This document shows positions 1 through 58,158 of a stretch of 58,158 nucleotides of DNA, in pieces. The stretch's first letter is position 1, and each line of letters opens with the position of its first letter. Below the pieces are notes generated by a model. It ran no database searches, was not told where the DNA came from, and worked only from the letters and a program-made list of their open reading frames with translations. The translations under genes were made by a program, and so were the position numbers. Origin of the DNA: Lachnospiraceae bacterium (GTDB taxonomy: Bacteria > Bacillota > Clostridia > Lachnospirales > Lachnospiraceae); NCBI GenBank assembly GCA_029062895.1, contig JAIDPF010000028.1, positions 1 to 58,158 on the forward strand, given 5' to 3'.

Positions 1-99
1 GAATATTATAATCAGTGCGCAGAAAAAGTTATTAGTTTTTGTGAGAAAAATGATATTGAGTATCATATAAAGAAGGGAACAATAGCAGAAAAATGTTAA
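1..99 (+). CDS. 3' end of an unidentified gene, cut by the window edge
   Basis: Frame 1 is open from the first base and stops with TAA at 97-99, giving 32 residues that begin EYYNQCAEKV and end with GTIAEKC. The stretch is rich in Lys and Glu. I do not recognise it. It is AT-rich like the next 1.6 kb and belongs to the decayed left edge of the window. It could equally be the tail of an intact gene outside the window. Confidence 0.45.
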   Translation, partial: EYYNQCAEKVISFCEKNDIEYHIKKGTIAEKC

Positions 100-113
100 G
101 AAATATAAGTTGA

Positions 114-296
114 TTGGAGATTAAGACGAACATTTGTTTATTTAGAGCTGGAAAGAATGGTAAATATGTAGAAAAGTTTTTAACAGATAATAGGATTTAT
201 CTTGCAAGGCAGGATTTGAATATAAATTTGAAGAATTATTGTTGCATCTCTTTCAGCCTGATCCAATATAAATCTTCTTGTCTGTCACAGATTTAA
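114..296 (+). pseudogene. truncated N-terminus of a restriction-endonuclease-like protein
   Basis: A 60-codon ORF starts at a TTG. Its first 40 or so residues (ICLFRAGKNGKYVEKFL, then NRIYLARQDLNINL) resemble the N-terminal module of some Mrr-like restriction or DNA-binding proteins, which open with an aromatic-R-A-G-K-x-G motif and a later 'YLTWDDLN'-type segment. After that the similarity stops and the frame runs into unrelated sequence and a stop, so only the start of a gene appears to survive. The family assignment is from memory of motif shape. The truncation is inferred from the short length and the absence of any continuation in the next 50 bases. Confidence 0.35.
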
Positions 297-341
297 CCGA
301 TATAATGACATGAGGCTGAATAAAGCGAGGGGTTTGGGAAT

Positions 342-893
342 ATGTATAATAAATATATGCAAAATCATGGTAGATATGGATGTATGGGGGATTGTGCAAA
401 CTGTCCATTATCGCTCCAAAAGAAATATACTTTGTCCAATACTATGCAGACTCCATATTATAACCGAATGTATTATACTCCATTCGATAACCACATAGAA
501 AAAATGGTAACCGATTTTTGGATACAGAAGCCACAAACAATTTATTGGCATGATAATAATGGCGTATGTTATACACGGTATGAATGGTTACAGAATTATT
601 TGCTGGAATATTGCAGGAAAAATTATCCGTGGAAATCACCAATTTATATGGAATCAAGTTCAGGGCAAGTTGTATTGGCATCGGATAGTAATTTATACGA
701 AAAAATTATAAAAGAAATATTTAAAGCGGCGATTGATATTGCAGCGGAGGTGACAAAAGATAGGAATCCTCAAGTTTCTATTATGCTTGACGGTATAGGG
801 TTTGTATTGGCAGATGATATTATAGAAGCGGTAAGAAAAGTGATTTCCATTTTGGATAAGAGTTATAACCAAATAAATACAGTACGATACTAA
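342..893 (+). CDS. hypothetical protein, 183 aa
   Basis: Not recognised. The protein starts with a Cys-rich segment (YGCMGDCANC around residues 13-22) that could bind a metal. A Trp/Tyr-rich middle follows, and then a predicted helical C-terminal half (about residues 105-175, with KIIKEIFKAAIDIAAEV). It has no signal peptide or membrane segment. Bases are AT-rich. It ends 17 bases before a 15-codon mini-ORF and 48 bases before the CPBP protease ATG, so the two genes may be co-transcribed. Start at 342 is the first ATG with a GA-rich upstream sequence (gcgaggggtttgggaat), so the start is moderately sure. Confidence 0.6.
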   Translation: MYNKYMQNHGRYGCMGDCANCPLSLQKKYTLSNTMQTPYYNRMYYTPFDNHIEKMVTDFWIQKPQTIYWHDNNGVCYTRYEWLQNYLLEYCRKNYPWKSPIYMESSSGQVVLASDSNLYEKIIKEIFKAAIDIAAEVTKDRNPQVSIMLDGIGFVLADDIIEAVRKVISILDKSYNQINTVRY

Positions 894-940
894 GGGATTG
901 GAAAATAGCATGAGTGAAAATTGGAGTGGTGACGATTGGG

Positions 941-1687
941 ATGAGGAACACAAATAAACTAAAAATTTTGTTATGGCTTTTCATAGTGTACATCTTGTCT
1001 TTTATATGCTATGTCCCTTCGTTATTAGAACAACACGGAATTTTTGTCGCAAACGGATTATTCTTTGTTAAATATTTATTCGTGTGCATTCCCGCCATCA
1101 CAGCTATTTTGTTTTTAATTTACGAGCATAACTTAAAAAAGTACTTTGTGCAAATGTTTTTAGATAAAATACCTACTCGGCATATATTGAGATGGATTAT
1201 ATTTGTAGTTGTGGGAATTTTAGTTTCTTATTGCTATTCGGTTATAGTAGAAGTTGATCTATTTCAAAGTTCATATTCGCCTATAACAACACTATTGATT
1301 AGTTGCATATATCTGTTTATAACAGGATTAGTTGAGGAAATTGCATGGCGGGGATTTCTGCTTGAACGAGTATCTTTTGAGAAAAAAAGTATTTTTAATA
1401 TTATATTTGTTGGTGTAGCATGGACAATATGGCATATGCCTATGTGGATAATTAGAAATTCGCTGTGTACTGAACAGATTATATATTTTTGCATTTGGAC
1501 AATCCTTGTTTCTTATGTTATAGGGACAACATATTATCAGTGCCAAAATGTATTACTTATTGCTTTGATTCATGCTACTTTTAACATCAGCTATTTGGCA
1601 CCAGTACAGTACAATGTTATTATATTGGCGATCGTAATTGCTATTGGAACGCTATTCACAAAAAAGCGTACAGAATTAGAGAAGTAA
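941..1687 (+). CDS. CPBP family intramembrane metalloprotease (CAAX protease, Abi family)
   Basis: This is an integral membrane protein of 248 residues with about seven hydrophobic segments. It carries the three signatures of the CPBP/Abi family: motif 1 EEIAWRGFL (EExxxR) near residue 131, motif 2 WHMPMW with its His, and motif 3 HATFN near the C-terminus. The family contains glutamic-type intramembrane proteases related to Rce1; some members give bacteriocin self-immunity. The frame is open back to a GTG at 914, but ATG 941 begins the natural amphipathic N-terminus. A tiny ORF at 910-957 (MSENWSGDDWDEEHK) overlaps this start and could be a translational leader. Function here is unknown. Confidence 0.8.
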   Translation: MRNTNKLKILLWLFIVYILSFICYVPSLLEQHGIFVANGLFFVKYLFVCIPAITAILFLIYEHNLKKYFVQMFLDKIPTRHILRWIIFVVVGILVSYCYSVIVEVDLFQSSYSPITTLLISCIYLFITGLVEEIAWRGFLLERVSFEKKSIFNIIFVGVAWTIWHMPMWIIRNSLCTEQIIYFCIWTILVSYVIGTTYYQCQNVLLIALIHATFNISYLAPVQYNVIILAIVIAIGTLFTKKRTELEK

Positions 1688-1784
1688 TTTTTTTCCTCAA
1701 TTTCGGTTTTGCAAAGCAACTGTACAAATTATTCTTGTGATAGAAATTGATTAACATTCAGTTATTTTGAGTTTAGAAGCATCG

Positions 1785-1953
1785 GGAACACGAAAGCGGA
1801 TATTAGGACCGCCGCAGGTTATCCGTGAGGTAAAGAATGCTATGAGATTTATGAAAGAACATCTGCACTTGATCCATATGATGTAAAGAATCTTTTACAC
1901 GCTTATAAGATTATGAAGAAGGTCTTGTGAAGAAATTTGGAAGTTTCTGAAGC
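1785..1953 (+). pseudogene. decayed remnant of a Fic-family gene
   Basis: Conceptual translation gives fragments typical of the N-terminal part of Fic proteins, but only if frames are switched: PPQVIREVKNA from about 1809, then YEIYERTSALDPYDVKNLL and HAYKIMK after a frameshift near 1840, then EGLVKKFGSF after a second shift near 1918. The family usually reads '...KNAYEIYERLDxLDPYDVxDLLxAHxxMMxGLVxxxGxFR'. Neither the Fic core motif HPFxDGNGR nor a start codon is present. It is unrelated to the intact Fic gene at 44977. At least two frameshifts and loss of both ends make it a clear remnant. Confidence 0.7.
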
Positions 1954-1987
1954 AGTAATTGAATAATTTTTGCAAGGAGCCCAACCA

Positions 1988-3007
1988 TTGGAATACAACA
2001 AGATTTTACAACAAACCGAATATGGATTTATTAAGACCAATGAGCGTCTCGGCAGGCATGTGATTCTTCTGGGACTTGCGGGTAGCTACTCTTACGGTAC
2101 GAATATCGGAACCAGTGATATTGATATTAGAGGGATTACGCTGAATCAGAAGTCGGATCTGATTGGTCTTACGCAGTTTGAACAGTATGTGGATGAGAAT
2201 ACTGATACGGTGATTTATGCATTTAATAAGATGGTTACGCTTCTGCTTAGCTGTAATCCGAATACGATAGAACTTTTGGGATTGAATCCTGAGCATTATT
2301 TGTACCTGAATGATATTGGGCGGTTGCTTCTGGATCATAGGAAGCTGTTTCTGTCAAGAAGGGCGATCAATTCTTTTGGCGGATATGCAGATGCACAGCT
2401 TCGCAGACTGCAGAATGCCCTTGCCAGAGATACCTTTCCGCAGAGCGAAAAGGAGCGGCATATTTTCAATTCCGTAAGGAATGCAATGCATGATTTTAAT
2501 AATCACTATAAGCATTTTGAAAATGGTAGTCTGGAAATATTTATTGATACGGCAGTGAACCCGGAACTTGAGACGGAGATCTTTGTCAATGCCAATATGA
2601 CCCATTATCCGCTTCGTGATTATTCCAGTATGTGGAATACAATGGCGAATGTGGTTCGCGACTACGAGAAAATCGGAAAGCGAAATAAGAAGAAGGATGA
2701 TCAGCACCTAAACAAGCATGCGATGCATTTGATACGATTGTTTATGATGGCGCTGGATATCTTGGAGAAGGGTGAGATCAATACATACAGAGAAAAAGAG
2801 CATGATCTTCTGATGGATATTAGGTTTGGAAAGTATCAGAAGGAAGACGGAACATTCCACGAGAGCTTTTATGAAATGCTTTCGGATTTTGAAAAGAGAT
2901 TGCATTATGCGGCAGAAAATACGGATTTGCCGGAAGAACCTGATATGACAAAGGTTCAGGAATTGGTAATGACCATCAATGAAAGAGTGGTACGCGATGA
3001 AATATGA
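1988..3007 (+). CDS. RlaP-type nucleotidyltransferase (YcgL-like), first of two tandem copies
   Basis: Residues 27-44 form a DNA-polymerase-beta-type nucleotidyltransferase signature, GSYSYGTNIGTSDIDIRG. It has the helix-capping GS and the two metal-binding Asp of SDID. The rest (339 aa in total) is helical with a conserved HxxRLFMMAxDI segment, as in the RlaP/YcgL family (PF10127), named for association with RNA ligases and thought to act on RNA. The TTG start at 1988 is preferred over TTG 1970 because an AAGGAG sits nine bases upstream of it (aaggagcccaaccaTTG). The gene overlaps the next one, a diverged family member, by 11 bases, so the two are likely co-translated. Substrate unknown. Confidence 0.75.
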   Translation: MEYNKILQQTEYGFIKTNERLGRHVILLGLAGSYSYGTNIGTSDIDIRGITLNQKSDLIGLTQFEQYVDENTDTVIYAFNKMVTLLLSCNPNTIELLGLNPEHYLYLNDIGRLLLDHRKLFLSRRAINSFGGYADAQLRRLQNALARDTFPQSEKERHIFNSVRNAMHDFNNHYKHFENGSLEIFIDTAVNPELETEIFVNANMTHYPLRDYSSMWNTMANVVRDYEKIGKRNKKKDDQHLNKHAMHLIRLFMMALDILEKGEINTYREKEHDLLMDIRFGKYQKEDGTFHESFYEMLSDFEKRLHYAAENTDLPEEPDMTKVQELVMTINERVVRDEI

Positions 3008-3791
3008 GGACTTTGAGGGACCGGTGGAGGAGCTTGTCCTTTTTAAGATCAAAGAGATTGAAGAAAAAGAGAAGATTAAAGTATTGCATGTAATTGAGTC
3101 TGGCAGCAGGGCTTGGGGCTTTGCATCCCCGGACAGCGATTATGATGTGAGATTTATTTATATGAGAAATCAGGACTTCTACCTGTCCTTGCGGGATACC
3201 AAGGATTTTATTGACTGGGAATTAAATGAGGTGCTTGATATCAATGGATGGGATTTAAAGAAGGCGTTAAAGCATTTTCATAAGTCCAATGCTACGTTGT
3301 TTGAATGGAGCAATTCGCCGGTAGTGTATTACACTACGGAAACATGGAGGGACCTGTATAGCCAGGTGGCGCAGAATTATTTTGCATGTAAGCCATCCCT
3401 TTATCATTATTATGGAACTGCCAATAAGAATTATCATGAACATCTGATGGATGACATGGTGAAGTACAAAAAATATTTTTATGTGCTCCGACCCATTCTG
3501 GCTTGTAAGTGGATTGAGGAGAAGAAGTGTCCGCCGCCGGTATTGTTTGATGAATTATTCAATACGGTATTGGAAGAGGAAATGAAGACAGCAGTTGAAG
3601 ATCTTCTGGCTAAGAAGATTCAAATGTCTGAGTCGGATAAGGCGCCTAAGATTGCAGCGATCAATCAGTATATTGAAGAAAAGTTGGCATATTATAAAGC
3701 GCTTGTGGACTCCATGGAAGATGACAGAAATCCGGATTGGGAACCGTTGGAAGAGGCGTTCCGAAGACTGGTAAAGAATGATGGATTTTAG
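2997..3791 (+). CDS. RlaP-type nucleotidyltransferase (YcgL-like), second tandem copy
   Basis: Residues 32-48 contain GSRAWGFASPDSDYDVR, the nucleotidyltransferase motif with both catalytic Asp. The following residues FIYMRNQDFYLSL and INGWDLKKALK are characteristic of COG3541/PF10127. The protein has 264 residues and is soluble. ATG 2997 gives the usual family N-terminus; an ATG at 2979 is also possible. It overlaps the upstream copy and shares its fold but little sequence, so the pair looks like an old duplication or a functional pair rather than a recent copy. The stop codon lies at the edge of a palindrome (3789-3818). Confidence 0.75.
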   Translation: MKYEDFEGPVEELVLFKIKEIEEKEKIKVLHVIESGSRAWGFASPDSDYDVRFIYMRNQDFYLSLRDTKDFIDWELNEVLDINGWDLKKALKHFHKSNATLFEWSNSPVVYYTTETWRDLYSQVAQNYFACKPSLYHYYGTANKNYHEHLMDDMVKYKKYFYVLRPILACKWIEEKKCPPPVLFDELFNTVLEEEMKTAVEDLLAKKIQMSESDKAPKIAAINQYIEEKLAYYKALVDSMEDDRNPDWEPLEEAFRRLVKNDGF

Positions 3792-3997
3792 GGAAGCACG
3801 GATTTAATCAATGATTCCGTAGGATTTGGTAATGAGTTGAATGGTAGAGTTATCAAAGTAAGATTGAAAGTTAGTTCGGTAAAAGCACATGTATATAAAG
3901 TAATATAATATGCTCGCTGTATCTTTGAGAATTGCGAGAGACAGGCACGACATAATACAACATTCTGCTAATTGGATTTTATATGGGAGTGGAAATG

Positions 3998-4408
3998 ATG
4001 AATGTAAGAAAGTGTGAATTAAAAGACGTAGAAATGTTGGCAATATTAAACAAACAATTAATAGACGATGAGAAAAGCGATAATCCTATGAATGTTAAGG
4101 AACTTGAAGAAAGGATGAAAGGCTTTTTGGCAACTGATTATCAGGCATATTTTTTCGAGGTTGATGATAATATTGTTGGATATGCACTTGTTAAAACAAC
4201 CTGTACCCCTTTATATCTACGACAATTTTTAATTGACAGAAAATATCGTAAACAACATTATGGAACAGAGGCTTTTCGTTCTTTAATGGAACTTCTTTGT
4301 GTGGATAATATTGATATAGAGGTTTTATCATGGAATGAAGCAGGAAAACGCTTTTGGGAAAGCTGTGGTTTTAGTGAGATTAGCAGATACATGAGGTATA
4401 AAGGTTGA
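3998..4408 (+). CDS. GNAT family N-acetyltransferase
   Basis: A 136-residue single-domain protein with the GNAT layout: strand 1 MNVRKCELKDVEMLAILN, a central strand pair (YFFEVDDNIVGYALV), motif A (FLIDRKYRKQHYGTEAF, the acetyl-CoA pyrophosphate loop with R/K-x-x-x-G) and the C-terminal motif B NEAGKRFWESCGF. It transfers an acetyl group from acetyl-CoA to an amine; the acceptor cannot be told from sequence. ATG 3998 lies eight bases after GGAG; two in-frame ATGs (3983, 3995) are alternatives. Base composition is AT-rich like the surrounding accessory genes. Confidence 0.8.
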   Translation: MNVRKCELKDVEMLAILNKQLIDDEKSDNPMNVKELEERMKGFLATDYQAYFFEVDDNIVGYALVKTTCTPLYLRQFLIDRKYRKQHYGTEAFRSLMELLCVDNIDIEVLSWNEAGKRFWESCGFSEISRYMRYKG

Positions 4409-4446
4409 ATTTGAATGAAATTATACAATTATAGAAAGGAAATATT

Positions 4447-5001
4447 ATGAAAAAGATAGCAGTTTACTTTCCAGGCGTAGGATACCATTGCGACAAACCC
4501 CTTCTATACTATAGTAGGGCGGTTGCCTGTGAAGCGGGATATACCAATTATCGAAAGGTGAACTACACATATAAAGCCGGAAATATCCGTGGCGATGAGA
4601 AGAAAATGAGAGAGACATTTGATACGTTGTTTTTGGAGGCGGAAGCTGAACTTGCTGACATTGTTTGGGCTGAATATGATAATATTCTTTTTGTATCAAA
4701 AAGTATTGGTACTGTCATTGCAACATCATATGCTGCGAAATATGGATTAAAAGGTGCAAGGCACATCTTGTATACGCCTGTGGCGCAGACGTATCTTTGT
4801 GCGCCGGATCATGCAATCGGGTTTATTGGGACGGCGGACCCATGGAGTGATACAGATGAGATCATCCGGCTTTCCGATGAAAATCACATTCCGCTTACGG
4901 TCTATGATGGCTGCGATCATTCCCTTGAATGCGATGATACCTTGAGTAATCTTGAAACCTTAAAGGATATCATGCGCAGGACAAGGGATTTTTGCAGATA
5001 G
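4447..5001 (+). CDS. small alpha/beta-hydrolase-like protein
   Basis: The 184-residue protein has an alpha/beta hydrolase outline: N-terminal strand with FPGVGY, a nucleophile elbow SKSIGT near residue 80 (Ser in an S-x-S-x-G-like turn), then GTADPWSD (acid position) and a late HSLE with the candidate catalytic His. Such small hydrolases are often annotated only as 'alpha/beta hydrolase'; the substrate is unknown. RBS GAAAGG lies eight bases before the ATG. It is 12 bases upstream of the next gene, so both are probably in one transcript. Confidence 0.65.
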   Translation: MKKIAVYFPGVGYHCDKPLLYYSRAVACEAGYTNYRKVNYTYKAGNIRGDEKKMRETFDTLFLEAEAELADIVWAEYDNILFVSKSIGTVIATSYAAKYGLKGARHILYTPVAQTYLCAPDHAIGFIGTADPWSDTDEIIRLSDENHIPLTVYDGCDHSLECDDTLSNLETLKDIMRRTRDFCR

Positions 5002-5013
5002 GGAGGTACGCAT

Positions 5014-5796
5014 ATGAATGGTGAGATGCATCAAATTTGTATGCTGGTGAATGCTGCGAGAAATACAATAACATCAAAGAAAGAGTTTACATATCTGTGC
5101 GATGACTATGTCAATTCTGTAAAATTCTGTTTTCTTCCTCATAAAACGCTTTTCCGGGAAAAATCCGTTGAAGCGGGTGATCCTCAGGAATGGTTTAGAT
5201 ATTGTATGGAAAAAGGAGTTGATGATATCAAATTTCTTACTCCTTTACAAGTTCCGGATAGAGCGCTGTTAGGATTTTCTAATGTACATCGATCATGTAT
5301 TCTTACTGCTTATAAGAAAGATCTGGTCACATATTGGATTGCAACATGGGAATTTGACAAGGACCAGAAGAAATGGAATGTTGTATATCAAGAATATCAA
5401 TGGGATAATCCACCTTCCACAATGCCGCAATTTGAAAATAATAGTAAGGAATTTAAGGATATCCTTTTAAGAATAGGTGAATTTGCGGATCAAATTGAAT
5501 TTAAAAACTTCGGAGATATATTTCGCAATGCGTATGACATTTTAAGCGGTAAAAGTGAGATCCCGAATCAATATCCTGGTGGCAGACCAATCCATTTACC
5601 AGACCTTTCAGAAGAAAACAAGAGAATGTTTTATGCTTCTTCTATAGCGGATGTGTTTGGCGCGATGGGCTCTTGGAATGATGGTCCGCCCTACAGTGCA
5701 TATGAGAAAGGGCTGGAAGATGATTATGAAAAGTTGTCAAATGAATTGCTGAAACAAATTCGACTGGCTGCCTTATATGCAATCAATGAAAACTAA
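5014..5796 (+). CDS. hypothetical protein, 260 aa
   Basis: Not recognised. It is a soluble protein rich in Trp, Phe and Tyr, with no signal peptide or membrane segment. The C-terminal third has a helix followed by a Gly/Asp/Asn-rich loop (GAMGSWNDGPPYSAYEKGLE) and a final helix. A good RBS (AGGGAGG) is eight bases before the ATG. The N-terminal 130 residues contain several predicted beta-strands (TYWIATWEFD, KWNVVYQEYQW), so it may be a small globular effector or immunity-type protein, but there is no direct evidence of that. Confidence 0.6.
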   Translation: MNGEMHQICMLVNAARNTITSKKEFTYLCDDYVNSVKFCFLPHKTLFREKSVEAGDPQEWFRYCMEKGVDDIKFLTPLQVPDRALLGFSNVHRSCILTAYKKDLVTYWIATWEFDKDQKKWNVVYQEYQWDNPPSTMPQFENNSKEFKDILLRIGEFADQIEFKNFGDIFRNAYDILSGKSEIPNQYPGGRPIHLPDLSEENKRMFYASSIADVFGAMGSWNDGPPYSAYEKGLEDDYEKLSNELLKQIRLAALYAINEN

Positions 5797-5839
5797 GTGA
5801 TCGGCAGTTCATTTACAAAGCTGATAAAGGGAATAAATT

Positions 5840-6163
5840 ATGAAGACAGTAACAATATGTGGAAGCATGAAATTTGAGAAAGAAATGCAAAGAATAGCAT
5901 TCCTGTTAGAAACGAAACATAATTTAAATGTTTTGCAATGTGTATATAATGCAGATAATATGGAGGTTTCGGAGACGGAGAGAGGCTTTCTCGAAAAAGC
6001 ACATTTTAGGAAAATTGAACTCTCGGATGCTATTTATGTTGTTGATATACAGGGATACATTGGCGATCAGGTTTCAAAAGAAATAGAGTTCGCTAAAAGT
6101 AAGGGAAAAGAAATTATGCTTCATTCAGAGTATGGCATTGCATCTGGAGGTCTAAATGTCTGA
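5840..6163 (+). CDS. nucleoside 2-deoxyribosyltransferase-like (Rossmann-fold) protein
   Basis: A 107-residue protein that begins with TICGSMKFEKEMQ and contains FRKIELSDAIYVVDIQGYIGDQVSKEIEFAKSKGK. This matches the shape of nucleoside 2-deoxyribosyltransferase-fold proteins: a GSM/GS loop near residue 9, an ADA.Y/V acid strand, and the 'G.G.....EI..A...GK' helix carrying the putative catalytic Glu. Such short proteins are common in Clostridia and usually have no assigned substrate. The next gene starts inside its last codons (overlap 6156-6163), using the GGAGG in this gene's coding sequence as RBS, so they are translationally coupled. Confidence 0.65.
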   Translation: MKTVTICGSMKFEKEMQRIAFLLETKHNLNVLQCVYNADNMEVSETERGFLEKAHFRKIELSDAIYVVDIQGYIGDQVSKEIEFAKSKGKEIMLHSEYGIASGGLNV

Positions 6164-6881
6164 AAACGTTAGTCAAAAACAAGAAAAAAAGATAAAGGCA
6201 ATTGGTTTTGATGTGGGACATACACTTATTAAATATAATAATCCACTAAACTGGCAGGGACTTTATCGCTCAGGGCTGGAGCACGCTGCCGCTGCCGCCA
6301 ATATTACTTTGTCAGAGGATATGATTTCTGCAGCAACAGATGTTCTTCTGAAGTATAACACCAGAGTGAATTATCGGGAATGGGAAACAACATCTGATTG
6401 TATTTTCAATGAAATATTAAAAAAGTGGGGGTTGCATACAGATTTATATATTTTAAAATCCGGATTTTATTCTTTTTTTAAAGCAGATGCCGAGCCATAT
6501 CCGGAAACAATTGATACAATGGGAAAGCTAAAACAGAATGGGATAAAAATAGGAATTTTAACAGATGTCGCCTATGGAATGGATAATGAATTTTCTTTAG
6601 AGGATATCGCTGTGCTTGCTGATTTCATTGATGTTTCCATAACCTCTGTTGATGTTGGCTATAGAAAACCAAACTCTGCCGGATATTTGCAACTGCTTGA
6701 TTCTCTGAAAGTTACTCCTAATGAAATGCTATTTATTGGAGATGAAGAAAAGGACATAATCGGAGCCAAGAAGCTTGGAATTGTTTCTGCCCTTATTAAC
6801 AGAAGTAAAGAAATAAAGGATTTTGGACAGGATTATACATTGGATTCTTTAAGTGGCATTTTTACTATTTTGGATTTATAA
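6156..6881 (+). CDS. HAD-superfamily hydrolase
   Basis: All four HAD motifs are visible in 241 residues. Motif I FDVGHTL has Asp 19, with Gly at the usual DxD +2 position, as in several HAD phosphatases. Motif II is GILTD, motif III is the Lys in YRKPN, and motif IV is FIGDEEKDIIGAK. A helical cap lies between motifs I and II, so it is a C1-cap enzyme similar to phosphoglycolate or nucleotide phosphatases. It probably hydrolyses a small phosphorylated metabolite. It is coupled to the upstream gene by an 8-base overlap, and purN follows after 21 bases. Confidence 0.75.
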   Translation: MSENVSQKQEKKIKAIGFDVGHTLIKYNNPLNWQGLYRSGLEHAAAAANITLSEDMISAATDVLLKYNTRVNYREWETTSDCIFNEILKKWGLHTDLYILKSGFYSFFKADAEPYPETIDTMGKLKQNGIKIGILTDVAYGMDNEFSLEDIAVLADFIDVSITSVDVGYRKPNSAGYLQLLDSLKVTPNEMLFIGDEEKDIIGAKKLGIVSALINRSKEIKDFGQDYTLDSLSGIFTILDL

Positions 6882-6902
6882 TTTTGGGGAGGTACATGAT
6901 AA

Positions 6903-7496
6903 ATGAATATAGCAGTTTTTGCATCGCATGGTGGCAGCGATCTACAGGCAATTATAGATGGCTGTAAAAAGGAACAGATTAACGCAACAGTAACAGTTAT
7001 AATAAGTAATAATAGTGATTCCATGGCTTTACAACGTGCTAAAAAGGAAAACATTCCTAACTTTCATATGAGTGCGAAAAAATATGGTAGTGAAGAAGTT
7101 CTGGCAACAGAACTATTAAATGTATTAAACCAATATCATGTTGATATGATTTTTTTAGCGGGATATATGAGATTGCTGCATAGTTCAATTCTTGAAAAAT
7201 ACAATAATAGAATTTTTAATATTCATCCTGCACTCCTCCCTAAATATGGTGGGAAAGGGATGTATGGAATGAACGTTCATTCCGCAGTTATTAAAGCCGG
7301 AGAAAAAGAAACAGGAGTTACGATACACAGGGTAAATGCAGAATATGATAGTGGAGAGATTGTAGCACAAACCAAAGTTGCTGTTATGGAAAATGATACG
7401 CCAGAACTATTGGCAGAAAGAGTATTGGAAAGGGAACATGAGTTTTTAGTCGAAGTGATTTCTGATATAGTAGACGGTAAAATACAGCTTGGTTAG
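6903..7496 (+). CDS. purN: phosphoribosylglycinamide formyltransferase
   Basis: PurN transfers a formyl group from 10-formyl-THF to GAR in purine synthesis. The 197-residue protein shows the GART signature: AVFASHGGSDLQAI at the N-terminus (nucleotide loop), FLAGYMRLL, then IHPALLPKY with the catalytic Asn and His (FNIHPALLP near residue 103), and the Asp-containing HRVNAEYDSGEIVAQ. It is close to the usual length. It is not next to other pur genes but among accessory genes, so it may be a second, specialised formyltransferase. RBS GGGGAGG lies 10 bases before the ATG. Confidence 0.8.
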   Translation: MNIAVFASHGGSDLQAIIDGCKKEQINATVTVIISNNSDSMALQRAKKENIPNFHMSAKKYGSEEVLATELLNVLNQYHVDMIFLAGYMRLLHSSILEKYNNRIFNIHPALLPKYGGKGMYGMNVHSAVIKAGEKETGVTIHRVNAEYDSGEIVAQTKVAVMENDTPELLAERVLEREHEFLVEVISDIVDGKIQLG

Positions 7497-7506
7497 ATAA
7501 CTTTCA

Positions 7507-7538
7507 GTTTATCGGGGGTTAGATTGGCTCCAAGCTAT
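7507..7538 (+). repeat. left copy of a 32-bp direct repeat flanking the ProC/ComER-like gene
   Basis: Bases 7507-7538 are repeated at 8382-8413 with one difference in 32 positions (GGGGGTT against GGGGATT). Both copies contain TTAGATTGGCTCCAAGCTAT. This copy lies in the 69-base gap between purN and the next start codon. Confidence 0.85.
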
Positions 7539-7565
7539 AAATTTGTTGATTTGGAGGAACAGTTA

Positions 7566-8372
7566 ATGAATGTTGGAATTATAGGGTATGGGAGTATGGG
7601 GCAAATGTTACTTGAAAAGTTTGCTGAGTCAGGCATAATCAAGTTTAAAGAACTTTTCATATCCAATAGACATATTGAAAAAATTCATCATCTAACAACA
7701 TTCTATAATGTTTGCAGATCCAATGGAGAGCTTGCTCAAAAAGCAGATATTATATTTATTTGTGTAAGACCTTCTGAGATTAAGTCCGTTCTTGAAGAAA
7801 TAAAGCCAAATATGAAAGAGGATGCACTTGTTGTTTCTTTAAATGGAAGTATAACATTTGAACATATGGAGAAATTAATCGATTGCAAAATTGCAAAGGC
7901 AATACCAAGCGTCACAGCAGAGGTAAATCAGTCGCAAACATTAGTATGTTTCAATCAGAGTGTTGCAGATTTTGATAAAAAGGAAGTGATCAGTATTCTT
8001 GAATGTATGGGGAATGTGATTGAATTACCTGAAAATGAGATGGGAATGGGCTCTGAACTTGTAAGTTGTATGCCTGGCTTTATTGCTTCAATATTTGATG
8101 TTTTATGTCAAGCGGCTAAAAAGCACACATTAATTCCTGAGCAACAGGTTGTGCAAATGGTATTAAATACGCTTTGTGCAACAGGAAATCTAATGCTTGA
8201 AAATAATATGACATTTGATGAAGTTGTCTCTCGTGTTGCAACGAAAGGAGGCATCACGGAAGAAGGTGTAAAAGTAATAAGCGAAGGGTTTCCTGAGATA
8301 GCTGATACAATTTTTTTGAAGACACTTGAAAAAAGACGTTTGACAGCCCAAAAGGCAGAAGAATTATTTTGA
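7566..8372 (+). CDS. pyrroline-5-carboxylate reductase family protein (ProC/ComER-like)
   Basis: 268 residues. The N-terminus NVGIIGYGSMGQML is a Rossmann dinucleotide-binding loop (GxGxxG). Later segments, DIIFICVRPSEIKSVL and the C-terminal dimerisation helices with a 'P.Y'-like GS..VS.MPGF region and RVATKGGITEEG (ProC reads VtSPGGTT), identify the family. The late signature is KGGITEEG rather than SPGGTT, which is closer to ComER-like paralogues, so the substrate may not be pyrroline-5-carboxylate. ATG 7566 follows TTGGAGG by 8 bases; an upstream in-frame TTG at 7524 would start inside the 32-bp repeat and is less likely. The gene lies between the two repeat copies. Confidence 0.75.
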   Translation: MNVGIIGYGSMGQMLLEKFAESGIIKFKELFISNRHIEKIHHLTTFYNVCRSNGELAQKADIIFICVRPSEIKSVLEEIKPNMKEDALVVSLNGSITFEHMEKLIDCKIAKAIPSVTAEVNQSQTLVCFNQSVADFDKKEVISILECMGNVIELPENEMGMGSELVSCMPGFIASIFDVLCQAAKKHTLIPEQQVVQMVLNTLCATGNLMLENNMTFDEVVSRVATKGGITEEGVKVISEGFPEIADTIFLKTLEKRRLTAQKAEELF

Positions 8373-8381
8373 CAAATTCCT

Positions 8382-8413
8382 GTTTATCGGGGATTAGATT
8401 GGCTCCAAGCTAT
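8382..8413 (+). repeat. right copy of the 32-bp direct repeat
   Basis: Matches 7507-7538 with a single mismatch. It starts nine bases after the ProC/ComER-like stop codon. The following 90 bases to the LysR gene end contain no ORF and no obvious terminator. Confidence 0.85.
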
Positions 8414-8507
8414 CCTTTTAAGGTGGGATGGCAGAATGTCAGCCAAAATGCACGCTGTATCTTTAGGAATACCAAAAAATACCTTATATATTCAATAAAG
8501 TCATAAA

Positions 8508-9392
8508 TCATATGTTTTCTTTTTTGATCATCTTAATAAATTCATTGATTGTTATATTTGGCGTTTTATCCTTATGGATAAAGACCTGTGAATAAATTGG
8601 AAAAGCATTTCCATGCCAGTCGAGTTTCCGGAGGATTCCGGCTCTCATTTCATTTTCGGCAGTGATATCCGGTATAAAAGCGATACCTAAATTGTCAATT
8701 GCAAATTGTTTCAGGATTTCTTTGTGACTTGTCCCAAGAACAATTCTTGGGACAATATGTTTTTCGTATAGGGCATTCAGAAGCATCTTCCGAAAATTAC
8801 AGTTTTGCCCTGTTAAGAGCAGTGGCATATGATCCAAATCTTTTTCATTCACGTGTTCTTTGTTTGCAAGTGGATGGTTCGGGCTTACATAAAAGCCGAG
8901 AGTTTCTTCTTTTTTATATAGCAAGGTCAGTTCCGGTGCATCTATGGTTGGATTCAGGGTATAGACGAGATCCAGTTCTCCATTTTTCAGTAACGATGGA
9001 AATGTATCATGTGTAATGAATTGTAGCTGTATTTCCACCTTAGGATATTGCCTATTGAAGTCTGCCAGCATTTTCGGCAGCACCTGATAGCATAATGATT
9101 CCGATACTCCCACCTTCAGTATTCCGCTTGGCTCCTCTGAAGAAGAGATTTCAAGCAGTATTTCCCTCTCAAGCTGTAGCATTTTCTGGGCGTATTCTAT
9201 CAGATGTCTTCCTTCCTGGGTGAGTATCAGTGATTTTCCAAGTCTTTCAAAGAGAAGACAGTTCAGTTCATCTTCCAGTTGTTTTATCTGCGTTGTGATC
9301 GTTGACTGTGCATAACCAAGCTGATTGGCGGCAGCAGTAAAACTTCCGTTTTCTACAATTGCTATAAAGGTTGAAAGTTGCGTAAGTGTCAT
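8508..9392 (-). CDS. LysR family transcriptional regulator
   Basis: 294 residues with the N-terminal LysR helix-turn-helix (LSTFIAIVENGSFTAAANQLGYAQSTITTQIKQLE, residues 6-40) and a periplasmic-binding-protein-like effector domain (about 90-290, beginning SGILKVGVSES). It is transcribed away from the ABC-2 exporter at 9496, and the 103-base gap holds the exporter's promoter. LysR proteins usually act on the divergent gene, so control of the exporter is the simple inference. RBS GGAGATG lies before the ATG. The effector is unknown. Confidence 0.9.
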   Translation of the reverse strand: MTLTQLSTFIAIVENGSFTAAANQLGYAQSTITTQIKQLEDELNCLLFERLGKSLILTQEGRHLIEYAQKMLQLEREILLEISSSEEPSGILKVGVSESLCYQVLPKMLADFNRQYPKVEIQLQFITHDTFPSLLKNGELDLVYTLNPTIDAPELTLLYKKEETLGFYVSPNHPLANKEHVNEKDLDHMPLLLTGQNCNFRKMLLNALYEKHIVPRIVLGTSHKEILKQFAIDNLGIAFIPDITAENEMRAGILRKLDWHGNAFPIYSQVFIHKDKTPNITINEFIKMIKKENI

Positions 9393-9441
9393 TTTACATC
9401 TCCTATCAAAAAAAATGAATCTTTACATCTGATTTTTCAAT

Positions 9442-9470
9442 TTTACTGATGGTTAGTATAGCGTTATTAT
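9442..9470 (+). promoter_or_regulatory. sigma-A-type promoter of the ABC-2 exporter operon
   Basis: TTTACT (9442-9447), a 17-base spacer and TATTAT (9465-9470) precede the RBS AGGGGAGG and the ATG at 9496. The promoter lies in the short divergent gap with the LysR gene, where a LysR operator would be expected. Confidence 0.6.
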
Positions 9471-9495
9471 ACTAGATAAGTAGGGGAGGTGCAAG

Positions 9496-10320
9496 ATGAA
9501 TACAGATAATACCAGTATCGAAGCAATAGAACTCAGGAAGTCCTTTAAGGTGAAAAATCGTGAGGGCGGTTTCTTGACTGCCAAGAAGTATTCACAGATT
9601 GAAGCGGTAAACGATATCTCTTTTACAATACAAAAAGGGGATATTGTGGGCCTTATAGGATCAAATGGCGCGGGAAAATCCACGACGATAAAGATGCTGA
9701 CAGGAATCCTGATACCGGATAGCGGCAGCATACGGATCAATGAGCTGGATTACAAGAAAAAACGTCGGGAGATCATGAGGAAGATCGGAGTTGTGTTCGG
9801 TCAGAGAAGTGTGTTGTGCTGGGATATCCCGGTGATTGAATCTTTCCGCTTATTTAAAGATATGTATTATATTCAAAATGAAATATACAACAAAAATATG
9901 GAGATGTTCACGTATATTCTAAATCTACAGGAGTATATGTATAAACCGCCCAGACTGCTTAGTTTGGGACAGAGGATGAAAGCAGATCTGGCAGCGGCAC
10001 TGATATATAATCCGGAGATCTTATTTCTGGATGAACCAACCATAGGAATTGATGTGCTGGCAAAGGACAGGATTCGGGATTTTATCAGTCAGATCAATCG
10101 GGAGCGGCATACTACCGTGATCTTAACGACCCATGATGTTTCCGACATCGAAGCACTGTGCCATAAAATGCTTGTGATTGACAGAGGAAGCCTGTTATAT
10201 GATGGTTCACTGGAGGCTATGAAAAAGAGCTATGCCATACAGTATGGCAGCAGTCAGGGTGAAGAAGAGATCAATCTTGAGCAGATAATCAAGCATATAT
10301 ATGAAGGGAGCTTTTTATGA
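9496..10320 (+). CDS. ABC-2 type exporter, ATP-binding protein
   Basis: 274 residues with Walker A GSNGAGKST (near 57), Q-loop, signature LSLGQRMKADLA (near 160), Walker B ILFLDEPTIGID and the switch His in TTHD. The order and the LSLGQR signature fit the COG4586 group, whose partners are two ABC-2 permeases (COG4587, COG3694). Exactly two such permeases follow, the first overlapping this stop by four bases. The substrate is not predictable. The N-terminal extension KVKNREGGFLTAKKY is typical of this subgroup. Confidence 0.9.
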   Translation: MNTDNTSIEAIELRKSFKVKNREGGFLTAKKYSQIEAVNDISFTIQKGDIVGLIGSNGAGKSTTIKMLTGILIPDSGSIRINELDYKKKRREIMRKIGVVFGQRSVLCWDIPVIESFRLFKDMYYIQNEIYNKNMEMFTYILNLQEYMYKPPRLLSLGQRMKADLAAALIYNPEILFLDEPTIGIDVLAKDRIRDFISQINRERHTTVILTTHDVSDIEALCHKMLVIDRGSLLYDGSLEAMKKSYAIQYGSSQGEEEINLEQIIKHIYEGSFL

Positions 10321-11108
10321 AAAAGTATGTTGATCATGTAAGAATCGGAATGAAGGAATACCTCGTCTATCCAAGTGCAGTATGGGCAAAGTTGTTTTCC
10401 AAGATCATCTATTTGTATCTGCAATTTTGTATATGGTCAGCCCTGTTTGCCTCAAATAGCATGAAACATTCTGAACTGAACAAAGCAGATACACTCCGGT
10501 ATATTGTAGTAGCAACCATCGTTTCCACCGTCATTGAGTGTAATGTTATAGAAAAAGTCAATGCTCAGATACAGTCAGGAAATATTGCTACGGAGCTTAT
10601 CCGTCCGATTGGATTCAAGCGGATGCTGCTCGCAAGACATCTGGGGGATACAGCCATTAAGATTCTGTGTTATCTGGTTCCCCTGATCGTACTTGTGAAA
10701 GCCAGTGTATCTCTGCCGCTTTTATGTTGTGGACAGATTGGATTGGGAATCCTTTCTGTTTCCCTTGCATATGGTATTCAGTTCCTTTATTCTCTTGTCA
10801 TTGGACTTCTTGCCTTCTGGCTGATCGTGACATGGCCGATCAACATGTTTTTCGGTGCGATCTATAAGCTTTTGTCCGGAGCATGGATTCCTGTCACTAT
10901 GTTTCCGGAAACCCTGAATAGAATCAATATATTTCTTCCGTTTCGTGCAATTTATGCAATACCGATTTCTATTCTGACAAGCAGCATGAAAGTCATTGAA
11001 ATCCGGCAATCTATCGGTGTTCAGGTGATGTGGCTGGTCATACTGTACATACTGGTGCAGATCATCTGGCGCGTAGGTAGGAATAAATTGGTTGTTCAAG
11101 GAGGCTGA
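10317..11108 (+). CDS. ABC-2 family transporter permease
   Basis: 263 residues with six hydrophobic segments and the family layout of ABC-2 permeases of the COG4587 type: a soluble N-terminal start (MKKYVDHVRIGMKEYL), a first membrane helix near residue 30, and the segment ELIRPIGFKRMLLARHLGD between helices 2 and 3. It starts within the ATPase stop (ATGA overlap), so it is translationally coupled. It probably forms the heterodimeric channel with the next gene. Confidence 0.85.
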   Translation: MKKYVDHVRIGMKEYLVYPSAVWAKLFSKIIYLYLQFCIWSALFASNSMKHSELNKADTLRYIVVATIVSTVIECNVIEKVNAQIQSGNIATELIRPIGFKRMLLARHLGDTAIKILCYLVPLIVLVKASVSLPLLCCGQIGLGILSVSLAYGIQFLYSLVIGLLAFWLIVTWPINMFFGAIYKLLSGAWIPVTMFPETLNRINIFLPFRAIYAIPISILTSSMKVIEIRQSIGVQVMWLVILYILVQIIWRVGRNKLVVQGG

Positions 11109-11111
11109 TCT

Positions 11112-11915
11112 ATGAAATATATAAGACTATATCTTCGATTTGTGATTGTATATATAAAAGGGAAATTGGAGTACCATTTTGCGCTTTTGCTGGAATTGAT
11201 CGCAAATACAATCTTGATCGGGGTTTATTTTGCGGGTTTCTGGGTGATTTTTTACAATTTTGAATCCATTGCAGGTTGGAACAAATATGAGGTGCTTTTT
11301 ATGTTTACCACAAGTTGGCTTGCATATTCATTTAGCTGCTTTTTCTTTTGGAGTCCCATGCGGGATATTGGAGAGCTGGTTCGTACAGGGAAATTTGATC
11401 TATATCTGACGAGACCGGTCAGCCCATTTGTATATCTGGTCCTTCAGCAGTTTCAGTATACCTTCCTGCCGCGACTGTTCTTTTCTGTTGTATTTTGGAT
11501 ATACAGTATGAAACGGTTGCAGATCGACTGGACGGTGGAAAGAGTCGGCTACTACATCCTCTGTCTTCTTGCGGCATTTGTAATTTTTTCTTCTATTACA
11601 GTCATAACCGGAGCGGTCAGCTTTTGGACGATAAAAAGTGAGGAAATAGTGTCATTGTTGACAGATAATAATTATGGTCTTAAAAATTTCTGTGACTACC
11701 CGATACAGATCTATGGAAAGGGAATGCGAGAGTTACTTACGTTTGTTGTTCCCTATGCATTTACAGGCTACTATCCTGTAGCAAAGCTGCTAGGGAAAGT
11801 CGTTCCATATTCTCATGTCTTTTGCTGGTCGCCGTGTATCGCACTGGTTATGGGAGCTATTTCGTATGCCATATGGCACAGGGGGCTGAAACGGTATAAT
11901 AGCACTGGGGCATAG
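11112..11915 (+). CDS. ABC-2 family transporter permease
   Basis: 267 residues with six membrane segments. It contains the cytoplasmic loop GELVRTGKFDLYLTRPVSPF, the typical 'G.....L.RP' motif of COG3694 permeases. It begins three bases after the preceding permease, with RBS AAGGAGG. It completes the three-gene exporter. The convergent Bce kinase gene ends 82 bases downstream, and I see no strong terminator in that gap. Confidence 0.85.
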   Translation: MKYIRLYLRFVIVYIKGKLEYHFALLLELIANTILIGVYFAGFWVIFYNFESIAGWNKYEVLFMFTTSWLAYSFSCFFFWSPMRDIGELVRTGKFDLYLTRPVSPFVYLVLQQFQYTFLPRLFFSVVFWIYSMKRLQIDWTVERVGYYILCLLAAFVIFSSITVITGAVSFWTIKSEEIVSLLTDNNYGLKNFCDYPIQIYGKGMRELLTFVVPYAFTGYYPVAKLLGKVVPYSHVFCWSPCIALVMGAISYAIWHRGLKRYNSTGA

Positions 11916-11996
11916 GTGAAAACTAAATTTCTTGATATATCGTATTATGAAAATTTTGAAGCAGAAGACGAATGGTAAATTCGGAGTTAATTAGTG

Positions 11997-13016
11997 TCAA
12001 TTTTCAGTCTTAACTATGGGAAACGAAATCTGAATTTCAAAGCCCTGTCCCCACTCGGAATGGACGTTCAGGGTCACATTTAATTCTTTTGCAGTTTCCT
12101 TCGCAAGATACAGTCCCATGCCGGTGGCCTTTTTCCGTCCTTCGCCGGAATCGCCGGTAAATCCCTTCTCGAAGATATAGGGCAGGTCACAGCTTCGGAC
12201 GCCGATTCCGTTATCCTTGATACTCAATACATAGGCGTCATCCCTTTGGAGAGCCGAAAAGCACAGCTCCGGGTCCTTACTACAGTATTTTATGGAATTG
12301 CTTATCATCTGTCCAAGGAGGAAGTAAAGCGCTCTCCGATCAGAATAGACCACGTCAGAAGACAGGTTAAGCTGAATCTGAAACTGCTTTTCTTCCAACA
12401 GCGGACCGTAATCTTCCAGCAAGTCCTCTATGCAGGCGCGGAGGGGGATATGCTCAAACAGGTAATCCTTCCTTGCGCTTTTTAACCGCGCATAGAACAG
12501 CATCTGGGAAATGGACTCCTGCATTCGATTACGAATATAATCCAGCTTGAAACTGACTGACGGGGGCAATTCATTCCTGCGGTTGTCCATAAGAAAAGTC
12601 AGCAAAGAGAGGGGCGTCTTGGTTTCATGCGCCCAGGATTCCACATATTCCTCATAATCCATCAATTGTGTTTCCAGCTCTGCATAAGCGAGCTGTTTGT
12701 CCCGCAGTGTTTTACCAAGCAGACGAATGGATTCCCGCTCGGCCACGCTGACGATTTCCAGCAAAAGTTCCTCATGGTACTCATCCGGGTTGTAAAGGAA
12801 TGCGTGAAACGCCTGCTCTTTTTTTCGTTCCCGGTGGACGATCATAAAGCACACCAAAGAAAACAAGAGAACCGTGGCAAGCATGATCACCGCTGTCATG
12901 GCGTAAAATGCCTGAACATCAGCGATCCATAAGAGCAGCGCCGCAAAGGCATCAATGCAAAACAGGAGTAAAAGCCAGGGGATATTTGACTGTATTATTT
13001 TCATGCTATGCTTCAT
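11997..13016 (-). CDS. BceS-like intramembrane-sensing histidine kinase
   Basis: 339 residues. Two N-terminal membrane helices (about 12-32 and 35-58) are joined by a very short loop, as in BceS-type kinases, which sense through their cognate transporter rather than by an extracellular domain. The H-box is WAHETKTPLSLL near residue 130. The ATPase domain shows N-box NSIKYC, G1 DNGIGVRSCDLPYIFEKGF and G2 GMGLYLAK. Its ATG overlaps the regulator stop by four bases. Together with the regulator and the BceAB genes upstream it makes a complete detoxification module for cell-wall-active peptides. Confidence 0.9.
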   Translation of the reverse strand: MKHSMKIIQSNIPWLLLLFCIDAFAALLLWIADVQAFYAMTAVIMLATVLLFSLVCFMIVHRERKKEQAFHAFLYNPDEYHEELLLEIVSVAERESIRLLGKTLRDKQLAYAELETQLMDYEEYVESWAHETKTPLSLLTFLMDNRRNELPPSVSFKLDYIRNRMQESISQMLFYARLKSARKDYLFEHIPLRACIEDLLEDYGPLLEEKQFQIQLNLSSDVVYSDRRALYFLLGQMISNSIKYCSKDPELCFSALQRDDAYVLSIKDNGIGVRSCDLPYIFEKGFTGDSGEGRKKATGMGLYLAKETAKELNVTLNVHSEWGQGFEIQISFPIVKTEN

Positions 13017-13693
13017 AGCGATTCTCCTTCCGCTACGAGCCGGTAGCCAATCCCGCGGACCGGAACGATCTGCTGACGCATCATCAGATTTGCCATAGTC
13101 TTTTTAAGCCGTGTCAGATTAACCTGGACGGCATTCTCATCAATAAATTCCGTGGTTCCCCATATTGCCAGACACAGTTCTTCCTTTGATACAATCTCAT
13201 TTCCATGTGTCAGAAACACCTCAAGGATTTTTCCCTGGTTTTTTGGGAGAATGACAGAGTTGTTGTTGATATAAAGGGTGTAGGTTTGTCTGTCTAAAAG
13301 GAAGCCTGCTCCCTCCAGAAGATTTGACCGGCCCTCGTAGCGTTTCAGCACATTGAAAATACGGGCCAAAAGCCGTTCTTTTCTGCAAGGCTTCGTCAGG
13401 TATTCGTCTGCCCCCAGATCCAGTGCGTGCAGTTCGTCACGGAGCTGGTCACGGGAGGTAAGAACAAGGACAGGAAGGGAACTGGTTTGCTTGATTTCCC
13501 GGCAGATCTGGAAGCCGCTGGTTCCAGGCAGGTTCAGATCCAAAAGGATCAGATCGGGGGAAAGCGCCAGAAGCTGCTCCGTTACATTTTCAAACTCAGA
13601 TATCTCACTTACCTGATATCCTGCCTTACGTAGCATATCAGATAATTCTTCCCGCATGAGAAATTCATCTTCTGCAATGGCAATATGTTTCAT
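13013..13693 (-). CDS. BceR-like response regulator (OmpR family)
   Basis: 226 residues: a receiver domain with acidic pair EDE, phospho-acceptor Asp in LILLDLNLPG (near 53) and Lys in LTKPC (near 103), then an OmpR-type winged helix (ILEVFLTHGNEIVSKEELCLAIWG, ending VRGIGYRL). It should bind promoters of the linked ABC genes upstream. RBS GGGGGAAGG lies before the ATG. The kinase gene follows with a 4-base overlap. Confidence 0.9.
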   Translation of the reverse strand: MKHIAIAEDEFLMREELSDMLRKAGYQVSEISEFENVTEQLLALSPDLILLDLNLPGTSGFQICREIKQTSSLPVLVLTSRDQLRDELHALDLGADEYLTKPCRKERLLARIFNVLKRYEGRSNLLEGAGFLLDRQTYTLYINNNSVILPKNQGKILEVFLTHGNEIVSKEELCLAIWGTTEFIDENAVQVNLTRLKKTMANLMMRQQIVPVRGIGYRLVAEGESL

Positions 13694-13729
13694 GGAGCCT
13701 TCCCCCTTTCTTTTCCGTAATCTGTATAT

Positions 13730-15793
13730 CTATTCTTCCCGTTCCGGCACCATCAGTGTCAGAAGGTAATGGTCACTTGACCGCTTCACAACTGCGACAT
13801 AAATATATTCTACCACACAGAGTACCAAAATCATAGCAACGGAAATGATCATCATCTCGGACAGGTTGTTTTTTGCACTGTAGGACAAAATACCTGTAAA
13901 CAATGCCCTGACGCCAAACAAACTGCTGAACACTGCCACCACAACGGGGACGCCGAAATACCAGTTGATCTGTTTCCTAGAAGATTGGCAAAGCGTGGTA
14001 TGGGTTGCTCCCAGATGGATCAATGTCCGGTAACGGCGGCTGGATTTCTGCTGCCCGATGAGGAATTGGACGCCAATGACCGTATTTGCAATAATCAGGA
14101 AAATGATCGCCAGATAAATAGTGATGTAGCTGGCCGACACCATATAAAACAGCTGCCGCCCCATATTTTGCAGATAGCTCTCGTAATGTAAGCCCGTTCC
14201 ATTCAGCTGATCGTTCATATCCGAAATTGCAGACATAAGACTTGCATTTTCTGTCGCGCCTTTGTCCAGAACACCGTTGAGATAGACGCTGTAGTCTCCC
14301 TGGGTGTAGTATTCAAAGGCTTCATCCGGGAGGATCAGTGCAAAGGACAATGTAATGGAGCGGTCTGTAACAATATCGGTGGTCTGCACCGTTCCCGTCA
14401 GATAAAGCGTATCTCCACCCAGACGGGTTTCCGGCCTTGCTGCCAGAATGCCGTTAAGCAGTTTTGTTCTATTATCATTGGTAGTAAACTCACTATCTAT
14501 ATAAACAGCCGCTTCGGCTGCATCCAGCGTTAAGACCGGAAGACCGGCAATGGTCAGGAGTTTATTATAATCGCCCAAGGAAATAAGATACGGATAGGTT
14601 GCATAGGAGAGGTTGTTCAGCAGTATCTCCCTTTCCATGGAAGGTTCCAATTCACGTAGAGCAGACATGACGGTTTCCATTTGGAAGGCATTGTCATGGT
14701 CCTCAGTTGTTCGGATATGCCCTACTTTCATCTCAAATAAATCAGAAAACCGGGTATCCAGTCGGTAATCGACTAATGTCTGCCGGATCGCCGCCGTATC
14801 AGTATAGTTTTCACTGCATTCAAAGGTATAATCCAGAATGTGCGTAGAATCTCCATAGAAACGGAAAATTCCTACACCAGCCCCGAAACAGCACAGAGCA
14901 GCTAAAATGAGCAGAGAACAGATGGCAAGCATACCGGAACGATGAATAACGGTTTCCTGTATTTGGCGCAAATTAAAAACATGGAGCTGCCGATCTGTTT
15001 TTCCGGTTTTGGCAGCAAAGCCGATGGGGAGACGAAGTCCCCAAAAGAGCGCGAGCGTACCAAGAATACCAAGAAAAAGAGTCAGGCCCATCATCCTGAG
15101 ACCACTCCAAGCCTCCCCATGAATGGCCATAGCATAGGCCTTGACCAGGCAGACAATGCCGGCCAAAAGTGAGAGCGCATAGAAAACCACAGGCAGCTGC
15201 TTTTTCGCGCCATCCGGTGTATCCACAATCAGCGAACCAATTTCCTGCCTGCTGATCCTGACACTGAGAATAAAGAATGCCACGAATTTGATCAGGAGAA
15301 ATCCTACGGCTGTCCACAATACGGCATCCAACGAAAAGGAAAATTGGTGACCAACGATTCCGAGTCCTACCAACCGGGTCGTGATGAGACTGATCAGTTC
15401 CGACAGCAGAACCGCAACGGGCAATCCGATCAGCAGCGAGACAACACTGTTTCGGAGATCCTCCGCCAGCAGCATTGCCAACAATTTGATTCGACGCATT
15501 CCCATCATCAGATAGACACCCAGTTCATGCCGACGGCGTTCCAACTGGAACTTACTGGCATAGTAAATAAGGAAAAACAAAATAAACAGGGTCATACCAA
15601 AAAAAGCAGGAATCATCATCATTAACTTGTTTACCGCATAGCTTTCCATCCGGGTCAGAAAGATCATCACATCCTGTTTCGGAAGTGACAGAATAATATA
15701 AAATGCAATGATGGAAACCAGGAGCGAACTGAAAAACAGTCCGTTTTCTTTCCGGTTCCTTTTACTGTTACGGGAAATTAATTTAAAGAACAT
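13730..15793 (-). CDS. BceB-like permease (FtsX family)
   Basis: 687 residues with the BceB plan: ten predicted membrane helices, with a large extracellular domain of roughly 200 residues (about 300-520) between helices 7 and 8. That domain is the part that recognises the peptide antibiotic and signals to BceS-type kinases. It is slightly longer than typical BceB proteins. ATG 15793 follows GGAGG by 11 bases; a GTG at 15805 is possible. It overlaps the end of the ATPase gene by 11 bases, confirming an operon. Which peptide is sensed (bacitracin-, nisin- or LL-37-like) cannot be told. Confidence 0.88.
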   Translation of the reverse strand: MFFKLISRNSKRNRKENGLFFSSLLVSIIAFYIILSLPKQDVMIFLTRMESYAVNKLMMMIPAFFGMTLFILFFLIYYASKFQLERRRHELGVYLMMGMRRIKLLAMLLAEDLRNSVVSLLIGLPVAVLLSELISLITTRLVGLGIVGHQFSFSLDAVLWTAVGFLLIKFVAFFILSVRISRQEIGSLIVDTPDGAKKQLPVVFYALSLLAGIVCLVKAYAMAIHGEAWSGLRMMGLTLFLGILGTLALFWGLRLPIGFAAKTGKTDRQLHVFNLRQIQETVIHRSGMLAICSLLILAALCCFGAGVGIFRFYGDSTHILDYTFECSENYTDTAAIRQTLVDYRLDTRFSDLFEMKVGHIRTTEDHDNAFQMETVMSALRELEPSMEREILLNNLSYATYPYLISLGDYNKLLTIAGLPVLTLDAAEAAVYIDSEFTTNDNRTKLLNGILAARPETRLGGDTLYLTGTVQTTDIVTDRSITLSFALILPDEAFEYYTQGDYSVYLNGVLDKGATENASLMSAISDMNDQLNGTGLHYESYLQNMGRQLFYMVSASYITIYLAIIFLIIANTVIGVQFLIGQQKSSRRYRTLIHLGATHTTLCQSSRKQINWYFGVPVVVAVFSSLFGVRALFTGILSYSAKNNLSEMMIISVAMILVLCVVEYIYVAVVKRSSDHYLLTLMVPEREE

Positions 15794-16556
15794 TTGCACT
15801 GCCACCTCCTAACTGTGCGATTACCTTCAAAATCCGGGAGTAAAACTCCTGCTGGGATTCCTCAGGGATATTCCGCCGAAGTTCATGGAAGATAACCCCA
15901 TCCTGGATGAACAGAATCCGGGAGCAATAGCTGGCTGCATTGGTATCATGTGTTACCATCAGAATCGTAGCGTCCGCGTCCTGATTCAGCCCGGAAATCT
16001 TTTCCATCAATGCTTTTGCATTTTTGGAATCCAGAGCGCCGGTTGGTTCATCTGCCAGGATGATACCCGGATTCAGGATCAACGCCCTGGCAGCAGCAAT
16101 TCTTTGTTTCTGTCCGCCGGACATCTGTGACGGAAATTTATTCAGGACGTCCGTTATTTCCAGATAGGACGCCAGTCGCTCCAGCCGCTGATTGCTTTCC
16201 TTTTCTGATACACCATGGAGAGACAGTGGGAGCAGGATATTTTCGCGCCCGGTCAGGTTATCCAGCAGCTCAAAGTTCTGGAACAGATAGCCAATCTCTT
16301 TTCCACGGTAATCCGCCAGCGCCTTTCCCTGGAGCGTCTGTACCTGTCTGCCGTTCATTGTGATGCTGCCGCTGCTGGGCTGGATCACAGTGGCGATGCA
16401 GTTTAGTAAGGTGGATTTGCCCGATCCGCTGCTTCCCATAATACCTAAAAACTCTCCCGGCATCACCTGAAATGTAATGCCGTCCAGTGCCTTTGTCTGG
16501 GATTTTGCCTTTCCATAATATTTTTTCAAAGATTCAATTTCAAGAATTGGGTTCAT
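15783..16556 (-). CDS. BceA-like ABC transporter ATP-binding protein
   Basis: 257 residues in the MacB/LolD-like ATPase class that partners FtsX-family permeases. It shows Walker A GSSGSGKST (near 42), Q-loop LFQNFELLDNL, signature QMSGGQKQRIAAARAL and Walker B ILADEPTGALD with the D-loop SKNAKALM, plus H-loop VTHD. The ATG at 16556 follows AAAGGAGG by seven bases. A longer frame reaching 16613 lacks an RBS. It is first in the bceAB-RS order on the minus strand. Confidence 0.9.
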   Translation of the reverse strand: MNPILEIESLKKYYGKAKSQTKALDGITFQVMPGEFLGIMGSSGSGKSTLLNCIATVIQPSSGSITMNGRQVQTLQGKALADYRGKEIGYLFQNFELLDNLTGRENILLPLSLHGVSEKESNQRLERLASYLEITDVLNKFPSQMSGGQKQRIAAARALILNPGIILADEPTGALDSKNAKALMEKISGLNQDADATILMVTHDTNAASYCSRILFIQDGVIFHELRRNIPEESQQEFYSRILKVIAQLGGGSANVL

Positions 16557-16635
16557 ATTATTACCTCCTTTGGTTCTGTCATTATCATAGCACAAGGAGA
16601 ATCTACAAAACACTTACAGCTGTTGAAAGGTTTTA

Positions 16636-16680
16636 TATAAAAAAATACCCCTGTTATTATAAATCTAACAGAGGCAGTTT
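16636..16680 (-). terminator. intrinsic terminator after the GGDEF gene
   Basis: Read on the minus strand, CCTCTGTTA (16674-16666) pairs with TAACAGGGG (16656-16648) around a short AT loop, followed by TATTTTTTTATA. It separates the GGDEF gene from the downstream Bce operon. Confidence 0.75.
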
Positions 16681-16717
16681 TTGCTTTTTATTTTTTTGAA
16701 TATAAATCCGGTTACGC

Positions 16718-18052
16718 TTATATGCCGGTAATGCCGCGTCTGTCTACCCCGAATTTCTGATAGTATGCGGCTTTATCTTTATACATTCGCTTTTCGGCTT
16801 CCGTAATCAGTTTTTCCACGCTATTGGGGGTTTCTTTTTCCCATATGCATCCGATAGCCATATAAATGGATTTGTCCTGCAATTCTTTCTTTAGCTGCTC
16901 GATTCCCTGCCACAATGCTACCTCGCCGATTCCTGCACAGACCGCTAATAGTTCATCACCGCCGATGCGGAATAAGCCGTATTCACCAAAACTCTTTTTC
17001 AGGCATTCACAGGAGGCGACCAGCAGCTTGTCGCCAGCGCTATGACCTTTCTGGTCGTTGGTCTGCTTAAGTCCTGTTACATCACAATAAACGATTCCCA
17101 GGCTTTGCTCTTTTTGCAGATTGTTAATGTATTCGTTCATGGCGTAACGATTCCCAATTTGGGTAAGCTGGTCGCGATAACTCATTTCTCTAAATTTGCG
17201 GATGAGATTTCGCCGTTTTAGGGAGGAAATAATAAAATGCGCCATGATCTGGAGCATGTCGGAAGCATAGTCCAGCGATTTCTCAGGTGGATTATCTATT
17301 CCATAAAAACCGATTACCTCCCCCTCATTGTATAGGGGTACGACTACCAACGAGTGGATATTCTGGCGTTTCAGATTTTCATATTGTAACGGGTCGCTTT
17401 CCCGAATATCCTCTAAATTTTTAATTACAATATGTCCGCCGGTTTGAAAATTCCGATACCAGTTGGCGCATACTTCTGCCGGAAGATTCTGTAAGGCATC
17501 TTTTTCTGGTGTGACGCCGCTGGCTACCCACTCATAGGTATTGTCGTCGCAGCCGTTCTCATTCCGCTCGAAAATATAGGTTCTCTCACCGCGTAGCGCT
17601 ATTCCCATATATTCCAACAGAACTTCCAGCGTCTGAGAGGGAGTTTCCTGCTGCAAAGCAACGCGAAGTCCTTCATTGATTTTTGCCTCTAAGTTCACCA
17701 TAGTGTCCCGCTGTTCCTGCCTGCCGAGATCAATGGCAATTTCCATGCGATAGTTCTTTCCATCTTCCTGAATCATGGTATCTTTGAACATTACCTGCTG
17801 GTCAAGAAGGGGATTGTCATGCCGCCATTCCTTAAAACATCCCGGTTTTAGTTCATGATTGTTGCACAATGAACAGGGGGTAGAACAGTGCCGGATCACC
17901 TCGTGGCATTTTTTTCCAACCATTTCTTCAAGGGAATGGAAACCATAGGTATGAAGCGCTTTTTGATTCATATAGATTAAGTCATGGTTATCCATGTCTG
18001 AAACATAGACGAGTTCATCCATTGTATCAAAGAACTCCCATATTTTGCCCAT
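16718..18052 (-). CDS. PAS-GAF-GGDEF protein, probable diguanylate cyclase
   Basis: 444 residues. The N-terminal PAS domain (about 8-115) contains a Cys cluster, CSTPCSLCNN near residue 60, that could bind a metal or act as a redox switch. A GAF-like domain follows (about 130-280, GFYGIDNP). The C-terminal GGDEF domain (about 285-440) has the loop RIGGDELLAV. GGDEL differs from GGDEF only at the last position, and catalytic residues are kept, so c-di-GMP synthesis is likely. There is no RxxD inhibitory site five residues upstream. ATG 18052 is nine bases after AGGAGG. An HD-GYP protein at 50544 could be a counterpart phosphodiesterase. Confidence 0.85.
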   Translation of the reverse strand: MGKIWEFFDTMDELVYVSDMDNHDLIYMNQKALHTYGFHSLEEMVGKKCHEVIRHCSTPCSLCNNHELKPGCFKEWRHDNPLLDQQVMFKDTMIQEDGKNYRMEIAIDLGRQEQRDTMVNLEAKINEGLRVALQQETPSQTLEVLLEYMGIALRGERTYIFERNENGCDDNTYEWVASGVTPEKDALQNLPAEVCANWYRNFQTGGHIVIKNLEDIRESDPLQYENLKRQNIHSLVVVPLYNEGEVIGFYGIDNPPEKSLDYASDMLQIMAHFIISSLKRRNLIRKFREMSYRDQLTQIGNRYAMNEYINNLQKEQSLGIVYCDVTGLKQTNDQKGHSAGDKLLVASCECLKKSFGEYGLFRIGGDELLAVCAGIGEVALWQGIEQLKKELQDKSIYMAIGCIWEKETPNSVEKLITEAEKRMYKDKAAYYQKFGVDRRGITGI

Positions 18053-18173
18053 GCTCACAATCCTCCTATTCTAAACTATGGAACAATATGATATTTATAT
18101 CACATTTCTTCGATTCTTTTTTACATTTTGCGCGAATGGTAAATATATGGTGTGAATTGCAAATGGTCCTACA

Positions 18174-18202
18174 TTTACATTTGATGGTTAAAATGATAGA
18201 AT
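18174..18202 (+). promoter_or_regulatory. promoter of the AgrC/LytTR operon
   Basis: TTTACA (18174-18179), a 17-base spacer and TAGAAT (18197-18202) lie 22 bases before the kinase start. The gap to the divergent GGDEF gene is 171 bases and AT-rich. The short direct repeat ACATTTACATTT lies over the -35 region. Confidence 0.55.
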
Positions 18203-18223
18203 AGCAACAGAAAGGGGAGAACA

Positions 18224-19492
18224 TTGCTGGTACAGATTCTGACATTCATACACAATTTAACCACGATGCTGTTCGGGATCTATATCTCCGCTTTCTTTTT
18301 AGGAGTAAAGCAGGAACGGAAGAATATCTTTACACTGTTTCTGCTGTTTGCGTTTGAAGGAATCGTATATATTGTCAATTTTCTTCTGTGGGGTACGGAA
18401 ATTACCGACCGGCTCTATGCAGTCATCATACACTTGCCGTTGATCTTATTTTTAACCCTGTATTATAAATATCCCTTTATTTCATCCTGTATCTCCGTGT
18501 TTTCCGCCTACTTATGCTGCCAGCTAAGCAACTGGATCGGATTATTGGCATTGACGCTTACAGGCAGAGAGTGGTGTTATTATACTTCGCGTATCCTGAC
18601 CACAGTTATTTTCTTTTTTCTGCTATGCAGATTTGTATGCCGCACCACGGAAGCCATCTTTGCAAGAGATACGCGGGAATTTTATATCATAGGCTTTCTG
18701 CCCACAATATATTACTTTTTTGACTATTCCTTCACCAAAATTACCAACCTGCTTTATTCTAACAACAAAATAGTGATTGAATTTATGGGGTTCGTCTTTT
18801 GTATCTCCTACTTTGGCTTCCTGTTTGTTTATTTTAGGGAATATGAGAAAAAACAGGAACTCAAACAGTATAGCGACCTGATGAAAATGCAGCTTCTCTC
18901 TATCGAAAAGGAGATTGAACAGGTAAAACGCAGCAAAGAAAAGCTCTCCATATTAAGACATGACATGCGCCATCATTTAAATATTATCCTGAGCCAGCTT
19001 CAAAATAACAATACGAAGAAGGCAACCGAATATATTGAAGAAATCGGTAATCAATATGATGATACCATCATTGCAGCTTACTGCCATAATGAAATGATCA
19101 ATGCCGTCATTTCTATTTATCATGCACGTTTTTCTGACAAGCAAATTACGTTCCATTGTGATATCTCCATAGGGGAAACGCTCCCTTGTCCGGATACTGC
19201 GATTTGCACTATTTTATCCAATGCTTTGGAAAATTCCATGCATGCATTAGAAGAAATGACCACGGAAAAGAAGTGGGCAAACCTTACGATTTCCGAAAAG
19301 AACAACCACCTTCTGCTCCAAATTGAAAATCCCATTGTACGGATTCCCAAATTTGTCAATGGTATTCCAACCTCCGGCAAAAAAGGACATGGCATTGGCG
19401 TGAAAAGTATCATATACTATGTAGAGCAGTTAAACGGGCAGTGTCATTTTTCACTTACTGACCACACATTTATTTTAAGAATCATTATTTAG
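18224..19492 (+). CDS. AgrC-like sensor histidine kinase (GHKL type)
   Basis: 422 residues. Six or seven membrane helices fill residues 1-210. A coiled segment and the H-box LRHDMRHHLNIIL (near 245) follow, then a GHKL ATPase with N-box SNALENSMHAL and G-box GKKGHGIGVKSI. This is the AgrC/FsrC/VirS class, which usually detects a secreted peptide. It starts at TTG 18224, after GGGGAG, and is followed after 10 bases by its LytTR regulator. No agrB- or agrD-like gene is present nearby, so the ligand is either imported from elsewhere or unrelated to Agr peptides. Confidence 0.88.
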   Translation: MLVQILTFIHNLTTMLFGIYISAFFLGVKQERKNIFTLFLLFAFEGIVYIVNFLLWGTEITDRLYAVIIHLPLILFLTLYYKYPFISSCISVFSAYLCCQLSNWIGLLALTLTGREWCYYTSRILTTVIFFFLLCRFVCRTTEAIFARDTREFYIIGFLPTIYYFFDYSFTKITNLLYSNNKIVIEFMGFVFCISYFGFLFVYFREYEKKQELKQYSDLMKMQLLSIEKEIEQVKRSKEKLSILRHDMRHHLNIILSQLQNNNTKKATEYIEEIGNQYDDTIIAAYCHNEMINAVISIYHARFSDKQITFHCDISIGETLPCPDTAICTILSNALENSMHALEEMTTEKKWANLTISEKNNHLLLQIENPIVRIPKFVNGIPTSGKKGHGIGVKSIIYYVEQLNGQCHFSLTDHTFILRIII

Positions 19493-19502
19493 AGGAGACC
19501 TG

Positions 19503-20210
19503 ATGAAAATAGCGATTTGCGATGATGAAATGCGCCTTATAGACGCCTTATGTCCCTTGTTAGAACAATGGGCAAAGGAACATGGAATGAAACTTAAGCT
19601 TTACCGATTTACCAATGGAGACGACCTGATTGCCGCCCATCAGAGCGAATGTATGGATTTGATCTTTTTGGATGTCATTATGCCGTTATTAAGCGGTATT
19701 GATGTTGCCAGAGAGCTTCGGAATATGAATCAGAATGTCCCGATTGTTTTTTTGACTTCCTCTAAGGAATTTGCTGTGGATTCCTATGAGGTAAAAGCCC
19801 TTAATTATCTCATAAAACCCGTTGATCAGGAAAAATTATTTCTCACGCTGGATGATTTTTTAAAAACCTATAACCTTCCGAAAACCTATTTTACCGCTAA
19901 AACAGCAGATGGTTTTTGCAGGATCGTGATTGCTGATGTTGATTATCTGGAGGCGCAGAATAAGCAGGTTCTTGTCCATTTAACCAACGATAGGACCATT
20001 GCAATCCGTGAACTGTTTTCCAAATGTGCGGAAGTGTTCTCGCCGGAAAACGGTTTCTGCTGCTGTCACCGCAGCTACATTGTAAATCTTAGCAATGTAG
20101 AGCAGTTCTCCAAGACAGAGGTGATCACGAACCATAATGCGGTCATACCGATCTCCCGAAACAACTATGCGGCATTTAAGGAAATCTATTTTAACCATAT
20201 GTTTGCGTAA
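19503..20210 (+). CDS. LytTR-type response regulator (AgrA-like)
   Basis: 235 residues: a receiver domain with DDE at residues 8-10, phospho-acceptor Asp in LIFLDVIMP (near 57) and Lys in LIKPVD (near 106), then a LytTR DNA-binding domain (about 130-235, HRSYIVNLSNVEQF). It should bind paired 9-bp direct repeats and activate transcription. It is the partner of the kinase just upstream. A bidirectional hairpin terminator follows directly. Confidence 0.9.
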   Translation: MKIAICDDEMRLIDALCPLLEQWAKEHGMKLKLYRFTNGDDLIAAHQSECMDLIFLDVIMPLLSGIDVARELRNMNQNVPIVFLTSSKEFAVDSYEVKALNYLIKPVDQEKLFLTLDDFLKTYNLPKTYFTAKTADGFCRIVIADVDYLEAQNKQVLVHLTNDRTIAIRELFSKCAEVFSPENGFCCCHRSYIVNLSNVEQFSKTEVITNHNAVIPISRNNYAAFKEIYFNHMFA

Positions 20211-20212
20211 TA

Positions 20213-20239
20213 AAAGCGGTGCTATTTTTGCACCGCTTT
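20213..20239 (+). terminator. bidirectional hairpin terminator between convergent genes
   Basis: AAAGCGGTGC (20213-20222) and GCACCGCTTT (20230-20239) form a perfect 10-bp stem with a TATTTTT loop, between the LytTR regulator (+) and the DUF3021 gene (-), whose stop codon lies inside the stem. Short T runs are present on both strands. Confidence 0.75.
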
Positions 20240-20680
20240 CAAAGCCTCGTTCATTTTTTTGACATGGTGTCTGATGATGGTATACTGGATAAGCCACATG
20301 ATGACAAAAATAAGAATAAAAATTCCAAAATAACTTAGCACTCCTTTGAAACTATGTTCCATCCAGTACGTAACATACGCGATGGGCATCATGATTAACG
20401 AAACGATCACAAAATAAATACCTGTCTGTTTTATGATTCCCCAATTCTCTATTTCCCATATGACAGAGCTTGCAGCAAATCCCATGCCTAATATCCCGCA
20501 TAAAAGAGCTTGCAGCAAAACGGCATTGATTTCGTTTCCCATCATCTCTATCAATGTGGGTTCACAGGGGGTATAATCGCCATTTGAGTTTATCAGAGAA
20601 ACAATGATCGATATGATGTATCCGATTGCCAGACCAAGGGGAAAGCCTAAAATACTGCGTAAAAATATCTTCTTTTTCAT
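20222..20680 (-). CDS. DUF3021 membrane protein, partner of a LytTR regulator
   Basis: 152 residues with four hydrophobic helices (about 10-30, 52-75, 86-105 and 115-140), matching the DUF3021 family. The gene follows a stand-alone LytTR DNA-binding protein after 10 bases. This arrangement resembles LytTR Regulatory Systems (such as HdrRM and BrsRM of streptococci), in which a membrane protein holds the LytTR activator inactive. A second, paralogous LytTR-DUF3021 pair is at 29632-30501. RBS GAGG lies before ATG 20680. The inhibitory role is inferred from context. Confidence 0.8.
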   Translation of the reverse strand: MKKKIFLRSILGFPLGLAIGYIISIIVSLINSNGDYTPCEPTLIEMMGNEINAVLLQALLCGILGMGFAASSVIWEIENWGIIKQTGIYFVIVSLIMMPIAYVTYWMEHSFKGVLSYFGIFILIFVIMWLIQYTIIRHHVKKMNEALKAVQK

Positions 20681-20690
20681 GTTAATAGCC

Positions 20691-21131
20691 TCACATTCCT
20701 AATATTTTTTTGATTTTTTGAACGTATCGTCTTGATACGTAGGTGGTTGTTCCATTCATGAGTTCCACACAAATTGTGCCGGTAAAGCTTAAATCAAAGT
20801 TTTTCACCTTTTTCAGGTTGATGATTTCTGAATTGGAGATACGCACAAACTGAGACGGGTTTAATCGCTCCTCGATCTCATAAAGCCTGAGCCGTAACAG
20901 ATATTCCCCGTTATTGGTTGTTGCAAATACTTTTCCGTTGCCGGCATAAATTTTAAACAAATCATTTTGCTCTAATATTTCAATTCTTCCGTTCTTGCTG
21001 CCGGATATGATCTGGGGGTTGTTTTCGGATAGTTTTTGCACAAGGTGATTGATTTCTTCCGTCATTTGGGCAGTCAAGATAATGACCTTGGGTTCGCTAC
21101 ATGCGTCGTCTATCCTTACTTCGACTTGCAA
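20691..21131 (-). CDS. stand-alone LytTR DNA-binding regulator
   Basis: 146 residues. A short N-terminal domain (about 1-45) without receiver motifs is followed by a LytTR domain (about 50-145) ending with FVRISNSEIINLKKVKNF and VSRRYVQKIKKIL, the usual recognition-strand region. TTG 21131 is chosen because AAAGGAGG lies eight bases upstream on the minus strand; the open frame continues to 21218 without an RBS. It is the regulator half of the LytTR-DUF3021 cassette and probably controls its own promoter. Confidence 0.82.
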   Translation of the reverse strand: MQVEVRIDDACSEPKVIILTAQMTEEINHLVQKLSENNPQIISGSKNGRIEILEQNDLFKIYAGNGKVFATTNNGEYLLRLRLYEIEERLNPSQFVRISNSEIINLKKVKNFDLSFTGTICVELMNGTTTYVSRRYVQKIKKILGM

Positions 21132-21349
21132 TATGGACACCTCCTTTCTGAGTGTCATTATAGAAAGGGCACAGACTATTTTCAACAGATTTACAACAGA
21201 CGGTTGATTTTGAACCACAGGTGGATCAATGTGCTTGTTTTCTATTGAAATCCTCTATATAATATATTTGCGCATATCCTATGATGAGATACGCTTATCA
21301 ATTGGTATTTGAGAATCAGACCGTGATCATAAAAGAGGGGAAATAGCGG

Positions 21350-22399
21350 ATGGAACAAAGCCAAACGAGGAAACATTATATCGATAATCTGCGGAATATA
21401 ACCATTCTGCTATTATTTCCTGTACATACGTTTATGGTTTGGAACGATTTCGGTTCCCGTTTTTATATATGGATGGGAGAGAACAGACTGCTCAGTACCC
21501 TGATCGTACTGGTGAATCCGTGGTTTATGCCGATTCTTTTTGTGCTGGCGGGAATCAGCGCACGTTTCGCGTTGCAAAAAAGGACGGTATCAGAATTTAT
21601 CCGGCAGAGAGTCCGCAAATTGATGATTCCGTTTGTTTTAGGTCTGCTGTTCCTTGTACCGTTTCAAGCATTATATGCCAGAAAATACTTTGATGGGTAT
21701 TCGGGAGGACTCTTGGATCATTGGAAATATTTCTTTACGCATCTGACGGATTTAACCGGCTATGATGGGGCGTTTACTCCGGGACATTTATGGTTTATCC
21801 TTTTTCTGTTTGTGATCTCTATGATCTCATTGATTTTCTTTCGTCTGATACCCTATGAAAGACTTGCCATAAAAGTAGAAAGGATTCCTGCCATTGGAAT
21901 TTTCGTTTTATTTCTTCCGGTGTGGTTAATGTATTATCTGGGAAATTTTGGGGGCTTTAGTATTGGGAAAAATCTGATGCTGTATCTCATTGGGTATTAT
22001 GTGCTGAGCAATGATCTGGTGATGGAAAGGCTGGAAAAAAACATACGTTGGCTTCTGGGTCTTTGCCTGATCGGAACCATTGCGTTGATTGTTTTGTATT
22101 ATCAATTTACCTATTACGGTGATTTATGGATCAACTATATCGGCTGGAATTCCATCTTATGCCTGCTGGTTCTGGGGAAGAAGTTCTTAAATTGGCGTAC
22201 GAAATTTACAGAATACTTTAATCAGGCATCCTACCCCGTCTATATTTTACATCAGTCCATTCTTGTAGCGGTGGCATATTATATGGTACGGATGGGCAAA
22301 AATACATTAGCGCAGGTGTTAGGGATTGCCATAGGAAGCTTTCTTCTGACGATGTTGGCATATCATCTGATCAAATATATGACAAAAGTCATATCCTAA
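21350..22399 (+). CDS. acyltransferase family membrane protein (acyltransferase 3 type)
   Basis: 349 residues with about ten membrane helices. The N-terminus YIDNLRNITILLLFPVHTF carries the 'R....D/N...H' start of the acyltransferase-3 family (OafA/YrhL, DUF1624-like), including the candidate catalytic His in FPVHTF. Other family features are PILFVLAGISARFAL and GHLWFILFLF. Such enzymes move acyl groups onto cell-surface glycans or small molecules. RBS GAGGGGAAAT lies before the ATG. It has its own promoter region in a 218-base gap and no clear operon partner. Confidence 0.8.
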   Translation: MEQSQTRKHYIDNLRNITILLLFPVHTFMVWNDFGSRFYIWMGENRLLSTLIVLVNPWFMPILFVLAGISARFALQKRTVSEFIRQRVRKLMIPFVLGLLFLVPFQALYARKYFDGYSGGLLDHWKYFFTHLTDLTGYDGAFTPGHLWFILFLFVISMISLIFFRLIPYERLAIKVERIPAIGIFVLFLPVWLMYYLGNFGGFSIGKNLMLYLIGYYVLSNDLVMERLEKNIRWLLGLCLIGTIALIVLYYQFTYYGDLWINYIGWNSILCLLVLGKKFLNWRTKFTEYFNQASYPVYILHQSILVAVAYYMVRMGKNTLAQVLGIAIGSFLLTMLAYHLIKYMTKVIS

Positions 22400-22463
22400 A
22401 CAGTTCTTTTTTCACTACCGCCGAGCTTTCAACCTTGGTAAGATATCATTGTAATAAAAAATG

Positions 22464-22562
22464 TAGGCAATTGCGAAACTCGTAATAGTAGAAATTTTAT
22501 TGGGCAGCATTGACAATGATGCACGATGGAAAAGAATTTTGTGAGAGTTTCGCAATTGCCTA
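22464..22562 (+). repeat. palindromic repeat, family A copy 1 (99 bp)
   Basis: The ends form a perfect 18-bp inverted repeat: TAGGCAATTGCGAAACTC (22464-22481) and its complement (22545-22562). The interior shares AATAGTAGAAAT and TTGGGCAGCATTGACAA with copy 2 but lacks the second inner arm, so it looks like a shortened member. It ends 30 bases before the ATG of the ABC ATPase and would be folded in that gene's leader RNA. Confidence 0.85.
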
Positions 22563-22592
22563 AACAAGAAAAGTACAATGAAGGAGAGCACA

Positions 22593-23354
22593 ATGGGCGG
22601 TATCGTATTAAAAACCACAGATTTAACAAAAAAATACAACAATAAGGCTGTTGTAGACAATTTAAACATCGAAATTAAACAGGGAGAAATTTTCGGTTTA
22701 TTGGGGCCGAATGGGGCGGGAAAAAGTACGACCATGAACATGATCTGTTCGATTGTACGGCCCACAGCGGGGGAGATTGAACTGCTGGGGAAGAATCCAT
22801 GGAAACAGAAAAAAGAGGTTATCCATAAGGTAGGCTACATCCCGCAGGAACTGGCTGTTCATGGCAATCTGAAAGCATGGGAGAATGTAGAATTGTTCAC
22901 TTCTCTTTATGGAATCAAGGGAGAAGAGTTAAAAAAGGCAGTGAATGAGTCGCTGGAGTATGTGGGTCTGTTGGAGCGGAAACAGGAATTTGCCAAAAAC
23001 TTTTCCGGCGGTATGAAACGAAGGCTGAACATTGCCTGTGCCATCGGGCATCACCCGGAACTGTTGATCTTTGACGAACCTACCGTGGGGATAGATCCGC
23101 AGTCCAGAAACTTTATCTTGGATAAGATCAAGGAGTCGAACAAAAGGGGGGCAACAGTCATTTATACGAGTCATTATATGGAGGAAGTGGAAGCCATCTG
23201 TACCCGGATCGCCATTATGGACAACGGCAAAGTAATTGCCTGCGGAACCAGTGAAGAACTAAAAAGGCTGGTGAACGGCGATGATGAACACATCACCTTA
23301 GAGGAAGTTTTCCTGACACTGACAGGGAAGAAACTTAGAGATTATACAGAATAG
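22593..23354 (+). CDS. ABC-2 type exporter, ATP-binding protein
   Basis: 253 residues: Walker A GPNGAGKST (near 40), signature FSGGMKRRLNIACAIG, Walker B LLIFDEPTVGIDPQ and H-loop TSHYMEEVEAIC. It belongs to the multidrug/NatA-like CcmA group. ATG 22593 is seven bases after AAGGAG; an ATG at 22578 precedes the RBS and is rejected. Two permeases, a kinase and a response regulator follow in one operon. The leader contains a family A palindrome. Confidence 0.9.
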   Translation: MGGIVLKTTDLTKKYNNKAVVDNLNIEIKQGEIFGLLGPNGAGKSTTMNMICSIVRPTAGEIELLGKNPWKQKKEVIHKVGYIPQELAVHGNLKAWENVELFTSLYGIKGEELKKAVNESLEYVGLLERKQEFAKNFSGGMKRRLNIACAIGHHPELLIFDEPTVGIDPQSRNFILDKIKESNKRGATVIYTSHYMEEVEAICTRIAIMDNGKVIACGTSEELKRLVNGDDEHITLEEVFLTLTGKKLRDYTE

Positions 23355-23367
23355 TGAGGGAGCAGAT

Positions 23368-24441
23368 ATGATTCGTTATTTGATAAAGAACAATTTTAAG
23401 CTTATGTTCCGAAATACCTGGAGCATAGTGGTGATGCTTCTGGGACCGATTCTGGTGATTGCGGTATTATCCAGTGCATTTACGGAGTTAATGAAGTCTT
23501 ATGAAGGGGTAGATGAATTTTCAGTGGGATACAGGCTGCAGGAGGCGGCAGATGGTCATATGATAGAAGCCGCTAAAGTTGCGGGAGAAGAAGCGGGTAT
23601 TCTTTTCTACGAATATCCGGAGGGCGATATCCAGGATGTGATGGAGAAAAATGAACTTGCAGGATTTGTGGAATTCTCGGAAGACGGATATGTGGTATAT
23701 AAGAGCGGGGATTACGAGGTGGAAGGCATTACCCTTGAATATTTCATGCACAGAGCGATGCAGGAGGGTGTAAATGCTGTTTTGCGCATGGAGGAACAGG
23801 AGGTGGTACTGCCGGTCACAGAACTGGAGTTTATGCCTGCGGTGGATTCGGTGGATTACTACGGTATCATCTACATCGTGTATTTTTGCTGGTGCTGTTC
23901 CATATGTGCCACAGGAGTTCTGGGAAATGAAAAGAAATACGGGATTGTGCGGAGATTTCAGGTGAGCAATATATCCGAGACGCAGAACTATCTTAGCAAG
24001 TTTATCCCGCTTACGCTGGTGGTGTCTGTGGCAATGGCGGTGACAACGGGGATTACCATATTGCTTTTTGATATCCATTGGGGAAATCCCATATTATCTG
24101 CCTTCATTGTTTTGATGATGATTATGGCGGGAAACGCCTTAAGCCTGATGCTTTATAATATCTCAGACAATTTGGTCATTACCGTGATCATGCTGTTTAT
24201 GGTTGTGTGGTTCATGGGATTTTTTGGAGGAAGTTTTGAGACCTATATGTTTTCCAGCTGGCCAGATCTTTTAAAGCAGTTGTCGCCGATTTATCACGGC
24301 AACCGGGCATTGGTGGAATTATCCTGTATGGGCAAAAGTGATTATGTGACCGGTTCAATATTGTATTCTTTGGCAGTTTCGGTGATCTGTTCCGCAATTG
24401 CAATCTTGGCAGGCAGTATCAGAAAGAGGGGGAGAGCATGA
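23368..24441 (+). CDS. ABC-2 type permease (DrrB/YhgE-like)
   Basis: 357 residues: an N-terminal membrane helix (about 17-38), an extracellular domain of about 125 residues, then five C-terminal helices (about 170-355), the layout of ABC2_membrane_3 permeases. It starts 13 bases after the ATPase and overlaps the next permease by four bases (ATGA). The two permeases share layout but little sequence and probably form a heterodimer. Confidence 0.88.
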   Translation: MIRYLIKNNFKLMFRNTWSIVVMLLGPILVIAVLSSAFTELMKSYEGVDEFSVGYRLQEAADGHMIEAAKVAGEEAGILFYEYPEGDIQDVMEKNELAGFVEFSEDGYVVYKSGDYEVEGITLEYFMHRAMQEGVNAVLRMEEQEVVLPVTELEFMPAVDSVDYYGIIYIVYFCWCCSICATGVLGNEKKYGIVRRFQVSNISETQNYLSKFIPLTLVVSVAMAVTTGITILLFDIHWGNPILSAFIVLMMIMAGNALSLMLYNISDNLVITVIMLFMVVWFMGFFGGSFETYMFSSWPDLLKQLSPIYHGNRALVELSCMGKSDYVTGSILYSLAVSVICSAIAILAGSIRKRGRA

Positions 24442-25691
24442 TTTCATTAATTAGGATGAATCTGAAATTATTATTGAGAAACAAAGGATTTTTATTTTTT
24501 CTTCTGGTAACTCCGGCAATATCCGCGCTGATCCTGGGTTTGAAAACGAACAATACGTTGTTTTCAGATGAGAAAGATAGTGTTGTTGTTCTGGAGTTAG
24601 GGGCTCCAACGGAAAGAGCGGTTTATCTGGGAAATACATCGGCTTGTATCATTAAGGTGTATGATGCATCCGAAAGCGATCTATCGGAATATGTATTAAA
24701 TGAGATAGCGGAAAGCGGGATGTTTTCTATCTGCCGCAGCGATGTCAGCGGTCTGACCGAAGAGGAAGTAGAGGAGATTGCAAAAAGGGATGCGTATAAT
24801 GACCGGGCTGGGATGCTGCTCTACTTAAAAGAGGAGTTTGACGAGGCAGTGTTGGATGGCGCATGGGAACAGGGGGTACAGCTCTATGTTGTATCGGAAG
24901 ACGAACGTCAGGATCTTTTTGTATCAGAACTGACTGGTTTATTTGAGAGAATAAAGCAGGTGCAAAGCTTAGCAGGGAATGATATCTCTGTCATATTAGA
25001 TACGCTTACAGGCATCCGGCAGAATATGCCGGAAAAAAGCGTGGTAAATCTGGCGGGCAGGGAAGATCTTGAATTGACGCAGCAGCAGACCAACCAGCGG
25101 ACAAGGATCGGGTATGCATTTGCGATTATAACTCTGGGATTTTTATTCTGCGGAGTCTTTGTAGCACATTCGGTCATTGAAGAACAGAACAACAGGGTAT
25201 TTACCAGAATTATGTTAACCAAAATAAAGGGTAAGGATTATTTTATATCTAAGTTCATCGTGGCATTTGTGATCTGCGTACTGCAGACAATGGTGCTGGC
25301 AGTCTGTCTGTCTGTGATTCCGGGATTAGATATGGGAATCAATATGGTAAGCTTTTGTCTGGTCATCTTTCTTTTGGGACTGATCTTTAGTGCATTGAGT
25401 CTTCTGGTCGGGGTGCTGCTTGGAGATGCTATGAGTGCCAATTATGCGGTATTTTCCATCTGGTCCATTTCCGCATTGCTGGCAGGATTATATTTCCCAT
25501 TAAAGGACACAACGGAATTTTTGAAAGCCCTTTCTTATCTTATGCCGCAGAAATGGTTTATGGATGCATCGGAATTATTATTAATAGGGGACAAAAGCGG
25601 CTATTCTGTGTTATTATGTGTTACAGCGGCTTACCTGATTACGATTATCAGTGTAGGCGGCGTGGGATTGAAAATAAAGAGGTATGAATAG
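24438..25691 (+). CDS. ABC-2 type permease
   Basis: 417 residues with the same design as the preceding gene: an N-terminal helix (about 15-35), a longer extracellular segment with an acidic stretch (near 85-120), and six C-terminal helices from about residue 215. IEEQNNRVFTRIMLTKI is the conserved cytoplasmic loop of this family. It is coupled upstream by an ATGA overlap, and the kinase frame overlaps its stop downstream. Substrate unknown; the linked two-component system suggests induction by a stress or a peptide. Confidence 0.88.
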   Translation: MISLIRMNLKLLLRNKGFLFFLLVTPAISALILGLKTNNTLFSDEKDSVVVLELGAPTERAVYLGNTSACIIKVYDASESDLSEYVLNEIAESGMFSICRSDVSGLTEEEVEEIAKRDAYNDRAGMLLYLKEEFDEAVLDGAWEQGVQLYVVSEDERQDLFVSELTGLFERIKQVQSLAGNDISVILDTLTGIRQNMPEKSVVNLAGREDLELTQQQTNQRTRIGYAFAIITLGFLFCGVFVAHSVIEEQNNRVFTRIMLTKIKGKDYFISKFIVAFVICVLQTMVLAVCLSVIPGLDMGINMVSFCLVIFLLGLIFSALSLLVGVLLGDAMSANYAVFSIWSISALLAGLYFPLKDTTEFLKALSYLMPQKWFMDASELLLIGDKSGYSVLLCVTAAYLITIISVGGVGLKIKRYE

Positions 25692-25704
25692 AGGGGTACA
25701 GCGT

Positions 25705-26832
25705 ATGGAAGACCGATTCCGGGACCATTATTTTGTCCTGCTTCGCATGGCGCTATTGCTGCTATTGGTAATCTATATTGTTTTATCACAGTCAGTATTG
25801 ACAGGGGCATCGGTAGAGGTGCTCCTGTTTCTTGCGTTATTTATCGGCTTGGTTGCTGGAAAAGAATTGTTAGAACCGAAGAAACGGATCTGGCTGTTAG
25901 GGGCGGCCGCGGTTTTAATGATTTATATCATAGCTGCCCTTGGAACAGCATACATTTTGCTTTTTATTTTCTTGTGTTATGAAGGGTTGACCTATTGGAA
26001 ACCAAGGTTTCCATGGTATCTGGCGCCCTTGGGATTGGCCTTTTTGCCCGGGGAGATCGGATGGGAAGTACAGTTTGTCATTGCGCTTTTCATGGGAATC
26101 ATTTATTTCCAACATGACTTTATCGTGGAATCCTATCGTAAACAGACCAGAGAAGACACCATTGCGGAACAACGATTAAAGCACAGTATGAACCGCAGGG
26201 AGCATGAAATGCAGGAGGAGGTACGAAAAAGCCTTTTGCAGGCAGAAAATCAAATGTTAGAAGAAAGGGAAGAACTTTCCCAGACCCTGCATGATAAACT
26301 GGGACATAATATCAATGGTTCCGTATATCAGTTAGAAGCGGTGAAGGTGCTGATGGAAAAGGAACCGGAAACATCTAAGAAAATGATACAGGCAGTTATT
26401 GACCAGCTCCGGGGTGGAATGGATGAGATCCGGATGATTCTTAGAAAAGAGCGCCCGGAGAAGTACAAGCTTGCAATCCTGCAGTTGGAAAAACTGTGTG
26501 AAGACTGTAGATCGAAGGGAGTAGAGGCGGAACTGATCACAGAGGGAGAACTGAAGGAGATTCCGGAGAAATATCTGGAAGTGATCTTGGACAATGCTTA
26601 TGAAGCGGTTTCCAATTCTATGAAATATGCAAAGTGCAGCCGGATTAAGATCAGCGTGCATGTATGGAACCAGATGATCCGCTGCAGCATATCGGATAAT
26701 GGGGTAGGCTGCAAGAAAATGACCGACGGAATGGGGATCTCAGGTATGCGGAAAAGAATGAGGGAAGTCAACGGCATCCTGGATTTTGAAACAGAGATCG
26801 GATTTACCATCAATATGCTTCTACCGTTATAA
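25705..26832 (+). CDS. NarL-type sensor histidine kinase (HisKA_3)
   Basis: About 375 residues. Five or six membrane helices fill residues 1-135 without a large sensor domain. A coiled coil follows, then the H-box ELSQTLHDKLGHNING (near 195-210) and an ATPase domain with DNAYEAVSNSMKYAK and GVGCKKMTDGMGISGMRKRM. This matches LiaS/DesK-like kinases of the NarL-regulator class. ATG 25705 has GAGGGG nine bases upstream; ATG 25684 overlaps the permease stop and has a poorly spaced RBS. It is encoded with the exporter it probably regulates. Confidence 0.85.
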   Translation: MEDRFRDHYFVLLRMALLLLLVIYIVLSQSVLTGASVEVLLFLALFIGLVAGKELLEPKKRIWLLGAAAVLMIYIIAALGTAYILLFIFLCYEGLTYWKPRFPWYLAPLGLAFLPGEIGWEVQFVIALFMGIIYFQHDFIVESYRKQTREDTIAEQRLKHSMNRREHEMQEEVRKSLLQAENQMLEEREELSQTLHDKLGHNINGSVYQLEAVKVLMEKEPETSKKMIQAVIDQLRGGMDEIRMILRKERPEKYKLAILQLEKLCEDCRSKGVEAELITEGELKEIPEKYLEVILDNAYEAVSNSMKYAKCSRIKISVHVWNQMIRCSISDNGVGCKKMTDGMGISGMRKRMREVNGILDFETEIGFTINMLLPL

Positions 26833-26846
26833 AAAGGAGTGAGGAC

Positions 26847-27491
26847 ATGAACAAAATTAAAATCATAATTGCGGACGATAGCGATTTTGTAAGGGATGGA
26901 ATGCGGATCATATTGGATGTGGATGAAGATTTTGAAGTGATCGGCTGTGCAAGAGATGGACGGGAGGCAATTGAAATTGCCAGAAATAATCCGCCGGATA
27001 TTTTCCTGATGGATATTCAAATGCCCGGGATGGACGGTATAGAGGCTACCAAATATATTGTGGAAAATAATCTTGGGAAAGTGCTGATCCTTACGACCTT
27101 TGATGATGATGAGCTGGTACAGAATGCATTGAAGAATGGCGCGAAGGGGTATCTGATCAAGAACCACACACCGGAGCATTTAAAACAGATGATCAAATCC
27201 GTATATCATGGCACCGGCGTTATGGAAGAGGCGATCTTAGAGAACCTTGCGAAAAATACGGACGTCAAGTCAGGCGGTTTTTCTGAAGAGGGTTATACGG
27301 CAAGGGAAATGGATATTATCAGAGCCGTAGCGGAAGGGCTGTCTAACAAGGAGATCGCGAACCGCCTTTTTATCTCGGAAGGTACGGTGAAGAATTATAT
27401 TACTTCTATTCTTGCAAAGGAGGATCTGTCCCATCGTACGGCGCTGGCGGTGTATTATCTTACGGGAAAGAAACCAAAAGAAACGCTTTAA
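26847..27491 (+). CDS. NarL/FixJ-type response regulator
   Basis: 214 residues: a receiver domain (DD at 10-11, phospho-acceptor Asp in IFLMDIQMPG near 55, Lys in LIKNH near 105) and a LuxR-type helix-turn-helix (about 148-210, YTAREMDIIRAVAEGLSNKEIA). It is the partner of the kinase 14 bases upstream. A hairpin terminator begins inside its last codons, closing the five-gene operon. Confidence 0.92.
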   Translation: MNKIKIIIADDSDFVRDGMRIILDVDEDFEVIGCARDGREAIEIARNNPPDIFLMDIQMPGMDGIEATKYIVENNLGKVLILTTFDDDELVQNALKNGAKGYLIKNHTPEHLKQMIKSVYHGTGVMEEAILENLAKNTDVKSGGFSEEGYTAREMDIIRAVAEGLSNKEIANRLFISEGTVKNYITSILAKEDLSHRTALAVYYLTGKKPKETL

Positions 27492-27504
27492 GCAGCGTTT
27501 CTTT
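27477..27504 (+). terminator. intrinsic terminator of the exporter/two-component operon
   Basis: AAAGAAACGCT (27477-27487) pairs with AGCGTTTCTTT (27494-27504) around TTAAGC. The upstream arm overlaps the stop codon of the response regulator. Confidence 0.75.
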
Positions 27505-27647
27505 GAATGTTACCTGATTTATTTAGCAGGTTACCTCCTCACCAATGCAGCTTGGTTCCGATGGTATTGCTTTATGGTTTGGTTTTGATAAGATACAATT
27601 GTAGGTTGCGGAAAGGCAGTAAAACTGCTCTGACATGGAGGATTAAC

Positions 27648-28502
27648 ATGTATAGTATCGAAATCAAGAACCTGACCAAAAAATATGGCGAATATCTGGC
27701 GGTGGACCATATTTCCTTTCAGGTAAAGGAAGGAAGCCTGATTGGATTTTTAGGTGTCAATGGAGCAGGCAAGACGACGGTAATTAATATGCTGTCTACT
27801 TTGCTGAAGCATGATGACGGAGAAGTCAAAATATGCGGATACGAACTTTCCAAAGACGATGCACAGATTCGTAAGAAAATAGGGATTGTTTATCAGCAAA
27901 ATTGTTTAGACGATTTACTCAGCGTACAGGAAAATCTAATTTGCAGGGGAGTGATCCATGGTATTTCTAAGAAAGAGGCAAAGGCGCAGTGCGATAGATT
28001 AACGCAGGAATTGAAATTAGATGAAATCTTAAAGAAACCGTATAAGACGCTGTCGGGCGGTCAGAAAAGAAGGTGTGAAATCGCGGCAGCGCTGATGCAT
28101 GCGCCGGAGATCTTGTTTTTGGACGAACCAACAACAGGACTGGACCCGGCAACCAGAATTGATGTATGGAATATCGTGGAACGGCTGCAGCAAGAGGAAA
28201 AAATGACTGTATTTTTAACTACCCATTATATGGAGGAGGCTGCCAGGGCGGATGACATTATCATCATAGATCATGGGAAAATTGTGACTGCAGGAACGCC
28301 GTTTGAGTTAAAGGAGAAGTATGCAAAAGATAAATTAAAGCTTTATTACAACGATCAATGCGTCGATATACCGATCAACTCCACCTTGGACGCGGCACCG
28401 ATCATTCAGGAGCATCTTCATGAAATAGAAGGCTTTGAAGTGATTCAAGGCAATATGGATGATGTTTTTGTAAATGTAGTTGGAAAAGAACTGGATCAAT
28501 AG
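27648..28502 (+). CDS. ABC exporter ATP-binding protein (DrrA-like)
   Basis: 284 residues: Walker A GVNGAGKTT (near 41), signature LSGGQKRRCEIAAAL, Walker B ILFLDEPTTGLDP, H-loop TTHYMEEA. The C-terminal extension (about 225-284, ending VFVNVVGKELD) is the DrrA-type domain. ATG 27648 follows TGGAGG by seven bases; an upstream in-frame extension to 27507 runs through the terminator and is rejected. It forms a two-gene exporter with the following permease. Confidence 0.9.
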   Translation: MYSIEIKNLTKKYGEYLAVDHISFQVKEGSLIGFLGVNGAGKTTVINMLSTLLKHDDGEVKICGYELSKDDAQIRKKIGIVYQQNCLDDLLSVQENLICRGVIHGISKKEAKAQCDRLTQELKLDEILKKPYKTLSGGQKRRCEIAAALMHAPEILFLDEPTTGLDPATRIDVWNIVERLQQEEKMTVFLTTHYMEEAARADDIIIIDHGKIVTAGTPFELKEKYAKDKLKLYYNDQCVDIPINSTLDAAPIIQEHLHEIEGFEVIQGNMDDVFVNVVGKELDQ

Positions 28503-28512
28503 GGAGGGCGTC

Positions 28513-29427
28513 ATGATGGAGCAATGTTTGGTATTAACGGCAAGAAATTTAAAAGTTTATCTGCGTGATAAGGGGGCGGTGTTTTTTTCTCTTTTATCTG
28601 CTTTGATTGTCATATGCCTTATGGTATTTTTCCTTGGGGATATGAGTATTGATGGGATTTTGGAAATATTAGATTCTTTCCCGCAAAAAGAATATGAAGA
28701 GAATAGGAAAAACGCGGAACTCCTTGTGTTGTCATGGACATGTGCAGGAATATTATCTATTAACGCCGTGACGGTGAGTCTGGCGGTATATTCCGGTATG
28801 ATCAAGGATAGAGTAAGCGGAAAATTAAATGCGATCTATACAGCGCCCATCAGCCGCCTGAAAATTGCATTGAGTTATATTGCGTCGGCATGGACGGCAT
28901 CCGTATTTGTGTGTCTGTTAACCTTGGTGATTACGGAAGTCTATGGAGTGGCAAGCGGTATGGAGCCCTATACCAGCTTAGAGCATGTAGAACTGGTGGC
29001 GATGATTATGTTAAATTCCTTTGTTTATGCTGCTTTAATGTATCCGTTGTCGATCATGGCAAAAACGGAAGGGGCGTGGAGTGGTTTTGGCACAGTCATA
29101 GGAACTCTGGTCGGATTCTTAGGCGGAATCTATATTCCGATCGGTTCTCTGGCTGACGGCATAGCAGGGTTAATGAAGTGTACTCCGGTTATTTATGGGA
29201 CTTCCATGTTCCGCAGTATTATGACAAAATCTATTTTGGAAACGGCCTTCCAGGGAGTGCCCATGGATATTGTAGAGGAGTATAGGGAAATCATGGGCAT
29301 CCAGTTGACGGTTGCGGATCATACACTAAATCTAAGAGATGAATGTCTGATTTTGTCCGCATGCGGCGTATTTTTCCTGACGGTGGGCATGTGTATGTTA
29401 AAATATGAAAAGAAGTCAGATAGGTAA
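28513..29427 (+). CDS. ABC-2 type permease (DrrB-like)
   Basis: About 304 residues: helix 1 near residues 22-42, a small extracellular loop with a charged helix (EYEENRKNAE), then five C-terminal helices. VSGKLNAIYTAPISRLKIALSYI is the conserved ABC-2 cytoplasmic motif. ATG 28513 (or 28516) follows AGGGAGGG. It sits 10 bases after the ATPase gene. A family A palindrome begins five bases after its stop. Confidence 0.85.
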   Translation: MMEQCLVLTARNLKVYLRDKGAVFFSLLSALIVICLMVFFLGDMSIDGILEILDSFPQKEYEENRKNAELLVLSWTCAGILSINAVTVSLAVYSGMIKDRVSGKLNAIYTAPISRLKIALSYIASAWTASVFVCLLTLVITEVYGVASGMEPYTSLEHVELVAMIMLNSFVYAALMYPLSIMAKTEGAWSGFGTVIGTLVGFLGGIYIPIGSLADGIAGLMKCTPVIYGTSMFRSIMTKSILETAFQGVPMDIVEEYREIMGIQLTVADHTLNLRDECLILSACGVFFLTVGMCMLKYEKKSDR

Positions 29428-29431
29428 AATA

Positions 29432-29614
29432 TAGGTAATTGCAAAACTCTCAATAGTAGAAATATTATTGGGCAGCATTGACAAATTCATAAGCAGGTGC
29501 TGGGGAGCCTGCCGGCAGTACCGCTGCGTGCGACGCGCAGCGCAAGCGTGCCTGCGATGAATTGTCAATGCTGCCCAATGGGAAAGAATCTGATCAGAGT
29601 TTTGCAATTGCCTA
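29432..29614 (+). repeat. palindromic repeat, family A copy 2 (183 bp)
   Basis: The outer arms TAGGTAATTGCAAAACTCT (29432-29450) and its near-complement (29596-29614) differ at one position. Inner arms at 29467-29490 and 29557-29579 are complementary over 23 of 24 bases. The apex (29491-29556) is GC-rich and itself contains two hairpins (GCAGG...CCTGC and CGCTGCG...CGCAGCG), so the RNA would be a branched rod. It ends 17 bases before the LytTR start codon. Confidence 0.9.
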
Positions 29615-29631
29615 AGATAAAGAGGAATGGA

Positions 29632-30066
29632 ATGAAAATAACAATTGAAGTTGCAAAACCGGGTGAAGAAGACGAGATCATTGTTCGCTGCGCCTCTTTG
29701 GACGAAAGGCTTCTGAAGATGATCCAGTCGCTGCGCGTGGAAGATCAGCTGACAGGTTATTTAGAAGATAAAATCGTGAAACTGCCTTTGAAAGAAATCT
29801 ATTATTTTGAAGCCGTTGATAATAAGGTTTTTGCATATACGGCAAAGGAAACTTTTGAAATACGCAAAAAGCTTTATGAAATTGAGCAGGACTACGAACA
29901 GACGGATTTTTTGCGGATCTCCAAGTCCGCCATAGTGAACGTTTCTAAAATTGCTTATGTAAAACCAATCTTTAACGGCCGTTTTGAAGCGAAGTTGAAA
30001 AACGATGAAAAAATAATTGTTTCTCGCCAATATGTGTCGAGTTTAAAGAAAAAGATCAGGATATAG
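29632..30066 (+). CDS. stand-alone LytTR DNA-binding regulator (second cassette)
   Basis: 144 residues: a short N-terminal region (MKITIEVAKPGEEDEI) and a LytTR domain (about 45-144, YYFEAVDNKVFAYT, FLRISKSAIVNVSKI, VSRQYVSSLKKKI). It has the same architecture as the gene at 20691 on the other strand and is clearly paralogous. The RBS AGAGGAAT is weak and lies between the family A hairpin and the ATG, so translation may depend on the hairpin. It is followed after 15 bases by its DUF3021 partner. Confidence 0.85.
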   Translation: MKITIEVAKPGEEDEIIVRCASLDERLLKMIQSLRVEDQLTGYLEDKIVKLPLKEIYYFEAVDNKVFAYTAKETFEIRKKLYEIEQDYEQTDFLRISKSAIVNVSKIAYVKPIFNGRFEAKLKNDEKIIVSRQYVSSLKKKIRI

Positions 30067-30081
30067 GAGGGCAGGAGGAAG

Positions 30082-30501
30082 ATGTTTGGAAATTTTATAA
30101 AGCGCTTTCTTTATATTACAGTAGGCATTTTCGTTGTATGCGGAGCTGGTTATACGATTGCCGGAGTGGAAACGGTTACAGTGGATATCTTCGGAATGAT
30201 TTTATTATCTGCCTTCGCCACCACACTGGCAACGGTTTTGATACTTCCAAGAGGAAATGAGGGGAAAGTAAAGTCTTGGGTGAAATTTATCTTACATTAT
30301 ATGGTCATATGCGTCATCATGAGTTTTTTAGGGATAAGGTTTGGATGGGTGGATTTTAGTTTTGTGGGAATTGTTACAATGATCATATATGTAGGACTTG
30401 TATATCTATTAGTTTTTATTTTCTATTATCTGATTGATAAAAAGCAGGCTGGCGAGATCAACAAGATGTTGCAGGAAAAATACGGGGATGAGGAATCGTA
30501 A
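30082..30501 (+). CDS. DUF3021 membrane protein (second cassette)
   Basis: 139 residues with four membrane helices (about 10-30, 40-56, 70-92 and 100-122) and a basic C-terminal tail, matching DUF3021. It is a paralogue of the gene at 20222. RBS AGGAGGG lies before the ATG. By analogy with LytTR Regulatory Systems it may restrain the adjacent LytTR activator. The cassette sits just downstream of the DrrAB-like exporter, a plausible regulatory target. Confidence 0.82.
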   Translation: MFGNFIKRFLYITVGIFVVCGAGYTIAGVETVTVDIFGMILLSAFATTLATVLILPRGNEGKVKSWVKFILHYMVICVIMSFLGIRFGWVDFSFVGIVTMIIYVGLVYLLVFIFYYLIDKKQAGEINKMLQEKYGDEES

Positions 30502-30509
30502 AAAGGAAT

Positions 30510-30538
30510 TTGTATTTTAAATATGTTTTTGGTATAAT
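30510..30538 (+). promoter_or_regulatory. promoter upstream of the OPT transporter
   Basis: TTGTAT (30510-30515), a 17-base spacer and a perfect TATAAT (30533-30538). The predicted transcription start, about seven bases further on, falls inside the palindrome at 30539-30570, about 80 bases before the OPT start codon. Confidence 0.65.
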
Positions 30539-30570
30539 TAGGGAAGCGCTGATTTATCAGTGCTTCCCTA
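30539..30570 (+). repeat. 14-bp-arm palindrome at the OPT transcription start
   Basis: TAGGGAAGCGCTGA (30539-30552) and TCAGTGCTTCCCTA (30557-30570) form a 14-bp stem with a TTTA loop. It is followed by a run of A, not T, so on this strand it is not a standard intrinsic terminator. A diverged relative (TAGGGAAGCACGGATTTA) lies at 3789-3818. Confidence 0.7.
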
Positions 30571-30626
30571 AAAAAATTAATAAGGTGTAAAGCACTAAAG
30601 GACAGCGCAGAAATGAGGTTAAGCTA

Positions 30627-32522
30627 ATGGATGAGAACAAAGAAATCAAACAGGATAGTAGGTCTTTCAAGCCGTTTGTTCCGGCTGATAAGATCCTTCC
30701 GGAATTTACGGTAACATCAGTTGTTTTGGGTATTCTTCTTGCCGTCGTCTTTGGCGCTGCCAATGCTTATCTGGGGCTGCGTGTGGGAATGACGGTATCC
30801 GCGTCGATCCCGGCGGCGGTACTTTCCATGGGAATCATCCGCGTGGTCATGAGGAGAGATTCTATTCTGGAGAATAACATGGTCCAGACCATCGGTTCCG
30901 CTGGCGAATCGCTGGCAGCAGGTGCGATCTTTACGCTTCCGGCGCTGTTTATGTGGGCGGCTGAAGACAGCAGTGTAGCAAATCCGTCATTCCTCGTGAT
31001 TTCTGTCATTGCCATCTGTGGCGGTCTTCTTGGCGTATTCTTTATGATCCCGCTTCGTTCCGCACTGATCGTGGAAGAACATGGTATTCTGCCGTTCCCG
31101 GAAGGAACAGCCTGTGCGGAAGTCCTTCTTGCAGGTGAGGAAGGCGGCGCGAAATCCAAACAGGTATTTTCCGGTCTTGGGATTGCAGCGGTTTATAAAT
31201 TTGTGGCAGACGGACTTGGTCTTTTCCCTAGTGAAGTAGATTGGGCGATTCCCGCTTATCCGGGTTCCGGCATTGGCGCAGATGTACTTCCTGCGTTGCT
31301 GGGCGTCGGTTATATCTGTGGGGCTCGCGTTTCCTCTTACCTATTAGGCGGTGCTGTTCTGGGATGGTTTGTAATTATGCCGGCGCTTGTTTTGGTGGGC
31401 GGCGATAATATTATGTTTCCTTCAGAAGTAGCATTTAACGCTATGAGTGCGGGAGAGTTATGGTCGAAGTTTTTGCGTTATATAGGTGCTGGTGCGGTTG
31501 CGGCAGGCGGCATCTTAAGTCTGATCAAATCACTTCCGTTGATCATTAAAACATTTGCCAAAGCAATCAAGGGTTTTGGACATAAAGGGGGCTCGGATCG
31601 TACAAGCCGTGACCTTCCGCTTCCTTATGCCATGGCAGGAGTGGTCATTATCGCAGTTCTTCTTTGGCTGATACCGGCGATTCCCATCACACCCTTGGCT
31701 GCAGTTATTATCGTTGTCTTTGGCTTCTTTTTCGCAACGGTGTCTGCTCGTATGGTCGGGTTGGTAGGATCGTCCAATAATCCGGTTTCCGGTATGGCGA
31801 TTGCTACACTGTTGATTGCGGCTACGCTTTTGAAAGCGTCCGGTAACACGGGAATGACCGGCATGACTGTTGCGATCAGTATCGGCACGGTGATTTGTAT
31901 CGTTGCTGCAATGGCGGGTGATACCTCTCAGGATCTTAAGACCGGATATATTGTTGGAGCGACGCCGGCAAAGCAGCAGATCGGAGAATTGATCGGTGTT
32001 GTATGTTCGGGTCTGACGATTGGCGGCGTGCTCTATCTTCTGAATGCGGCATGGGGGTATGGTTCTGCTGAACTTCCCGCTACACAGGCAACATTGATGA
32101 AGATGGTTGTTGAGGGCGTTATGGGAGAAAGTCTTCCATGGGGGCTTGTTCTGATCGGCGTCTTTATAGCGATTTTTATAGAGATCATCGGTATCCCTGT
32201 TCTGCCTTTCGCTATTGGTCTGTATCTGCCGATCCATTTATCTGTTCCTATCATGATCGGAGGATTGATCCGCCTGTTGTTAGAGAAATGGAAATTTAAA
32301 GATAAGAAGCGGCAGGAGGATATTATCAGTAACGGCGTTTTATTCTCTTCTGGTATGATCGCCGGTGAAGGTCTGGTTGGCATTTTGCTGGCTGTCTTTG
32401 TGGTATTTAATCTGGAGCTGAACCTTGGATTCAGCCTTGGAAATGCAGGCGGCTGCGTATTCTTTGCGCTGCTGATCGCTGTTATGATGTTCATTATTAC
32501 AAAAAAGAAGAAGGATAAATAG
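30627..32522 (+). CDS. OPT family oligopeptide transporter
   Basis: 631 residues with about 15 membrane helices. Family features are GLRVGMTVSASIPAAVLSMG near residue 50, FPEGTACAEVLLAG near 155, and SSNNPVSGMAIATLL near 385 (the NPxSG-type motif). OPT proteins are proton-coupled importers of oligopeptides or metal-chelator complexes. The first ATG is 30627. A PqqD-family gene follows after 23 bases, so a peptide-linked role is likely. The leader carries a palindrome at its 5' end. Confidence 0.92.
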   Translation: MDENKEIKQDSRSFKPFVPADKILPEFTVTSVVLGILLAVVFGAANAYLGLRVGMTVSASIPAAVLSMGIIRVVMRRDSILENNMVQTIGSAGESLAAGAIFTLPALFMWAAEDSSVANPSFLVISVIAICGGLLGVFFMIPLRSALIVEEHGILPFPEGTACAEVLLAGEEGGAKSKQVFSGLGIAAVYKFVADGLGLFPSEVDWAIPAYPGSGIGADVLPALLGVGYICGARVSSYLLGGAVLGWFVIMPALVLVGGDNIMFPSEVAFNAMSAGELWSKFLRYIGAGAVAAGGILSLIKSLPLIIKTFAKAIKGFGHKGGSDRTSRDLPLPYAMAGVVIIAVLLWLIPAIPITPLAAVIIVVFGFFFATVSARMVGLVGSSNNPVSGMAIATLLIAATLLKASGNTGMTGMTVAISIGTVICIVAAMAGDTSQDLKTGYIVGATPAKQQIGELIGVVCSGLTIGGVLYLLNAAWGYGSAELPATQATLMKMVVEGVMGESLPWGLVLIGVFIAIFIEIIGIPVLPFAIGLYLPIHLSVPIMIGGLIRLLLEKWKFKDKKRQEDIISNGVLFSSGMIAGEGLVGILLAVFVVFNLELNLGFSLGNAGGCVFFALLIAVMMFIITKKKKDK

Positions 32523-32545
32523 ATCGGAACCCTTGGAGGAATATC

Positions 32546-32914
32546 ATGCCCGTGCAAAAAAAGACGACTCCTAAAAAAGTAACAAGAAATTACATGGACA
32601 GCATTCCGGAACGTTCCGAACAGATGCCATGGCGTATCCGCGAGGATGGAATGGTGGAGATCGATATGGAAAATAAGGGATTTTACCATACCATTGCACA
32701 GAAGTTCTGGAAGAAACCCAGGATAAGCCATATCGCACTGGAGAAATACGGCACGGTGGTATGGAAAAACATCGACGGGCAGAACACCATATACGATATC
32801 GTCCGGATCATGGAGGCAGAGTTCCCGGAGGAGAAAGACAGGATGCTGGACCGTGTGGTAACGTATATGGGAACATTGCAGAGAAGTAAATTTATTACAA
32901 TCAAAGAATCATAA
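32546..32914 (+). CDS. PqqD family protein
   Basis: 122 residues. The C-terminal 90 residues have the PqqD fold signature: AQKFWKKP, then hydrophobic VVWKNIDGQNTIYDIVRIMEAEF and a closing helix with MGTLQRSKFI. PqqD domains bind leader peptides of ribosomally made, modified peptides (RRE fold). The first 40 residues are a basic, probably flexible tail. No radical SAM or other maturase is nearby, so it is an orphan PqqD linked to an OPT peptide transporter. RBS TTGGAGG lies before the ATG. A hairpin terminator begins at its stop. Confidence 0.8.
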   Translation: MPVQKKTTPKKVTRNYMDSIPERSEQMPWRIREDGMVEIDMENKGFYHTIAQKFWKKPRISHIALEKYGTVVWKNIDGQNTIYDIVRIMEAEFPEEKDRMLDRVVTYMGTLQRSKFITIKES

Positions 32915-32932
32915 GATTGAAATCTTATTTTT
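32911..32932 (+). terminator. intrinsic terminator of the OPT-PqqD operon
   Basis: ATAAGATT (32911-32918) pairs with AATCTTAT (32921-32928), followed by TTTTTC. The upstream arm includes the stop codon of the PqqD gene. Confidence 0.65.
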
Positions 32933-32934
32933 CA

Positions 32935-32973
32935 TTAACGAATTTATTCGTTAAAACCGAATAAATTCGGTTT
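32935..32973 (+). repeat. two adjacent, mutually complementary palindromes
   Basis: TTAACGAATTTATTCGTTAA (32935-32954) and AAACCGAATAAATTCGGTTT (32954-32973) are each nearly self-complementary. Their cores CGAATTTATTCG and CGAATAAATTCG are also complementary to each other. The RNA could therefore form two small hairpins or one longer one. It lies between the OPT-PqqD terminator and the YccF gene. Confidence 0.6.
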
Positions 32974-33049
32974 GCAAATATTGTGCCTGCGTCATAGCAC
33001 TAAAGTGCATTAAAGTTTGCAGGTTGTTAGAAAGGCATGGATATTAAGT

Positions 33050-33418
33050 ATGAGTTGCTTGGGCAATCTTTTATGGTTTCTGTTTGGTGGATTCTGGCAG
33101 GGACTGTCATGGTTAGTGGCAGGCGTATTTTGGTGCATTACGATCATCGGCATTCCGATTGGAAGGCAGTGTTTTAAACTTGCCTCACTTACCTTTTTCC
33201 CTTTTGGTAAGGAGGTTCGGTATGGTGGTGGCGCACTGTCCATTATCGCGAATATTTTCTGGGTGATCCTCAGCGGGATCCCACTGGCGCTTGCGGCGCT
33301 GGTAAACGGGGTGTTGCTTTGCTGTACGATTATAGGGATTCCCTTTGGACTACAGTGTTTTAAATTTGTAAAACTGGCAATGTTTCCCTTTGGAGCGACG
33401 GTTGAGACTAAGGTATAG
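33050..33418 (+). CDS. YccF domain membrane protein
   Basis: 122 residues from ATG 33050 (an upstream TTG at 33017 is possible). It is an internal duplication: each half has hydrophobic helices and the YccF signature CITIIGIPIGRQCFKLASLTFFPFG, then CTIIGIPFGLQCFKFVKLAMFPFG. YccF proteins are small inner-membrane proteins of unknown function. The gene stands alone, bounded by the paired palindromes upstream and a strong terminator downstream. Confidence 0.85.
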   Translation: MSCLGNLLWFLFGGFWQGLSWLVAGVFWCITIIGIPIGRQCFKLASLTFFPFGKEVRYGGGALSIIANIFWVILSGIPLALAALVNGVLLCCTIIGIPFGLQCFKFVKLAMFPFGATVETKV

Positions 33419-33434
33419 ATATGGGTCGAGAAGA

Positions 33435-33466
33435 AAAAGGAGGCAGGAGATCCTGCTTCCTTTTAG
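33435..33466 (+). terminator. bidirectional intrinsic terminator after the YccF gene
   Basis: AAAAGGAGGCAGGA (33435-33448) pairs with TCCTGCTTCCTTTT (33451-33464), a 14-bp stem with one G-U pair and flanking A and T runs. Confidence 0.8.
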
Positions 33467-33475
33467 CTTTAGGGA

Positions 33476-33540
33476 ACGGAAATATCCAAAAAATGAATTT
33501 CACAAACGCCTAATCTTCAATAAGGTAATTGCGAAAGAGT
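33476..33540 (+). repeat. decayed fragments of family A palindromes
   Basis: 33476-33513 (AACGGAAATAT... ending AACGCCTA) resembles the right arm of family A copy 3 at 33877-33914 with several changes. 33522-33540 (AAGGTAATTGCGAAAGAGT) resembles a left arm. They suggest that the 530-base gap between the YccF and SbcD-like genes has taken several insertions of the same element. The gap holds no gene. Confidence 0.45.
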
Positions 33541-33550
33541 TAAGTCCGGC

Positions 33551-33643
33551 TTACATAACTCTTTGCTTGAAAATAGTTATTCCAAAAACATCATAAATGA
33601 AATCATTTTTGGAACAACTATTTTCAAACTTTGAGTTATGTAA
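33551..33643 (+). repeat. long hairpin repeat, family B
   Basis: Arms of 38 bases (33551-33588 and 33606-33643) are complementary at 33 of 38 positions. They begin TTACATAACTC and contain TTGAAAATAGTT; the loop of 17 bases is AT-rich. A related end, GAGTTATGTAAAC, also occurs at 46049-46061. There is no ORF. It is a likely non-autonomous mobile (MITE-like) or structural repeat. Confidence 0.8.
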
Positions 33644-33702
33644 ACCTCATAGATAGAATTGTGGAACAAAAAATTGTAAAGCAATTATTTTAAAATCAAA
33701 GG

Positions 33703-33914
33703 TAGGCAATTGAAAAACTACTGATTTTTATATAAGCAGTTGTGCAATACAGACCATATCATACGCTGGGCGCTTGCGTGCTCGCCGGCACTTAGGTGCC
33801 GTATTTTGGCATCTTAGTGCCGCTGCAGAGCGCGCGCAGCGGGAGCGTGCCCGGCGATGATATGTCTGTGTTGCGCAACGGAAATATGCGAAAATTGAGT
33901 TTTGCAATTACCTA
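33703..33914 (+). repeat. palindromic repeat, family A copy 3 (212 bp)
   Basis: The outer arms TAGGCAATTGAAAAACT (33703-33719) and AGTTTTGCAATTACCTA (33898-33914) are near-complementary. Inner arms at 33739-33762 and 33857-33879 pair over about 20 bases with different sequence from copy 2. The apex (33763-33856) is strongly GC-rich, with GCCGGCAC and GTGCCG hairpins. It ends 34 bases before the SbcD-like start. The outer ends are conserved but the inner arms differ, so the family keeps its shape while its interior varies. Confidence 0.85.
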
Positions 33915-33948
33915 TTACCTAAATATATAAGAAAGGAAAGAGTGCATT

Positions 33949-35151
33949 ATGAAGATCATCCACTGTGCAGATATCCATTTAAATTCCAAAATGGCTTCCA
34001 ATCTCACAAAGGAAAAGGCGAAAGAGAGAAAGGCAGAGTTGCTGCATACTTTTATCCGCATGGTGGACTATGCTGTTAAGGAGGAAGTGCAGGCAATCAT
34101 CATCGCGGGGGATCTGTTTGACCATAACCAGATCAATAAGACGACACGCAATGCCGTCTATGATCAGATCAAGCTTCATCCGTGGATAGAGTTTTATTAT
34201 CTACAGGGTAATCACGATTCCAACAGTTTTTTGGCCGATATGGAGGAGATTCCGGAGAATCTTAAACTGTTCGGGAAGGAATGGATCACCTATATTGCCG
34301 GCGAAGGTGGGACTGCGATGGAAGACGAGTCATCTGAATCTGAGTCGCAGCAGAGCTGCGACATGGGGAGTAGCGTGAGTGGCTTAAATCAAAGTGCTGT
34401 GAGGAAGGTTGCGATCACAGGCGTAGAGCTTGATCAGGAAAACAGTTCTTCTGTGTATGATACGCTGGTGCTAGATGCAGGCTGCTTTAATATTGTGGTG
34501 ATGCATGGGCAGGAAAGCGAACAGTCCGGAAAAGATAAGACAGAAATTATTGCGTTGCGGGAGCTGAGAAATAAAGGCATCGATTATCTAGCATTGGGAC
34601 ATATCCATAGATATAAAGAAGATAAGCTAGACGCCAGAGGGACCTATTGTTACTGTGGCTGTCTGGAAGGGCGTGGCTTTGATGAGTGTGGAGAACATGG
34701 TTTTGTATTATTAGAGATTGATGAGGAGGAAGGAACTAGCTGCCGGACCTTTGTGCCATTTGCCTGCCGACAGTTATATGAGATTCCGGCAGATGTCTCC
34801 GGTTGTCATACGACTTCTGATATGAAGGAAAGGATCGATAATGCTCTGGAGCAACAGGAGATTGCGTCAAAGAGCATGGTCAAGGTGGTTTTGACGGGGG
34901 AGATCGGGGTGAATGATGAGATGGATATCGAACTGTTATCTAAGCAATTTCAGGATTCCTTCTACTTTTTTAAGATAAAAAATCAGACAAAGTGGAAGAT
35001 CGACTATCATGCATATGAATTGGACGAGTCTCTTAAGGGGGAATTTATCAGAACAGTCAGAGAAGCGGAAGGAATGTCGGAGGAGGATAAGGCGGCGGTG
35101 ATCCGTTATGGGATACTGGCTGTTTCGGGAGAAGATATTTCAATACTCTAG
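33949..35151 (+). CDS. SbcD/YhaO-like metallophosphoesterase (DNA repair nuclease subunit)
   Basis: 400 residues. All Mre11/SbcD phosphoesterase motifs are present: CADIHLNS (near 6), GDLFDH (near 60), GNHDS (near 88), MHGQ (near 185) and LGHIHRY (near 215). There is a Ser/Glu-rich low-complexity insert (about 126-150, ESSESESQQS) between motifs III and IV that is not typical. The partner ATPase starts nine bases downstream. By family, the pair should process DNA ends or hairpins as a nuclease-ATPase complex; this is notable because a long-hairpin repeat lies directly upstream. Confidence 0.85.
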   Translation: MKIIHCADIHLNSKMASNLTKEKAKERKAELLHTFIRMVDYAVKEEVQAIIIAGDLFDHNQINKTTRNAVYDQIKLHPWIEFYYLQGNHDSNSFLADMEEIPENLKLFGKEWITYIAGEGGTAMEDESSESESQQSCDMGSSVSGLNQSAVRKVAITGVELDQENSSSVYDTLVLDAGCFNIVVMHGQESEQSGKDKTEIIALRELRNKGIDYLALGHIHRYKEDKLDARGTYCYCGCLEGRGFDECGEHGFVLLEIDEEEGTSCRTFVPFACRQLYEIPADVSGCHTTSDMKERIDNALEQQEIASKSMVKVVLTGEIGVNDEMDIELLSKQFQDSFYFFKIKNQTKWKIDYHAYELDESLKGEFIRTVREAEGMSEEDKAAVIRYGILAVSGEDISIL

Positions 35152-35159
35152 GAAGGGAA

Positions 35160-37991
35160 ATGATTGCTCATATGAAAATAATCAGCTGTCATATAGAAAA
35201 TTTCGGAAAGCTCAGTGATTACGACGTTCATTTTGAAGAAGGATGCAACGTGATCTGCCAAAGGAACGGCTGGGGAAAAAGTACCCTGATGGCGTTTTTA
35301 AGGGTCATGTTGTATGGCTTTGTGAATGAGTCAAAGAGAAGCGAGCTGGAAAATGAGCGTAAACGGTATAAGCCATGGCAGGGAGGCGCTTATGGCGGCA
35401 ATCTGACATTTGAAGCAGGGGGTAAAACATACCGGTGTTACAGGGTATTTGGAGATAAGGAGAAGGATGATCAGTTTCGGCTGGTAGATGATGCCACGAA
35501 TCTGGAAACAGATGATTTTTCAGAAAGACTTGGGGAAGAATTGTTCCAGATCGATCAGGATTCCTTTTTGAAAAGCGCGTGCATCGGTCAGATGAGATCA
35601 GACATCCGATTTGTGGAGGCAACCGGAAGTATGAGCGCCAAGCTGGGCGATCTGATGGAAGAGACCGGGGATGTCAGTCAATTTGAGGCGGTGGATAAGA
35701 AACTTACCGATCTGTTGAATCAGATGTCGCCAAGGCGTGCTACAGGTTCTTTGTATAAGCAGAAGAAAGAGATTGAGGAGTACAGTTTTCAGATTACAAA
35801 AAAAGGGAAGATAGAGCAGACGATTGCGGATATCAGAAAGAAACGCCAAGAGGAAGCAGAGCTGAAAGAGCGTTTGGGTGCTGAGCGCGATCAGGTCAAT
35901 GCAAAGCAGAAACAGCTGGTTCTTCAGGAGAAACGGAAGCGTTATCAGGCATTGATCGCAGAGCGCGATCAGAAGCAGGAGGAATATGAGAGTCAGCGGG
36001 AGCGGCTTCCAAAGGAATTTCCGGAAGAAAACGAACTGGAACGGAAGATCAAAATGGCGGCGGAGATGGAAGAAAATCATTCCGCCATGGAGATTTATAC
36101 CCTTTCAGCCGAGGAAGAACAGAAACTGAAGGATTATGAAGATAAGTTTAGTATCCGCCGGAGAGGAAGTCAGTTGCCTGCTGATGAGGTATCCGGCAGC
36201 AGTCCGTCGGAATGTCGTCCGCCTGAAAGGGAGGAGATCAACCGGATCAGGGGCGTGATACAAAAGTGGCGTGATCATCAAGGGAAATTAAACGAACTCC
36301 GGCTGCCGGATGAGGATCGCCGGAAGCTGGCGGCATACCGAAGTCGTTTTTCGGACGGGTCACCGAAAGAGGAAGAACTGGAAAGGCTGATCCGCAGCTG
36401 GGAGAAGAGAAATCAGAAGAAAGAGGCGCTTGCCACTAAGAAAGCGTCTTTGAATATGGCGAAAATGATGGCGCAGCAAGCAAAAGAGGCGGCTTTCAGA
36501 GAAGAAGCAGCCGCCAGAGCTGAGGCGGAAGCTGCTGCAAGGAAATCCGGCAACGTCGGTGGAATGATACTGCTTATAATGGGGCTGTTTATAGCGCTTG
36601 CAGGGATTCTTTTACTTATCACCTATCATAGGGGGATCGGTATCGCGGGAATGGTTCTTGGCGTTATGATTGCCGGGCTGGCAGTTGTTTATGGCATGCG
36701 AAGGAAGGGACGGAAGACAGAAAAAGCGATGTCGTTGCCCATAGACAGTCAAGATGACTTTGACGACATGGATGAGGAAGCGCTGAGTGAGGAAGATGAG
36801 GCAGTCCTTAGTCTGGAACAGGAAATCCGGGAAGATGATGATTTTATCCATAAGACAGAAGCAGAGGTAAGGCGTTATCTGGAGATTTATAAGATAGAGT
36901 GGGAGGAATACAGGATTTCAGATGAACTGCATCAGCTGAAAAATGCTGTCCGCGAATATCAAAGTATTCTGGCAAGAGAGGAACGCTACAGGCAGCAGGA
37001 GAAGGAATGTAACAATGATGAATTGCAGCGTCAGATCGAGGCGTTTTTGGGGAGGTATAACGCTCCGGAAGCGATTGCGGCAGGCGAGTATGGGGAACTG
37101 CTGCAAAGGCTGATAGGCGATGTGGAGAGATATCAGAAGTTGAAAGAAAAGAGGGATCATTACACCCGGCGCGTCAGGGTATATGAGCAGCAGAGAGAGG
37201 AATTACATAGCTTTATAGAACAGATGTCTTTGGAGCCGGAAGGCGATCTGTATGAGCAGCTTCTGGAATTGCAGAAGCACCTGAGAATATGTATCGAGAA
37301 ACGGCAGCAATTGCAGTCGGCGGAGAGGGCGTTGGAAGAATATAAAGATCAAGAGGGCAACAGGGCATTTTTGAGCGAACCGGAGGAGGAAGTACCGGAG
37401 ACTGCGGAACAGTTATATGAGAGACAGAATGAAATCTCCAGACAGATGGAGCGTGTGCAGAGCAATATCCATGCCTATCATATACAACTGGAGGAAAATG
37501 AAGAAAAGATAGAGCAGATCAATGAACAGGAATTGCTGTTAGAAGAGTTGAAGGAGATTTATGACACGGACTTAAAGAAGTATCATCATCTGGTCAAGAC
37601 ACAGGAATACTTAAAGATTGCAAAAGAGAGACTGACTGAAAAGTATATGGCGCCATTGTCGAACGGCTTTAGAAAGTATTACGGGATCCTGACCGGGGAG
37701 GAAGCCGGAAGATACCGTTTGGATGCGAATGCCCATTTAACCATAGAGGAACAGGGACTTCCAAGGCTGCCGGAGTTGTTGAGCGCCGGGTATCGGGATA
37801 TCGCCGGACTCTGTATGCGTATGGCGTTGATCGATGCCATGTATCAGAACGATGCGCCGTTTATCCTGATGGACGATCCCTTTGTCAATTATGATGAGCA
37901 GAATCTGCGGGGCGGAATGGAGTTCCTGAAAAAGGCGTCTGAAAGGTATCAGATCATTTATTTTACCTGCAGGCAGTCAACTCCTTATTAG
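35160..37991 (+). CDS. SbcC/YhaN-like AAA ATPase with a membrane hairpin
   Basis: 943 residues. The Walker A region NGWGKSTLMAF lies near residue 38, with ABC-type ATPase halves at the two ends and the Walker B ILMDDPFVNYDE near 905. Between them are long coiled coils (about 180-450 and 530-830). In the middle, where Rad50/SbcC carries a zinc hook, there are two hydrophobic helices (about 462-482 and 486-506) and no CxxC. That is the YhaN-like form, which is expected to be membrane-anchored. ATG 35160 has AGGA six bases upstream; ATG 35172 is an alternative. It is co-transcribed with the phosphoesterase. Confidence 0.85.
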   Translation: MIAHMKIISCHIENFGKLSDYDVHFEEGCNVICQRNGWGKSTLMAFLRVMLYGFVNESKRSELENERKRYKPWQGGAYGGNLTFEAGGKTYRCYRVFGDKEKDDQFRLVDDATNLETDDFSERLGEELFQIDQDSFLKSACIGQMRSDIRFVEATGSMSAKLGDLMEETGDVSQFEAVDKKLTDLLNQMSPRRATGSLYKQKKEIEEYSFQITKKGKIEQTIADIRKKRQEEAELKERLGAERDQVNAKQKQLVLQEKRKRYQALIAERDQKQEEYESQRERLPKEFPEENELERKIKMAAEMEENHSAMEIYTLSAEEEQKLKDYEDKFSIRRRGSQLPADEVSGSSPSECRPPEREEINRIRGVIQKWRDHQGKLNELRLPDEDRRKLAAYRSRFSDGSPKEEELERLIRSWEKRNQKKEALATKKASLNMAKMMAQQAKEAAFREEAAARAEAEAAARKSGNVGGMILLIMGLFIALAGILLLITYHRGIGIAGMVLGVMIAGLAVVYGMRRKGRKTEKAMSLPIDSQDDFDDMDEEALSEEDEAVLSLEQEIREDDDFIHKTEAEVRRYLEIYKIEWEEYRISDELHQLKNAVREYQSILAREERYRQQEKECNNDELQRQIEAFLGRYNAPEAIAAGEYGELLQRLIGDVERYQKLKEKRDHYTRRVRVYEQQREELHSFIEQMSLEPEGDLYEQLLELQKHLRICIEKRQQLQSAERALEEYKDQEGNRAFLSEPEEEVPETAEQLYERQNEISRQMERVQSNIHAYHIQLEENEEKIEQINEQELLLEELKEIYDTDLKKYHHLVKTQEYLKIAKERLTEKYMAPLSNGFRKYYGILTGEEAGRYRLDANAHLTIEEQGLPRLPELLSAGYRDIAGLCMRMALIDAMYQNDAPFILMDDPFVNYDEQNLRGGMEFLKKASERYQIIYFTCRQSTPY

Positions 37992-38049
37992 ATTTTTAAA
38001 CTAGTTCTTGATTTTATCATATATGTGCGATATTATGTTGATAGAACTT

Positions 38050-38122
38050 GGGGATATAGCTCAGTTGGGAGAGCGATGCGTTCGCAACGCATAGGTCAGG
38101 GGTTCGAGTCCCCCTATCTCCA
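38050..38122 (+). tRNA. tRNA-Ala (anticodon CGC)
   Basis: A 73-base cloverleaf. The acceptor stem is GGGGATA/TATCTCC with the G3-U70 pair that marks alanine tRNAs; the D-arm is GCTC/GAGC. The anticodon stem is ATGCG/CGCAT with loop TTCGCAA, so the anticodon is CGC and reads GCG. The T-arm loop is TTCGAGT. The outer T-stem pair is A-C rather than A-U. The 3' CCA is not encoded; a run of T follows directly. It stands alone with no neighbouring tRNA. Confidence 0.93.
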
Positions 38123-38165
38123 TTTTTTTATTGGCTTTGTTTGTTGCAACATCGCAACGGGATAC

Positions 38166-38194
38166 TTTACAAATTTTGAGATATTAGTTATAAT
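38166..38194 (+). promoter_or_regulatory. strong promoter for a short transcript after tRNA-Ala
   Basis: TTTACA (38166-38171), exactly 17 bases, then a perfect TATAAT (38189-38194). The only thing between it and a strong terminator 60 bases downstream is the candidate small RNA below. Confidence 0.65.
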
Positions 38195-38199
38195 GTGCT

Positions 38200-38302
38200 T
38201 AACAAGAGAGCCAATGGCTAGAGTACACCTAGCCGCCGGTAGAATAAGTGATACAAAAAGTAGCGCCTTATCTTGCTAGGACGAGGGCGCTACTTTTTGC
38301 GT
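38200..38302 (+). ncRNA. candidate small RNA of about 100 nt (possibly encoding a 21-residue peptide)
   Basis: The predicted transcript starts near 38201 and ends at the terminator at 38255-38298. It would contain a hairpin GGCTAG...CTAGCC (about 38215-38233) and the terminator stem. An ATG at 38213 opens 21 codons (MARVHLAAGRISDTKSSALSC) that stop in the terminator loop, with a weak GAGAG upstream. I do not recognise a known RNA family. It could be a regulatory RNA, a small-peptide mRNA or a leader remnant. Confidence 0.45.
38255..38298 (+). terminator. strong hairpin terminator
   Basis: AAAAAGTAGCGCC (38255-38267) pairs perfectly with GGCGCTACTTTTT (38286-38298). A and T runs on both sides make it bidirectional, so it could also end the minus-strand XRE gene transcript. 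Confidence 0.85.
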
Positions 38303-38375
38303 TTAATGTAGATAACAAGTGTAACTACAGCGCAAAGCATAATTACAAAACTGAAAAGATCAGAGTATGTAACCA

Positions 38376-38711
38376 TTAATTATTATTTTTTTCGGTTTTC
38401 AAAAACTTCGCATATGAGATGAGTCGTTCTAGCTGGTCAGGGGGAAGGCTTTGCGAGAGAGTTACTAAATAGTTGATATCAGAATCGGAATCTTTTCTTG
38501 TATCTCCCATTTCATCCCAACCCATAAGATAAGGAACGCTGCACTTTAGGACTTTAGCCAGGGGTTCCATAATGTTAGTTGGCAATTTTTCAATTTCTTT
38601 GCTTTCGTATCTATAAATCGTCGCCCTGGATACATGGAGCGCATTGGCAACTTCGTCGGCAGATAAACCAAGTTCTTTACGTCTTTTCTTGATACGTTCA
38701 TAAATCTCCAT
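38376..38711 (-). CDS. XRE family helix-turn-helix regulator
   Basis: 111 residues: a HTH_3 domain (residues 3-62, IKKRRKELGLSADEVANALHVSRATIYRYE) followed by a C-terminal helix pair (about 80-108). It resembles phage-repressor-like regulators of small operons. RBS AAGGAGG lies before the ATG. It is divergent from the Panacea/MazF-like pair across a 280-base gap that contains promoters for both directions, so it probably controls that pair or itself. Confidence 0.85.
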   Translation of the reverse strand: MEIYERIKKRRKELGLSADEVANALHVSRATIYRYESKEIEKLPTNIMEPLAKVLKCSVPYLMGWDEMGDTRKDSDSDINYLVTLSQSLPPDQLERLISYAKFLKTEKNNN

Positions 38712-38734
38712 ATCGAAGACCTCCTTGTAAAGAA

Positions 38735-38763
38735 ATCATACTACAGTAGTCGCATAAATGCAA
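38735..38763 (-). promoter_or_regulatory. promoter of the XRE gene (minus strand)
   Basis: On the minus strand, TTGCAT (38763-38758), 17 bases and TATGAT (38740-38735) lie 24 bases before the start codon. The -35 box lies within ATAAATGCAAC, and a similar AAAATGCAAAA occurs at 38785-38795; these may be operator half-sites. Confidence 0.5.
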
Positions 38764-38801
38764 CAAATATAAAAAATATTCTCAAAAATGCAAAAACTAT
38801 A

Positions 38802-38830
38802 TTGACTTAAAAAATATGCTATGTTATTTT
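38802..38830 (+). promoter_or_regulatory. putative promoter of the Panacea/MazF-like operon
   Basis: TTGACT (38802-38807), a 17-base spacer and TATTTT (38825-38830). The leader of about 155 bases that follows contains the hairpin at 38901-38924. Confidence 0.45.
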
Positions 38831-38900
38831 CAAAACATATATAAGCGCATTTTGCTACGAAGAAAGTAACATATGACTAATAGATCTGGCGTTTTGCCTG

Positions 38901-38924
38901 ATATGGTTCTGTCGGGAACCATAT
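38901..38924 (+). promoter_or_regulatory. leader hairpin of the Panacea/MazF-like operon
   Basis: ATATGGTTC (38901-38909) and GAACCATAT (38916-38924) form a 9-bp stem with loop TGTCGG. It is followed by ATTTACC rather than a T run, so it is more likely an operator palindrome or leader structure than a terminator. Confidence 0.45.
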
Positions 38925-38991
38925 ATTTACCATGAATTAATGTGAAATAATGCACTGTAGTTTTGATAGCAGAAGGAGGAAGAAGTACTAT

Positions 38992-39615
38992 ATGTTAAAT
39001 GCAAAAGAGGCGGCAAAGTGGTTTATCTACCGCAATCCGGAACTTTCGTCAGGATATATTGATGAGAATACTAAGATCAATAAACTGTTGTATTTTTCGA
39101 ATTTAATGCATTATTGCGTAGATCATAAGGTGATGTTTGATGAAGAGTTTGTCGCTTTTCCGAACGGACCGGTGTTATTCAGTGTTTATCGGGATTACCG
39201 GTATCATGGACTGAATCTTCTGCCGCGGCAGAGTCCACGGATCGAAGGCATGCCGGGACAGATTCTTGATATCATCAATTTTGTTTATGGCGATCTGTCC
39301 GCCGATCAGCTTGTCAGGGAGTCGCATACACATTCGTTGTGGAGGAATGTACGGCATCTGATTCCGGGGAATCCGGGAATTGATTTTTCCAAAGTGGAGC
39401 CGGAGCTTGCGGAATATAACAGGGCATTGTATAGAACTTATGCGGAGATGGATTTTTCTACTCTGGTAAAGGAGAAAATATGCGGTAATATCTATTATTA
39501 TTTAAAGGATTCCTTTTTCATGACAGAGGATATTGTGGAGAAGCTTTCACAGCTTGGAAGATATGGGGAACCACGATTCCTTGAATATATTGACGGAGAG
39601 CTGGTGATTTCTTAA
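38992..39615 (+). CDS. Panacea/SocA-type (DUF4065) protein, probable antitoxin
   Basis: 207 residues from ATG 38992 (RBS AAGGAGG). The N-terminal two-thirds (AKWFIYRNPE, KINKLLYFSNLMHYC, EEFVAFPNGPVLFSVYRDYR) is the SocA/GepA Panacea domain, with its KL.K.LY and A...GPV motifs. Panacea proteins neutralise many unrelated toxins. The next gene begins inside this stop codon (TTAATGA), so the pair is tightly coupled. The C-terminal 60 residues are extra to the domain and could confer toxin specificity. A divergent XRE regulator lies upstream. Confidence 0.8.
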   Translation: MLNAKEAAKWFIYRNPELSSGYIDENTKINKLLYFSNLMHYCVDHKVMFDEEFVAFPNGPVLFSVYRDYRYHGLNLLPRQSPRIEGMPGQILDIINFVYGDLSADQLVRESHTHSLWRNVRHLIPGNPGIDFSKVEPELAEYNRALYRTYAEMDFSTLVKEKICGNIYYYLKDSFFMTEDIVEKLSQLGRYGEPRFLEYIDGELVIS

Positions 39616-40058
39616 TGAAGGATGTGATGATCGCTTTTTTATATTTTCCGAACGACCCAAGCCATAATGGCGCGGCGCATCAAATGTATGTGACGGAACA
39701 TACGGATGGGATATTAAAATTTTATTCCATTTCCTCTATTCTGGGGAAGGAACGACGGGTTTATGGAGAGGATGGCAGCCGGTACGCAGTGATTCTGCCG
39801 CCGGAGCACAGGCACAATGGATTTCGCGTGCCGTCTTTTATTGACTGTAGTAAGATGTACCAGATCGTGATCGAACGCCCCATCGATCTGTCAACTTTAA
39901 CGCAGAGGACGTTGGCTCCTGAATTAAAACAGCGGATAGAATCTAAAATTGCGGAAATGAAGAAAATGGGGAAACATATGATTTTTCGAATTAATGAAAA
40001 AGATTTTCGGGCGTGGAATCCAAGAGTATGCTATAATCATAATATTGGTTCTTATTAA
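39615..40058 (+). CDS. putative toxin with a MazF/PemK-like SH3-barrel region
   Basis: 147 residues. The second half, GFRVPSFIDCSKMYQI followed by LSQR-like LTQRTLAPELKQRIESKI, resembles MazF/PemK-type double-psi/SH3-barrel proteins, where '.PSFIDCTKxYxI' and 'LSxRxLxPELxxRI' recur. The first half has AFLYFPNDPSHNGAAHQMYV. The start codon overlaps the Panacea stop, as is common in toxin-antitoxin operons. Toxin function is inferred from gene order and this partial resemblance. Alternatively it could be a small non-toxic partner. Confidence 0.55.
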   Translation: MKDVMIAFLYFPNDPSHNGAAHQMYVTEHTDGILKFYSISSILGKERRVYGEDGSRYAVILPPEHRHNGFRVPSFIDCSKMYQIVIERPIDLSTLTQRTLAPELKQRIESKIAEMKKMGKHMIFRINEKDFRAWNPRVCYNHNIGSY

Positions 40059-40094
40059 AAAAGTAAACGGGAGAAAAAGGGAGTCATGCATGGC

Positions 40095-40802
40095 ATGGGG
40101 ACGGTGATCAATGTTGCGGCAGTGGTCCTTGGCGGACTGATCGGATTGTTATTCGGAAAGAAACTTAAGGCGCGTTTTCAGGAGACGCTGATTGGCGCCA
40201 TAGGGGTATGCGTTTTATTTATTGGGATTGCAGGCGCAATGGAGGAAATGCTGACGGTTCGTGAAACTGGTCTGCAGAGCGGCGGCACCATGGTGTTGAT
40301 CGGAAGCATGGCGCTTGGATCAATCATTGGTGAATTGTTGAATATAGAAGGGCTTTTAGAGCGGTTTGGAGGCTGGCTGAAGATCAAAGCAAGAAGTGAG
40401 GGCGATGCAGGTTTTGTAGAGGGATTTGTAACGGCTTCTCTGACAATCTGTATTGGGGCTATGGCTGTGGTAGGTGCAATTCAGGATAGCCTTCAGGGTG
40501 ATTGCTCCATTCTTGTGGCGAAGGCGGTTCTTGACATGATGATTATCATGATTATGACAGCATCGAAAGGGCGGGGATGCATTTTTTCGGCGATTCCCGT
40601 TGCGGTGCTGCAAGGAAGCATTACGTTACTTGCGTTCTTTCTGGAACCTGTATTTACAGAGTTGGCGCTTTCTTATCTGTCCATGGTGGGTTCCGTTCTC
40701 ATATTCTGTGTGGGAATCAATCTTTTATGGAAACAGAAGCTTAAGGTAGCCAATATGTTGCCTGCGTTGTTAATTGCGGTGATTTGGGCATTGATAGATT
40801 GA
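40095..40802 (+). CDS. DUF554 family membrane protein (YqgA-like)
   Basis: 235 residues with about seven membrane helices and the DUF554 start GTVINVAAVVLGGLIGLLFGKKL. The further family motif FVEGFVTASLTICIGAMAVVGAIQD lies near residue 115. These proteins are thought to be membrane transport-like proteins of unknown function. ATG 40095 gives the family N-terminus; ATG 40086 is too close to GGGAG. It stands alone between the toxin-like gene and the hybrid kinase. Confidence 0.85.
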   Translation: MGTVINVAAVVLGGLIGLLFGKKLKARFQETLIGAIGVCVLFIGIAGAMEEMLTVRETGLQSGGTMVLIGSMALGSIIGELLNIEGLLERFGGWLKIKARSEGDAGFVEGFVTASLTICIGAMAVVGAIQDSLQGDCSILVAKAVLDMMIIMIMTASKGRGCIFSAIPVAVLQGSITLLAFFLEPVFTELALSYLSMVGSVLIFCVGINLLWKQKLKVANMLPALLIAVIWALID

Positions 40803-40907
40803 TATTTCCTTTCATGGGACTTATAATTGTAACAAGAGAAATATTATGGATATTTTTGAGTGATTTGAAAGGCTATTATTTAACGATTATTTTTGGAGAT
40901 AGAGATC

Positions 40908-43502
40908 ATGGAGAAAAGAACAACACGTTTTCTGAATGTCAGTCTTGTTCTGGTATCGCTTTTTTGTATTATCATATTTATTATTCAGGCGGTCTGGGCG
41001 AATCTTATGGGAGAGGAAGCCATCAGACAGTTGGGCGTCTTCTATATGTCAGGGATCAGCGAACAGGTAACCTCTCATTTCGGAACCACCATTGAGCTTC
41101 GTCTGTCTCAGGTAGAATCGCTGGTAGATGCCGTTCCGCCTGGACGCGTTACGACGGAAAGCGCCATGCAGGTGGCGCTGAACTATAATGCACGTTCGGC
41201 AGGCTTTGAATATCTGGCCCTTTATACGGAGGACGGAACCTTTCATATGCTTTATGGTTCTCAGGTGACGGCGGACGTTCCGGGGGATCTGCACCGTTCC
41301 GTTCAGGGAGGTCAATATAATGTCTGTGCAGGAAAGGATGCCGCAGGAACGCCGGTTGTGTTAATGGGCGTACCGGCTGCTTACCCCACGGGTGACGGGA
41401 ATAAGAGCATCGCGTTGGTTGCGGGACTGCCCAGCAGTTACCTCAATGATACATTGGAAACCAATATTCAAAGCAGCATCATGGAATATTCCATCATCCG
41501 CACAGATGGCAGTTATGTTTTGAGTAACGATGCCATAGAAGAAAATTATTTTGACCGGATCGAAACTTTATATGAAACCTGTAATGGAAAAGAACCGGCT
41601 CAGTATGCGGAGGAATTTCGTGAAGCGCTGGAAGCCGGCAGGGATTATACCAGTGAAGCGGTGATCGCCGGTGAATCATGGAATGTTTATTGCACCAATC
41701 TTCCGAATTCGGAATGGCACCTTATTTTGAAAATTTCACATAATACGCTGAATGAGACGGTCAATCTTCTCCAGAGAAGATGGGCCTATGTTTCCGTTGG
41801 CGGCGGTGCGCTGATCATCGGTGCGCTTCTTCTTGTCTTCTTTGGATATTACCGTCTGACAAAGTTACATATGCAGGCATTGGAGGAAGCCAGAGAAACA
41901 GCGGAACAGGCGATGCTTTTAGCAGAGCGTTCCAACAGGGTGAAAAGTGAATTTCTCTCCAACATGAGCCATGATATCCGTACTCCGATGAATGGCATCA
42001 TGGGAATGACGTCGGTCGCCATCAGCAGTCTGGATAATCCGTCCAAGGTGCGGTCCTGTCTGAGAAAGATACATATCTCCAGTAGACACCTGCTGGGCTT
42101 GATCAACGATATGCTCGATATGTCCAAAATTGAGACCGGGAAACTTACCTTAAATATGGAACCGATTTGTGTGCGTGATATTATGCAGAATGTTGAAACG
42201 GTTATCCAGCCGATGGTCCAGGAGAAAAAACAACATTTCAATATTTATTTACATGATATCTATCATGAAAATGTATGCTCGGACAGAGTCCGTTTAAGCC
42301 AGATCCTTTTGAATATTCTCGGAAATGCGGTGAAGTTTACCCCGGAGGGCGGTGCCATTGAAGCGGATCTGTATGAAGAGGCTTCTCCGATGGGAAATGA
42401 ATATATTCGTTCCCATCTGCACGTCAGGGATAACGGCATAGGGATGTCCAAAGAATTTCAGGAAAAGATATTTGATGCGTTTGCCAGAGAAGATAATGCC
42501 CGTGTGGATAAAACGGCCGGAGCCGGAATGGGTCTGACGATTGCCAAGCGTATTGTGGATGCAATGGGCGGTACCATTACGGTAGAAAGCGAGCAGGGAA
42601 AAGGTAGTCATTTTCATATTGTGATAGATATGGAAAAAGCGACACAGGAGGAGAAGAAACTACAGCTGCCGGGGCGTAATATTCTGGTGATCGATGATGA
42701 TCCAACGGCGGCAGAACTGGCGGCCTCCGCACTGGAATCCATCGGGCTTAAGGCGGAGATGGCGGCAGATCTGCAGCAGGCATTCCGGATGATAGAGGAA
42801 CGTCACAGCAAAAACGAGAAATATCACATGGTTCTTTTAGATTGGGATCTGCAAGGTCAGGATTGGATCAAGGCTTCGGAAGAATTATTCGATCGTTTTG
42901 GACAGGATCTGCCTATTATCATTATCACTGACGGCGAATGGGATGAATTGGAACTCAAAATGGAAAAAACCAACATCTCTGGTTTTATTTCCAAACCTCT
43001 GTTCCGTTCCAGCCTTTATTATGGTCTGCGTAAGTTTATGGAAGCGGAGGCGCTGAAGCAGGAGCAGAAAGAAGAAGCAGGCATAGGGGAAGCAGGCAAA
43101 GAAGAAATTGGCATTGAATTAAAAGGAAGACGTATCCTCATTGCAGAAGATAATGAATTGAACTGGGAGATTGCCAGTGCGATTCTTTCTGAATTTGGAC
43201 TGGAAGTGGAGTGGGCGGAAAACGGGAAGCTTTGTGTGGAACAGTTTGAACAGTCTGCTCCGGGTTGGTATGATGCTATCTTAATGGATCTTCGGATGCC
43301 TGTTATGACAGGCTTTGAAGCGGCGGAAGCGATACGGAAGCTGGAGAAAGAAGATGCGCAGACCATCCCCATTATTGCAGTCAGCGCGGATGTCTTTGAG
43401 GAGGATATTCAAAAATGTCTTGACTGTGGGATGAATGCCCACACGGCGAAACCTTTAGACCCGCAGAAAGCGCTTTCTCTGATAGAACAGTATCTTCATT
43501 AG
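40908..43502 (+). CDS. hybrid sensor histidine kinase with two receiver domains
   Basis: 864 residues. Membrane helix 1 (about 10-32), an extracellular sensor of about 250 residues (Cache-like), and helix 2 (about 290-310) come first. The HisKA domain has the H-box LSNMSHDIRTPMNGIM near 350, and the ATPase domain has G1 RDNGIGMSKEFQEKIFDAFARED and G2 GAGMGLTIAKRIV. Two receivers follow: REC1 (about 590-705: IDDDP, LLDWDL, SKPL) and REC2 (about 740-860: EDNELN, LMDLRMPV, AKPLDP), both with intact Asp and Lys. ATG 40908 is nine bases after GGAG. No output regulator is nearby. A solute-binding lipoprotein follows and may supply ligand. Confidence 0.9.
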   Translation: MEKRTTRFLNVSLVLVSLFCIIIFIIQAVWANLMGEEAIRQLGVFYMSGISEQVTSHFGTTIELRLSQVESLVDAVPPGRVTTESAMQVALNYNARSAGFEYLALYTEDGTFHMLYGSQVTADVPGDLHRSVQGGQYNVCAGKDAAGTPVVLMGVPAAYPTGDGNKSIALVAGLPSSYLNDTLETNIQSSIMEYSIIRTDGSYVLSNDAIEENYFDRIETLYETCNGKEPAQYAEEFREALEAGRDYTSEAVIAGESWNVYCTNLPNSEWHLILKISHNTLNETVNLLQRRWAYVSVGGGALIIGALLLVFFGYYRLTKLHMQALEEARETAEQAMLLAERSNRVKSEFLSNMSHDIRTPMNGIMGMTSVAISSLDNPSKVRSCLRKIHISSRHLLGLINDMLDMSKIETGKLTLNMEPICVRDIMQNVETVIQPMVQEKKQHFNIYLHDIYHENVCSDRVRLSQILLNILGNAVKFTPEGGAIEADLYEEASPMGNEYIRSHLHVRDNGIGMSKEFQEKIFDAFAREDNARVDKTAGAGMGLTIAKRIVDAMGGTITVESEQGKGSHFHIVIDMEKATQEEKKLQLPGRNILVIDDDPTAAELAASALESIGLKAEMAADLQQAFRMIEERHSKNEKYHMVLLDWDLQGQDWIKASEELFDRFGQDLPIIIITDGEWDELELKMEKTNISGFISKPLFRSSLYYGLRKFMEAEALKQEQKEEAGIGEAGKEEIGIELKGRRILIAEDNELNWEIASAILSEFGLEVEWAENGKLCVEQFEQSAPGWYDAILMDLRMPVMTGFEAAEAIRKLEKEDAQTIPIIAVSADVFEEDIQKCLDCGMNAHTAKPLDPQKALSLIEQYLH

Positions 43503-43508
43503 GAACAT

Positions 43509-43541
43509 GCTGATAAAAGCGGTGATTTTATCAGCGTTTCT
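43509..43541 (+). terminator. hairpin terminator after the hybrid kinase
   Basis: GCTGATAAAA (43509-43518) pairs with TTTTATCAGC (43526-43535), followed by GTTTCTT. It lies between the kinase and the binding-protein gene, so expression of the latter may be partly independent. Confidence 0.65.
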
Positions 43542-43579
43542 TCAGAGTCAATAGGAATGGAAAGGCATGGAGGATTATT

Positions 43580-44875
43580 ATGAAAAAAGGATATAGATTG
43601 ATAAGCGTTCTGCTCTTGGCAGTTCTTTTAACTGCTTGCGGTGGAAAAACTCCTGGTATGGAGCAGGAAGATGAGAGCGGCAGCGTCGAAACCATAGAAC
43701 TGACCTTGTGGACTTTTCCCATCGGAAACTGGGGAAATCCCACGGCAGTAGCCAGTATGCTAAACGATTTTCATAAGGCGTATCCTGATATTCATGTTTC
43801 AGTAGAATACTTAAATTACGATAACGGAGATGAAAAGATTAATCAGGCGGCAGAAGACGGAACCCTTCCGGATCTGATCATGGAAGGACCCGAGCGTCTT
43901 GTGGCAAACTGGGGAGAAAAAGGCTGGATGGTGGATCTGTCCGATCTGTGGGAGTCTGATACGGCAGATGAAATCTACGATAATATCAGAGAAGCCTGCC
44001 ATCACAAAAACGGAGAGTACTATGTGTTTCCTATCTGTATGTCGGCACACTGTATGGCCATCAATTATGATATGTTTAAAGAGGCAGGCGCCCTTCGGTA
44101 CATTGATGAAGAGACGCACACCTGGACGACGGAGGATTTTATCAATGCGGTACAGGTGTTAAATGTTTATGCAGAAGCTCAGGAGCAGAATATCAGTGCG
44201 GGCATCGTATACTGCAAAAATCAAAGCGGCGATCAGGGGACACGTGCTCTGGTAAACAATCTGTATGGCGGTACTTTTACGGATGCGACACATACTTATT
44301 ATACAGTAGACAGCGAAGAAAACATAAAAGCCTTACAGCTTCTTTGTGATTTAGAGGGTATCATCATTGAACCTTCGTTTTCCTCCGGAGATGCGATCGA
44401 TCTGTTCTGTAGAAAAGAAACCGCCATGTGTTTCTGCTGGAATGGTTCTTTGGAAGTACAGCAGACCATCAATCATCCGGAGCTGGACTTTGAAGTTTTC
44501 CCGATGGCTTTTCCTACCAACCAGGATATGCCGAAGCTGCAGGGCGGTATCTGGGGCTTGGGGGCTTTTGATACCGGCGATCAGGAACGGATCATGGCAG
44601 CCAAAACCTTTATCCGTTATATGACAGAAAATGATGCTCCCTACACCCGTGCGGTAAGGGCTTCTTCCTACTGGCCGGTACGGGATATGGACAATTTATA
44701 TGAAAATGACAGGCTTATGACGGAGTACAGCATTTTTATGCCGTACATGGGTGACTATTATCAGATCACGCCCGAATGGTCTGAGGCACGTACCGCATGG
44801 TGGCAGATGCTTTCGAAGATCGGAGACGGGGCGGATATTCCGGATGCGGTGAAAGACTTTCCTTCTCCGGAGTGA
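43580..44875 (+). CDS. extracellular solute-binding lipoprotein (family 1, sugar type)
   Basis: 431 residues. A lipoprotein signal (LLAVLLTACGG, lipid-modified Cys 21) is followed by a bilobal binding-protein fold: LTLWTFPIGNWGNP, an 'NDFHKAYPDIHVSVEYL' segment, and GGIWGLGAF near residue 315. It resembles carbohydrate-binding components of ABC importers, but no permease or ATPase is encoded here. With the hybrid kinase just upstream, it may present ligand to the kinase sensor or serve a transporter encoded elsewhere. Confidence 0.87.
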   Translation: MKKGYRLISVLLLAVLLTACGGKTPGMEQEDESGSVETIELTLWTFPIGNWGNPTAVASMLNDFHKAYPDIHVSVEYLNYDNGDEKINQAAEDGTLPDLIMEGPERLVANWGEKGWMVDLSDLWESDTADEIYDNIREACHHKNGEYYVFPICMSAHCMAINYDMFKEAGALRYIDEETHTWTTEDFINAVQVLNVYAEAQEQNISAGIVYCKNQSGDQGTRALVNNLYGGTFTDATHTYYTVDSEENIKALQLLCDLEGIIIEPSFSSGDAIDLFCRKETAMCFCWNGSLEVQQTINHPELDFEVFPMAFPTNQDMPKLQGGIWGLGAFDTGDQERIMAAKTFIRYMTENDAPYTRAVRASSYWPVRDMDNLYENDRLMTEYSIFMPYMGDYYQITPEWSEARTAWWQMLSKIGDGADIPDAVKDFPSPE

Positions 44876-44897
44876 TCAGAAGGTTATAAATCTATGT

Positions 44898-44973
44898 ATA
44901 AACTCCTACCCACTTGAATAAACTCCTAATATGGGTTATAATTTAGGATATATTCCAGTGAATAGGAGTTTTT
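44898..44973 (+). promoter_or_regulatory. Fic gene promoter with repeated operator-like boxes
   Basis: Promoter TTGAAT (44914-44919), 17 bases, TATAAT (44937-44942). The box ATAAACTCCTA occurs at 44898-44908 and again at 44918-44928, exactly 20 bp apart. Its inverse TAGGAGTTTTT lies at 44963-44973 and forms the ribosome-binding site. The boxes bracket the promoter, which suggests autorepression by the Fic protein's C-terminal winged helix. Confidence 0.6.
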
Positions 44974-44976
44974 TCT

Positions 44977-46023
44977 ATGAGGAAATTTGATTACAAAAAG
45001 TATGAAAATAAAAAATGGGATAGTGAGATTCTGGGACTTGTTGCTCAGATTCATGAATACAAAGGCAGACAGGAATTGTTTTTGAAACAAAGACCGAAAG
45101 AATTGGAACGGCTTGTAGAATTGGCAAAGGTGCAAAGCACGGAGGCTTCCAATGAGATTGAAGGCATTAGAACAACAAATACCAGACTAAAACAGCTTTG
45201 TGCTGATAAAACGGCACCGAAGAATCGTGACGAAGAAGAAATCATGGGCTACAGGGATGTGCTTAATACTATCCATGAAAACTATAAATATATCCCGGTA
45301 AAGAGCAGTTATATTCTTCAGTTACATCGGGATCTCTATAAATATTCGCAGAAAGCAATTGGCGGAAGGTTTAAGAATTCTCAGAACTATATCAGTGCAG
45401 TGAACGAGGCGGGGGAAGAATATGTATTATTTACGCCCCTGGCACCTTATGAGACGGCGCCTGCAATTGATGCTATTTGTGAAAACTATAATCGGATGCT
45501 TGACGAAGGCAGTGTGGATATTCTGCTCTTAATTCCGATTTTCATTCATGATTTTCTGTGCATCCATCCGTTTAGTGACGGTAATGGGAGAATGAGCAGA
45601 CTTTTGACTACATTGTTATTATATAAGAACGGATATCTGGTAGGAAAATATATTTCGCTGGAAAGCAAGATAGCTAAAAATAAAATTAAGTATTACCAAG
45701 TACTAGAAGAATGTCAGATTGGATGGCATGAGGGAGAGGAGCATGTGGCTGCCTTTACTAAATATATTTTGCAGACTGTTCTTGCAGCATACAGAGACTT
45801 TGAGGATAGGGTAAATGTTGTTGGAGAGAAAATGACTGCCATAGAAATGGTAGAACGTGCGGTATCCCGGAAATATGGTAAGATTACTAAAAGTGATATT
45901 ATGGAATCATGTCCTACCATCGGACAGAAGTCCGTAGAGGCTGCCATCAAGAAACTTGTGGACAAAGGAGTTCTCATAAAAAAAGGAAATGGACGAGGTG
46001 CGTATTATCTGAGAAATGACTGA
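44977..46023 (+). CDS. Fic family protein with C-terminal winged helix
   Basis: 348 residues. The N-terminal region carries an inhibitory helix motif, SNEIEG (S-x-x-x-E-G, about residue 54), which blocks the active site in class II Fic enzymes. The Fic core HPFSDGNGRMSR (near 199-210) has the catalytic His and all phosphate-binding residues. The C-terminus (about 290-345, GKITKSDIMESCPTIGQKSVEAAIKKL) is a winged helix. The protein should transfer AMP (or another nucleotide) from NTP to a target hydroxyl and may bind DNA. The promoter carries repeated boxes suited to autoregulation. Confidence 0.9.
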   Translation: MRKFDYKKYENKKWDSEILGLVAQIHEYKGRQELFLKQRPKELERLVELAKVQSTEASNEIEGIRTTNTRLKQLCADKTAPKNRDEEEIMGYRDVLNTIHENYKYIPVKSSYILQLHRDLYKYSQKAIGGRFKNSQNYISAVNEAGEEYVLFTPLAPYETAPAIDAICENYNRMLDEGSVDILLLIPIFIHDFLCIHPFSDGNGRMSRLLTTLLLYKNGYLVGKYISLESKIAKNKIKYYQVLEECQIGWHEGEEHVAAFTKYILQTVLAAYRDFEDRVNVVGEKMTAIEMVERAVSRKYGKITKSDIMESCPTIGQKSVEAAIKKLVDKGVLIKKGNGRGAYYLRND

Positions 46024-46101
46024 TGGAACGGAAATAGGAATCGATTTAGAGTTATGTAAACTATTTCGCTTACGACACTGAAAAAAGAAGGGAGAAAATA
46101 T

Positions 46102-46542
46102 ATGGAATATCATTTTTATGGTTGGGAAAATGCCTTGGTACAGCCGGTCTGTAAAGAATACGAGAAAATCCGTTCCCCAAGGGAGCTGTATGATCTTTTA
46201 TCAGAGCTCTGGTGCGCCGATACCTGCGCCCCCAGAATGCGGGAGGAATGGAGTGAGGAGAATAAGACGCTGGGACAATGCTCCATCACAGCATTTTTAG
46301 CGCAGGACATCTTTGGCGGCAAAGTCTATGGGATCCTTAGACCGGGCGGGAATTATCATTGTTACAATGTAATTGGCGACTGCTGCTTTGACTTGACCAG
46401 CGAACAGTTTGGAGAGGAGGCTGCGGAGCTTGTCTATGAGGGCAATCCGGAGCAGTTTCGGGAAGAGCATTTTGCCAAAGAGGAGAAACGATTGCGGTAT
46501 GAGGCTTTGAAGCGTGCACTGGAAGAAAAGTTGAAGGGATAA
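46102..46542 (+). CDS. YunG family protein
   Basis: 146 residues. LWCADTCAPRMREEWSEEN, LGQCSITAFLAQDIFGGK, GNYHCYNVIG and DLTSEQFG match the YunG-type family of small Firmicutes proteins. The conserved Cys (GQCS), His (NYH) and Asp (FDLT) arrangement resembles a papain-like triad, but function is not established. RBS AGGGAG lies before the ATG. A fragment of repeat family B (46049-46061) is just upstream. mnmA follows after seven bases. Confidence 0.7.
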   Translation: MEYHFYGWENALVQPVCKEYEKIRSPRELYDLLSELWCADTCAPRMREEWSEENKTLGQCSITAFLAQDIFGGKVYGILRPGGNYHCYNVIGDCCFDLTSEQFGEEAAELVYEGNPEQFREEHFAKEEKRLRYEALKRALEEKLKG

Positions 46543-46549
46543 CTCGGCT

Positions 46550-47641
46550 ATGAAGATCAATATGTCAAAAGGTAAAGTTGTAGTGGGCATGTCCGGCGGT
46601 GTGGATTCGTCGGTGGCCGCTTATCTGTTAAAAGAACAGGGATATGATGTGATCGGCGTAACGATGCAGGTCTGGCAGGAAGAAGGGGGTACGGCAGGAA
46701 AAAACAGCGCCGTGGAGGATGCCAGACGGGTTGCCGGGGTATTGGATATCCCATATCATGTGGTGGATTTTAGGGATGTGTTTCAGGAAAAGGTGATAGA
46801 TAACTTTGTTGCAGAGTATCTCTCAGGCAATACCCCCAATCCGTGCATCCGCTGCAACCGCTATGTGAAGTGGGAAGCGCTTCTTTCTTATGCTATGGAC
46901 AACGGGGCGGAGTTCATTGCCACCGGTCATTATGCAAACATCAGGAAACTGGAGAATGGACGGTATGCCGTCAGCAAAGCTTCAACTACGGAGAAAGACC
47001 AGACCTATGCCCTGTATCAGCTGACACAGTCCCAATTGGAGCATACGCTGATGCCGCTGGGAGAATACCGTAAGGAGGAGATCCGTCAGATTGCCGAAAG
47101 GATAGGGCTTCCGGTAGCGGACAAGCCGGATAGTCAGGAGATCTGTTTTATTCCGGATAATGACTATGGCGCATTTCTGGGCCGACATGCCAAACTTCCG
47201 ACAGCAGGTAATTTTGTGGATAAAAAAGGTAATATATTAGGGATCCATGCCGGGATCCATAAATATACGATCGGGCAGAGGAAAGGATTGAACATAGCCT
47301 TTGGACAGCCAATGTATGTATGCGAGATCCGTCCTGCCACCAATGAGGTAGTGCTGGGGACCAATGAAGATACGTTTACGGATGAGGTGGTCTGCAACAG
47401 GATCAATTATATGGCGGTAGAAAATCTTGGGGGCTGCCAGGGGATGACGGCAAAAATACGATATGGCAGTAAGGAATATGCCTGTCATGCAGAGTATGTT
47501 AGTGAGGATGTATTGAGTTGCCATTTTCCGGAAAAAGTCAGGGCAGCGACGCCGGGACAGGCGATCGTATTTTACCGTGGGAACGATGTGCTTGGGGGAG
47601 GAACTGTTATAAGAAATCAAGAAAAAAATACTAGTTTTTGA
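46550..47641 (+). CDS. mnmA: tRNA-specific 2-thiouridylase MnmA
   Basis: 363 residues. MnmA makes the 2-thio group on U34 of tRNA-Lys, Glu and Gln. The PP-loop VVGMSGGVDSSVAAYLL (ATP pyrophosphatase) opens the protein. The two catalytic Cys are in NPCIRCNRYVK (near 97) and QEICFIPD (near 198). GATGHYA and YTIGQRKGLN are further family motifs. Length is normal. ATG 46550 is preceded by AGGGATAA only, so ATG 46562 is also possible. Position next to a YunG gene has no obvious meaning. Confidence 0.93.
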   Translation: MKINMSKGKVVVGMSGGVDSSVAAYLLKEQGYDVIGVTMQVWQEEGGTAGKNSAVEDARRVAGVLDIPYHVVDFRDVFQEKVIDNFVAEYLSGNTPNPCIRCNRYVKWEALLSYAMDNGAEFIATGHYANIRKLENGRYAVSKASTTEKDQTYALYQLTQSQLEHTLMPLGEYRKEEIRQIAERIGLPVADKPDSQEICFIPDNDYGAFLGRHAKLPTAGNFVDKKGNILGIHAGIHKYTIGQRKGLNIAFGQPMYVCEIRPATNEVVLGTNEDTFTDEVVCNRINYMAVENLGGCQGMTAKIRYGSKEYACHAEYVSEDVLSCHFPEKVRAATPGQAIVFYRGNDVLGGGTVIRNQEKNTSF

Positions 47642-47774
47642 TTATTAAATTAAAATTTAACTAATTGTATATATACTGAAAAAATAAATTAAACACAATA
47701 GAAAAATAATTAAATTTTAAATTCGTACATATTCTGCCAACTTTTGCCAATCCTAACAGCAGGAGGTGCAGATT

Positions 47775-48206
47775 ATGAATGAAGATACCGTAAAATTATT
47801 AAAGGAATGTAATTCAGGCTGCAAGATGGCGATGAACAGCATTGACCAGATTCAGCAATACGTCAAAGATGAAAAGCTGCAGAAATTGTTGGATCATTAT
47901 AAGGACCTGCATGCCGGGTTGAAAGAAAAATCAGGAACCATGCTGAAGGATGCGGGCGAAAATGACGAGAAACCGACCATGATGGCGTCAGCCTTTTCAT
48001 GGTTGAGTACCGAGGTAAAAATGGCATTGGAGAGAAACCATACGCAGATCGCCAAGATTATGATGGATGGCTGTAATATGGGGATCCAGTCCATCGGGGA
48101 ATACCGCAGTAAATTCAGCGGAGCGTCAAAGGAGGCAGCTGATCTTGCTGGTGACTTGATCCATCTGGAAGAAGATTTCAGTAAAAGTATGGAAAAATAT
48201 CTATAA
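47775..48206 (+). CDS. small helical-bundle protein (DUF2383/ferritin-like appearance)
   Basis: 143 residues, almost wholly helical, with amphipathic repeats: TVKLLKECNSGCKMAMNSIDQI, KLQKLLDHYKDLHAGLKEK, then VKMALERNHTQIAKIMMDG. It resembles four-helix bundle proteins of the DUF2383/ferritin-like group, although a full set of metal-binding Glu/His cannot be confirmed by eye. RBS AGGAGG lies eight bases before ATG 47775. It has its own terminator. The AT-rich 130 bases upstream contain no ORF. Confidence 0.6.
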   Translation: MNEDTVKLLKECNSGCKMAMNSIDQIQQYVKDEKLQKLLDHYKDLHAGLKEKSGTMLKDAGENDEKPTMMASAFSWLSTEVKMALERNHTQIAKIMMDGCNMGIQSIGEYRSKFSGASKEAADLAGDLIHLEEDFSKSMEKYL

Positions 48207-48218
48207 ATATGGTATGGT

Positions 48219-48260
48219 AAAAAGGATTTCCGCAGGAGAGCAGACGGAGATCCTTTTTTG
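48219..48260 (+). terminator. intrinsic terminator
   Basis: AAAAAGGATTTCCG (48219-48232) pairs with CGGAGATCCTTTTT (48245-48258), a 14-bp stem with one wobble, followed by TT. Confidence 0.85.
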
Positions 48261-48338
48261 AATATGACGGGGTTCAGGAGATTCATACTTTGTTGTGAGC
48301 TTTTGATTCATATAACAGTCATAATGGGGAGGATGACA

Positions 48339-48800
48339 ATGGCAATCGAGAATGTCAGGGAGTATTTTCAACAGTATGGGATAGAGGACAGGATACAGGA
48401 ATTTGAAGTATCCAGCGCGACAGTGGCGCTTGCGGCTGAGGCACTGCATTGTGAGGAGTGCAGGATCGCGAAGACATTGTCCTTTCACCTTGGAGATCAG
48501 GTGATACTGATCGTGACCGCAGGGGATAAGAAGATTGACAATCCGAAATATAAGGCGAAGTTTGGCGCGAAAGCGAAGATGCTTGCATTTGAGGAGGCGG
48601 AGCCGCTGACCGGTCATGCGGTGGGCGGGGTATGCCCGTTTGCGGTAAAAGAGGGCGTAAAGACGTATCTGGATGTGTCACTCAAGCGTTTTGAAACGGT
48701 ATTTCCGGCATGTGGAAGTGCCAACAGCGCCATCGAACTCACGCCTGAGGAACTGGAACGGTATTCCGGATGCGTGGAGTGGGTGGATGTTTGTAAATGA
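48339..48800 (+). CDS. YbaK/EbsC-type aminoacyl-tRNA deacylase
   Basis: 153 residues of the YbaK/ProRS-INS editing domain: RIAKTLSFHLGDQVILIVTAGDKKID, then GAKAKMLAFEEAEPLTGHAVGGVCPFAV with the conserved catalytic K and GGxxP loop, and SANSAIELTPEEL. Such stand-alone editing domains hydrolyse mischarged tRNAs such as Cys- or Ala-tRNA-Pro. ATG 48339 follows GGGGAGG; the frame is open to 48258 but that part covers the terminator tail. Confidence 0.88.
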   Translation: MAIENVREYFQQYGIEDRIQEFEVSSATVALAAEALHCEECRIAKTLSFHLGDQVILIVTAGDKKIDNPKYKAKFGAKAKMLAFEEAEPLTGHAVGGVCPFAVKEGVKTYLDVSLKRFETVFPACGSANSAIELTPEELERYSGCVEWVDVCK

Positions 48801-48935
48801 TGATCAGCTTATTAAAATTTCTACTCATGTAGATAAACCGACATGGACGCTACTACTGTATCTGGGAAATATAGAAAATTAACAAAATTTAATAAATTAA
48901 TGACAGATGCTGCTTGATATGCAGTTTGGTTTTGA

Positions 48936-48964
48936 TTGACACACCGTATCGCATCTGTTACAAT
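48936..48964 (+). promoter_or_regulatory. consensus promoter upstream of the Rpn-like gene
   Basis: A perfect TTGACA (48936-48941), a 17-base spacer and TACAAT (48959-48964). It is followed by a leader of about 150 bases without an ORF before ATG 49124. TATCTGGGAA occurs on both sides of the promoter (near 48858 and 48976). Confidence 0.6.
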
Positions 48965-49123
48965 GACACTACATATCTGGGAATATCTAAAGTATTTTAT
49001 GCCATTTCGGCTGACAATCCCTGTATGAATAAAATAATATAGCGGATTGCAGAGAATGGTGATAGGAAATGTTTTCAATATCATATGGGTTCTTCTTTCC
49101 GCTAAATACGAAAGGAGTACGGT

Positions 49124-50125
49124 ATGAAAGAAAGACATTTTAGAAAAGAGGTAGCAAAAAAATCTGCGAATGAAACGATAGCAGATGTGACAACGGATCC
49201 GCTGTTTGGAAGAAAGACGCTCCGTGAGATGAATTTGTAAGAGATTTATCTCTTTGATGATTTTTTATTCGGAGCGATGGTGACTTATCCGGAAATCGGA
49301 GAACGGTTTGTAAAAAGCATTTTGAAAACAATATTTGGCAGGGAGTTTAAACATCTGTCTGTCACGGCGCAGAAAGTGTTATGCGGTTCGGACTCCCATC
49401 TGCATGGTGCAAGATTGGATGTGTATACAGAACCGGAAATTGAAGATTACGGGGAAGAACGGGCAGCAGTTTATGATATTGAGCCAGACTGTAATGACAG
49501 TGCAGCGGATAAAAAGGCGCTACCACGCAGGATGAGGTTCTACCATGGCAAGATCGCCGCAAGGAGCCTGAACGCCGGAGCAGACTATGATCATCTGAAG
49601 AATGTTGTGATCATTATGATCATGCCCTATGATCCCTTTGGCAGGGATCACATGTTGTATACAATCAAAAACAAATGCGTGGAACTGCCGGAGATGGAAT
49701 ATGAGGACGGTGCAAGTACCCTGTTTCTATATACAAAAGGAACAAAGGGAATTCCCAGCGCAGCAGTAAAACAGTTGCTGTATTATATGGAAAATACTAC
49801 TTATGAGAATGCAGTCAATGAGGAGCTTCGTGAGATTCATAGGATGGTTGAGACAGTAAAAAATGATCGGGAGGTGGACGGAATGCGAATAAAAATCATA
49901 GAAGAAAACTATGAGTTGAAGCAGGAGGTCACAAGGCAGGCAGAAAAGATCACAGAACAAGCAGACAAGATCATAAGACAGGCTGAAGAAAATACAAAAC
50001 AGGCAGATGAGATTACAAAGCAGGCTGAAGAAAATGCAAAACAAGAGGAAGAAATAAAAAGACTGAGGGAAGAATTGAAACGAAGAGATGCCATGGATAA
50101 AAGTGCAAAAACTCATTCTAACTGA
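49124..50125 (+). pseudogene. Rpn/PD-(D/E)XK transposase-like nuclease gene with an in-frame stop
   Basis: The gene starts at ATG 49124 (RBS AAAGGAG) and reads 38 codons to a TAA at 49238-49240. It continues in the same frame to 50125, giving 333 codons in all. After the stop, LFDDFLFGAMVTYPEIGERFV and LPRRMRFYHGKIAARSL then YDPFGRDHMLYTIKNKC match the Rpn (recombination-promoting nuclease, PDDEXK_2) family. The usual I-E-M-Q active-site strand reads YDIEPD here. The C-terminus is a heptad coiled coil of 'KQAEENA'-like repeats. Translation could restart at ATG 49277, but that form would lack the domain's start. Probably a broken gene. Confidence 0.7.
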
Positions 50126-50189
50126 AAGCTCATATACCTATAGAACAATTAACACTTATTGACATGGAACATTCTGGAAAATAAAAGTT

Positions 50190-50224
50190 AAGCGACTAAT
50201 TGAGGGGAAGTTGGTCGCTTTTTT
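50190..50224 (+). terminator. intrinsic terminator after the Rpn-like gene
   Basis: AAGCGACTAA (50190-50199) pairs with TTGGTCGCTT (50211-50220), followed by TTTT. The remaining 180 bases to the amidase start contain a possible promoter TTTGCA-17-TAGAAT ending near 50275 and no ORF. Confidence 0.8.
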
Positions 50225-50409
50225 AATGCACATTTCAATGAAATGTTTGCAAAATAGGAATTTAATGATAGAATAGTAAAGACTTTTACATTCGGATTAG
50301 TTCACGACTTTTCTGCGGAATAGAGATCAGCGCGGAACGGTTGCTGTGGGGGATTTATTTACCGGCATGTAACATAGCTGATGCCTTCTGCATATGCTAG
50401 AGAAAGCGT

Positions 50410-50456
50410 ATGAAAGGCGTAATTATGCCGTTGGTTGTATTGGATGCCGGACACGG
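50410..50456 (+). pseudogene. 5' fragment of a split N-acetylmuramoyl-L-alanine amidase gene
   Basis: From ATG 50410 (or ATG 50425) the frame reads MPLVVLDAGHG, the first strand and zinc-ligand loop of Amidase_3 proteins, and then leaves homology at the GG of 50455-50456. The remainder of the domain lies 3.4 kb away at 53867-54359. In the present arrangement the frame runs on into the element (SGNLRKVIQ...) to a stop at 50605-50607, overlapping the start of the HD-GYP gene. Joining 50456 to 53867 restores one reading frame with the motif AGHGGADPGA. Confidence 0.88.
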
Positions 50457-50543
50457 TAGCGGTAACTTGCGGAAAGTAATACAAGACAGGGAAATACAAT
50501 CTATTGTTACGTGGAATTTGTTTTCGTACGAAAGGAGGGAGGA

Positions 50544-51965
50544 ATGGCTGTGCAAAGGAAGATTAGCAAACCACTTTTGGTTAGCGTTGTTATTCTGCCA
50601 ATTTTGATTATCATCGGTATGACATTGCTTTTTCTTCAAAATCATCGGTATAATACCCGTGAAAGGGTACATAGCTTTTCGGACGGCAGGCGGGAGGGTA
50701 CCGCATTTGTATTTGATGATGTTACGGTAGATATTGTTACAAGAGGAGGAGATACCGGTGCATGGATGAATGATCCTGTTTTAGATGATGATGAAAATGT
50801 TCTTTACACGGAGTCTGTTGGTACCATCTATGAGCTGGTAGTTATCAACAATTCTTCTGATACAATTACTGACTGGAAGGCTGTCGTATACATTCCTGAG
50901 GAAATGTGTATAGTCAATTCATGGAATGGAGATTATGAGATTCATCAGAATGTGAATTCGGGAAATGAAAGGGTTCAGGCCCTTGATCTTGCAGAGTATT
51001 CTAAGTATGACATCATACTGGAGCACTTTATGACAGTGTCCGGAGCTATGGTCCGATTGTATGAGGGGGATTATTTTATATATTATCCTGATGTGGCAAT
51101 GGGTGAAATGCCCATAGTTCCAAAGCAGAAAGACTCAGACAAAGAGAGCAGTGCCAGAATTGGCTTTATCATGTATATTCCTGAAAAGACCATTGACTAT
51201 GTAGCGGATTTTTCTAAAGGAGAGATACACTACCATCTGCACACCAGTATTTTAAAAAATCCGTTTTTCTGGATACTTTGTGTAGCGATGCTTATCTGGA
51301 TCAGTTGTTTTCTTGCAATGATTATTGTAAAGATCAATCTGCGGCGTATGATTGAACAGCAGAAACGGGACGAGAAGATTATTGAGCAGACCATGCAGAC
51401 GATTGTCAACTTCATTGAGGCAAAGGACCCTTATACCAAAGGTCATTCGATGCGTGTTGCACAATATACAAAACTGCTTGCCGAGAGTATGGGATTTTCC
51501 GAGGCTGAATGTAAAAGCTTTTATTATATTGCATTGATGCATGATTGCGGAAAGCTGTATATCCCGGATAATATTCTCACCAAACCGGGCAAGCTTACCG
51601 ATGAAGAGTATGAAATCATGAAAAAGCATACCTTATTCGGAAAAGAACTCCTTCAAGATTTTACGATCATTGAGGATATTGGCATGGGTGCGTTGTGCCA
51701 CCATGAACGCTATGATGGCAAGGGTTATCCCAATGGACTTGCAGGTGAAGATATTCCGGTGATTGCCCGTCTTATCTGCATATCAGATGCCTTTGATGCA
51801 ATGAACAGCTGTCGCTGCTATCGAAAAAATCTGACGCCGGATATTATTTTAGATGAGCTTAAGAAGAATAAGGGAAAACAGTTTGATCCAAATTTGATTG
51901 AACATTTACTGAAGCTTATTGAAAGCGGCGTAATCTCCATGTCAGACAATGTAGAAGGCGAATAA
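50544..51965 (+). CDS. membrane-bound HD-GYP protein, probable c-di-GMP phosphodiesterase (element cargo)
   Basis: 473 residues from ATG 50544 (AAAGGAGGGAGG upstream). Membrane helix 1 is at about 12-32, an extracellular domain with CARDB/DUF11-like strands at about 45-235 (YELVVINNSSDTITDWKAVVYIPEEM), and helix 2 at about 245-265. The cytoplasmic HD-GYP domain is at about 285-465: HSMRVAQYT, HDCGKLYIPDNIL with the HD pair, and HHERYDGKGYPNGL, the GYP motif. All metal ligands appear present. HD-GYP enzymes cleave c-di-GMP. As cargo in a recombinase element it may signal outside conditions or affect element and host behaviour. The amidase promoter probably drives it. Confidence 0.88.
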   Translation: MAVQRKISKPLLVSVVILPILIIIGMTLLFLQNHRYNTRERVHSFSDGRREGTAFVFDDVTVDIVTRGGDTGAWMNDPVLDDDENVLYTESVGTIYELVVINNSSDTITDWKAVVYIPEEMCIVNSWNGDYEIHQNVNSGNERVQALDLAEYSKYDIILEHFMTVSGAMVRLYEGDYFIYYPDVAMGEMPIVPKQKDSDKESSARIGFIMYIPEKTIDYVADFSKGEIHYHLHTSILKNPFFWILCVAMLIWISCFLAMIIVKINLRRMIEQQKRDEKIIEQTMQTIVNFIEAKDPYTKGHSMRVAQYTKLLAESMGFSEAECKSFYYIALMHDCGKLYIPDNILTKPGKLTDEEYEIMKKHTLFGKELLQDFTIIEDIGMGALCHHERYDGKGYPNGLAGEDIPVIARLICISDAFDAMNSCRCYRKNLTPDIILDELKKNKGKQFDPNLIEHLLKLIESGVISMSDNVEGE

Positions 51966-52006
51966 ACCTTCGTTTTACGGTACTTACATATATCTGAAAA
52001 CTATTT

Positions 52007-52037
52007 AGCATATTGGATAAGCTATATCTAATATGCT
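52007..52037 (+). promoter_or_regulatory. hairpin between the HD-GYP gene and the recombinase operon
   Basis: AGCATATTGGATA (52007-52019) pairs with TATCTAATATGCT (52025-52037), a 13-bp stem with one G-U pair and a 5-base loop. No T run follows, so it may be an operator or RNA structure rather than a terminator. Confidence 0.5.
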
Positions 52038-52091
52038 GTTATGAATAGGTTGTATAACATTTTATGGATATATGTAGGAGGGATGGCCGAT

Positions 52092-52234
52092 TGAAGGATG
52101 GCAGGCGGGAAACAGTATGCTATACCGTTGAAAGAGAATTTTTAGCCAAAATCAATGTCGCAGAGCTTGTAAACCGGATTATTCAGACCCATTTAAAAAA
52201 ACAAAACCGGAAAAGCTCTGTGAAAAAGCGATGA
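52092..52234 (+). CDS. 47-residue protein upstream of the recombinase
   Basis: TTG 52092 follows AGGAGGG by about 10 bases and opens 47 codons ending TGA at 52232-52234, overlapping the recombinase ATG (ATGA). The protein (LKDGRRETVCYTVEREF, then KINVAELVNRIIQTHLKKQ) is basic with an amphipathic C-terminal helix. A small ORF just ahead of the recombinase, with overlapping stop and start, is a common layout in Clostridial serine-recombinase elements. It could be an excision or regulatory partner; no known fold is recognised. Confidence 0.65.
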
Positions 52235-53826
52235 AGAAGCATATCCCTTTCAACGTAGCTGCATATATCAGGTTATCCAGAGAGGACGGCGACAAAGCAG
52301 AAAGCGACAGTATTGGAAATCAGAAAAAACTGATTACAGATTATTTAAACGGCAAAAACGACTTTGTTCTGTACGACACCTACATAGATGACGGTTTTAC
52401 GGGAACGAATTTTAACCGCCCGTCATTTAAGAGAATGCTTGCAGATATAGAAACAGGCAATGTGAATTGTGTGATTGTGAAAGACCTTTCAAGGTTTGGT
52501 CGTGATTACATTGATACAGGAAAATATCTGGAACGCTACTTCCCGGATAACGAAGTGCGTTTCATTTCTATTACGGATCATATTGACAGCATGAAGCAGT
52601 CTTATGATATGCTTTTGCCTATAAAAAATATTTTTAATGAGCAGTACGCAAGGGACATTTCAAAAAAAGTCCATGCTTCCATGAAAACCAAACAACGGGC
52701 AGGGGAATTTATAGGAGCATTTGCTTCCTATGGCTACAGAAAATCACCTGCTGATAAAAATAAACTGGTTATTGATGAATATGCCGCTGAAGTGATCCGC
52801 AAAATCTTCAATCTATATATAGAAGGATATGGAAAGATCCGTATTGCTGCTATGCTAAATGAGGACGGAATTGTATGCCCATCCGAATACAAAAAGATAA
52901 ACGGAGATCGCTACAGGAACAGCAACCGTTTAGAAAGTACCTCTTACTGGACGTATTCTACCATAAATCGTATTCTTCAAAATGAAATGTACATCGGTAA
53001 TATGGTACAGAACAAGAAAAGCCAGAGTATGAGAGGAAAACCAAAAGCCCAAGACAAAGAAGATTGGATTGTGGTAAAAGGTACACATGAAGCAATTATA
53101 AACGAAGAAACGTGGAACAAGGTACAGGACCTGCTAAAGCGCAGAACACGCAACCTTGACTTAAACTCTAACATAAGTATTTTTGCAGGTTTTTTGAAAT
53201 GTGGGGATTGCGGCCGGTCTTTAGTAAAGAAAACCGGAACACAGGGACGCAGCGGGCGGATTGTTAACTATTACTGTGGAACCTATGTACGTTCCGGCAG
53301 ACAATATTGTACTCCGCATCCGATTCCGCATTTGGTTCTGGAAAAAATTATTTTTGAAGACCTGAATACTATCCTACAGAGCATTGATAATATGCGTGAA
53401 GTCATTGAGCAAAACCAGGCAGCATTAGTTGCAGGAAAGCGGATCAATGAAAATGAGAAGACTCATTTGACTGCTGAACTGGAAAAAGTGCGGAAACTGA
53501 AAAAAGCTGTTTACGAAGATTATCGAAGCGAACTGATTTCCAAAGATGAATTTGTCACATATCGGCAGGACTACCTAAAGAAAGAAGCATTACTGGAAAA
53601 GCAGCTTGAACATATTGATCAACGGCAGGAAAAGGCTGTGCCGGATATTTTTGACAATCCTTGGATAAAACGCCTGTTGGAGCATGGAGCCGTTGAAAAA
53701 TTGGACAGGGACATTGTAGTAGAAATGATACATGAGATCAAGGTATATGAAAATCATAAAATTAAGATCACTTACATTTTCTCAAATGAGTTGGAAGCAT
53801 TTTTTCAAGAATGTATACGCCAATAA
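52231..53826 (+). CDS. large serine recombinase (TndX-like)
   Basis: 531 residues. The N-terminal resolvase domain (about 8-150) has the catalytic Ser in YIRLSREDG (Ser 16) and VIVKDLSRFGRDYIDTG with its conserved Arg and Asp. A Recombinase domain (about 165-300), a zinc ribbon (CGDCGRSL...YYCGTY...YCTPH, about 325-370) and a coiled coil (about 390-470) follow. This is the full architecture needed for directional integration and excision at short attachment sites. The start overlaps the small ORF by four bases. The gene ends 39 bases before the right element junction. Confidence 0.93.
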   Translation: MKKHIPFNVAAYIRLSREDGDKAESDSIGNQKKLITDYLNGKNDFVLYDTYIDDGFTGTNFNRPSFKRMLADIETGNVNCVIVKDLSRFGRDYIDTGKYLERYFPDNEVRFISITDHIDSMKQSYDMLLPIKNIFNEQYARDISKKVHASMKTKQRAGEFIGAFASYGYRKSPADKNKLVIDEYAAEVIRKIFNLYIEGYGKIRIAAMLNEDGIVCPSEYKKINGDRYRNSNRLESTSYWTYSTINRILQNEMYIGNMVQNKKSQSMRGKPKAQDKEDWIVVKGTHEAIINEETWNKVQDLLKRRTRNLDLNSNISIFAGFLKCGDCGRSLVKKTGTQGRSGRIVNYYCGTYVRSGRQYCTPHPIPHLVLEKIIFEDLNTILQSIDNMREVIEQNQAALVAGKRINENEKTHLTAELEKVRKLKKAVYEDYRSELISKDEFVTYRQDYLKKEALLEKQLEHIDQRQEKAVPDIFDNPWIKRLLEHGAVEKLDRDIVVEMIHEIKVYENHKIKITYIFSNELEAFFQECIRQ

Positions 53827-54359
53827 AGATAATAAGATGCTGTCGCAAGTTACTGCTCCCCCATGGCGGCGCCGATCCCGGCGCCGTTTATCGTGGACGG
53901 CAGGAGAAAGATGATGTTCTGGCATTGACTCTGGCTGTTGGTGAGCTTTTAGAAAGCAGCGGTGTGGATGTTTACTATACCAGAACGACAGACGTTTATG
54001 AGACCCCTTACCGGAAGGCGGAGGAGGCCAACCAGGCAGGGGCGAATTATTTTGTGTCCATTCACCGCAATTCCAGCCCCAGTCCGAACCAGTATACAGG
54101 TGTGGAATCTTTGGTGTATAATGTTTACGGTGAGGCAGCCCGGATGGCATATAGCATCAATGATAGGCTGGAACAGGTTGGATTTGCCAATCTGGGAGTT
54201 GGGGAACGTCAGGATCTCGTGGTACTGAACAGGACGGATATGCCGTCGGTGCTGGTAGAGGTGGGTTTTATCAACACAGATGCGGATAATGCTCTGTTTG
54301 ACGCACAGTTTGATGCGATTGCACAGGCGGTTGCCGATGGTATTCTAGACCGGCTCTGA
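53811..54359 (+). CDS. 3' part of the split N-acetylmuramoyl-L-alanine amidase gene
   Basis: Host sequence starts at 53867. The ORF is open from ATG 53811 inside the recombinase 3' end and reads RKLLLPHGGADPGAVYRG, so the element's last bases supply a CAT (His) codon where the amidase needs its first zinc ligand. The Amidase_3 residues in the rest are intact: Glu in GRQEKDD, His 85 in SIHRNS, and the catalytic Glu 150 in VEVGFINTDAD. What is missing is the first beta-strand, VVLDAG. The joined gene would code for about 174 residues, a single catalytic domain without signal peptide. As it stands this is either inactive or an alternative, strand-less form. Confidence 0.85.
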   Translation: MYTPIKIIRCCRKLLLPHGGADPGAVYRGRQEKDDVLALTLAVGELLESSGVDVYYTRTTDVYETPYRKAEEANQAGANYFVSIHRNSSPSPNQYTGVESLVYNVYGEAARMAYSINDRLEQVGFANLGVGERQDLVVLNRTDMPSVLVEVGFINTDADNALFDAQFDAIAQAVADGILDRL

Positions 54360-54424
54360 TGGGATTACTACAGAAAGGCATGGTTATTAATATACCGAAG
54401 ATATTGAAAGAGAGGCTTTAAGAG

Positions 54425-55717
54425 ATGACAGATCATGGAAGAATCAGTTGGACAGGCAGTCTGCTTTTGGCAGTTTTTTTACTTATGTTAGCGGCACTGC
54501 CTGCCTGTGGACGGGAATCGGTTACGGAAGGGCTTCCGGACAATCATTCCGGGGAGCAGGCTCCGACTGTCGATTTCACGGAGACGGAAAGCATAGATGC
54601 CACCATGGATGCTGTAGAACCGGAGGGTCAGAACGACGCGGAACCGGAGGAGGCGGACCCTGCCACTGAAGATAGTATGAGGTTAAATGAGATTCGGGAA
54701 ATGTTTGGGGAAAACTGTATTGCAGAACAGACTTTTGAGGTAGAACTTAGCGAATATGACGGAAAAGTCTGGTTTGTACCCATTGCTCCCTCAGGGGAAA
54801 ATTCTGAGTTTTCCATGCAGATCATCCAAAACGGAGAAGTCCTTAGGAACATCCGGTCGTTTCCCATAGATGTGGTAGGTGGAAGATCCTTCACCAGTCT
54901 GGACGCCGTATATTTTGGCGATCTCAATTATGATGACTGTACTGATATCCTGTTGATCGAAACCTATGAAAACATACAGATTCCGGATGTATATTACGGA
55001 TTTGCCGCGAACGATTCTGAGTATGATCGCTATTTTGATCCTCAGTCCAGACTTTGTGAGAATATTTATCTTCTCGCAGAACAAATGACAATTCCGTATG
55101 TGGTTGATCTGCTGACGAACGGAAAGAGAAACGGCGGATTTACAAGCTGGCAGGAGGCATATATGGAAGTCAGCCGGCTGTATGATCTGGAAAACCGCCA
55201 CCCGGGAGAGTGGACGGAGGATGATATCATTCGATGGGATGTGGAATACGATCTGGTTGATATCGATGGAGATGATATTCCGGAACTTGTGGCCGGGATA
55301 GATGGTTATTTTGTAAGTTTATATACCTATCATGACGGGATGGTATACCAGTTGATGGATCAGTGGGGATACGGAGTAATGGGAAATGTGGGATATGAAT
55401 ATCTCCCAGGGAGAAATCGTCTGCGGAATTATAATAATGATTATGCCGGACTGGTTCTGTATACTACGTATATGACGGTCAACAGCCAGCATAAGACCGA
55501 AATTGCAGAGGAAATAAAGATGTTGAATTTTGATGACCGCAATGGAAATGGAAGGCCTGAAGACGATGAAATAGACTCGGTCGGTGAGGTATGCGTAATA
55601 TATAAGGATGGCGTAGAGATTACATCGGAAGACTATGCAGCCTGTGAGGCGGGCGAGTATGAATACCTGACTGGCAACATGAGTTATGAAGAACTGCAGA
55701 CAGCGCTCAACCAGTAA
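54425..55717 (+). CDS. hypothetical lipoprotein with calcium-binding-like loops
   Basis: 430 residues. A signal peptide ends in the lipobox LPAC (Cys 28), followed by an acidic linker (about 35-85). The remainder is globular and strand-rich, with two Asp-rich loops, VDIDGDDIPELVAG (near 280) and DDRNGNGRPEDDEI (near 365). These resemble calcium loops of FG-GAP/EF-hand-like repeats in surface lipoproteins. RBS AGAGGC lies 66 bases after the split amidase, so both are likely one operon and surface-related. Exact function unknown. Confidence 0.75.
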   Translation: MTDHGRISWTGSLLLAVFLLMLAALPACGRESVTEGLPDNHSGEQAPTVDFTETESIDATMDAVEPEGQNDAEPEEADPATEDSMRLNEIREMFGENCIAEQTFEVELSEYDGKVWFVPIAPSGENSEFSMQIIQNGEVLRNIRSFPIDVVGGRSFTSLDAVYFGDLNYDDCTDILLIETYENIQIPDVYYGFAANDSEYDRYFDPQSRLCENIYLLAEQMTIPYVVDLLTNGKRNGGFTSWQEAYMEVSRLYDLENRHPGEWTEDDIIRWDVEYDLVDIDGDDIPELVAGIDGYFVSLYTYHDGMVYQLMDQWGYGVMGNVGYEYLPGRNRLRNYNNDYAGLVLYTTYMTVNSQHKTEIAEEIKMLNFDDRNGNGRPEDDEIDSVGEVCVIYKDGVEITSEDYAACEAGEYEYLTGNMSYEELQTALNQ

Positions 55718-55815
55718 TATAGTAAGCCGTAAGTGGTTGTTGTACAACAAATACCAGCGTACTATTATATGTAACTCTGCGAAGTGCAGATTTGTTTGAT
55801 GACAGGAAAAATGAT

Positions 55816-57219
55816 ATGAATATAAAAACATTAAGAAAAAAATATTTTGGATCAAAACAATTTTATAAAATGACACTGGGGATTGCGATTCCTATTATGA
55901 TACAGAATGGAATTACCAATTTCGTCAGTCTGCTGGACAATATTATGGTGGGGCAGATCGGAACGGAACAAATGTCGGGAATTGCCATTGTAAACCAGCT
56001 TCTGATGGTTTTTAATCTGGCCATTTTCGGCGCGGTATCGGGAGCAGGGATCTTTACTGCCCAGTTTTTCGGGAAAAAAGACCATGAAGGTGTCAGGCAT
56101 ACGTTCCGGTTTAAGATTTATATTGCCGTGATCATTACGCTGCTGGGGATACTGATTCTTTCATTGGCTGGCGGAGAACTGATTGAAATGTATCTGCGGG
56201 GGGAAGATAAAGGATTTTCGATAGAGGAAGCCCTGCGGTGCAGCAGGCAGTATCTGTGGATCATGTATTTCGGTTTGCTTCCTTTTGCCATTGAACAGGC
56301 GTATGTGGGAACGCTGCGGGAATGCGGGGAAACGGTAGTGCCTATGATTGCCGGTGTGATAGCAGTGGTATTAAATCTGGTACTGAACTATATCCTGATC
56401 TTTGGAAAATTTGGCTGTCCCGCATTGGGAGTTACGGGTGCGGCTCTTGCAACCGTCATATCCCGATTTATAGAGGCGGCAATTGTAATGATCTGGACCC
56501 ACAGACATAAGGATAAAATGCCGTTTATTGTAGGGGCATTTTCTTCATGGAAGGTACCCGGCATTTTAACAAAACAGATCATCAGGCGCGGTACGCCATT
56601 GATGGTTAATGAGGTTTTGTGGGCGGCAGGGATTGCAATGATTACTCAGTGTTACTCTATGAGCGGATTTGATGCAGTTGCCGTTGGCAATATTGCCAGC
56701 ACTATATCCAATATATTTAATATCAGTTTTATTGCGTTTGGTGATGCGATTGCGATCGTTGTGGGGCAGCATCTGGGGGCAGGAAGATTCGAAGAGGCAA
56801 AAGATACGGATACGAAACTGATTACCTTCTGCGTTTTACTCTGCATGGTATTGGGAGTCATTCTTTATATTGCAGCGCCCCTTTTCCCAGAACTATATAA
56901 GACAACCAATGAGGTAAAGGTGTTGGCTACCAGATATCTCAGGGTATCTGCTCTGTTTATGCCGGTATGGGCATTTATGCATGCATCATATTTTACGCTT
57001 CGGTCAGGCGGCAAGACGGTCATTACATTCTTGTTTGACAGCGTATATCTTTGGGTGATTGCCTATCCTGTAGCATATGTGCTCAGCAGATATACCGGAA
57101 TATCCCTGATTCCTATGTATGCCTGCGTACAGTCGATTGATATTATAAAATGTATCATTGGTTTCATTTTGGTGAAAAAAGGCGTTTGGATCAATAATAT
57201 TGTGTCGACAGAAGGGTGA
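55816..57219 (+). CDS. MATE family efflux transporter
   Basis: 467 residues with twelve membrane helices in two homologous halves. Family features are IPIMIQNGITNFVSLLDNIMVGQIG at the start of the first half, FTAQFFGKKDHEGV, and in the second half IIRRGTPLMVNEVLWAAGI and VGQHLGAGRFEEAKDT. It exports cationic drugs or metabolites using a sodium or proton gradient. ATG 55816 is preferred to TTG 55792 because an AGGA lies upstream at the right distance. A strong terminator follows after 125 bases. Confidence 0.92.
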   Translation: MNIKTLRKKYFGSKQFYKMTLGIAIPIMIQNGITNFVSLLDNIMVGQIGTEQMSGIAIVNQLLMVFNLAIFGAVSGAGIFTAQFFGKKDHEGVRHTFRFKIYIAVIITLLGILILSLAGGELIEMYLRGEDKGFSIEEALRCSRQYLWIMYFGLLPFAIEQAYVGTLRECGETVVPMIAGVIAVVLNLVLNYILIFGKFGCPALGVTGAALATVISRFIEAAIVMIWTHRHKDKMPFIVGAFSSWKVPGILTKQIIRRGTPLMVNEVLWAAGIAMITQCYSMSGFDAVAVGNIASTISNIFNISFIAFGDAIAIVVGQHLGAGRFEEAKDTDTKLITFCVLLCMVLGVILYIAAPLFPELYKTTNEVKVLATRYLRVSALFMPVWAFMHASYFTLRSGGKTVITFLFDSVYLWVIAYPVAYVLSRYTGISLIPMYACVQSIDIIKCIIGFILVKKGVWINNIVSTEG

Positions 57220-57344
57220 TGCCATAGACAATTCCATAGACAGGAGAAAATTGATAAAGTGTTTGGCAAGGATATCGGATTCGGCAATGCAGAATATGTT
57301 GGCGCATAAATAATTTAAGAAAAAGAATCGAAAGAGTAAGAAGG

Positions 57345-57399
57345 GGCTTCGTAATCTCTGTTGATAAATGGAGATTACGAAGCCTTTGTTTTGCTCTTT
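57345..57399 (+). terminator. strong intrinsic terminator after the MATE gene
   Basis: GGCTTCGTAATCTC (57345-57358) pairs perfectly with GAGATTACGAAGCC (57371-57384), followed by TTTGTTTTGC and TTTT. The stretch 57220-57344 between stop and terminator holds no ORF longer than 20 codons. Confidence 0.88.
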
Positions 57400-57453
57400 T
57401 ATTCTTGTCATAAGTATCACATGACAAAGATCTCATAACACATATTTGAATTT

Positions 57454-57469
57454 CAATAAATATTTATTG
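57454..57469 (+). promoter_or_regulatory. perfect 16-bp palindrome upstream of the DUF2975 promoter
   Basis: CAATAAATATTTATTG is fully self-complementary, and a half-copy CAATAAATTATTATTG follows at 57475-57490, running into the -35 box. This looks like a repressor operator; DUF2975 genes are often paired with a small HTH regulator, which would lie beyond the window edge if present. Confidence 0.5.
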
Positions 57470-57487
57470 AAAAACAATAAATTATTA

Positions 57488-57516
57488 TTGACATTCGGAA
57501 ACGTAAATGATATTAT
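57488..57516 (+). promoter_or_regulatory. promoter of the DUF2975 gene
   Basis: A perfect TTGACA (57488-57493), a 17-base spacer and TATTAT (57511-57516), 43 bases before the start codon. Confidence 0.7.
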
Positions 57517-57558
57517 CATGATATGTTAGAAATCTTGAGATGGGAGTAAGGTAGGATC

Positions 57559-58008
57559 ATGAAAAAGAATACATATCTGATTATAGCGAAGTGCTTGTTG
57601 AACGTCATGTTTTATTGCGGGATTCCGGTGACGATGCTTGTTCCGTTTGTTTTAAAATGGTATGGAGAGATTAATAGCTATTATAGGGAGTATTATTGGC
57701 TTCAGACGGAGTTGTTTCTTATTTCAGGCGTATTTGCATGTTTGATTGTTTATGAGCTGCGCAGAATGATTCGTTCCGTGGAACAGGAGAACTGTTTTGT
57801 GATGGAAAATGTTAAAAGTCTGAAATGGATGGGAAATTACAGTTTTATTATTGCAGCAGCTACGTCAATTCGATTATGTCTCTATGCTACTCCAGGTGTA
57901 TTTGTTGTTATCCTTGTTTTTGTAATTGCAGGATTATTTTCCAAAGTGCTTGCAGGAGTATTTGAACAGGCGGTTAATTATAAGCAGGAAAATGATCTGA
58001 CGATCTAA
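57559..58008 (+). CDS. DUF2975 domain membrane protein
   Basis: 149 residues with four membrane helices (about 9-30, 48-68, 88-108 and 113-135). The cytoplasmic segment ELRRMIRSVEQENCFVMENVKSLKWMG is the DUF2975 signature, including the 'NPF/NCF..E....L' pattern. Family members are usually followed by a YozG-like HTH regulator; the window ends 150 bases downstream, and no such ORF begins in it. The promoter and an operator-like palindrome are upstream. Confidence 0.85.
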   Translation: MKKNTYLIIAKCLLNVMFYCGIPVTMLVPFVLKWYGEINSYYREYYWLQTELFLISGVFACLIVYELRRMIRSVEQENCFVMENVKSLKWMGNYSFIIAAATSIRLCLYATPGVFVVILVFVIAGLFSKVLAGVFEQAVNYKQENDLTI

Positions 58009-58158
58009 AATGGTGTAGTTAACATAAAGTTTTAGATGAATTTATATAATTAACATAATATAAATAATATTAATATGGTAAATGGTGGATGAAGACAATC
58101 AAGTAGTTGTAAAAATTGGCATAGAAATCTTAAAATGTTGGGAAATTAGTTAAATTTG
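58009..58158. other. AT-rich tail without a gene
   Basis: The last 150 bases are very AT-rich, with several short TTAA and AATATTAA palindromes. I see no ORF, RNA or terminator. Confidence 0.5.

Follow-up and report, generated by a model that had tools for sequence, protein, structure and literature searches.

Architecture of the Split Amidase Locus

The window, by which we mean the whole 58,158-bp stretch of DNA analyzed, comes from the gut Lachnospiraceae bacterium G000 and contains an Amidase_3 gene that is split inside the DAGHG zinc motif by a 3,410-bp element; all features described here lie on the forward strand. The N-terminal part of the gene (50425..50453) starts at ATG 50425, with an alternative ATG at 50410, and encodes MPLVVLDAG followed by CA (50452-50453), with which the zinc-ligand His codon begins. 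The C-terminal part (53862..54359) reads from HGGADPGAV to the stop and matches Pfam Amidase_3 with 134 bits. Deleting the 3,410 bp in silico yields an uninterrupted amidase ORF with DAGHGGADPGAV restored, and precise removal of the element should rebuild the gene. The initial annotation had placed the boundaries at 50457 and 53866; the length of the insert and the encoded residues are unchanged, and we moved the crossover to the CA dinucleotide, where it is placed by the symmetry of the half-sites and by an allele found empty in nature, described below. The attL site (50441..50475) has its core CA at 50452-50453 and its right half-site, AGCGGTAACTTGCG, at 50458-50471, and the attR site (53844..53875) has its left half-site, CGCAAGTTACTGCT, at 53844-53857 and its core CA at 53862-53863; the inverted half-sites (50455-50471 and 53844-53860) are 88% complementary around the common CA.

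The element holds only a cargo gene, a small ORF, and a recombinase gene, and phage structural and replication genes are absent from the 3,410 bp. The cargo gene (50544..51965) encodes an HD-GYP, c-di-GMP phosphodiesterase-like protein (Pfam HD_5, 114 bits); it starts at ATG 50544, its reading frame is also open from GTG 50511, and its best model, NF053512, gives 130 bits, below that model's cut-off of 400. The small ORF (52064..52234; likelier start TTG 52091, about 47 amino acids) overlaps the start of the gene for a large serine recombinase (LSR) of 531 amino acids (52231..53826), which is free of stops, matches the Pfam models Resolvase, Recombinase, and Zn_ribbon_recom, and has Ser16 and the SRFGRD motif. 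This content bears out the description in the initial annotation of a small, non-phage, 3.41-kb element with its own large serine recombinase. A PADLOC scan gave weak matches only. In a Pfam scan at E ≤ 0.01, the LSR showed no match to DUF4368, a domain itself present in 63% of the members of the multi-targeting DUF4368 LSR clade (PMC10083194).

The conserved small ORF just upstream of the LSR gene is a candidate directionality factor (RDF). Regular-expression matches to its motif, YTVEREFL..K..V.ELV.RII..H, occur in 86 of the 94 loci examined below, a few of them spurious; family searches returned no informative match and no similarity to RDFs, and its structure model is weak (mean pLDDT 73, pTM 0.37).

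Empty and Split Alleles in Sister Species

The allele predicted by joining the two halves occurs naturally. In the sister species G008 the amidase gene is uninterrupted, with a 24-nt junction, GATGCCGGACATGGCGGCGCCGAT, identical to the predicted one, and another sister species, G016, carries the same element inserted at the same base. Judged from the empty allele of the one and the shared insertion of the other, the split is not a chance event. The initial annotation had proposed that excision would give an in-frame Amidase_3 gene and that relatives should be searched for an uninterrupted copy; the in silico join and the G008 allele both support that proposal. A joined site was sought elsewhere in the G000 assembly, which would rarely show one, and none was found.

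Comparison of the split alleles of G000 and G016 gives a dN/dS of 0.083 for the amidase C-terminal part (20/116 synonymous and 6/373 nonsynonymous substitutions; p = 5e-9), 0.131 for the LSR, and 0.148 for the HD-GYP gene, ratios indicating that all three are under purifying selection; in the small ORF (10/120 nonsynonymous, 3/33 synonymous) constraint is not detectable. The insertion probably predates the separation of G000 and G016, given that dS of the element (0.16-0.18) is close to that of the amidase C-terminal part (0.195) and of the neighboring DUF2383 gene (0.213); dS for the lipoprotein, MATE, and YbaK genes is 0.307-0.717. Among 35 genomes of the genus the amidase was found in three, two split and one intact, and it is dispensable: 4 of the 7 SpoIVA-positive members lack it at the search threshold used.

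Probable Spore-Stage Identity of the Amidase

The host genome encodes Spo0A and SpoIVA, and the distribution of the amidase follows that of SpoIVA: it is present in 29/74 SpoIVA-positive versus 1/42 SpoIVA-negative genomes (p = 2.6e-6). For the family's other genera the figures are 24/30 versus 1/7 (p = 0.002). Upstream of the gene lies a putative σK-like promoter (50372..50399) composed of AC (50372-50373), a 17-nt spacer, and CATATGCTA (50391-50399). The pattern CATAN3T[AG], in which positions 0-3, 7, and 8 are fixed by selection so that the other positions alone are informative, precedes 31 of 38 amidase genes of the window type, a few of them with doubtful start codons, versus 1.8 in mononucleotide shuffles. 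At positions -19 to -17 of these promoters A, A/C, and C are favored. In the -35 region of Clostridioides difficile promoters, AC is described as marking σK and ATA as marking σE (PMC3789822). Upstream regions of the LSR operons, which are related to one another, show a mild enrichment of sporulation -10-like sites (34/88 versus 17); the stricter AC-N16/17-CATA pattern is not clearly enriched in these related regions (6/88 versus 3.6).

CwlC-like mother-cell amidases are cytoplasmic-type Amidase_3 proteins with a SPOR tail and are under σK control. The Amidase_3 domain starts at residue 4-9. Four of the six relatives scanned have SPOR domains; the window gene and its G008 counterpart are without one. 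From its sequence, distribution, and putative promoter, the window amidase looks like a CwlC-like, σK-type gene of the late mother cell, and we infer that it acts late in sporulation or in lysis of the mother cell. We also considered and rejected CwlD as its identity: TIGR02883 scores the C-terminal part at 72.5 bits and the uninterrupted gene of G008 at 82.8 bits, against a cut-off of 221.55. G000 encodes a separate intact CwlD-like protein and an intact PdaB-like protein.

The LSR Family and Its Targets

The initial annotation had regarded the amidase as a single new example of a split target, a view that the LSR relatives overturn. Of the 80 best-ranked named LSR homologs, kept from 575 relatives, 78 lie beside the same motif in one of three types of cell-wall gene: the window amidase type (19), CwlD-like (33), and PdaB-like (26). 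When the window and 13 further loci are added, the LSR lies beside one of these spore-stage gene kinds in 92 of 94 loci. Some of the 94 are near-copies (e.g., L110/L111 and L113/L114); full duplicates were dropped, namely 7 of a set of 20 regions (L061-L066 and L068) and L039, which are copies of L089, L119, L138, L147, L148, L150, L158, and L081. HMM scores supplied the target labels, except that L104, L105, L115, L116, L129, and L139 were labeled by eye. To judge from these sequences, this is no single insertion: close relatives of the element split two further kinds of spore-stage cell-wall gene in many related bacteria.

For many loci the fetched DNA holds one gene half only. In silico joining produced complete ORFs in 38 of the 42 loci with both halves on hand, a set comprising same-strand amidases, L115, and the opposite-strand L076; of the remaining four, one runs off its contig and three contain a further break downstream. 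The att sites follow a common rule, a CA-centered core in the motif codons, which are His-Gly-Gly in the amidases; in 22 of 32 PdaB-like loci the core is on the opposite strand of Ala-Trp-Gly. In L117 the two PdaB halves are in opposite orientation and simple excision could not restore the gene, and in L074 a second LSR is nearer the C-terminal junction, so that either LSR could have made the insertion. Within a single MAG bin, identical LSR proteins occur in a CwlD-like gene (L097) and in a gene of the window amidase type (L098). A tree of 93 LSRs, made by a quick method and with long branches that leave some joins unsure, requires at least 27 target changes.

These changes of target would suit a plain selfish insertion, in which the motif is a dependable landing site for the LSR, the amidase is inactivated, and excision happens seldom and without regulation. 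Conserved genes are already known as LSR targets (PMC10083194), and the absence of the amidase from most SpoIVA-positive genus members points the same way. We nevertheless consider this explanation unlikely based on the intact halves of the joinable loci, the purifying selection on the C-terminal part in two species that both carry the split, and the finding that the targets are spore-stage cell-wall genes rather than arbitrary conserved genes.

The C-terminal part might instead be a working amidase by itself, translated from the element-supplied ATG 53811, such that the N-terminus is swapped and the gene is not switched off. The window and G016 do have this in-frame ATG 17 codons upstream and retain the His codon on the C side (LPHGGADPG); however, the open stretch that precedes the junction offers no ATG, GTG, or TTG in 37 of the 54 amidase-type loci examined, of which 24 have a stop three codons upstream, and such a protein would be missing the first strand and the motif's DAG. 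Together with the 22 PdaB-like loci in which the element is opposite to the gene and the N-terminal part adjoins the LSR 3' side, this makes such an arrangement highly improbable.

The intact HD-GYP gene, itself under selection, could suggest a vegetative or environmental switch, e.g., one linked to c-di-GMP, in place of a sporulation switch. We find this improbable, although less so than an autonomous C-terminal part: HD-GYP genes are present in 3 of the 94 loci as fetched (the window, L081, and L083), the cargo does not follow the target, given that L083 sits in a PdaB-like gene, and the window amidase co-occurs with SpoIVA and is preceded by a putative mother-cell-type promoter. The best reading of the loci is a family of gene-splitting elements specialized for mother-cell peptidoglycan genes and working like skin, gin, yin, and SPbeta.

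Comparison with Known Gene-Intervening Elements

To our knowledge, the few gene-splitting elements described in sporulation genes stand apart from one another and differ in their targets, which are unrelated, and the literature searched contained no report of such elements in these amidase, CwlD-like, or PdaB-like targets. Like skin, SPbeta, vfbin, gin, and yin, the window element appears to interrupt the coding region of a sporulation gene, carries the gene for a site-specific recombinase of its own, and has common-core att sites from which precise excision could restore the ORF. The skin-like comparison made in the initial annotation fits well, in that the target looks like a late mother-cell gene. 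In C. difficile, the LSR CD1231 and the RDF CD1234 excise skin from sigK in the mother cell and restore the gene; skin is prophage-like and targets a transcription factor (PMC5025042), in contrast to the window element, which is non-phage, 3.4 kb long, and inserted in a gene for an enzyme. The gin element, which splits gerE of Bacillus cereus ATCC10987, is likewise non-phage and has a serine recombinase and inverted-repeat att sites with a short core. It has three recombinases, and its excision, which rebuilds gerE during sporulation, involves the extra factor GirX (PMC5595907); for the window element excision is predicted from sequence, and a single LSR family lies at metal-motif codons of three types of cell-wall gene in numerous genera. 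The elements yin (yabG, C. botulinum) and SPbeta (spsM, B. subtilis) also carry recombinases and rebuild sporulation genes on excision, but are described as prophages or prophage-like with other targets (PMC10747680 and PMC4191935).

The SPbeta recombinase SprA (YokA) is a distant homolog of the window LSR family (E = 2.9e-24), and the best match to a solved structure is TnpX (chain 2mhc, 120 residues, E = 1.5e-35). Tn4451 itself is a transposon whose lifestyle differs; in contrast to Tn4451-type TnpX, the targets here are fixed motif sites.

Proposed Mechanism and Implications

The att architecture, the G008 allele, the intact LSR, and purifying selection support restoration of the gene on excision. 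We therefore consider it likely that the window contains a compact, non-phage, LSR-mobilized gene-intervening element whose predicted excision in the mother cell rebuilds a CwlC-like amidase. Recombination by the LSR between attP and a short attB lying across the metal-binding motif codons (CAYGG core) would split the gene. As the mother cell undergoes terminal differentiation, this LSR would recombine attL with attR at CA, probably with help from a directionality factor for which the small ORF is the candidate, circularizing the element and rebuilding the amidase ORF. The element would stay in the forespore genome.

Whether the family amounts to a large, undescribed guild of LSRs that is specialized on mother-cell peptidoglycan genes and reads metal-motif DNA as attB is, in our estimate, evenly balanced. 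If so, many gut Firmicutes would assemble CwlC-like, CwlD, and PdaB genes by programmed mother-cell rearrangement, in some cases joining more than one of them at a time through one recombinase, and lytic and cortex enzymes would thereby be locked at the level of DNA. With recurrent targets and a common sequence rule, the question of why elements settle in sporulation genes becomes testable, both by comparison and in cultured gut strains. Carriers among the 80 homologs include the commensals Mediterraneibacter agrestimuris DSM 111629, Hominisplanchenecus faecis, Parablautia muri, and Lachnospiraceae bacterium 3-2 and 10-1.

No related LSR in the phage and plasmid records reached 60% identity, and a search of viral contigs for the attP pattern found none; the att sites of two IMG/VR contigs (51-52% identical LSRs) are unreadable because the contigs end just after the LSR stop. 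The family provides a set of LSRs with related att sites. Uninterrupted attP sites lie beside the LSR in two loci, one in L087 that is close to the window half-sites and a more divergent one in L158.

A split amidase gene and its empty allele

The initial annotation divided the amidase gene of the window into an N-terminal and a C-terminal part separated by an element with its own large serine recombinase (LSR), and all three were borne out as given; the window is C37:1-58158 of the host genome (G000; 3.07 Mb, 98% complete). The element has inverted half-sites at its ends, AGCGGTAACTTGCG at 50458-50471 and CGCAAGTTACTGCT at 53844-53857. We place the crossover on the CA dinucleotide at 50452-50453, equivalent to 53862-53863, because the half-sites lie symmetrically there; this core forms bases 1-2 of the zinc-ligand histidine codon. 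Joining in silico at CA yields DAGHGGADPGAVYRG and a full Amidase_3 domain that scores 279 bits against a local profile, versus 265 for the C-terminal part alone.

A search of 116 genomes, counting that of the window, found the amidase in 30 (E <= 1e-30). In G008, a member of the window's genus, the gene is uninterrupted and preceded by MnmA, DUF2383 and YbaK genes as in the window, its downstream side being cut by a contig end; this empty allele matches the predicted join at the junction, identical over 24 nt. A second member of the genus, the uncultured Lachnospiraceae MAG G016 (CAMWHY010000101.1), carries the same element at the same insertion base, with a length of 3,396 bp. The element-bearing stretch is 94.4% identical to the window over 3,980 aligned bases, and the flanks are 91% identical in two blocks and 79% in a third, short block. 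The dN/dS values between the window's genome and G016 (amidase C-terminal part, 0.083; LSR, 0.131; HD-GYP gene, 0.148; assessed with Fisher tests, the small ORF being uninformative) indicate purifying selection, and comparison of the C-terminal part with the intact G008 gene gives 0.293 for the window and 0.186 for G016. The dS of the element (0.16-0.18) is near that of the amidase C-terminal part (0.195) and DUF2383 (0.213), and below that of the lipoprotein (0.307), MATE (0.387) and YbaK (0.717) genes. The simplest reading is that one ancestral insertion, maintained by selection, would explain both elements; it is possible that the whole locus was transferred later. Directly upstream in the window, at 49277-50125, is a gene resembling Rpn-family nucleases (TIGR01784, below cut-off at 27 bits), whose product ends in a charged, repetitive C-terminus. 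Alignment with the G016 and G008 loci retrieved gave it no counterpart, the repeat alone matching weakly over 49 residues.

A recombinase family with three target genes

Relatives of the LSR were collected by searching 397 genomes of the family, which gave 21 matches at E <= 1e-150 counting the window LSR itself, and from named genomes (the best 80 of 575 relatives), leaving 94 loci after removal of duplicates. Targets were called with local profiles, a 28-row amidase profile and a PdaB-like deacetylase profile, against six-frame translations, and were named by the best NCBIfam matches of intact homologs in the host genome, which fall just under cut-off (PdaB, TIGR02764, 221.9 versus 237.4 bits; CwlD, TIGR02883, 196.5 versus 221.55 bits). 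In this set, which includes the best 80 of 575, 92 of 94 loci adjoin a target gene: 26 a window-type amidase (two by the N-terminal part alone; one of them, L139, may belong to either amidase type), 34 a CwlD-like gene (two by the N-terminal part alone) and 32 a PdaB-like gene. For the best 80 of 575 named relatives, the count is 78 (19 amidase, 33 CwlD-like, 26 PdaB-like); the other two are cut by a contig end (L126) or carry an unbroken attP-like site (L158). All target-adjoining loci in this set, again with the best 80 of 575, are broken at the same motif. Amidase C-terminal parts start at profile position 5-9 of 171; PdaB N-terminal parts end at 73-81 of 266 and C-terminal parts start mostly at 72-73, earlier starts being matches that run over the junction.

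The HD-GYP cargo (50544-51965 in the window) is common to the window, G016 and L083 (85% identical), and the L083 element is inserted in a PdaB-like gene despite sharing it; judged by cargo, the same kind of element occurs in unrelated targets. Elsewhere in the host genome, three adjacent serine recombinases (C82:75607-80412; L002-L004), 32-38% identical to the window LSR, share a contig with the intact PdaB-like gene, at a distance of about 35 kb.

Link to sporulation and a proposed mechanism

Of the 116 genomes, the amidase is present in 29 of 74 with the sporulation marker SpoIVA versus 1 of 42 without it, the exception (G063) being 86% complete. Within the window's genus (35 genomes), the PdaB-like gene and SpoIVA were found in the same seven genomes, three of which also have the amidase. 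The upstream regions of 38 window-type amidase genes, 26 of them intact and 12 split, contain CATAN3T[AG] in 31 cases (1.8 in shuffled sequence) and AC-N16/17-CATAN3T in 15 (0.23 in shuffled sequence); sites aligned on CATA (n = 32) favor A, A/C and C at positions -19 to -17. SPOR tails occur in four of six scanned relatives of the window amidase and are absent from the window amidase and several others. PdaB (YbaN) is the product of a sigmaE gene. Control of cwlD is by sigmaE, SpoIIID binds upstream of ybaN, and early mother-cell lysis must be avoided (PMC517825). In Clostridioides difficile, sigmaE and sigmaK promoters have a common -10 element and differ at -35 (ATA versus AC, respectively), and two sigmaK-dependent amidases have a possible role in mother-cell lysis (PMC3789822), a process in which the Amidase_3 enzyme CwlC of Bacillus subtilis acts (PMC6403190). 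The window amidase would probably act in late sporulation or mother-cell lysis.

The split, the att sites, the empty allele, selection and targeting by the LSR family are visible in the sequences themselves. We hypothesize that the LSR (52231-53826) excises the element in the mother cell, with the small ORF as candidate directionality factor. Such a target site would suit both host and element, because breakage of a gene silent during growth would cost the host little and excision confined to a terminal cell would leave the spore its copy. Known sporulation gene-intervening elements include skin, SPbeta in spsM, vfbin in spoVFB, gin in gerE and yin in yabG (PMC5595907, PMC10747680, PMC5025042). 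LSRs with conserved target genes are also known (PMC10083194, the main text of which contains neither "amidase" nor "deacetylase"). No title or abstract opening among the papers listed by the literature searches, which covered few subscription journals and no preprints, described an amidase, cwlD or pdaB gene as the target of such an element.

Joining, target rule and probable transfer

Both gene halves are available at 42 loci, L115 and L076 included, and joining in silico gave a complete ORF at 38 (set including the best 80 of 575 named relatives). Frame match at the motif is partly built in through how the halves were found, and the test proper is that both halves are open to start and stop. 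The joined ORF of L104 runs into a contig end, those of L074, L147 and L115 are broken once more downstream, and L085, with two breaks, was left out of the joinable count. The PdaB-like genes of L085:2252-3883, L074:15197-16636 and L147:12156-13250, already divided at the metal motif, have a further break downstream, in each case with a different serine recombinase beside it, and the MTGGW site where L085 is broken is also that of the break in L115. The pdaB gene appears to be a hotspot used by several elements.

With the best 80 of 575 named relatives included, the consensus attR is CGCAA.T.AC..CCgcCaCAtGGcGG (54 rows) and the consensus attL GAtGC.GGgCAtGGcGGcggTaagTtGCGg (24 rows). At 22 of 32 PdaB-like loci (best 80 of 575 included) element and gene run in opposite directions, and the complement of GCATGG gives the same CA core. 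The CA-core rule is not uniform, because the nine with the element in the same direction as the gene share a TG-type core and one (L117) is mixed. In L117 (9025-11817), the PdaB halves lie in opposite orientation around the LSR, perhaps through inversion, and simple excision therefore cannot rebuild the gene.

On a tree of 93 LSRs the target must have changed at least 27 times, 12 of these changes being between amidase and PdaB. Two loci binned in one MAG, L097 and L098, carry the identical LSR, inserted once in a CwlD-like gene and once in a window-type amidase gene; their contig coverage is 20 versus 10, and they may therefore come from different strains. Thomasclavelia (Coprobacillaceae) shares a near-identical LSR with Lachnospiraceae (L141, L145), which points to recent transfer. 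An uninterrupted attP close to both window half-sites lies beside an LSR in L087, where two LSRs flank a PdaB C-terminal part (339-4710) and the attP is next to the second. Two IMG/VR contigs (L188, 127 kb; L189, 33 kb), possibly phages with the same kind of site, end in an LSR that shares 51-52% identity with that of the window.
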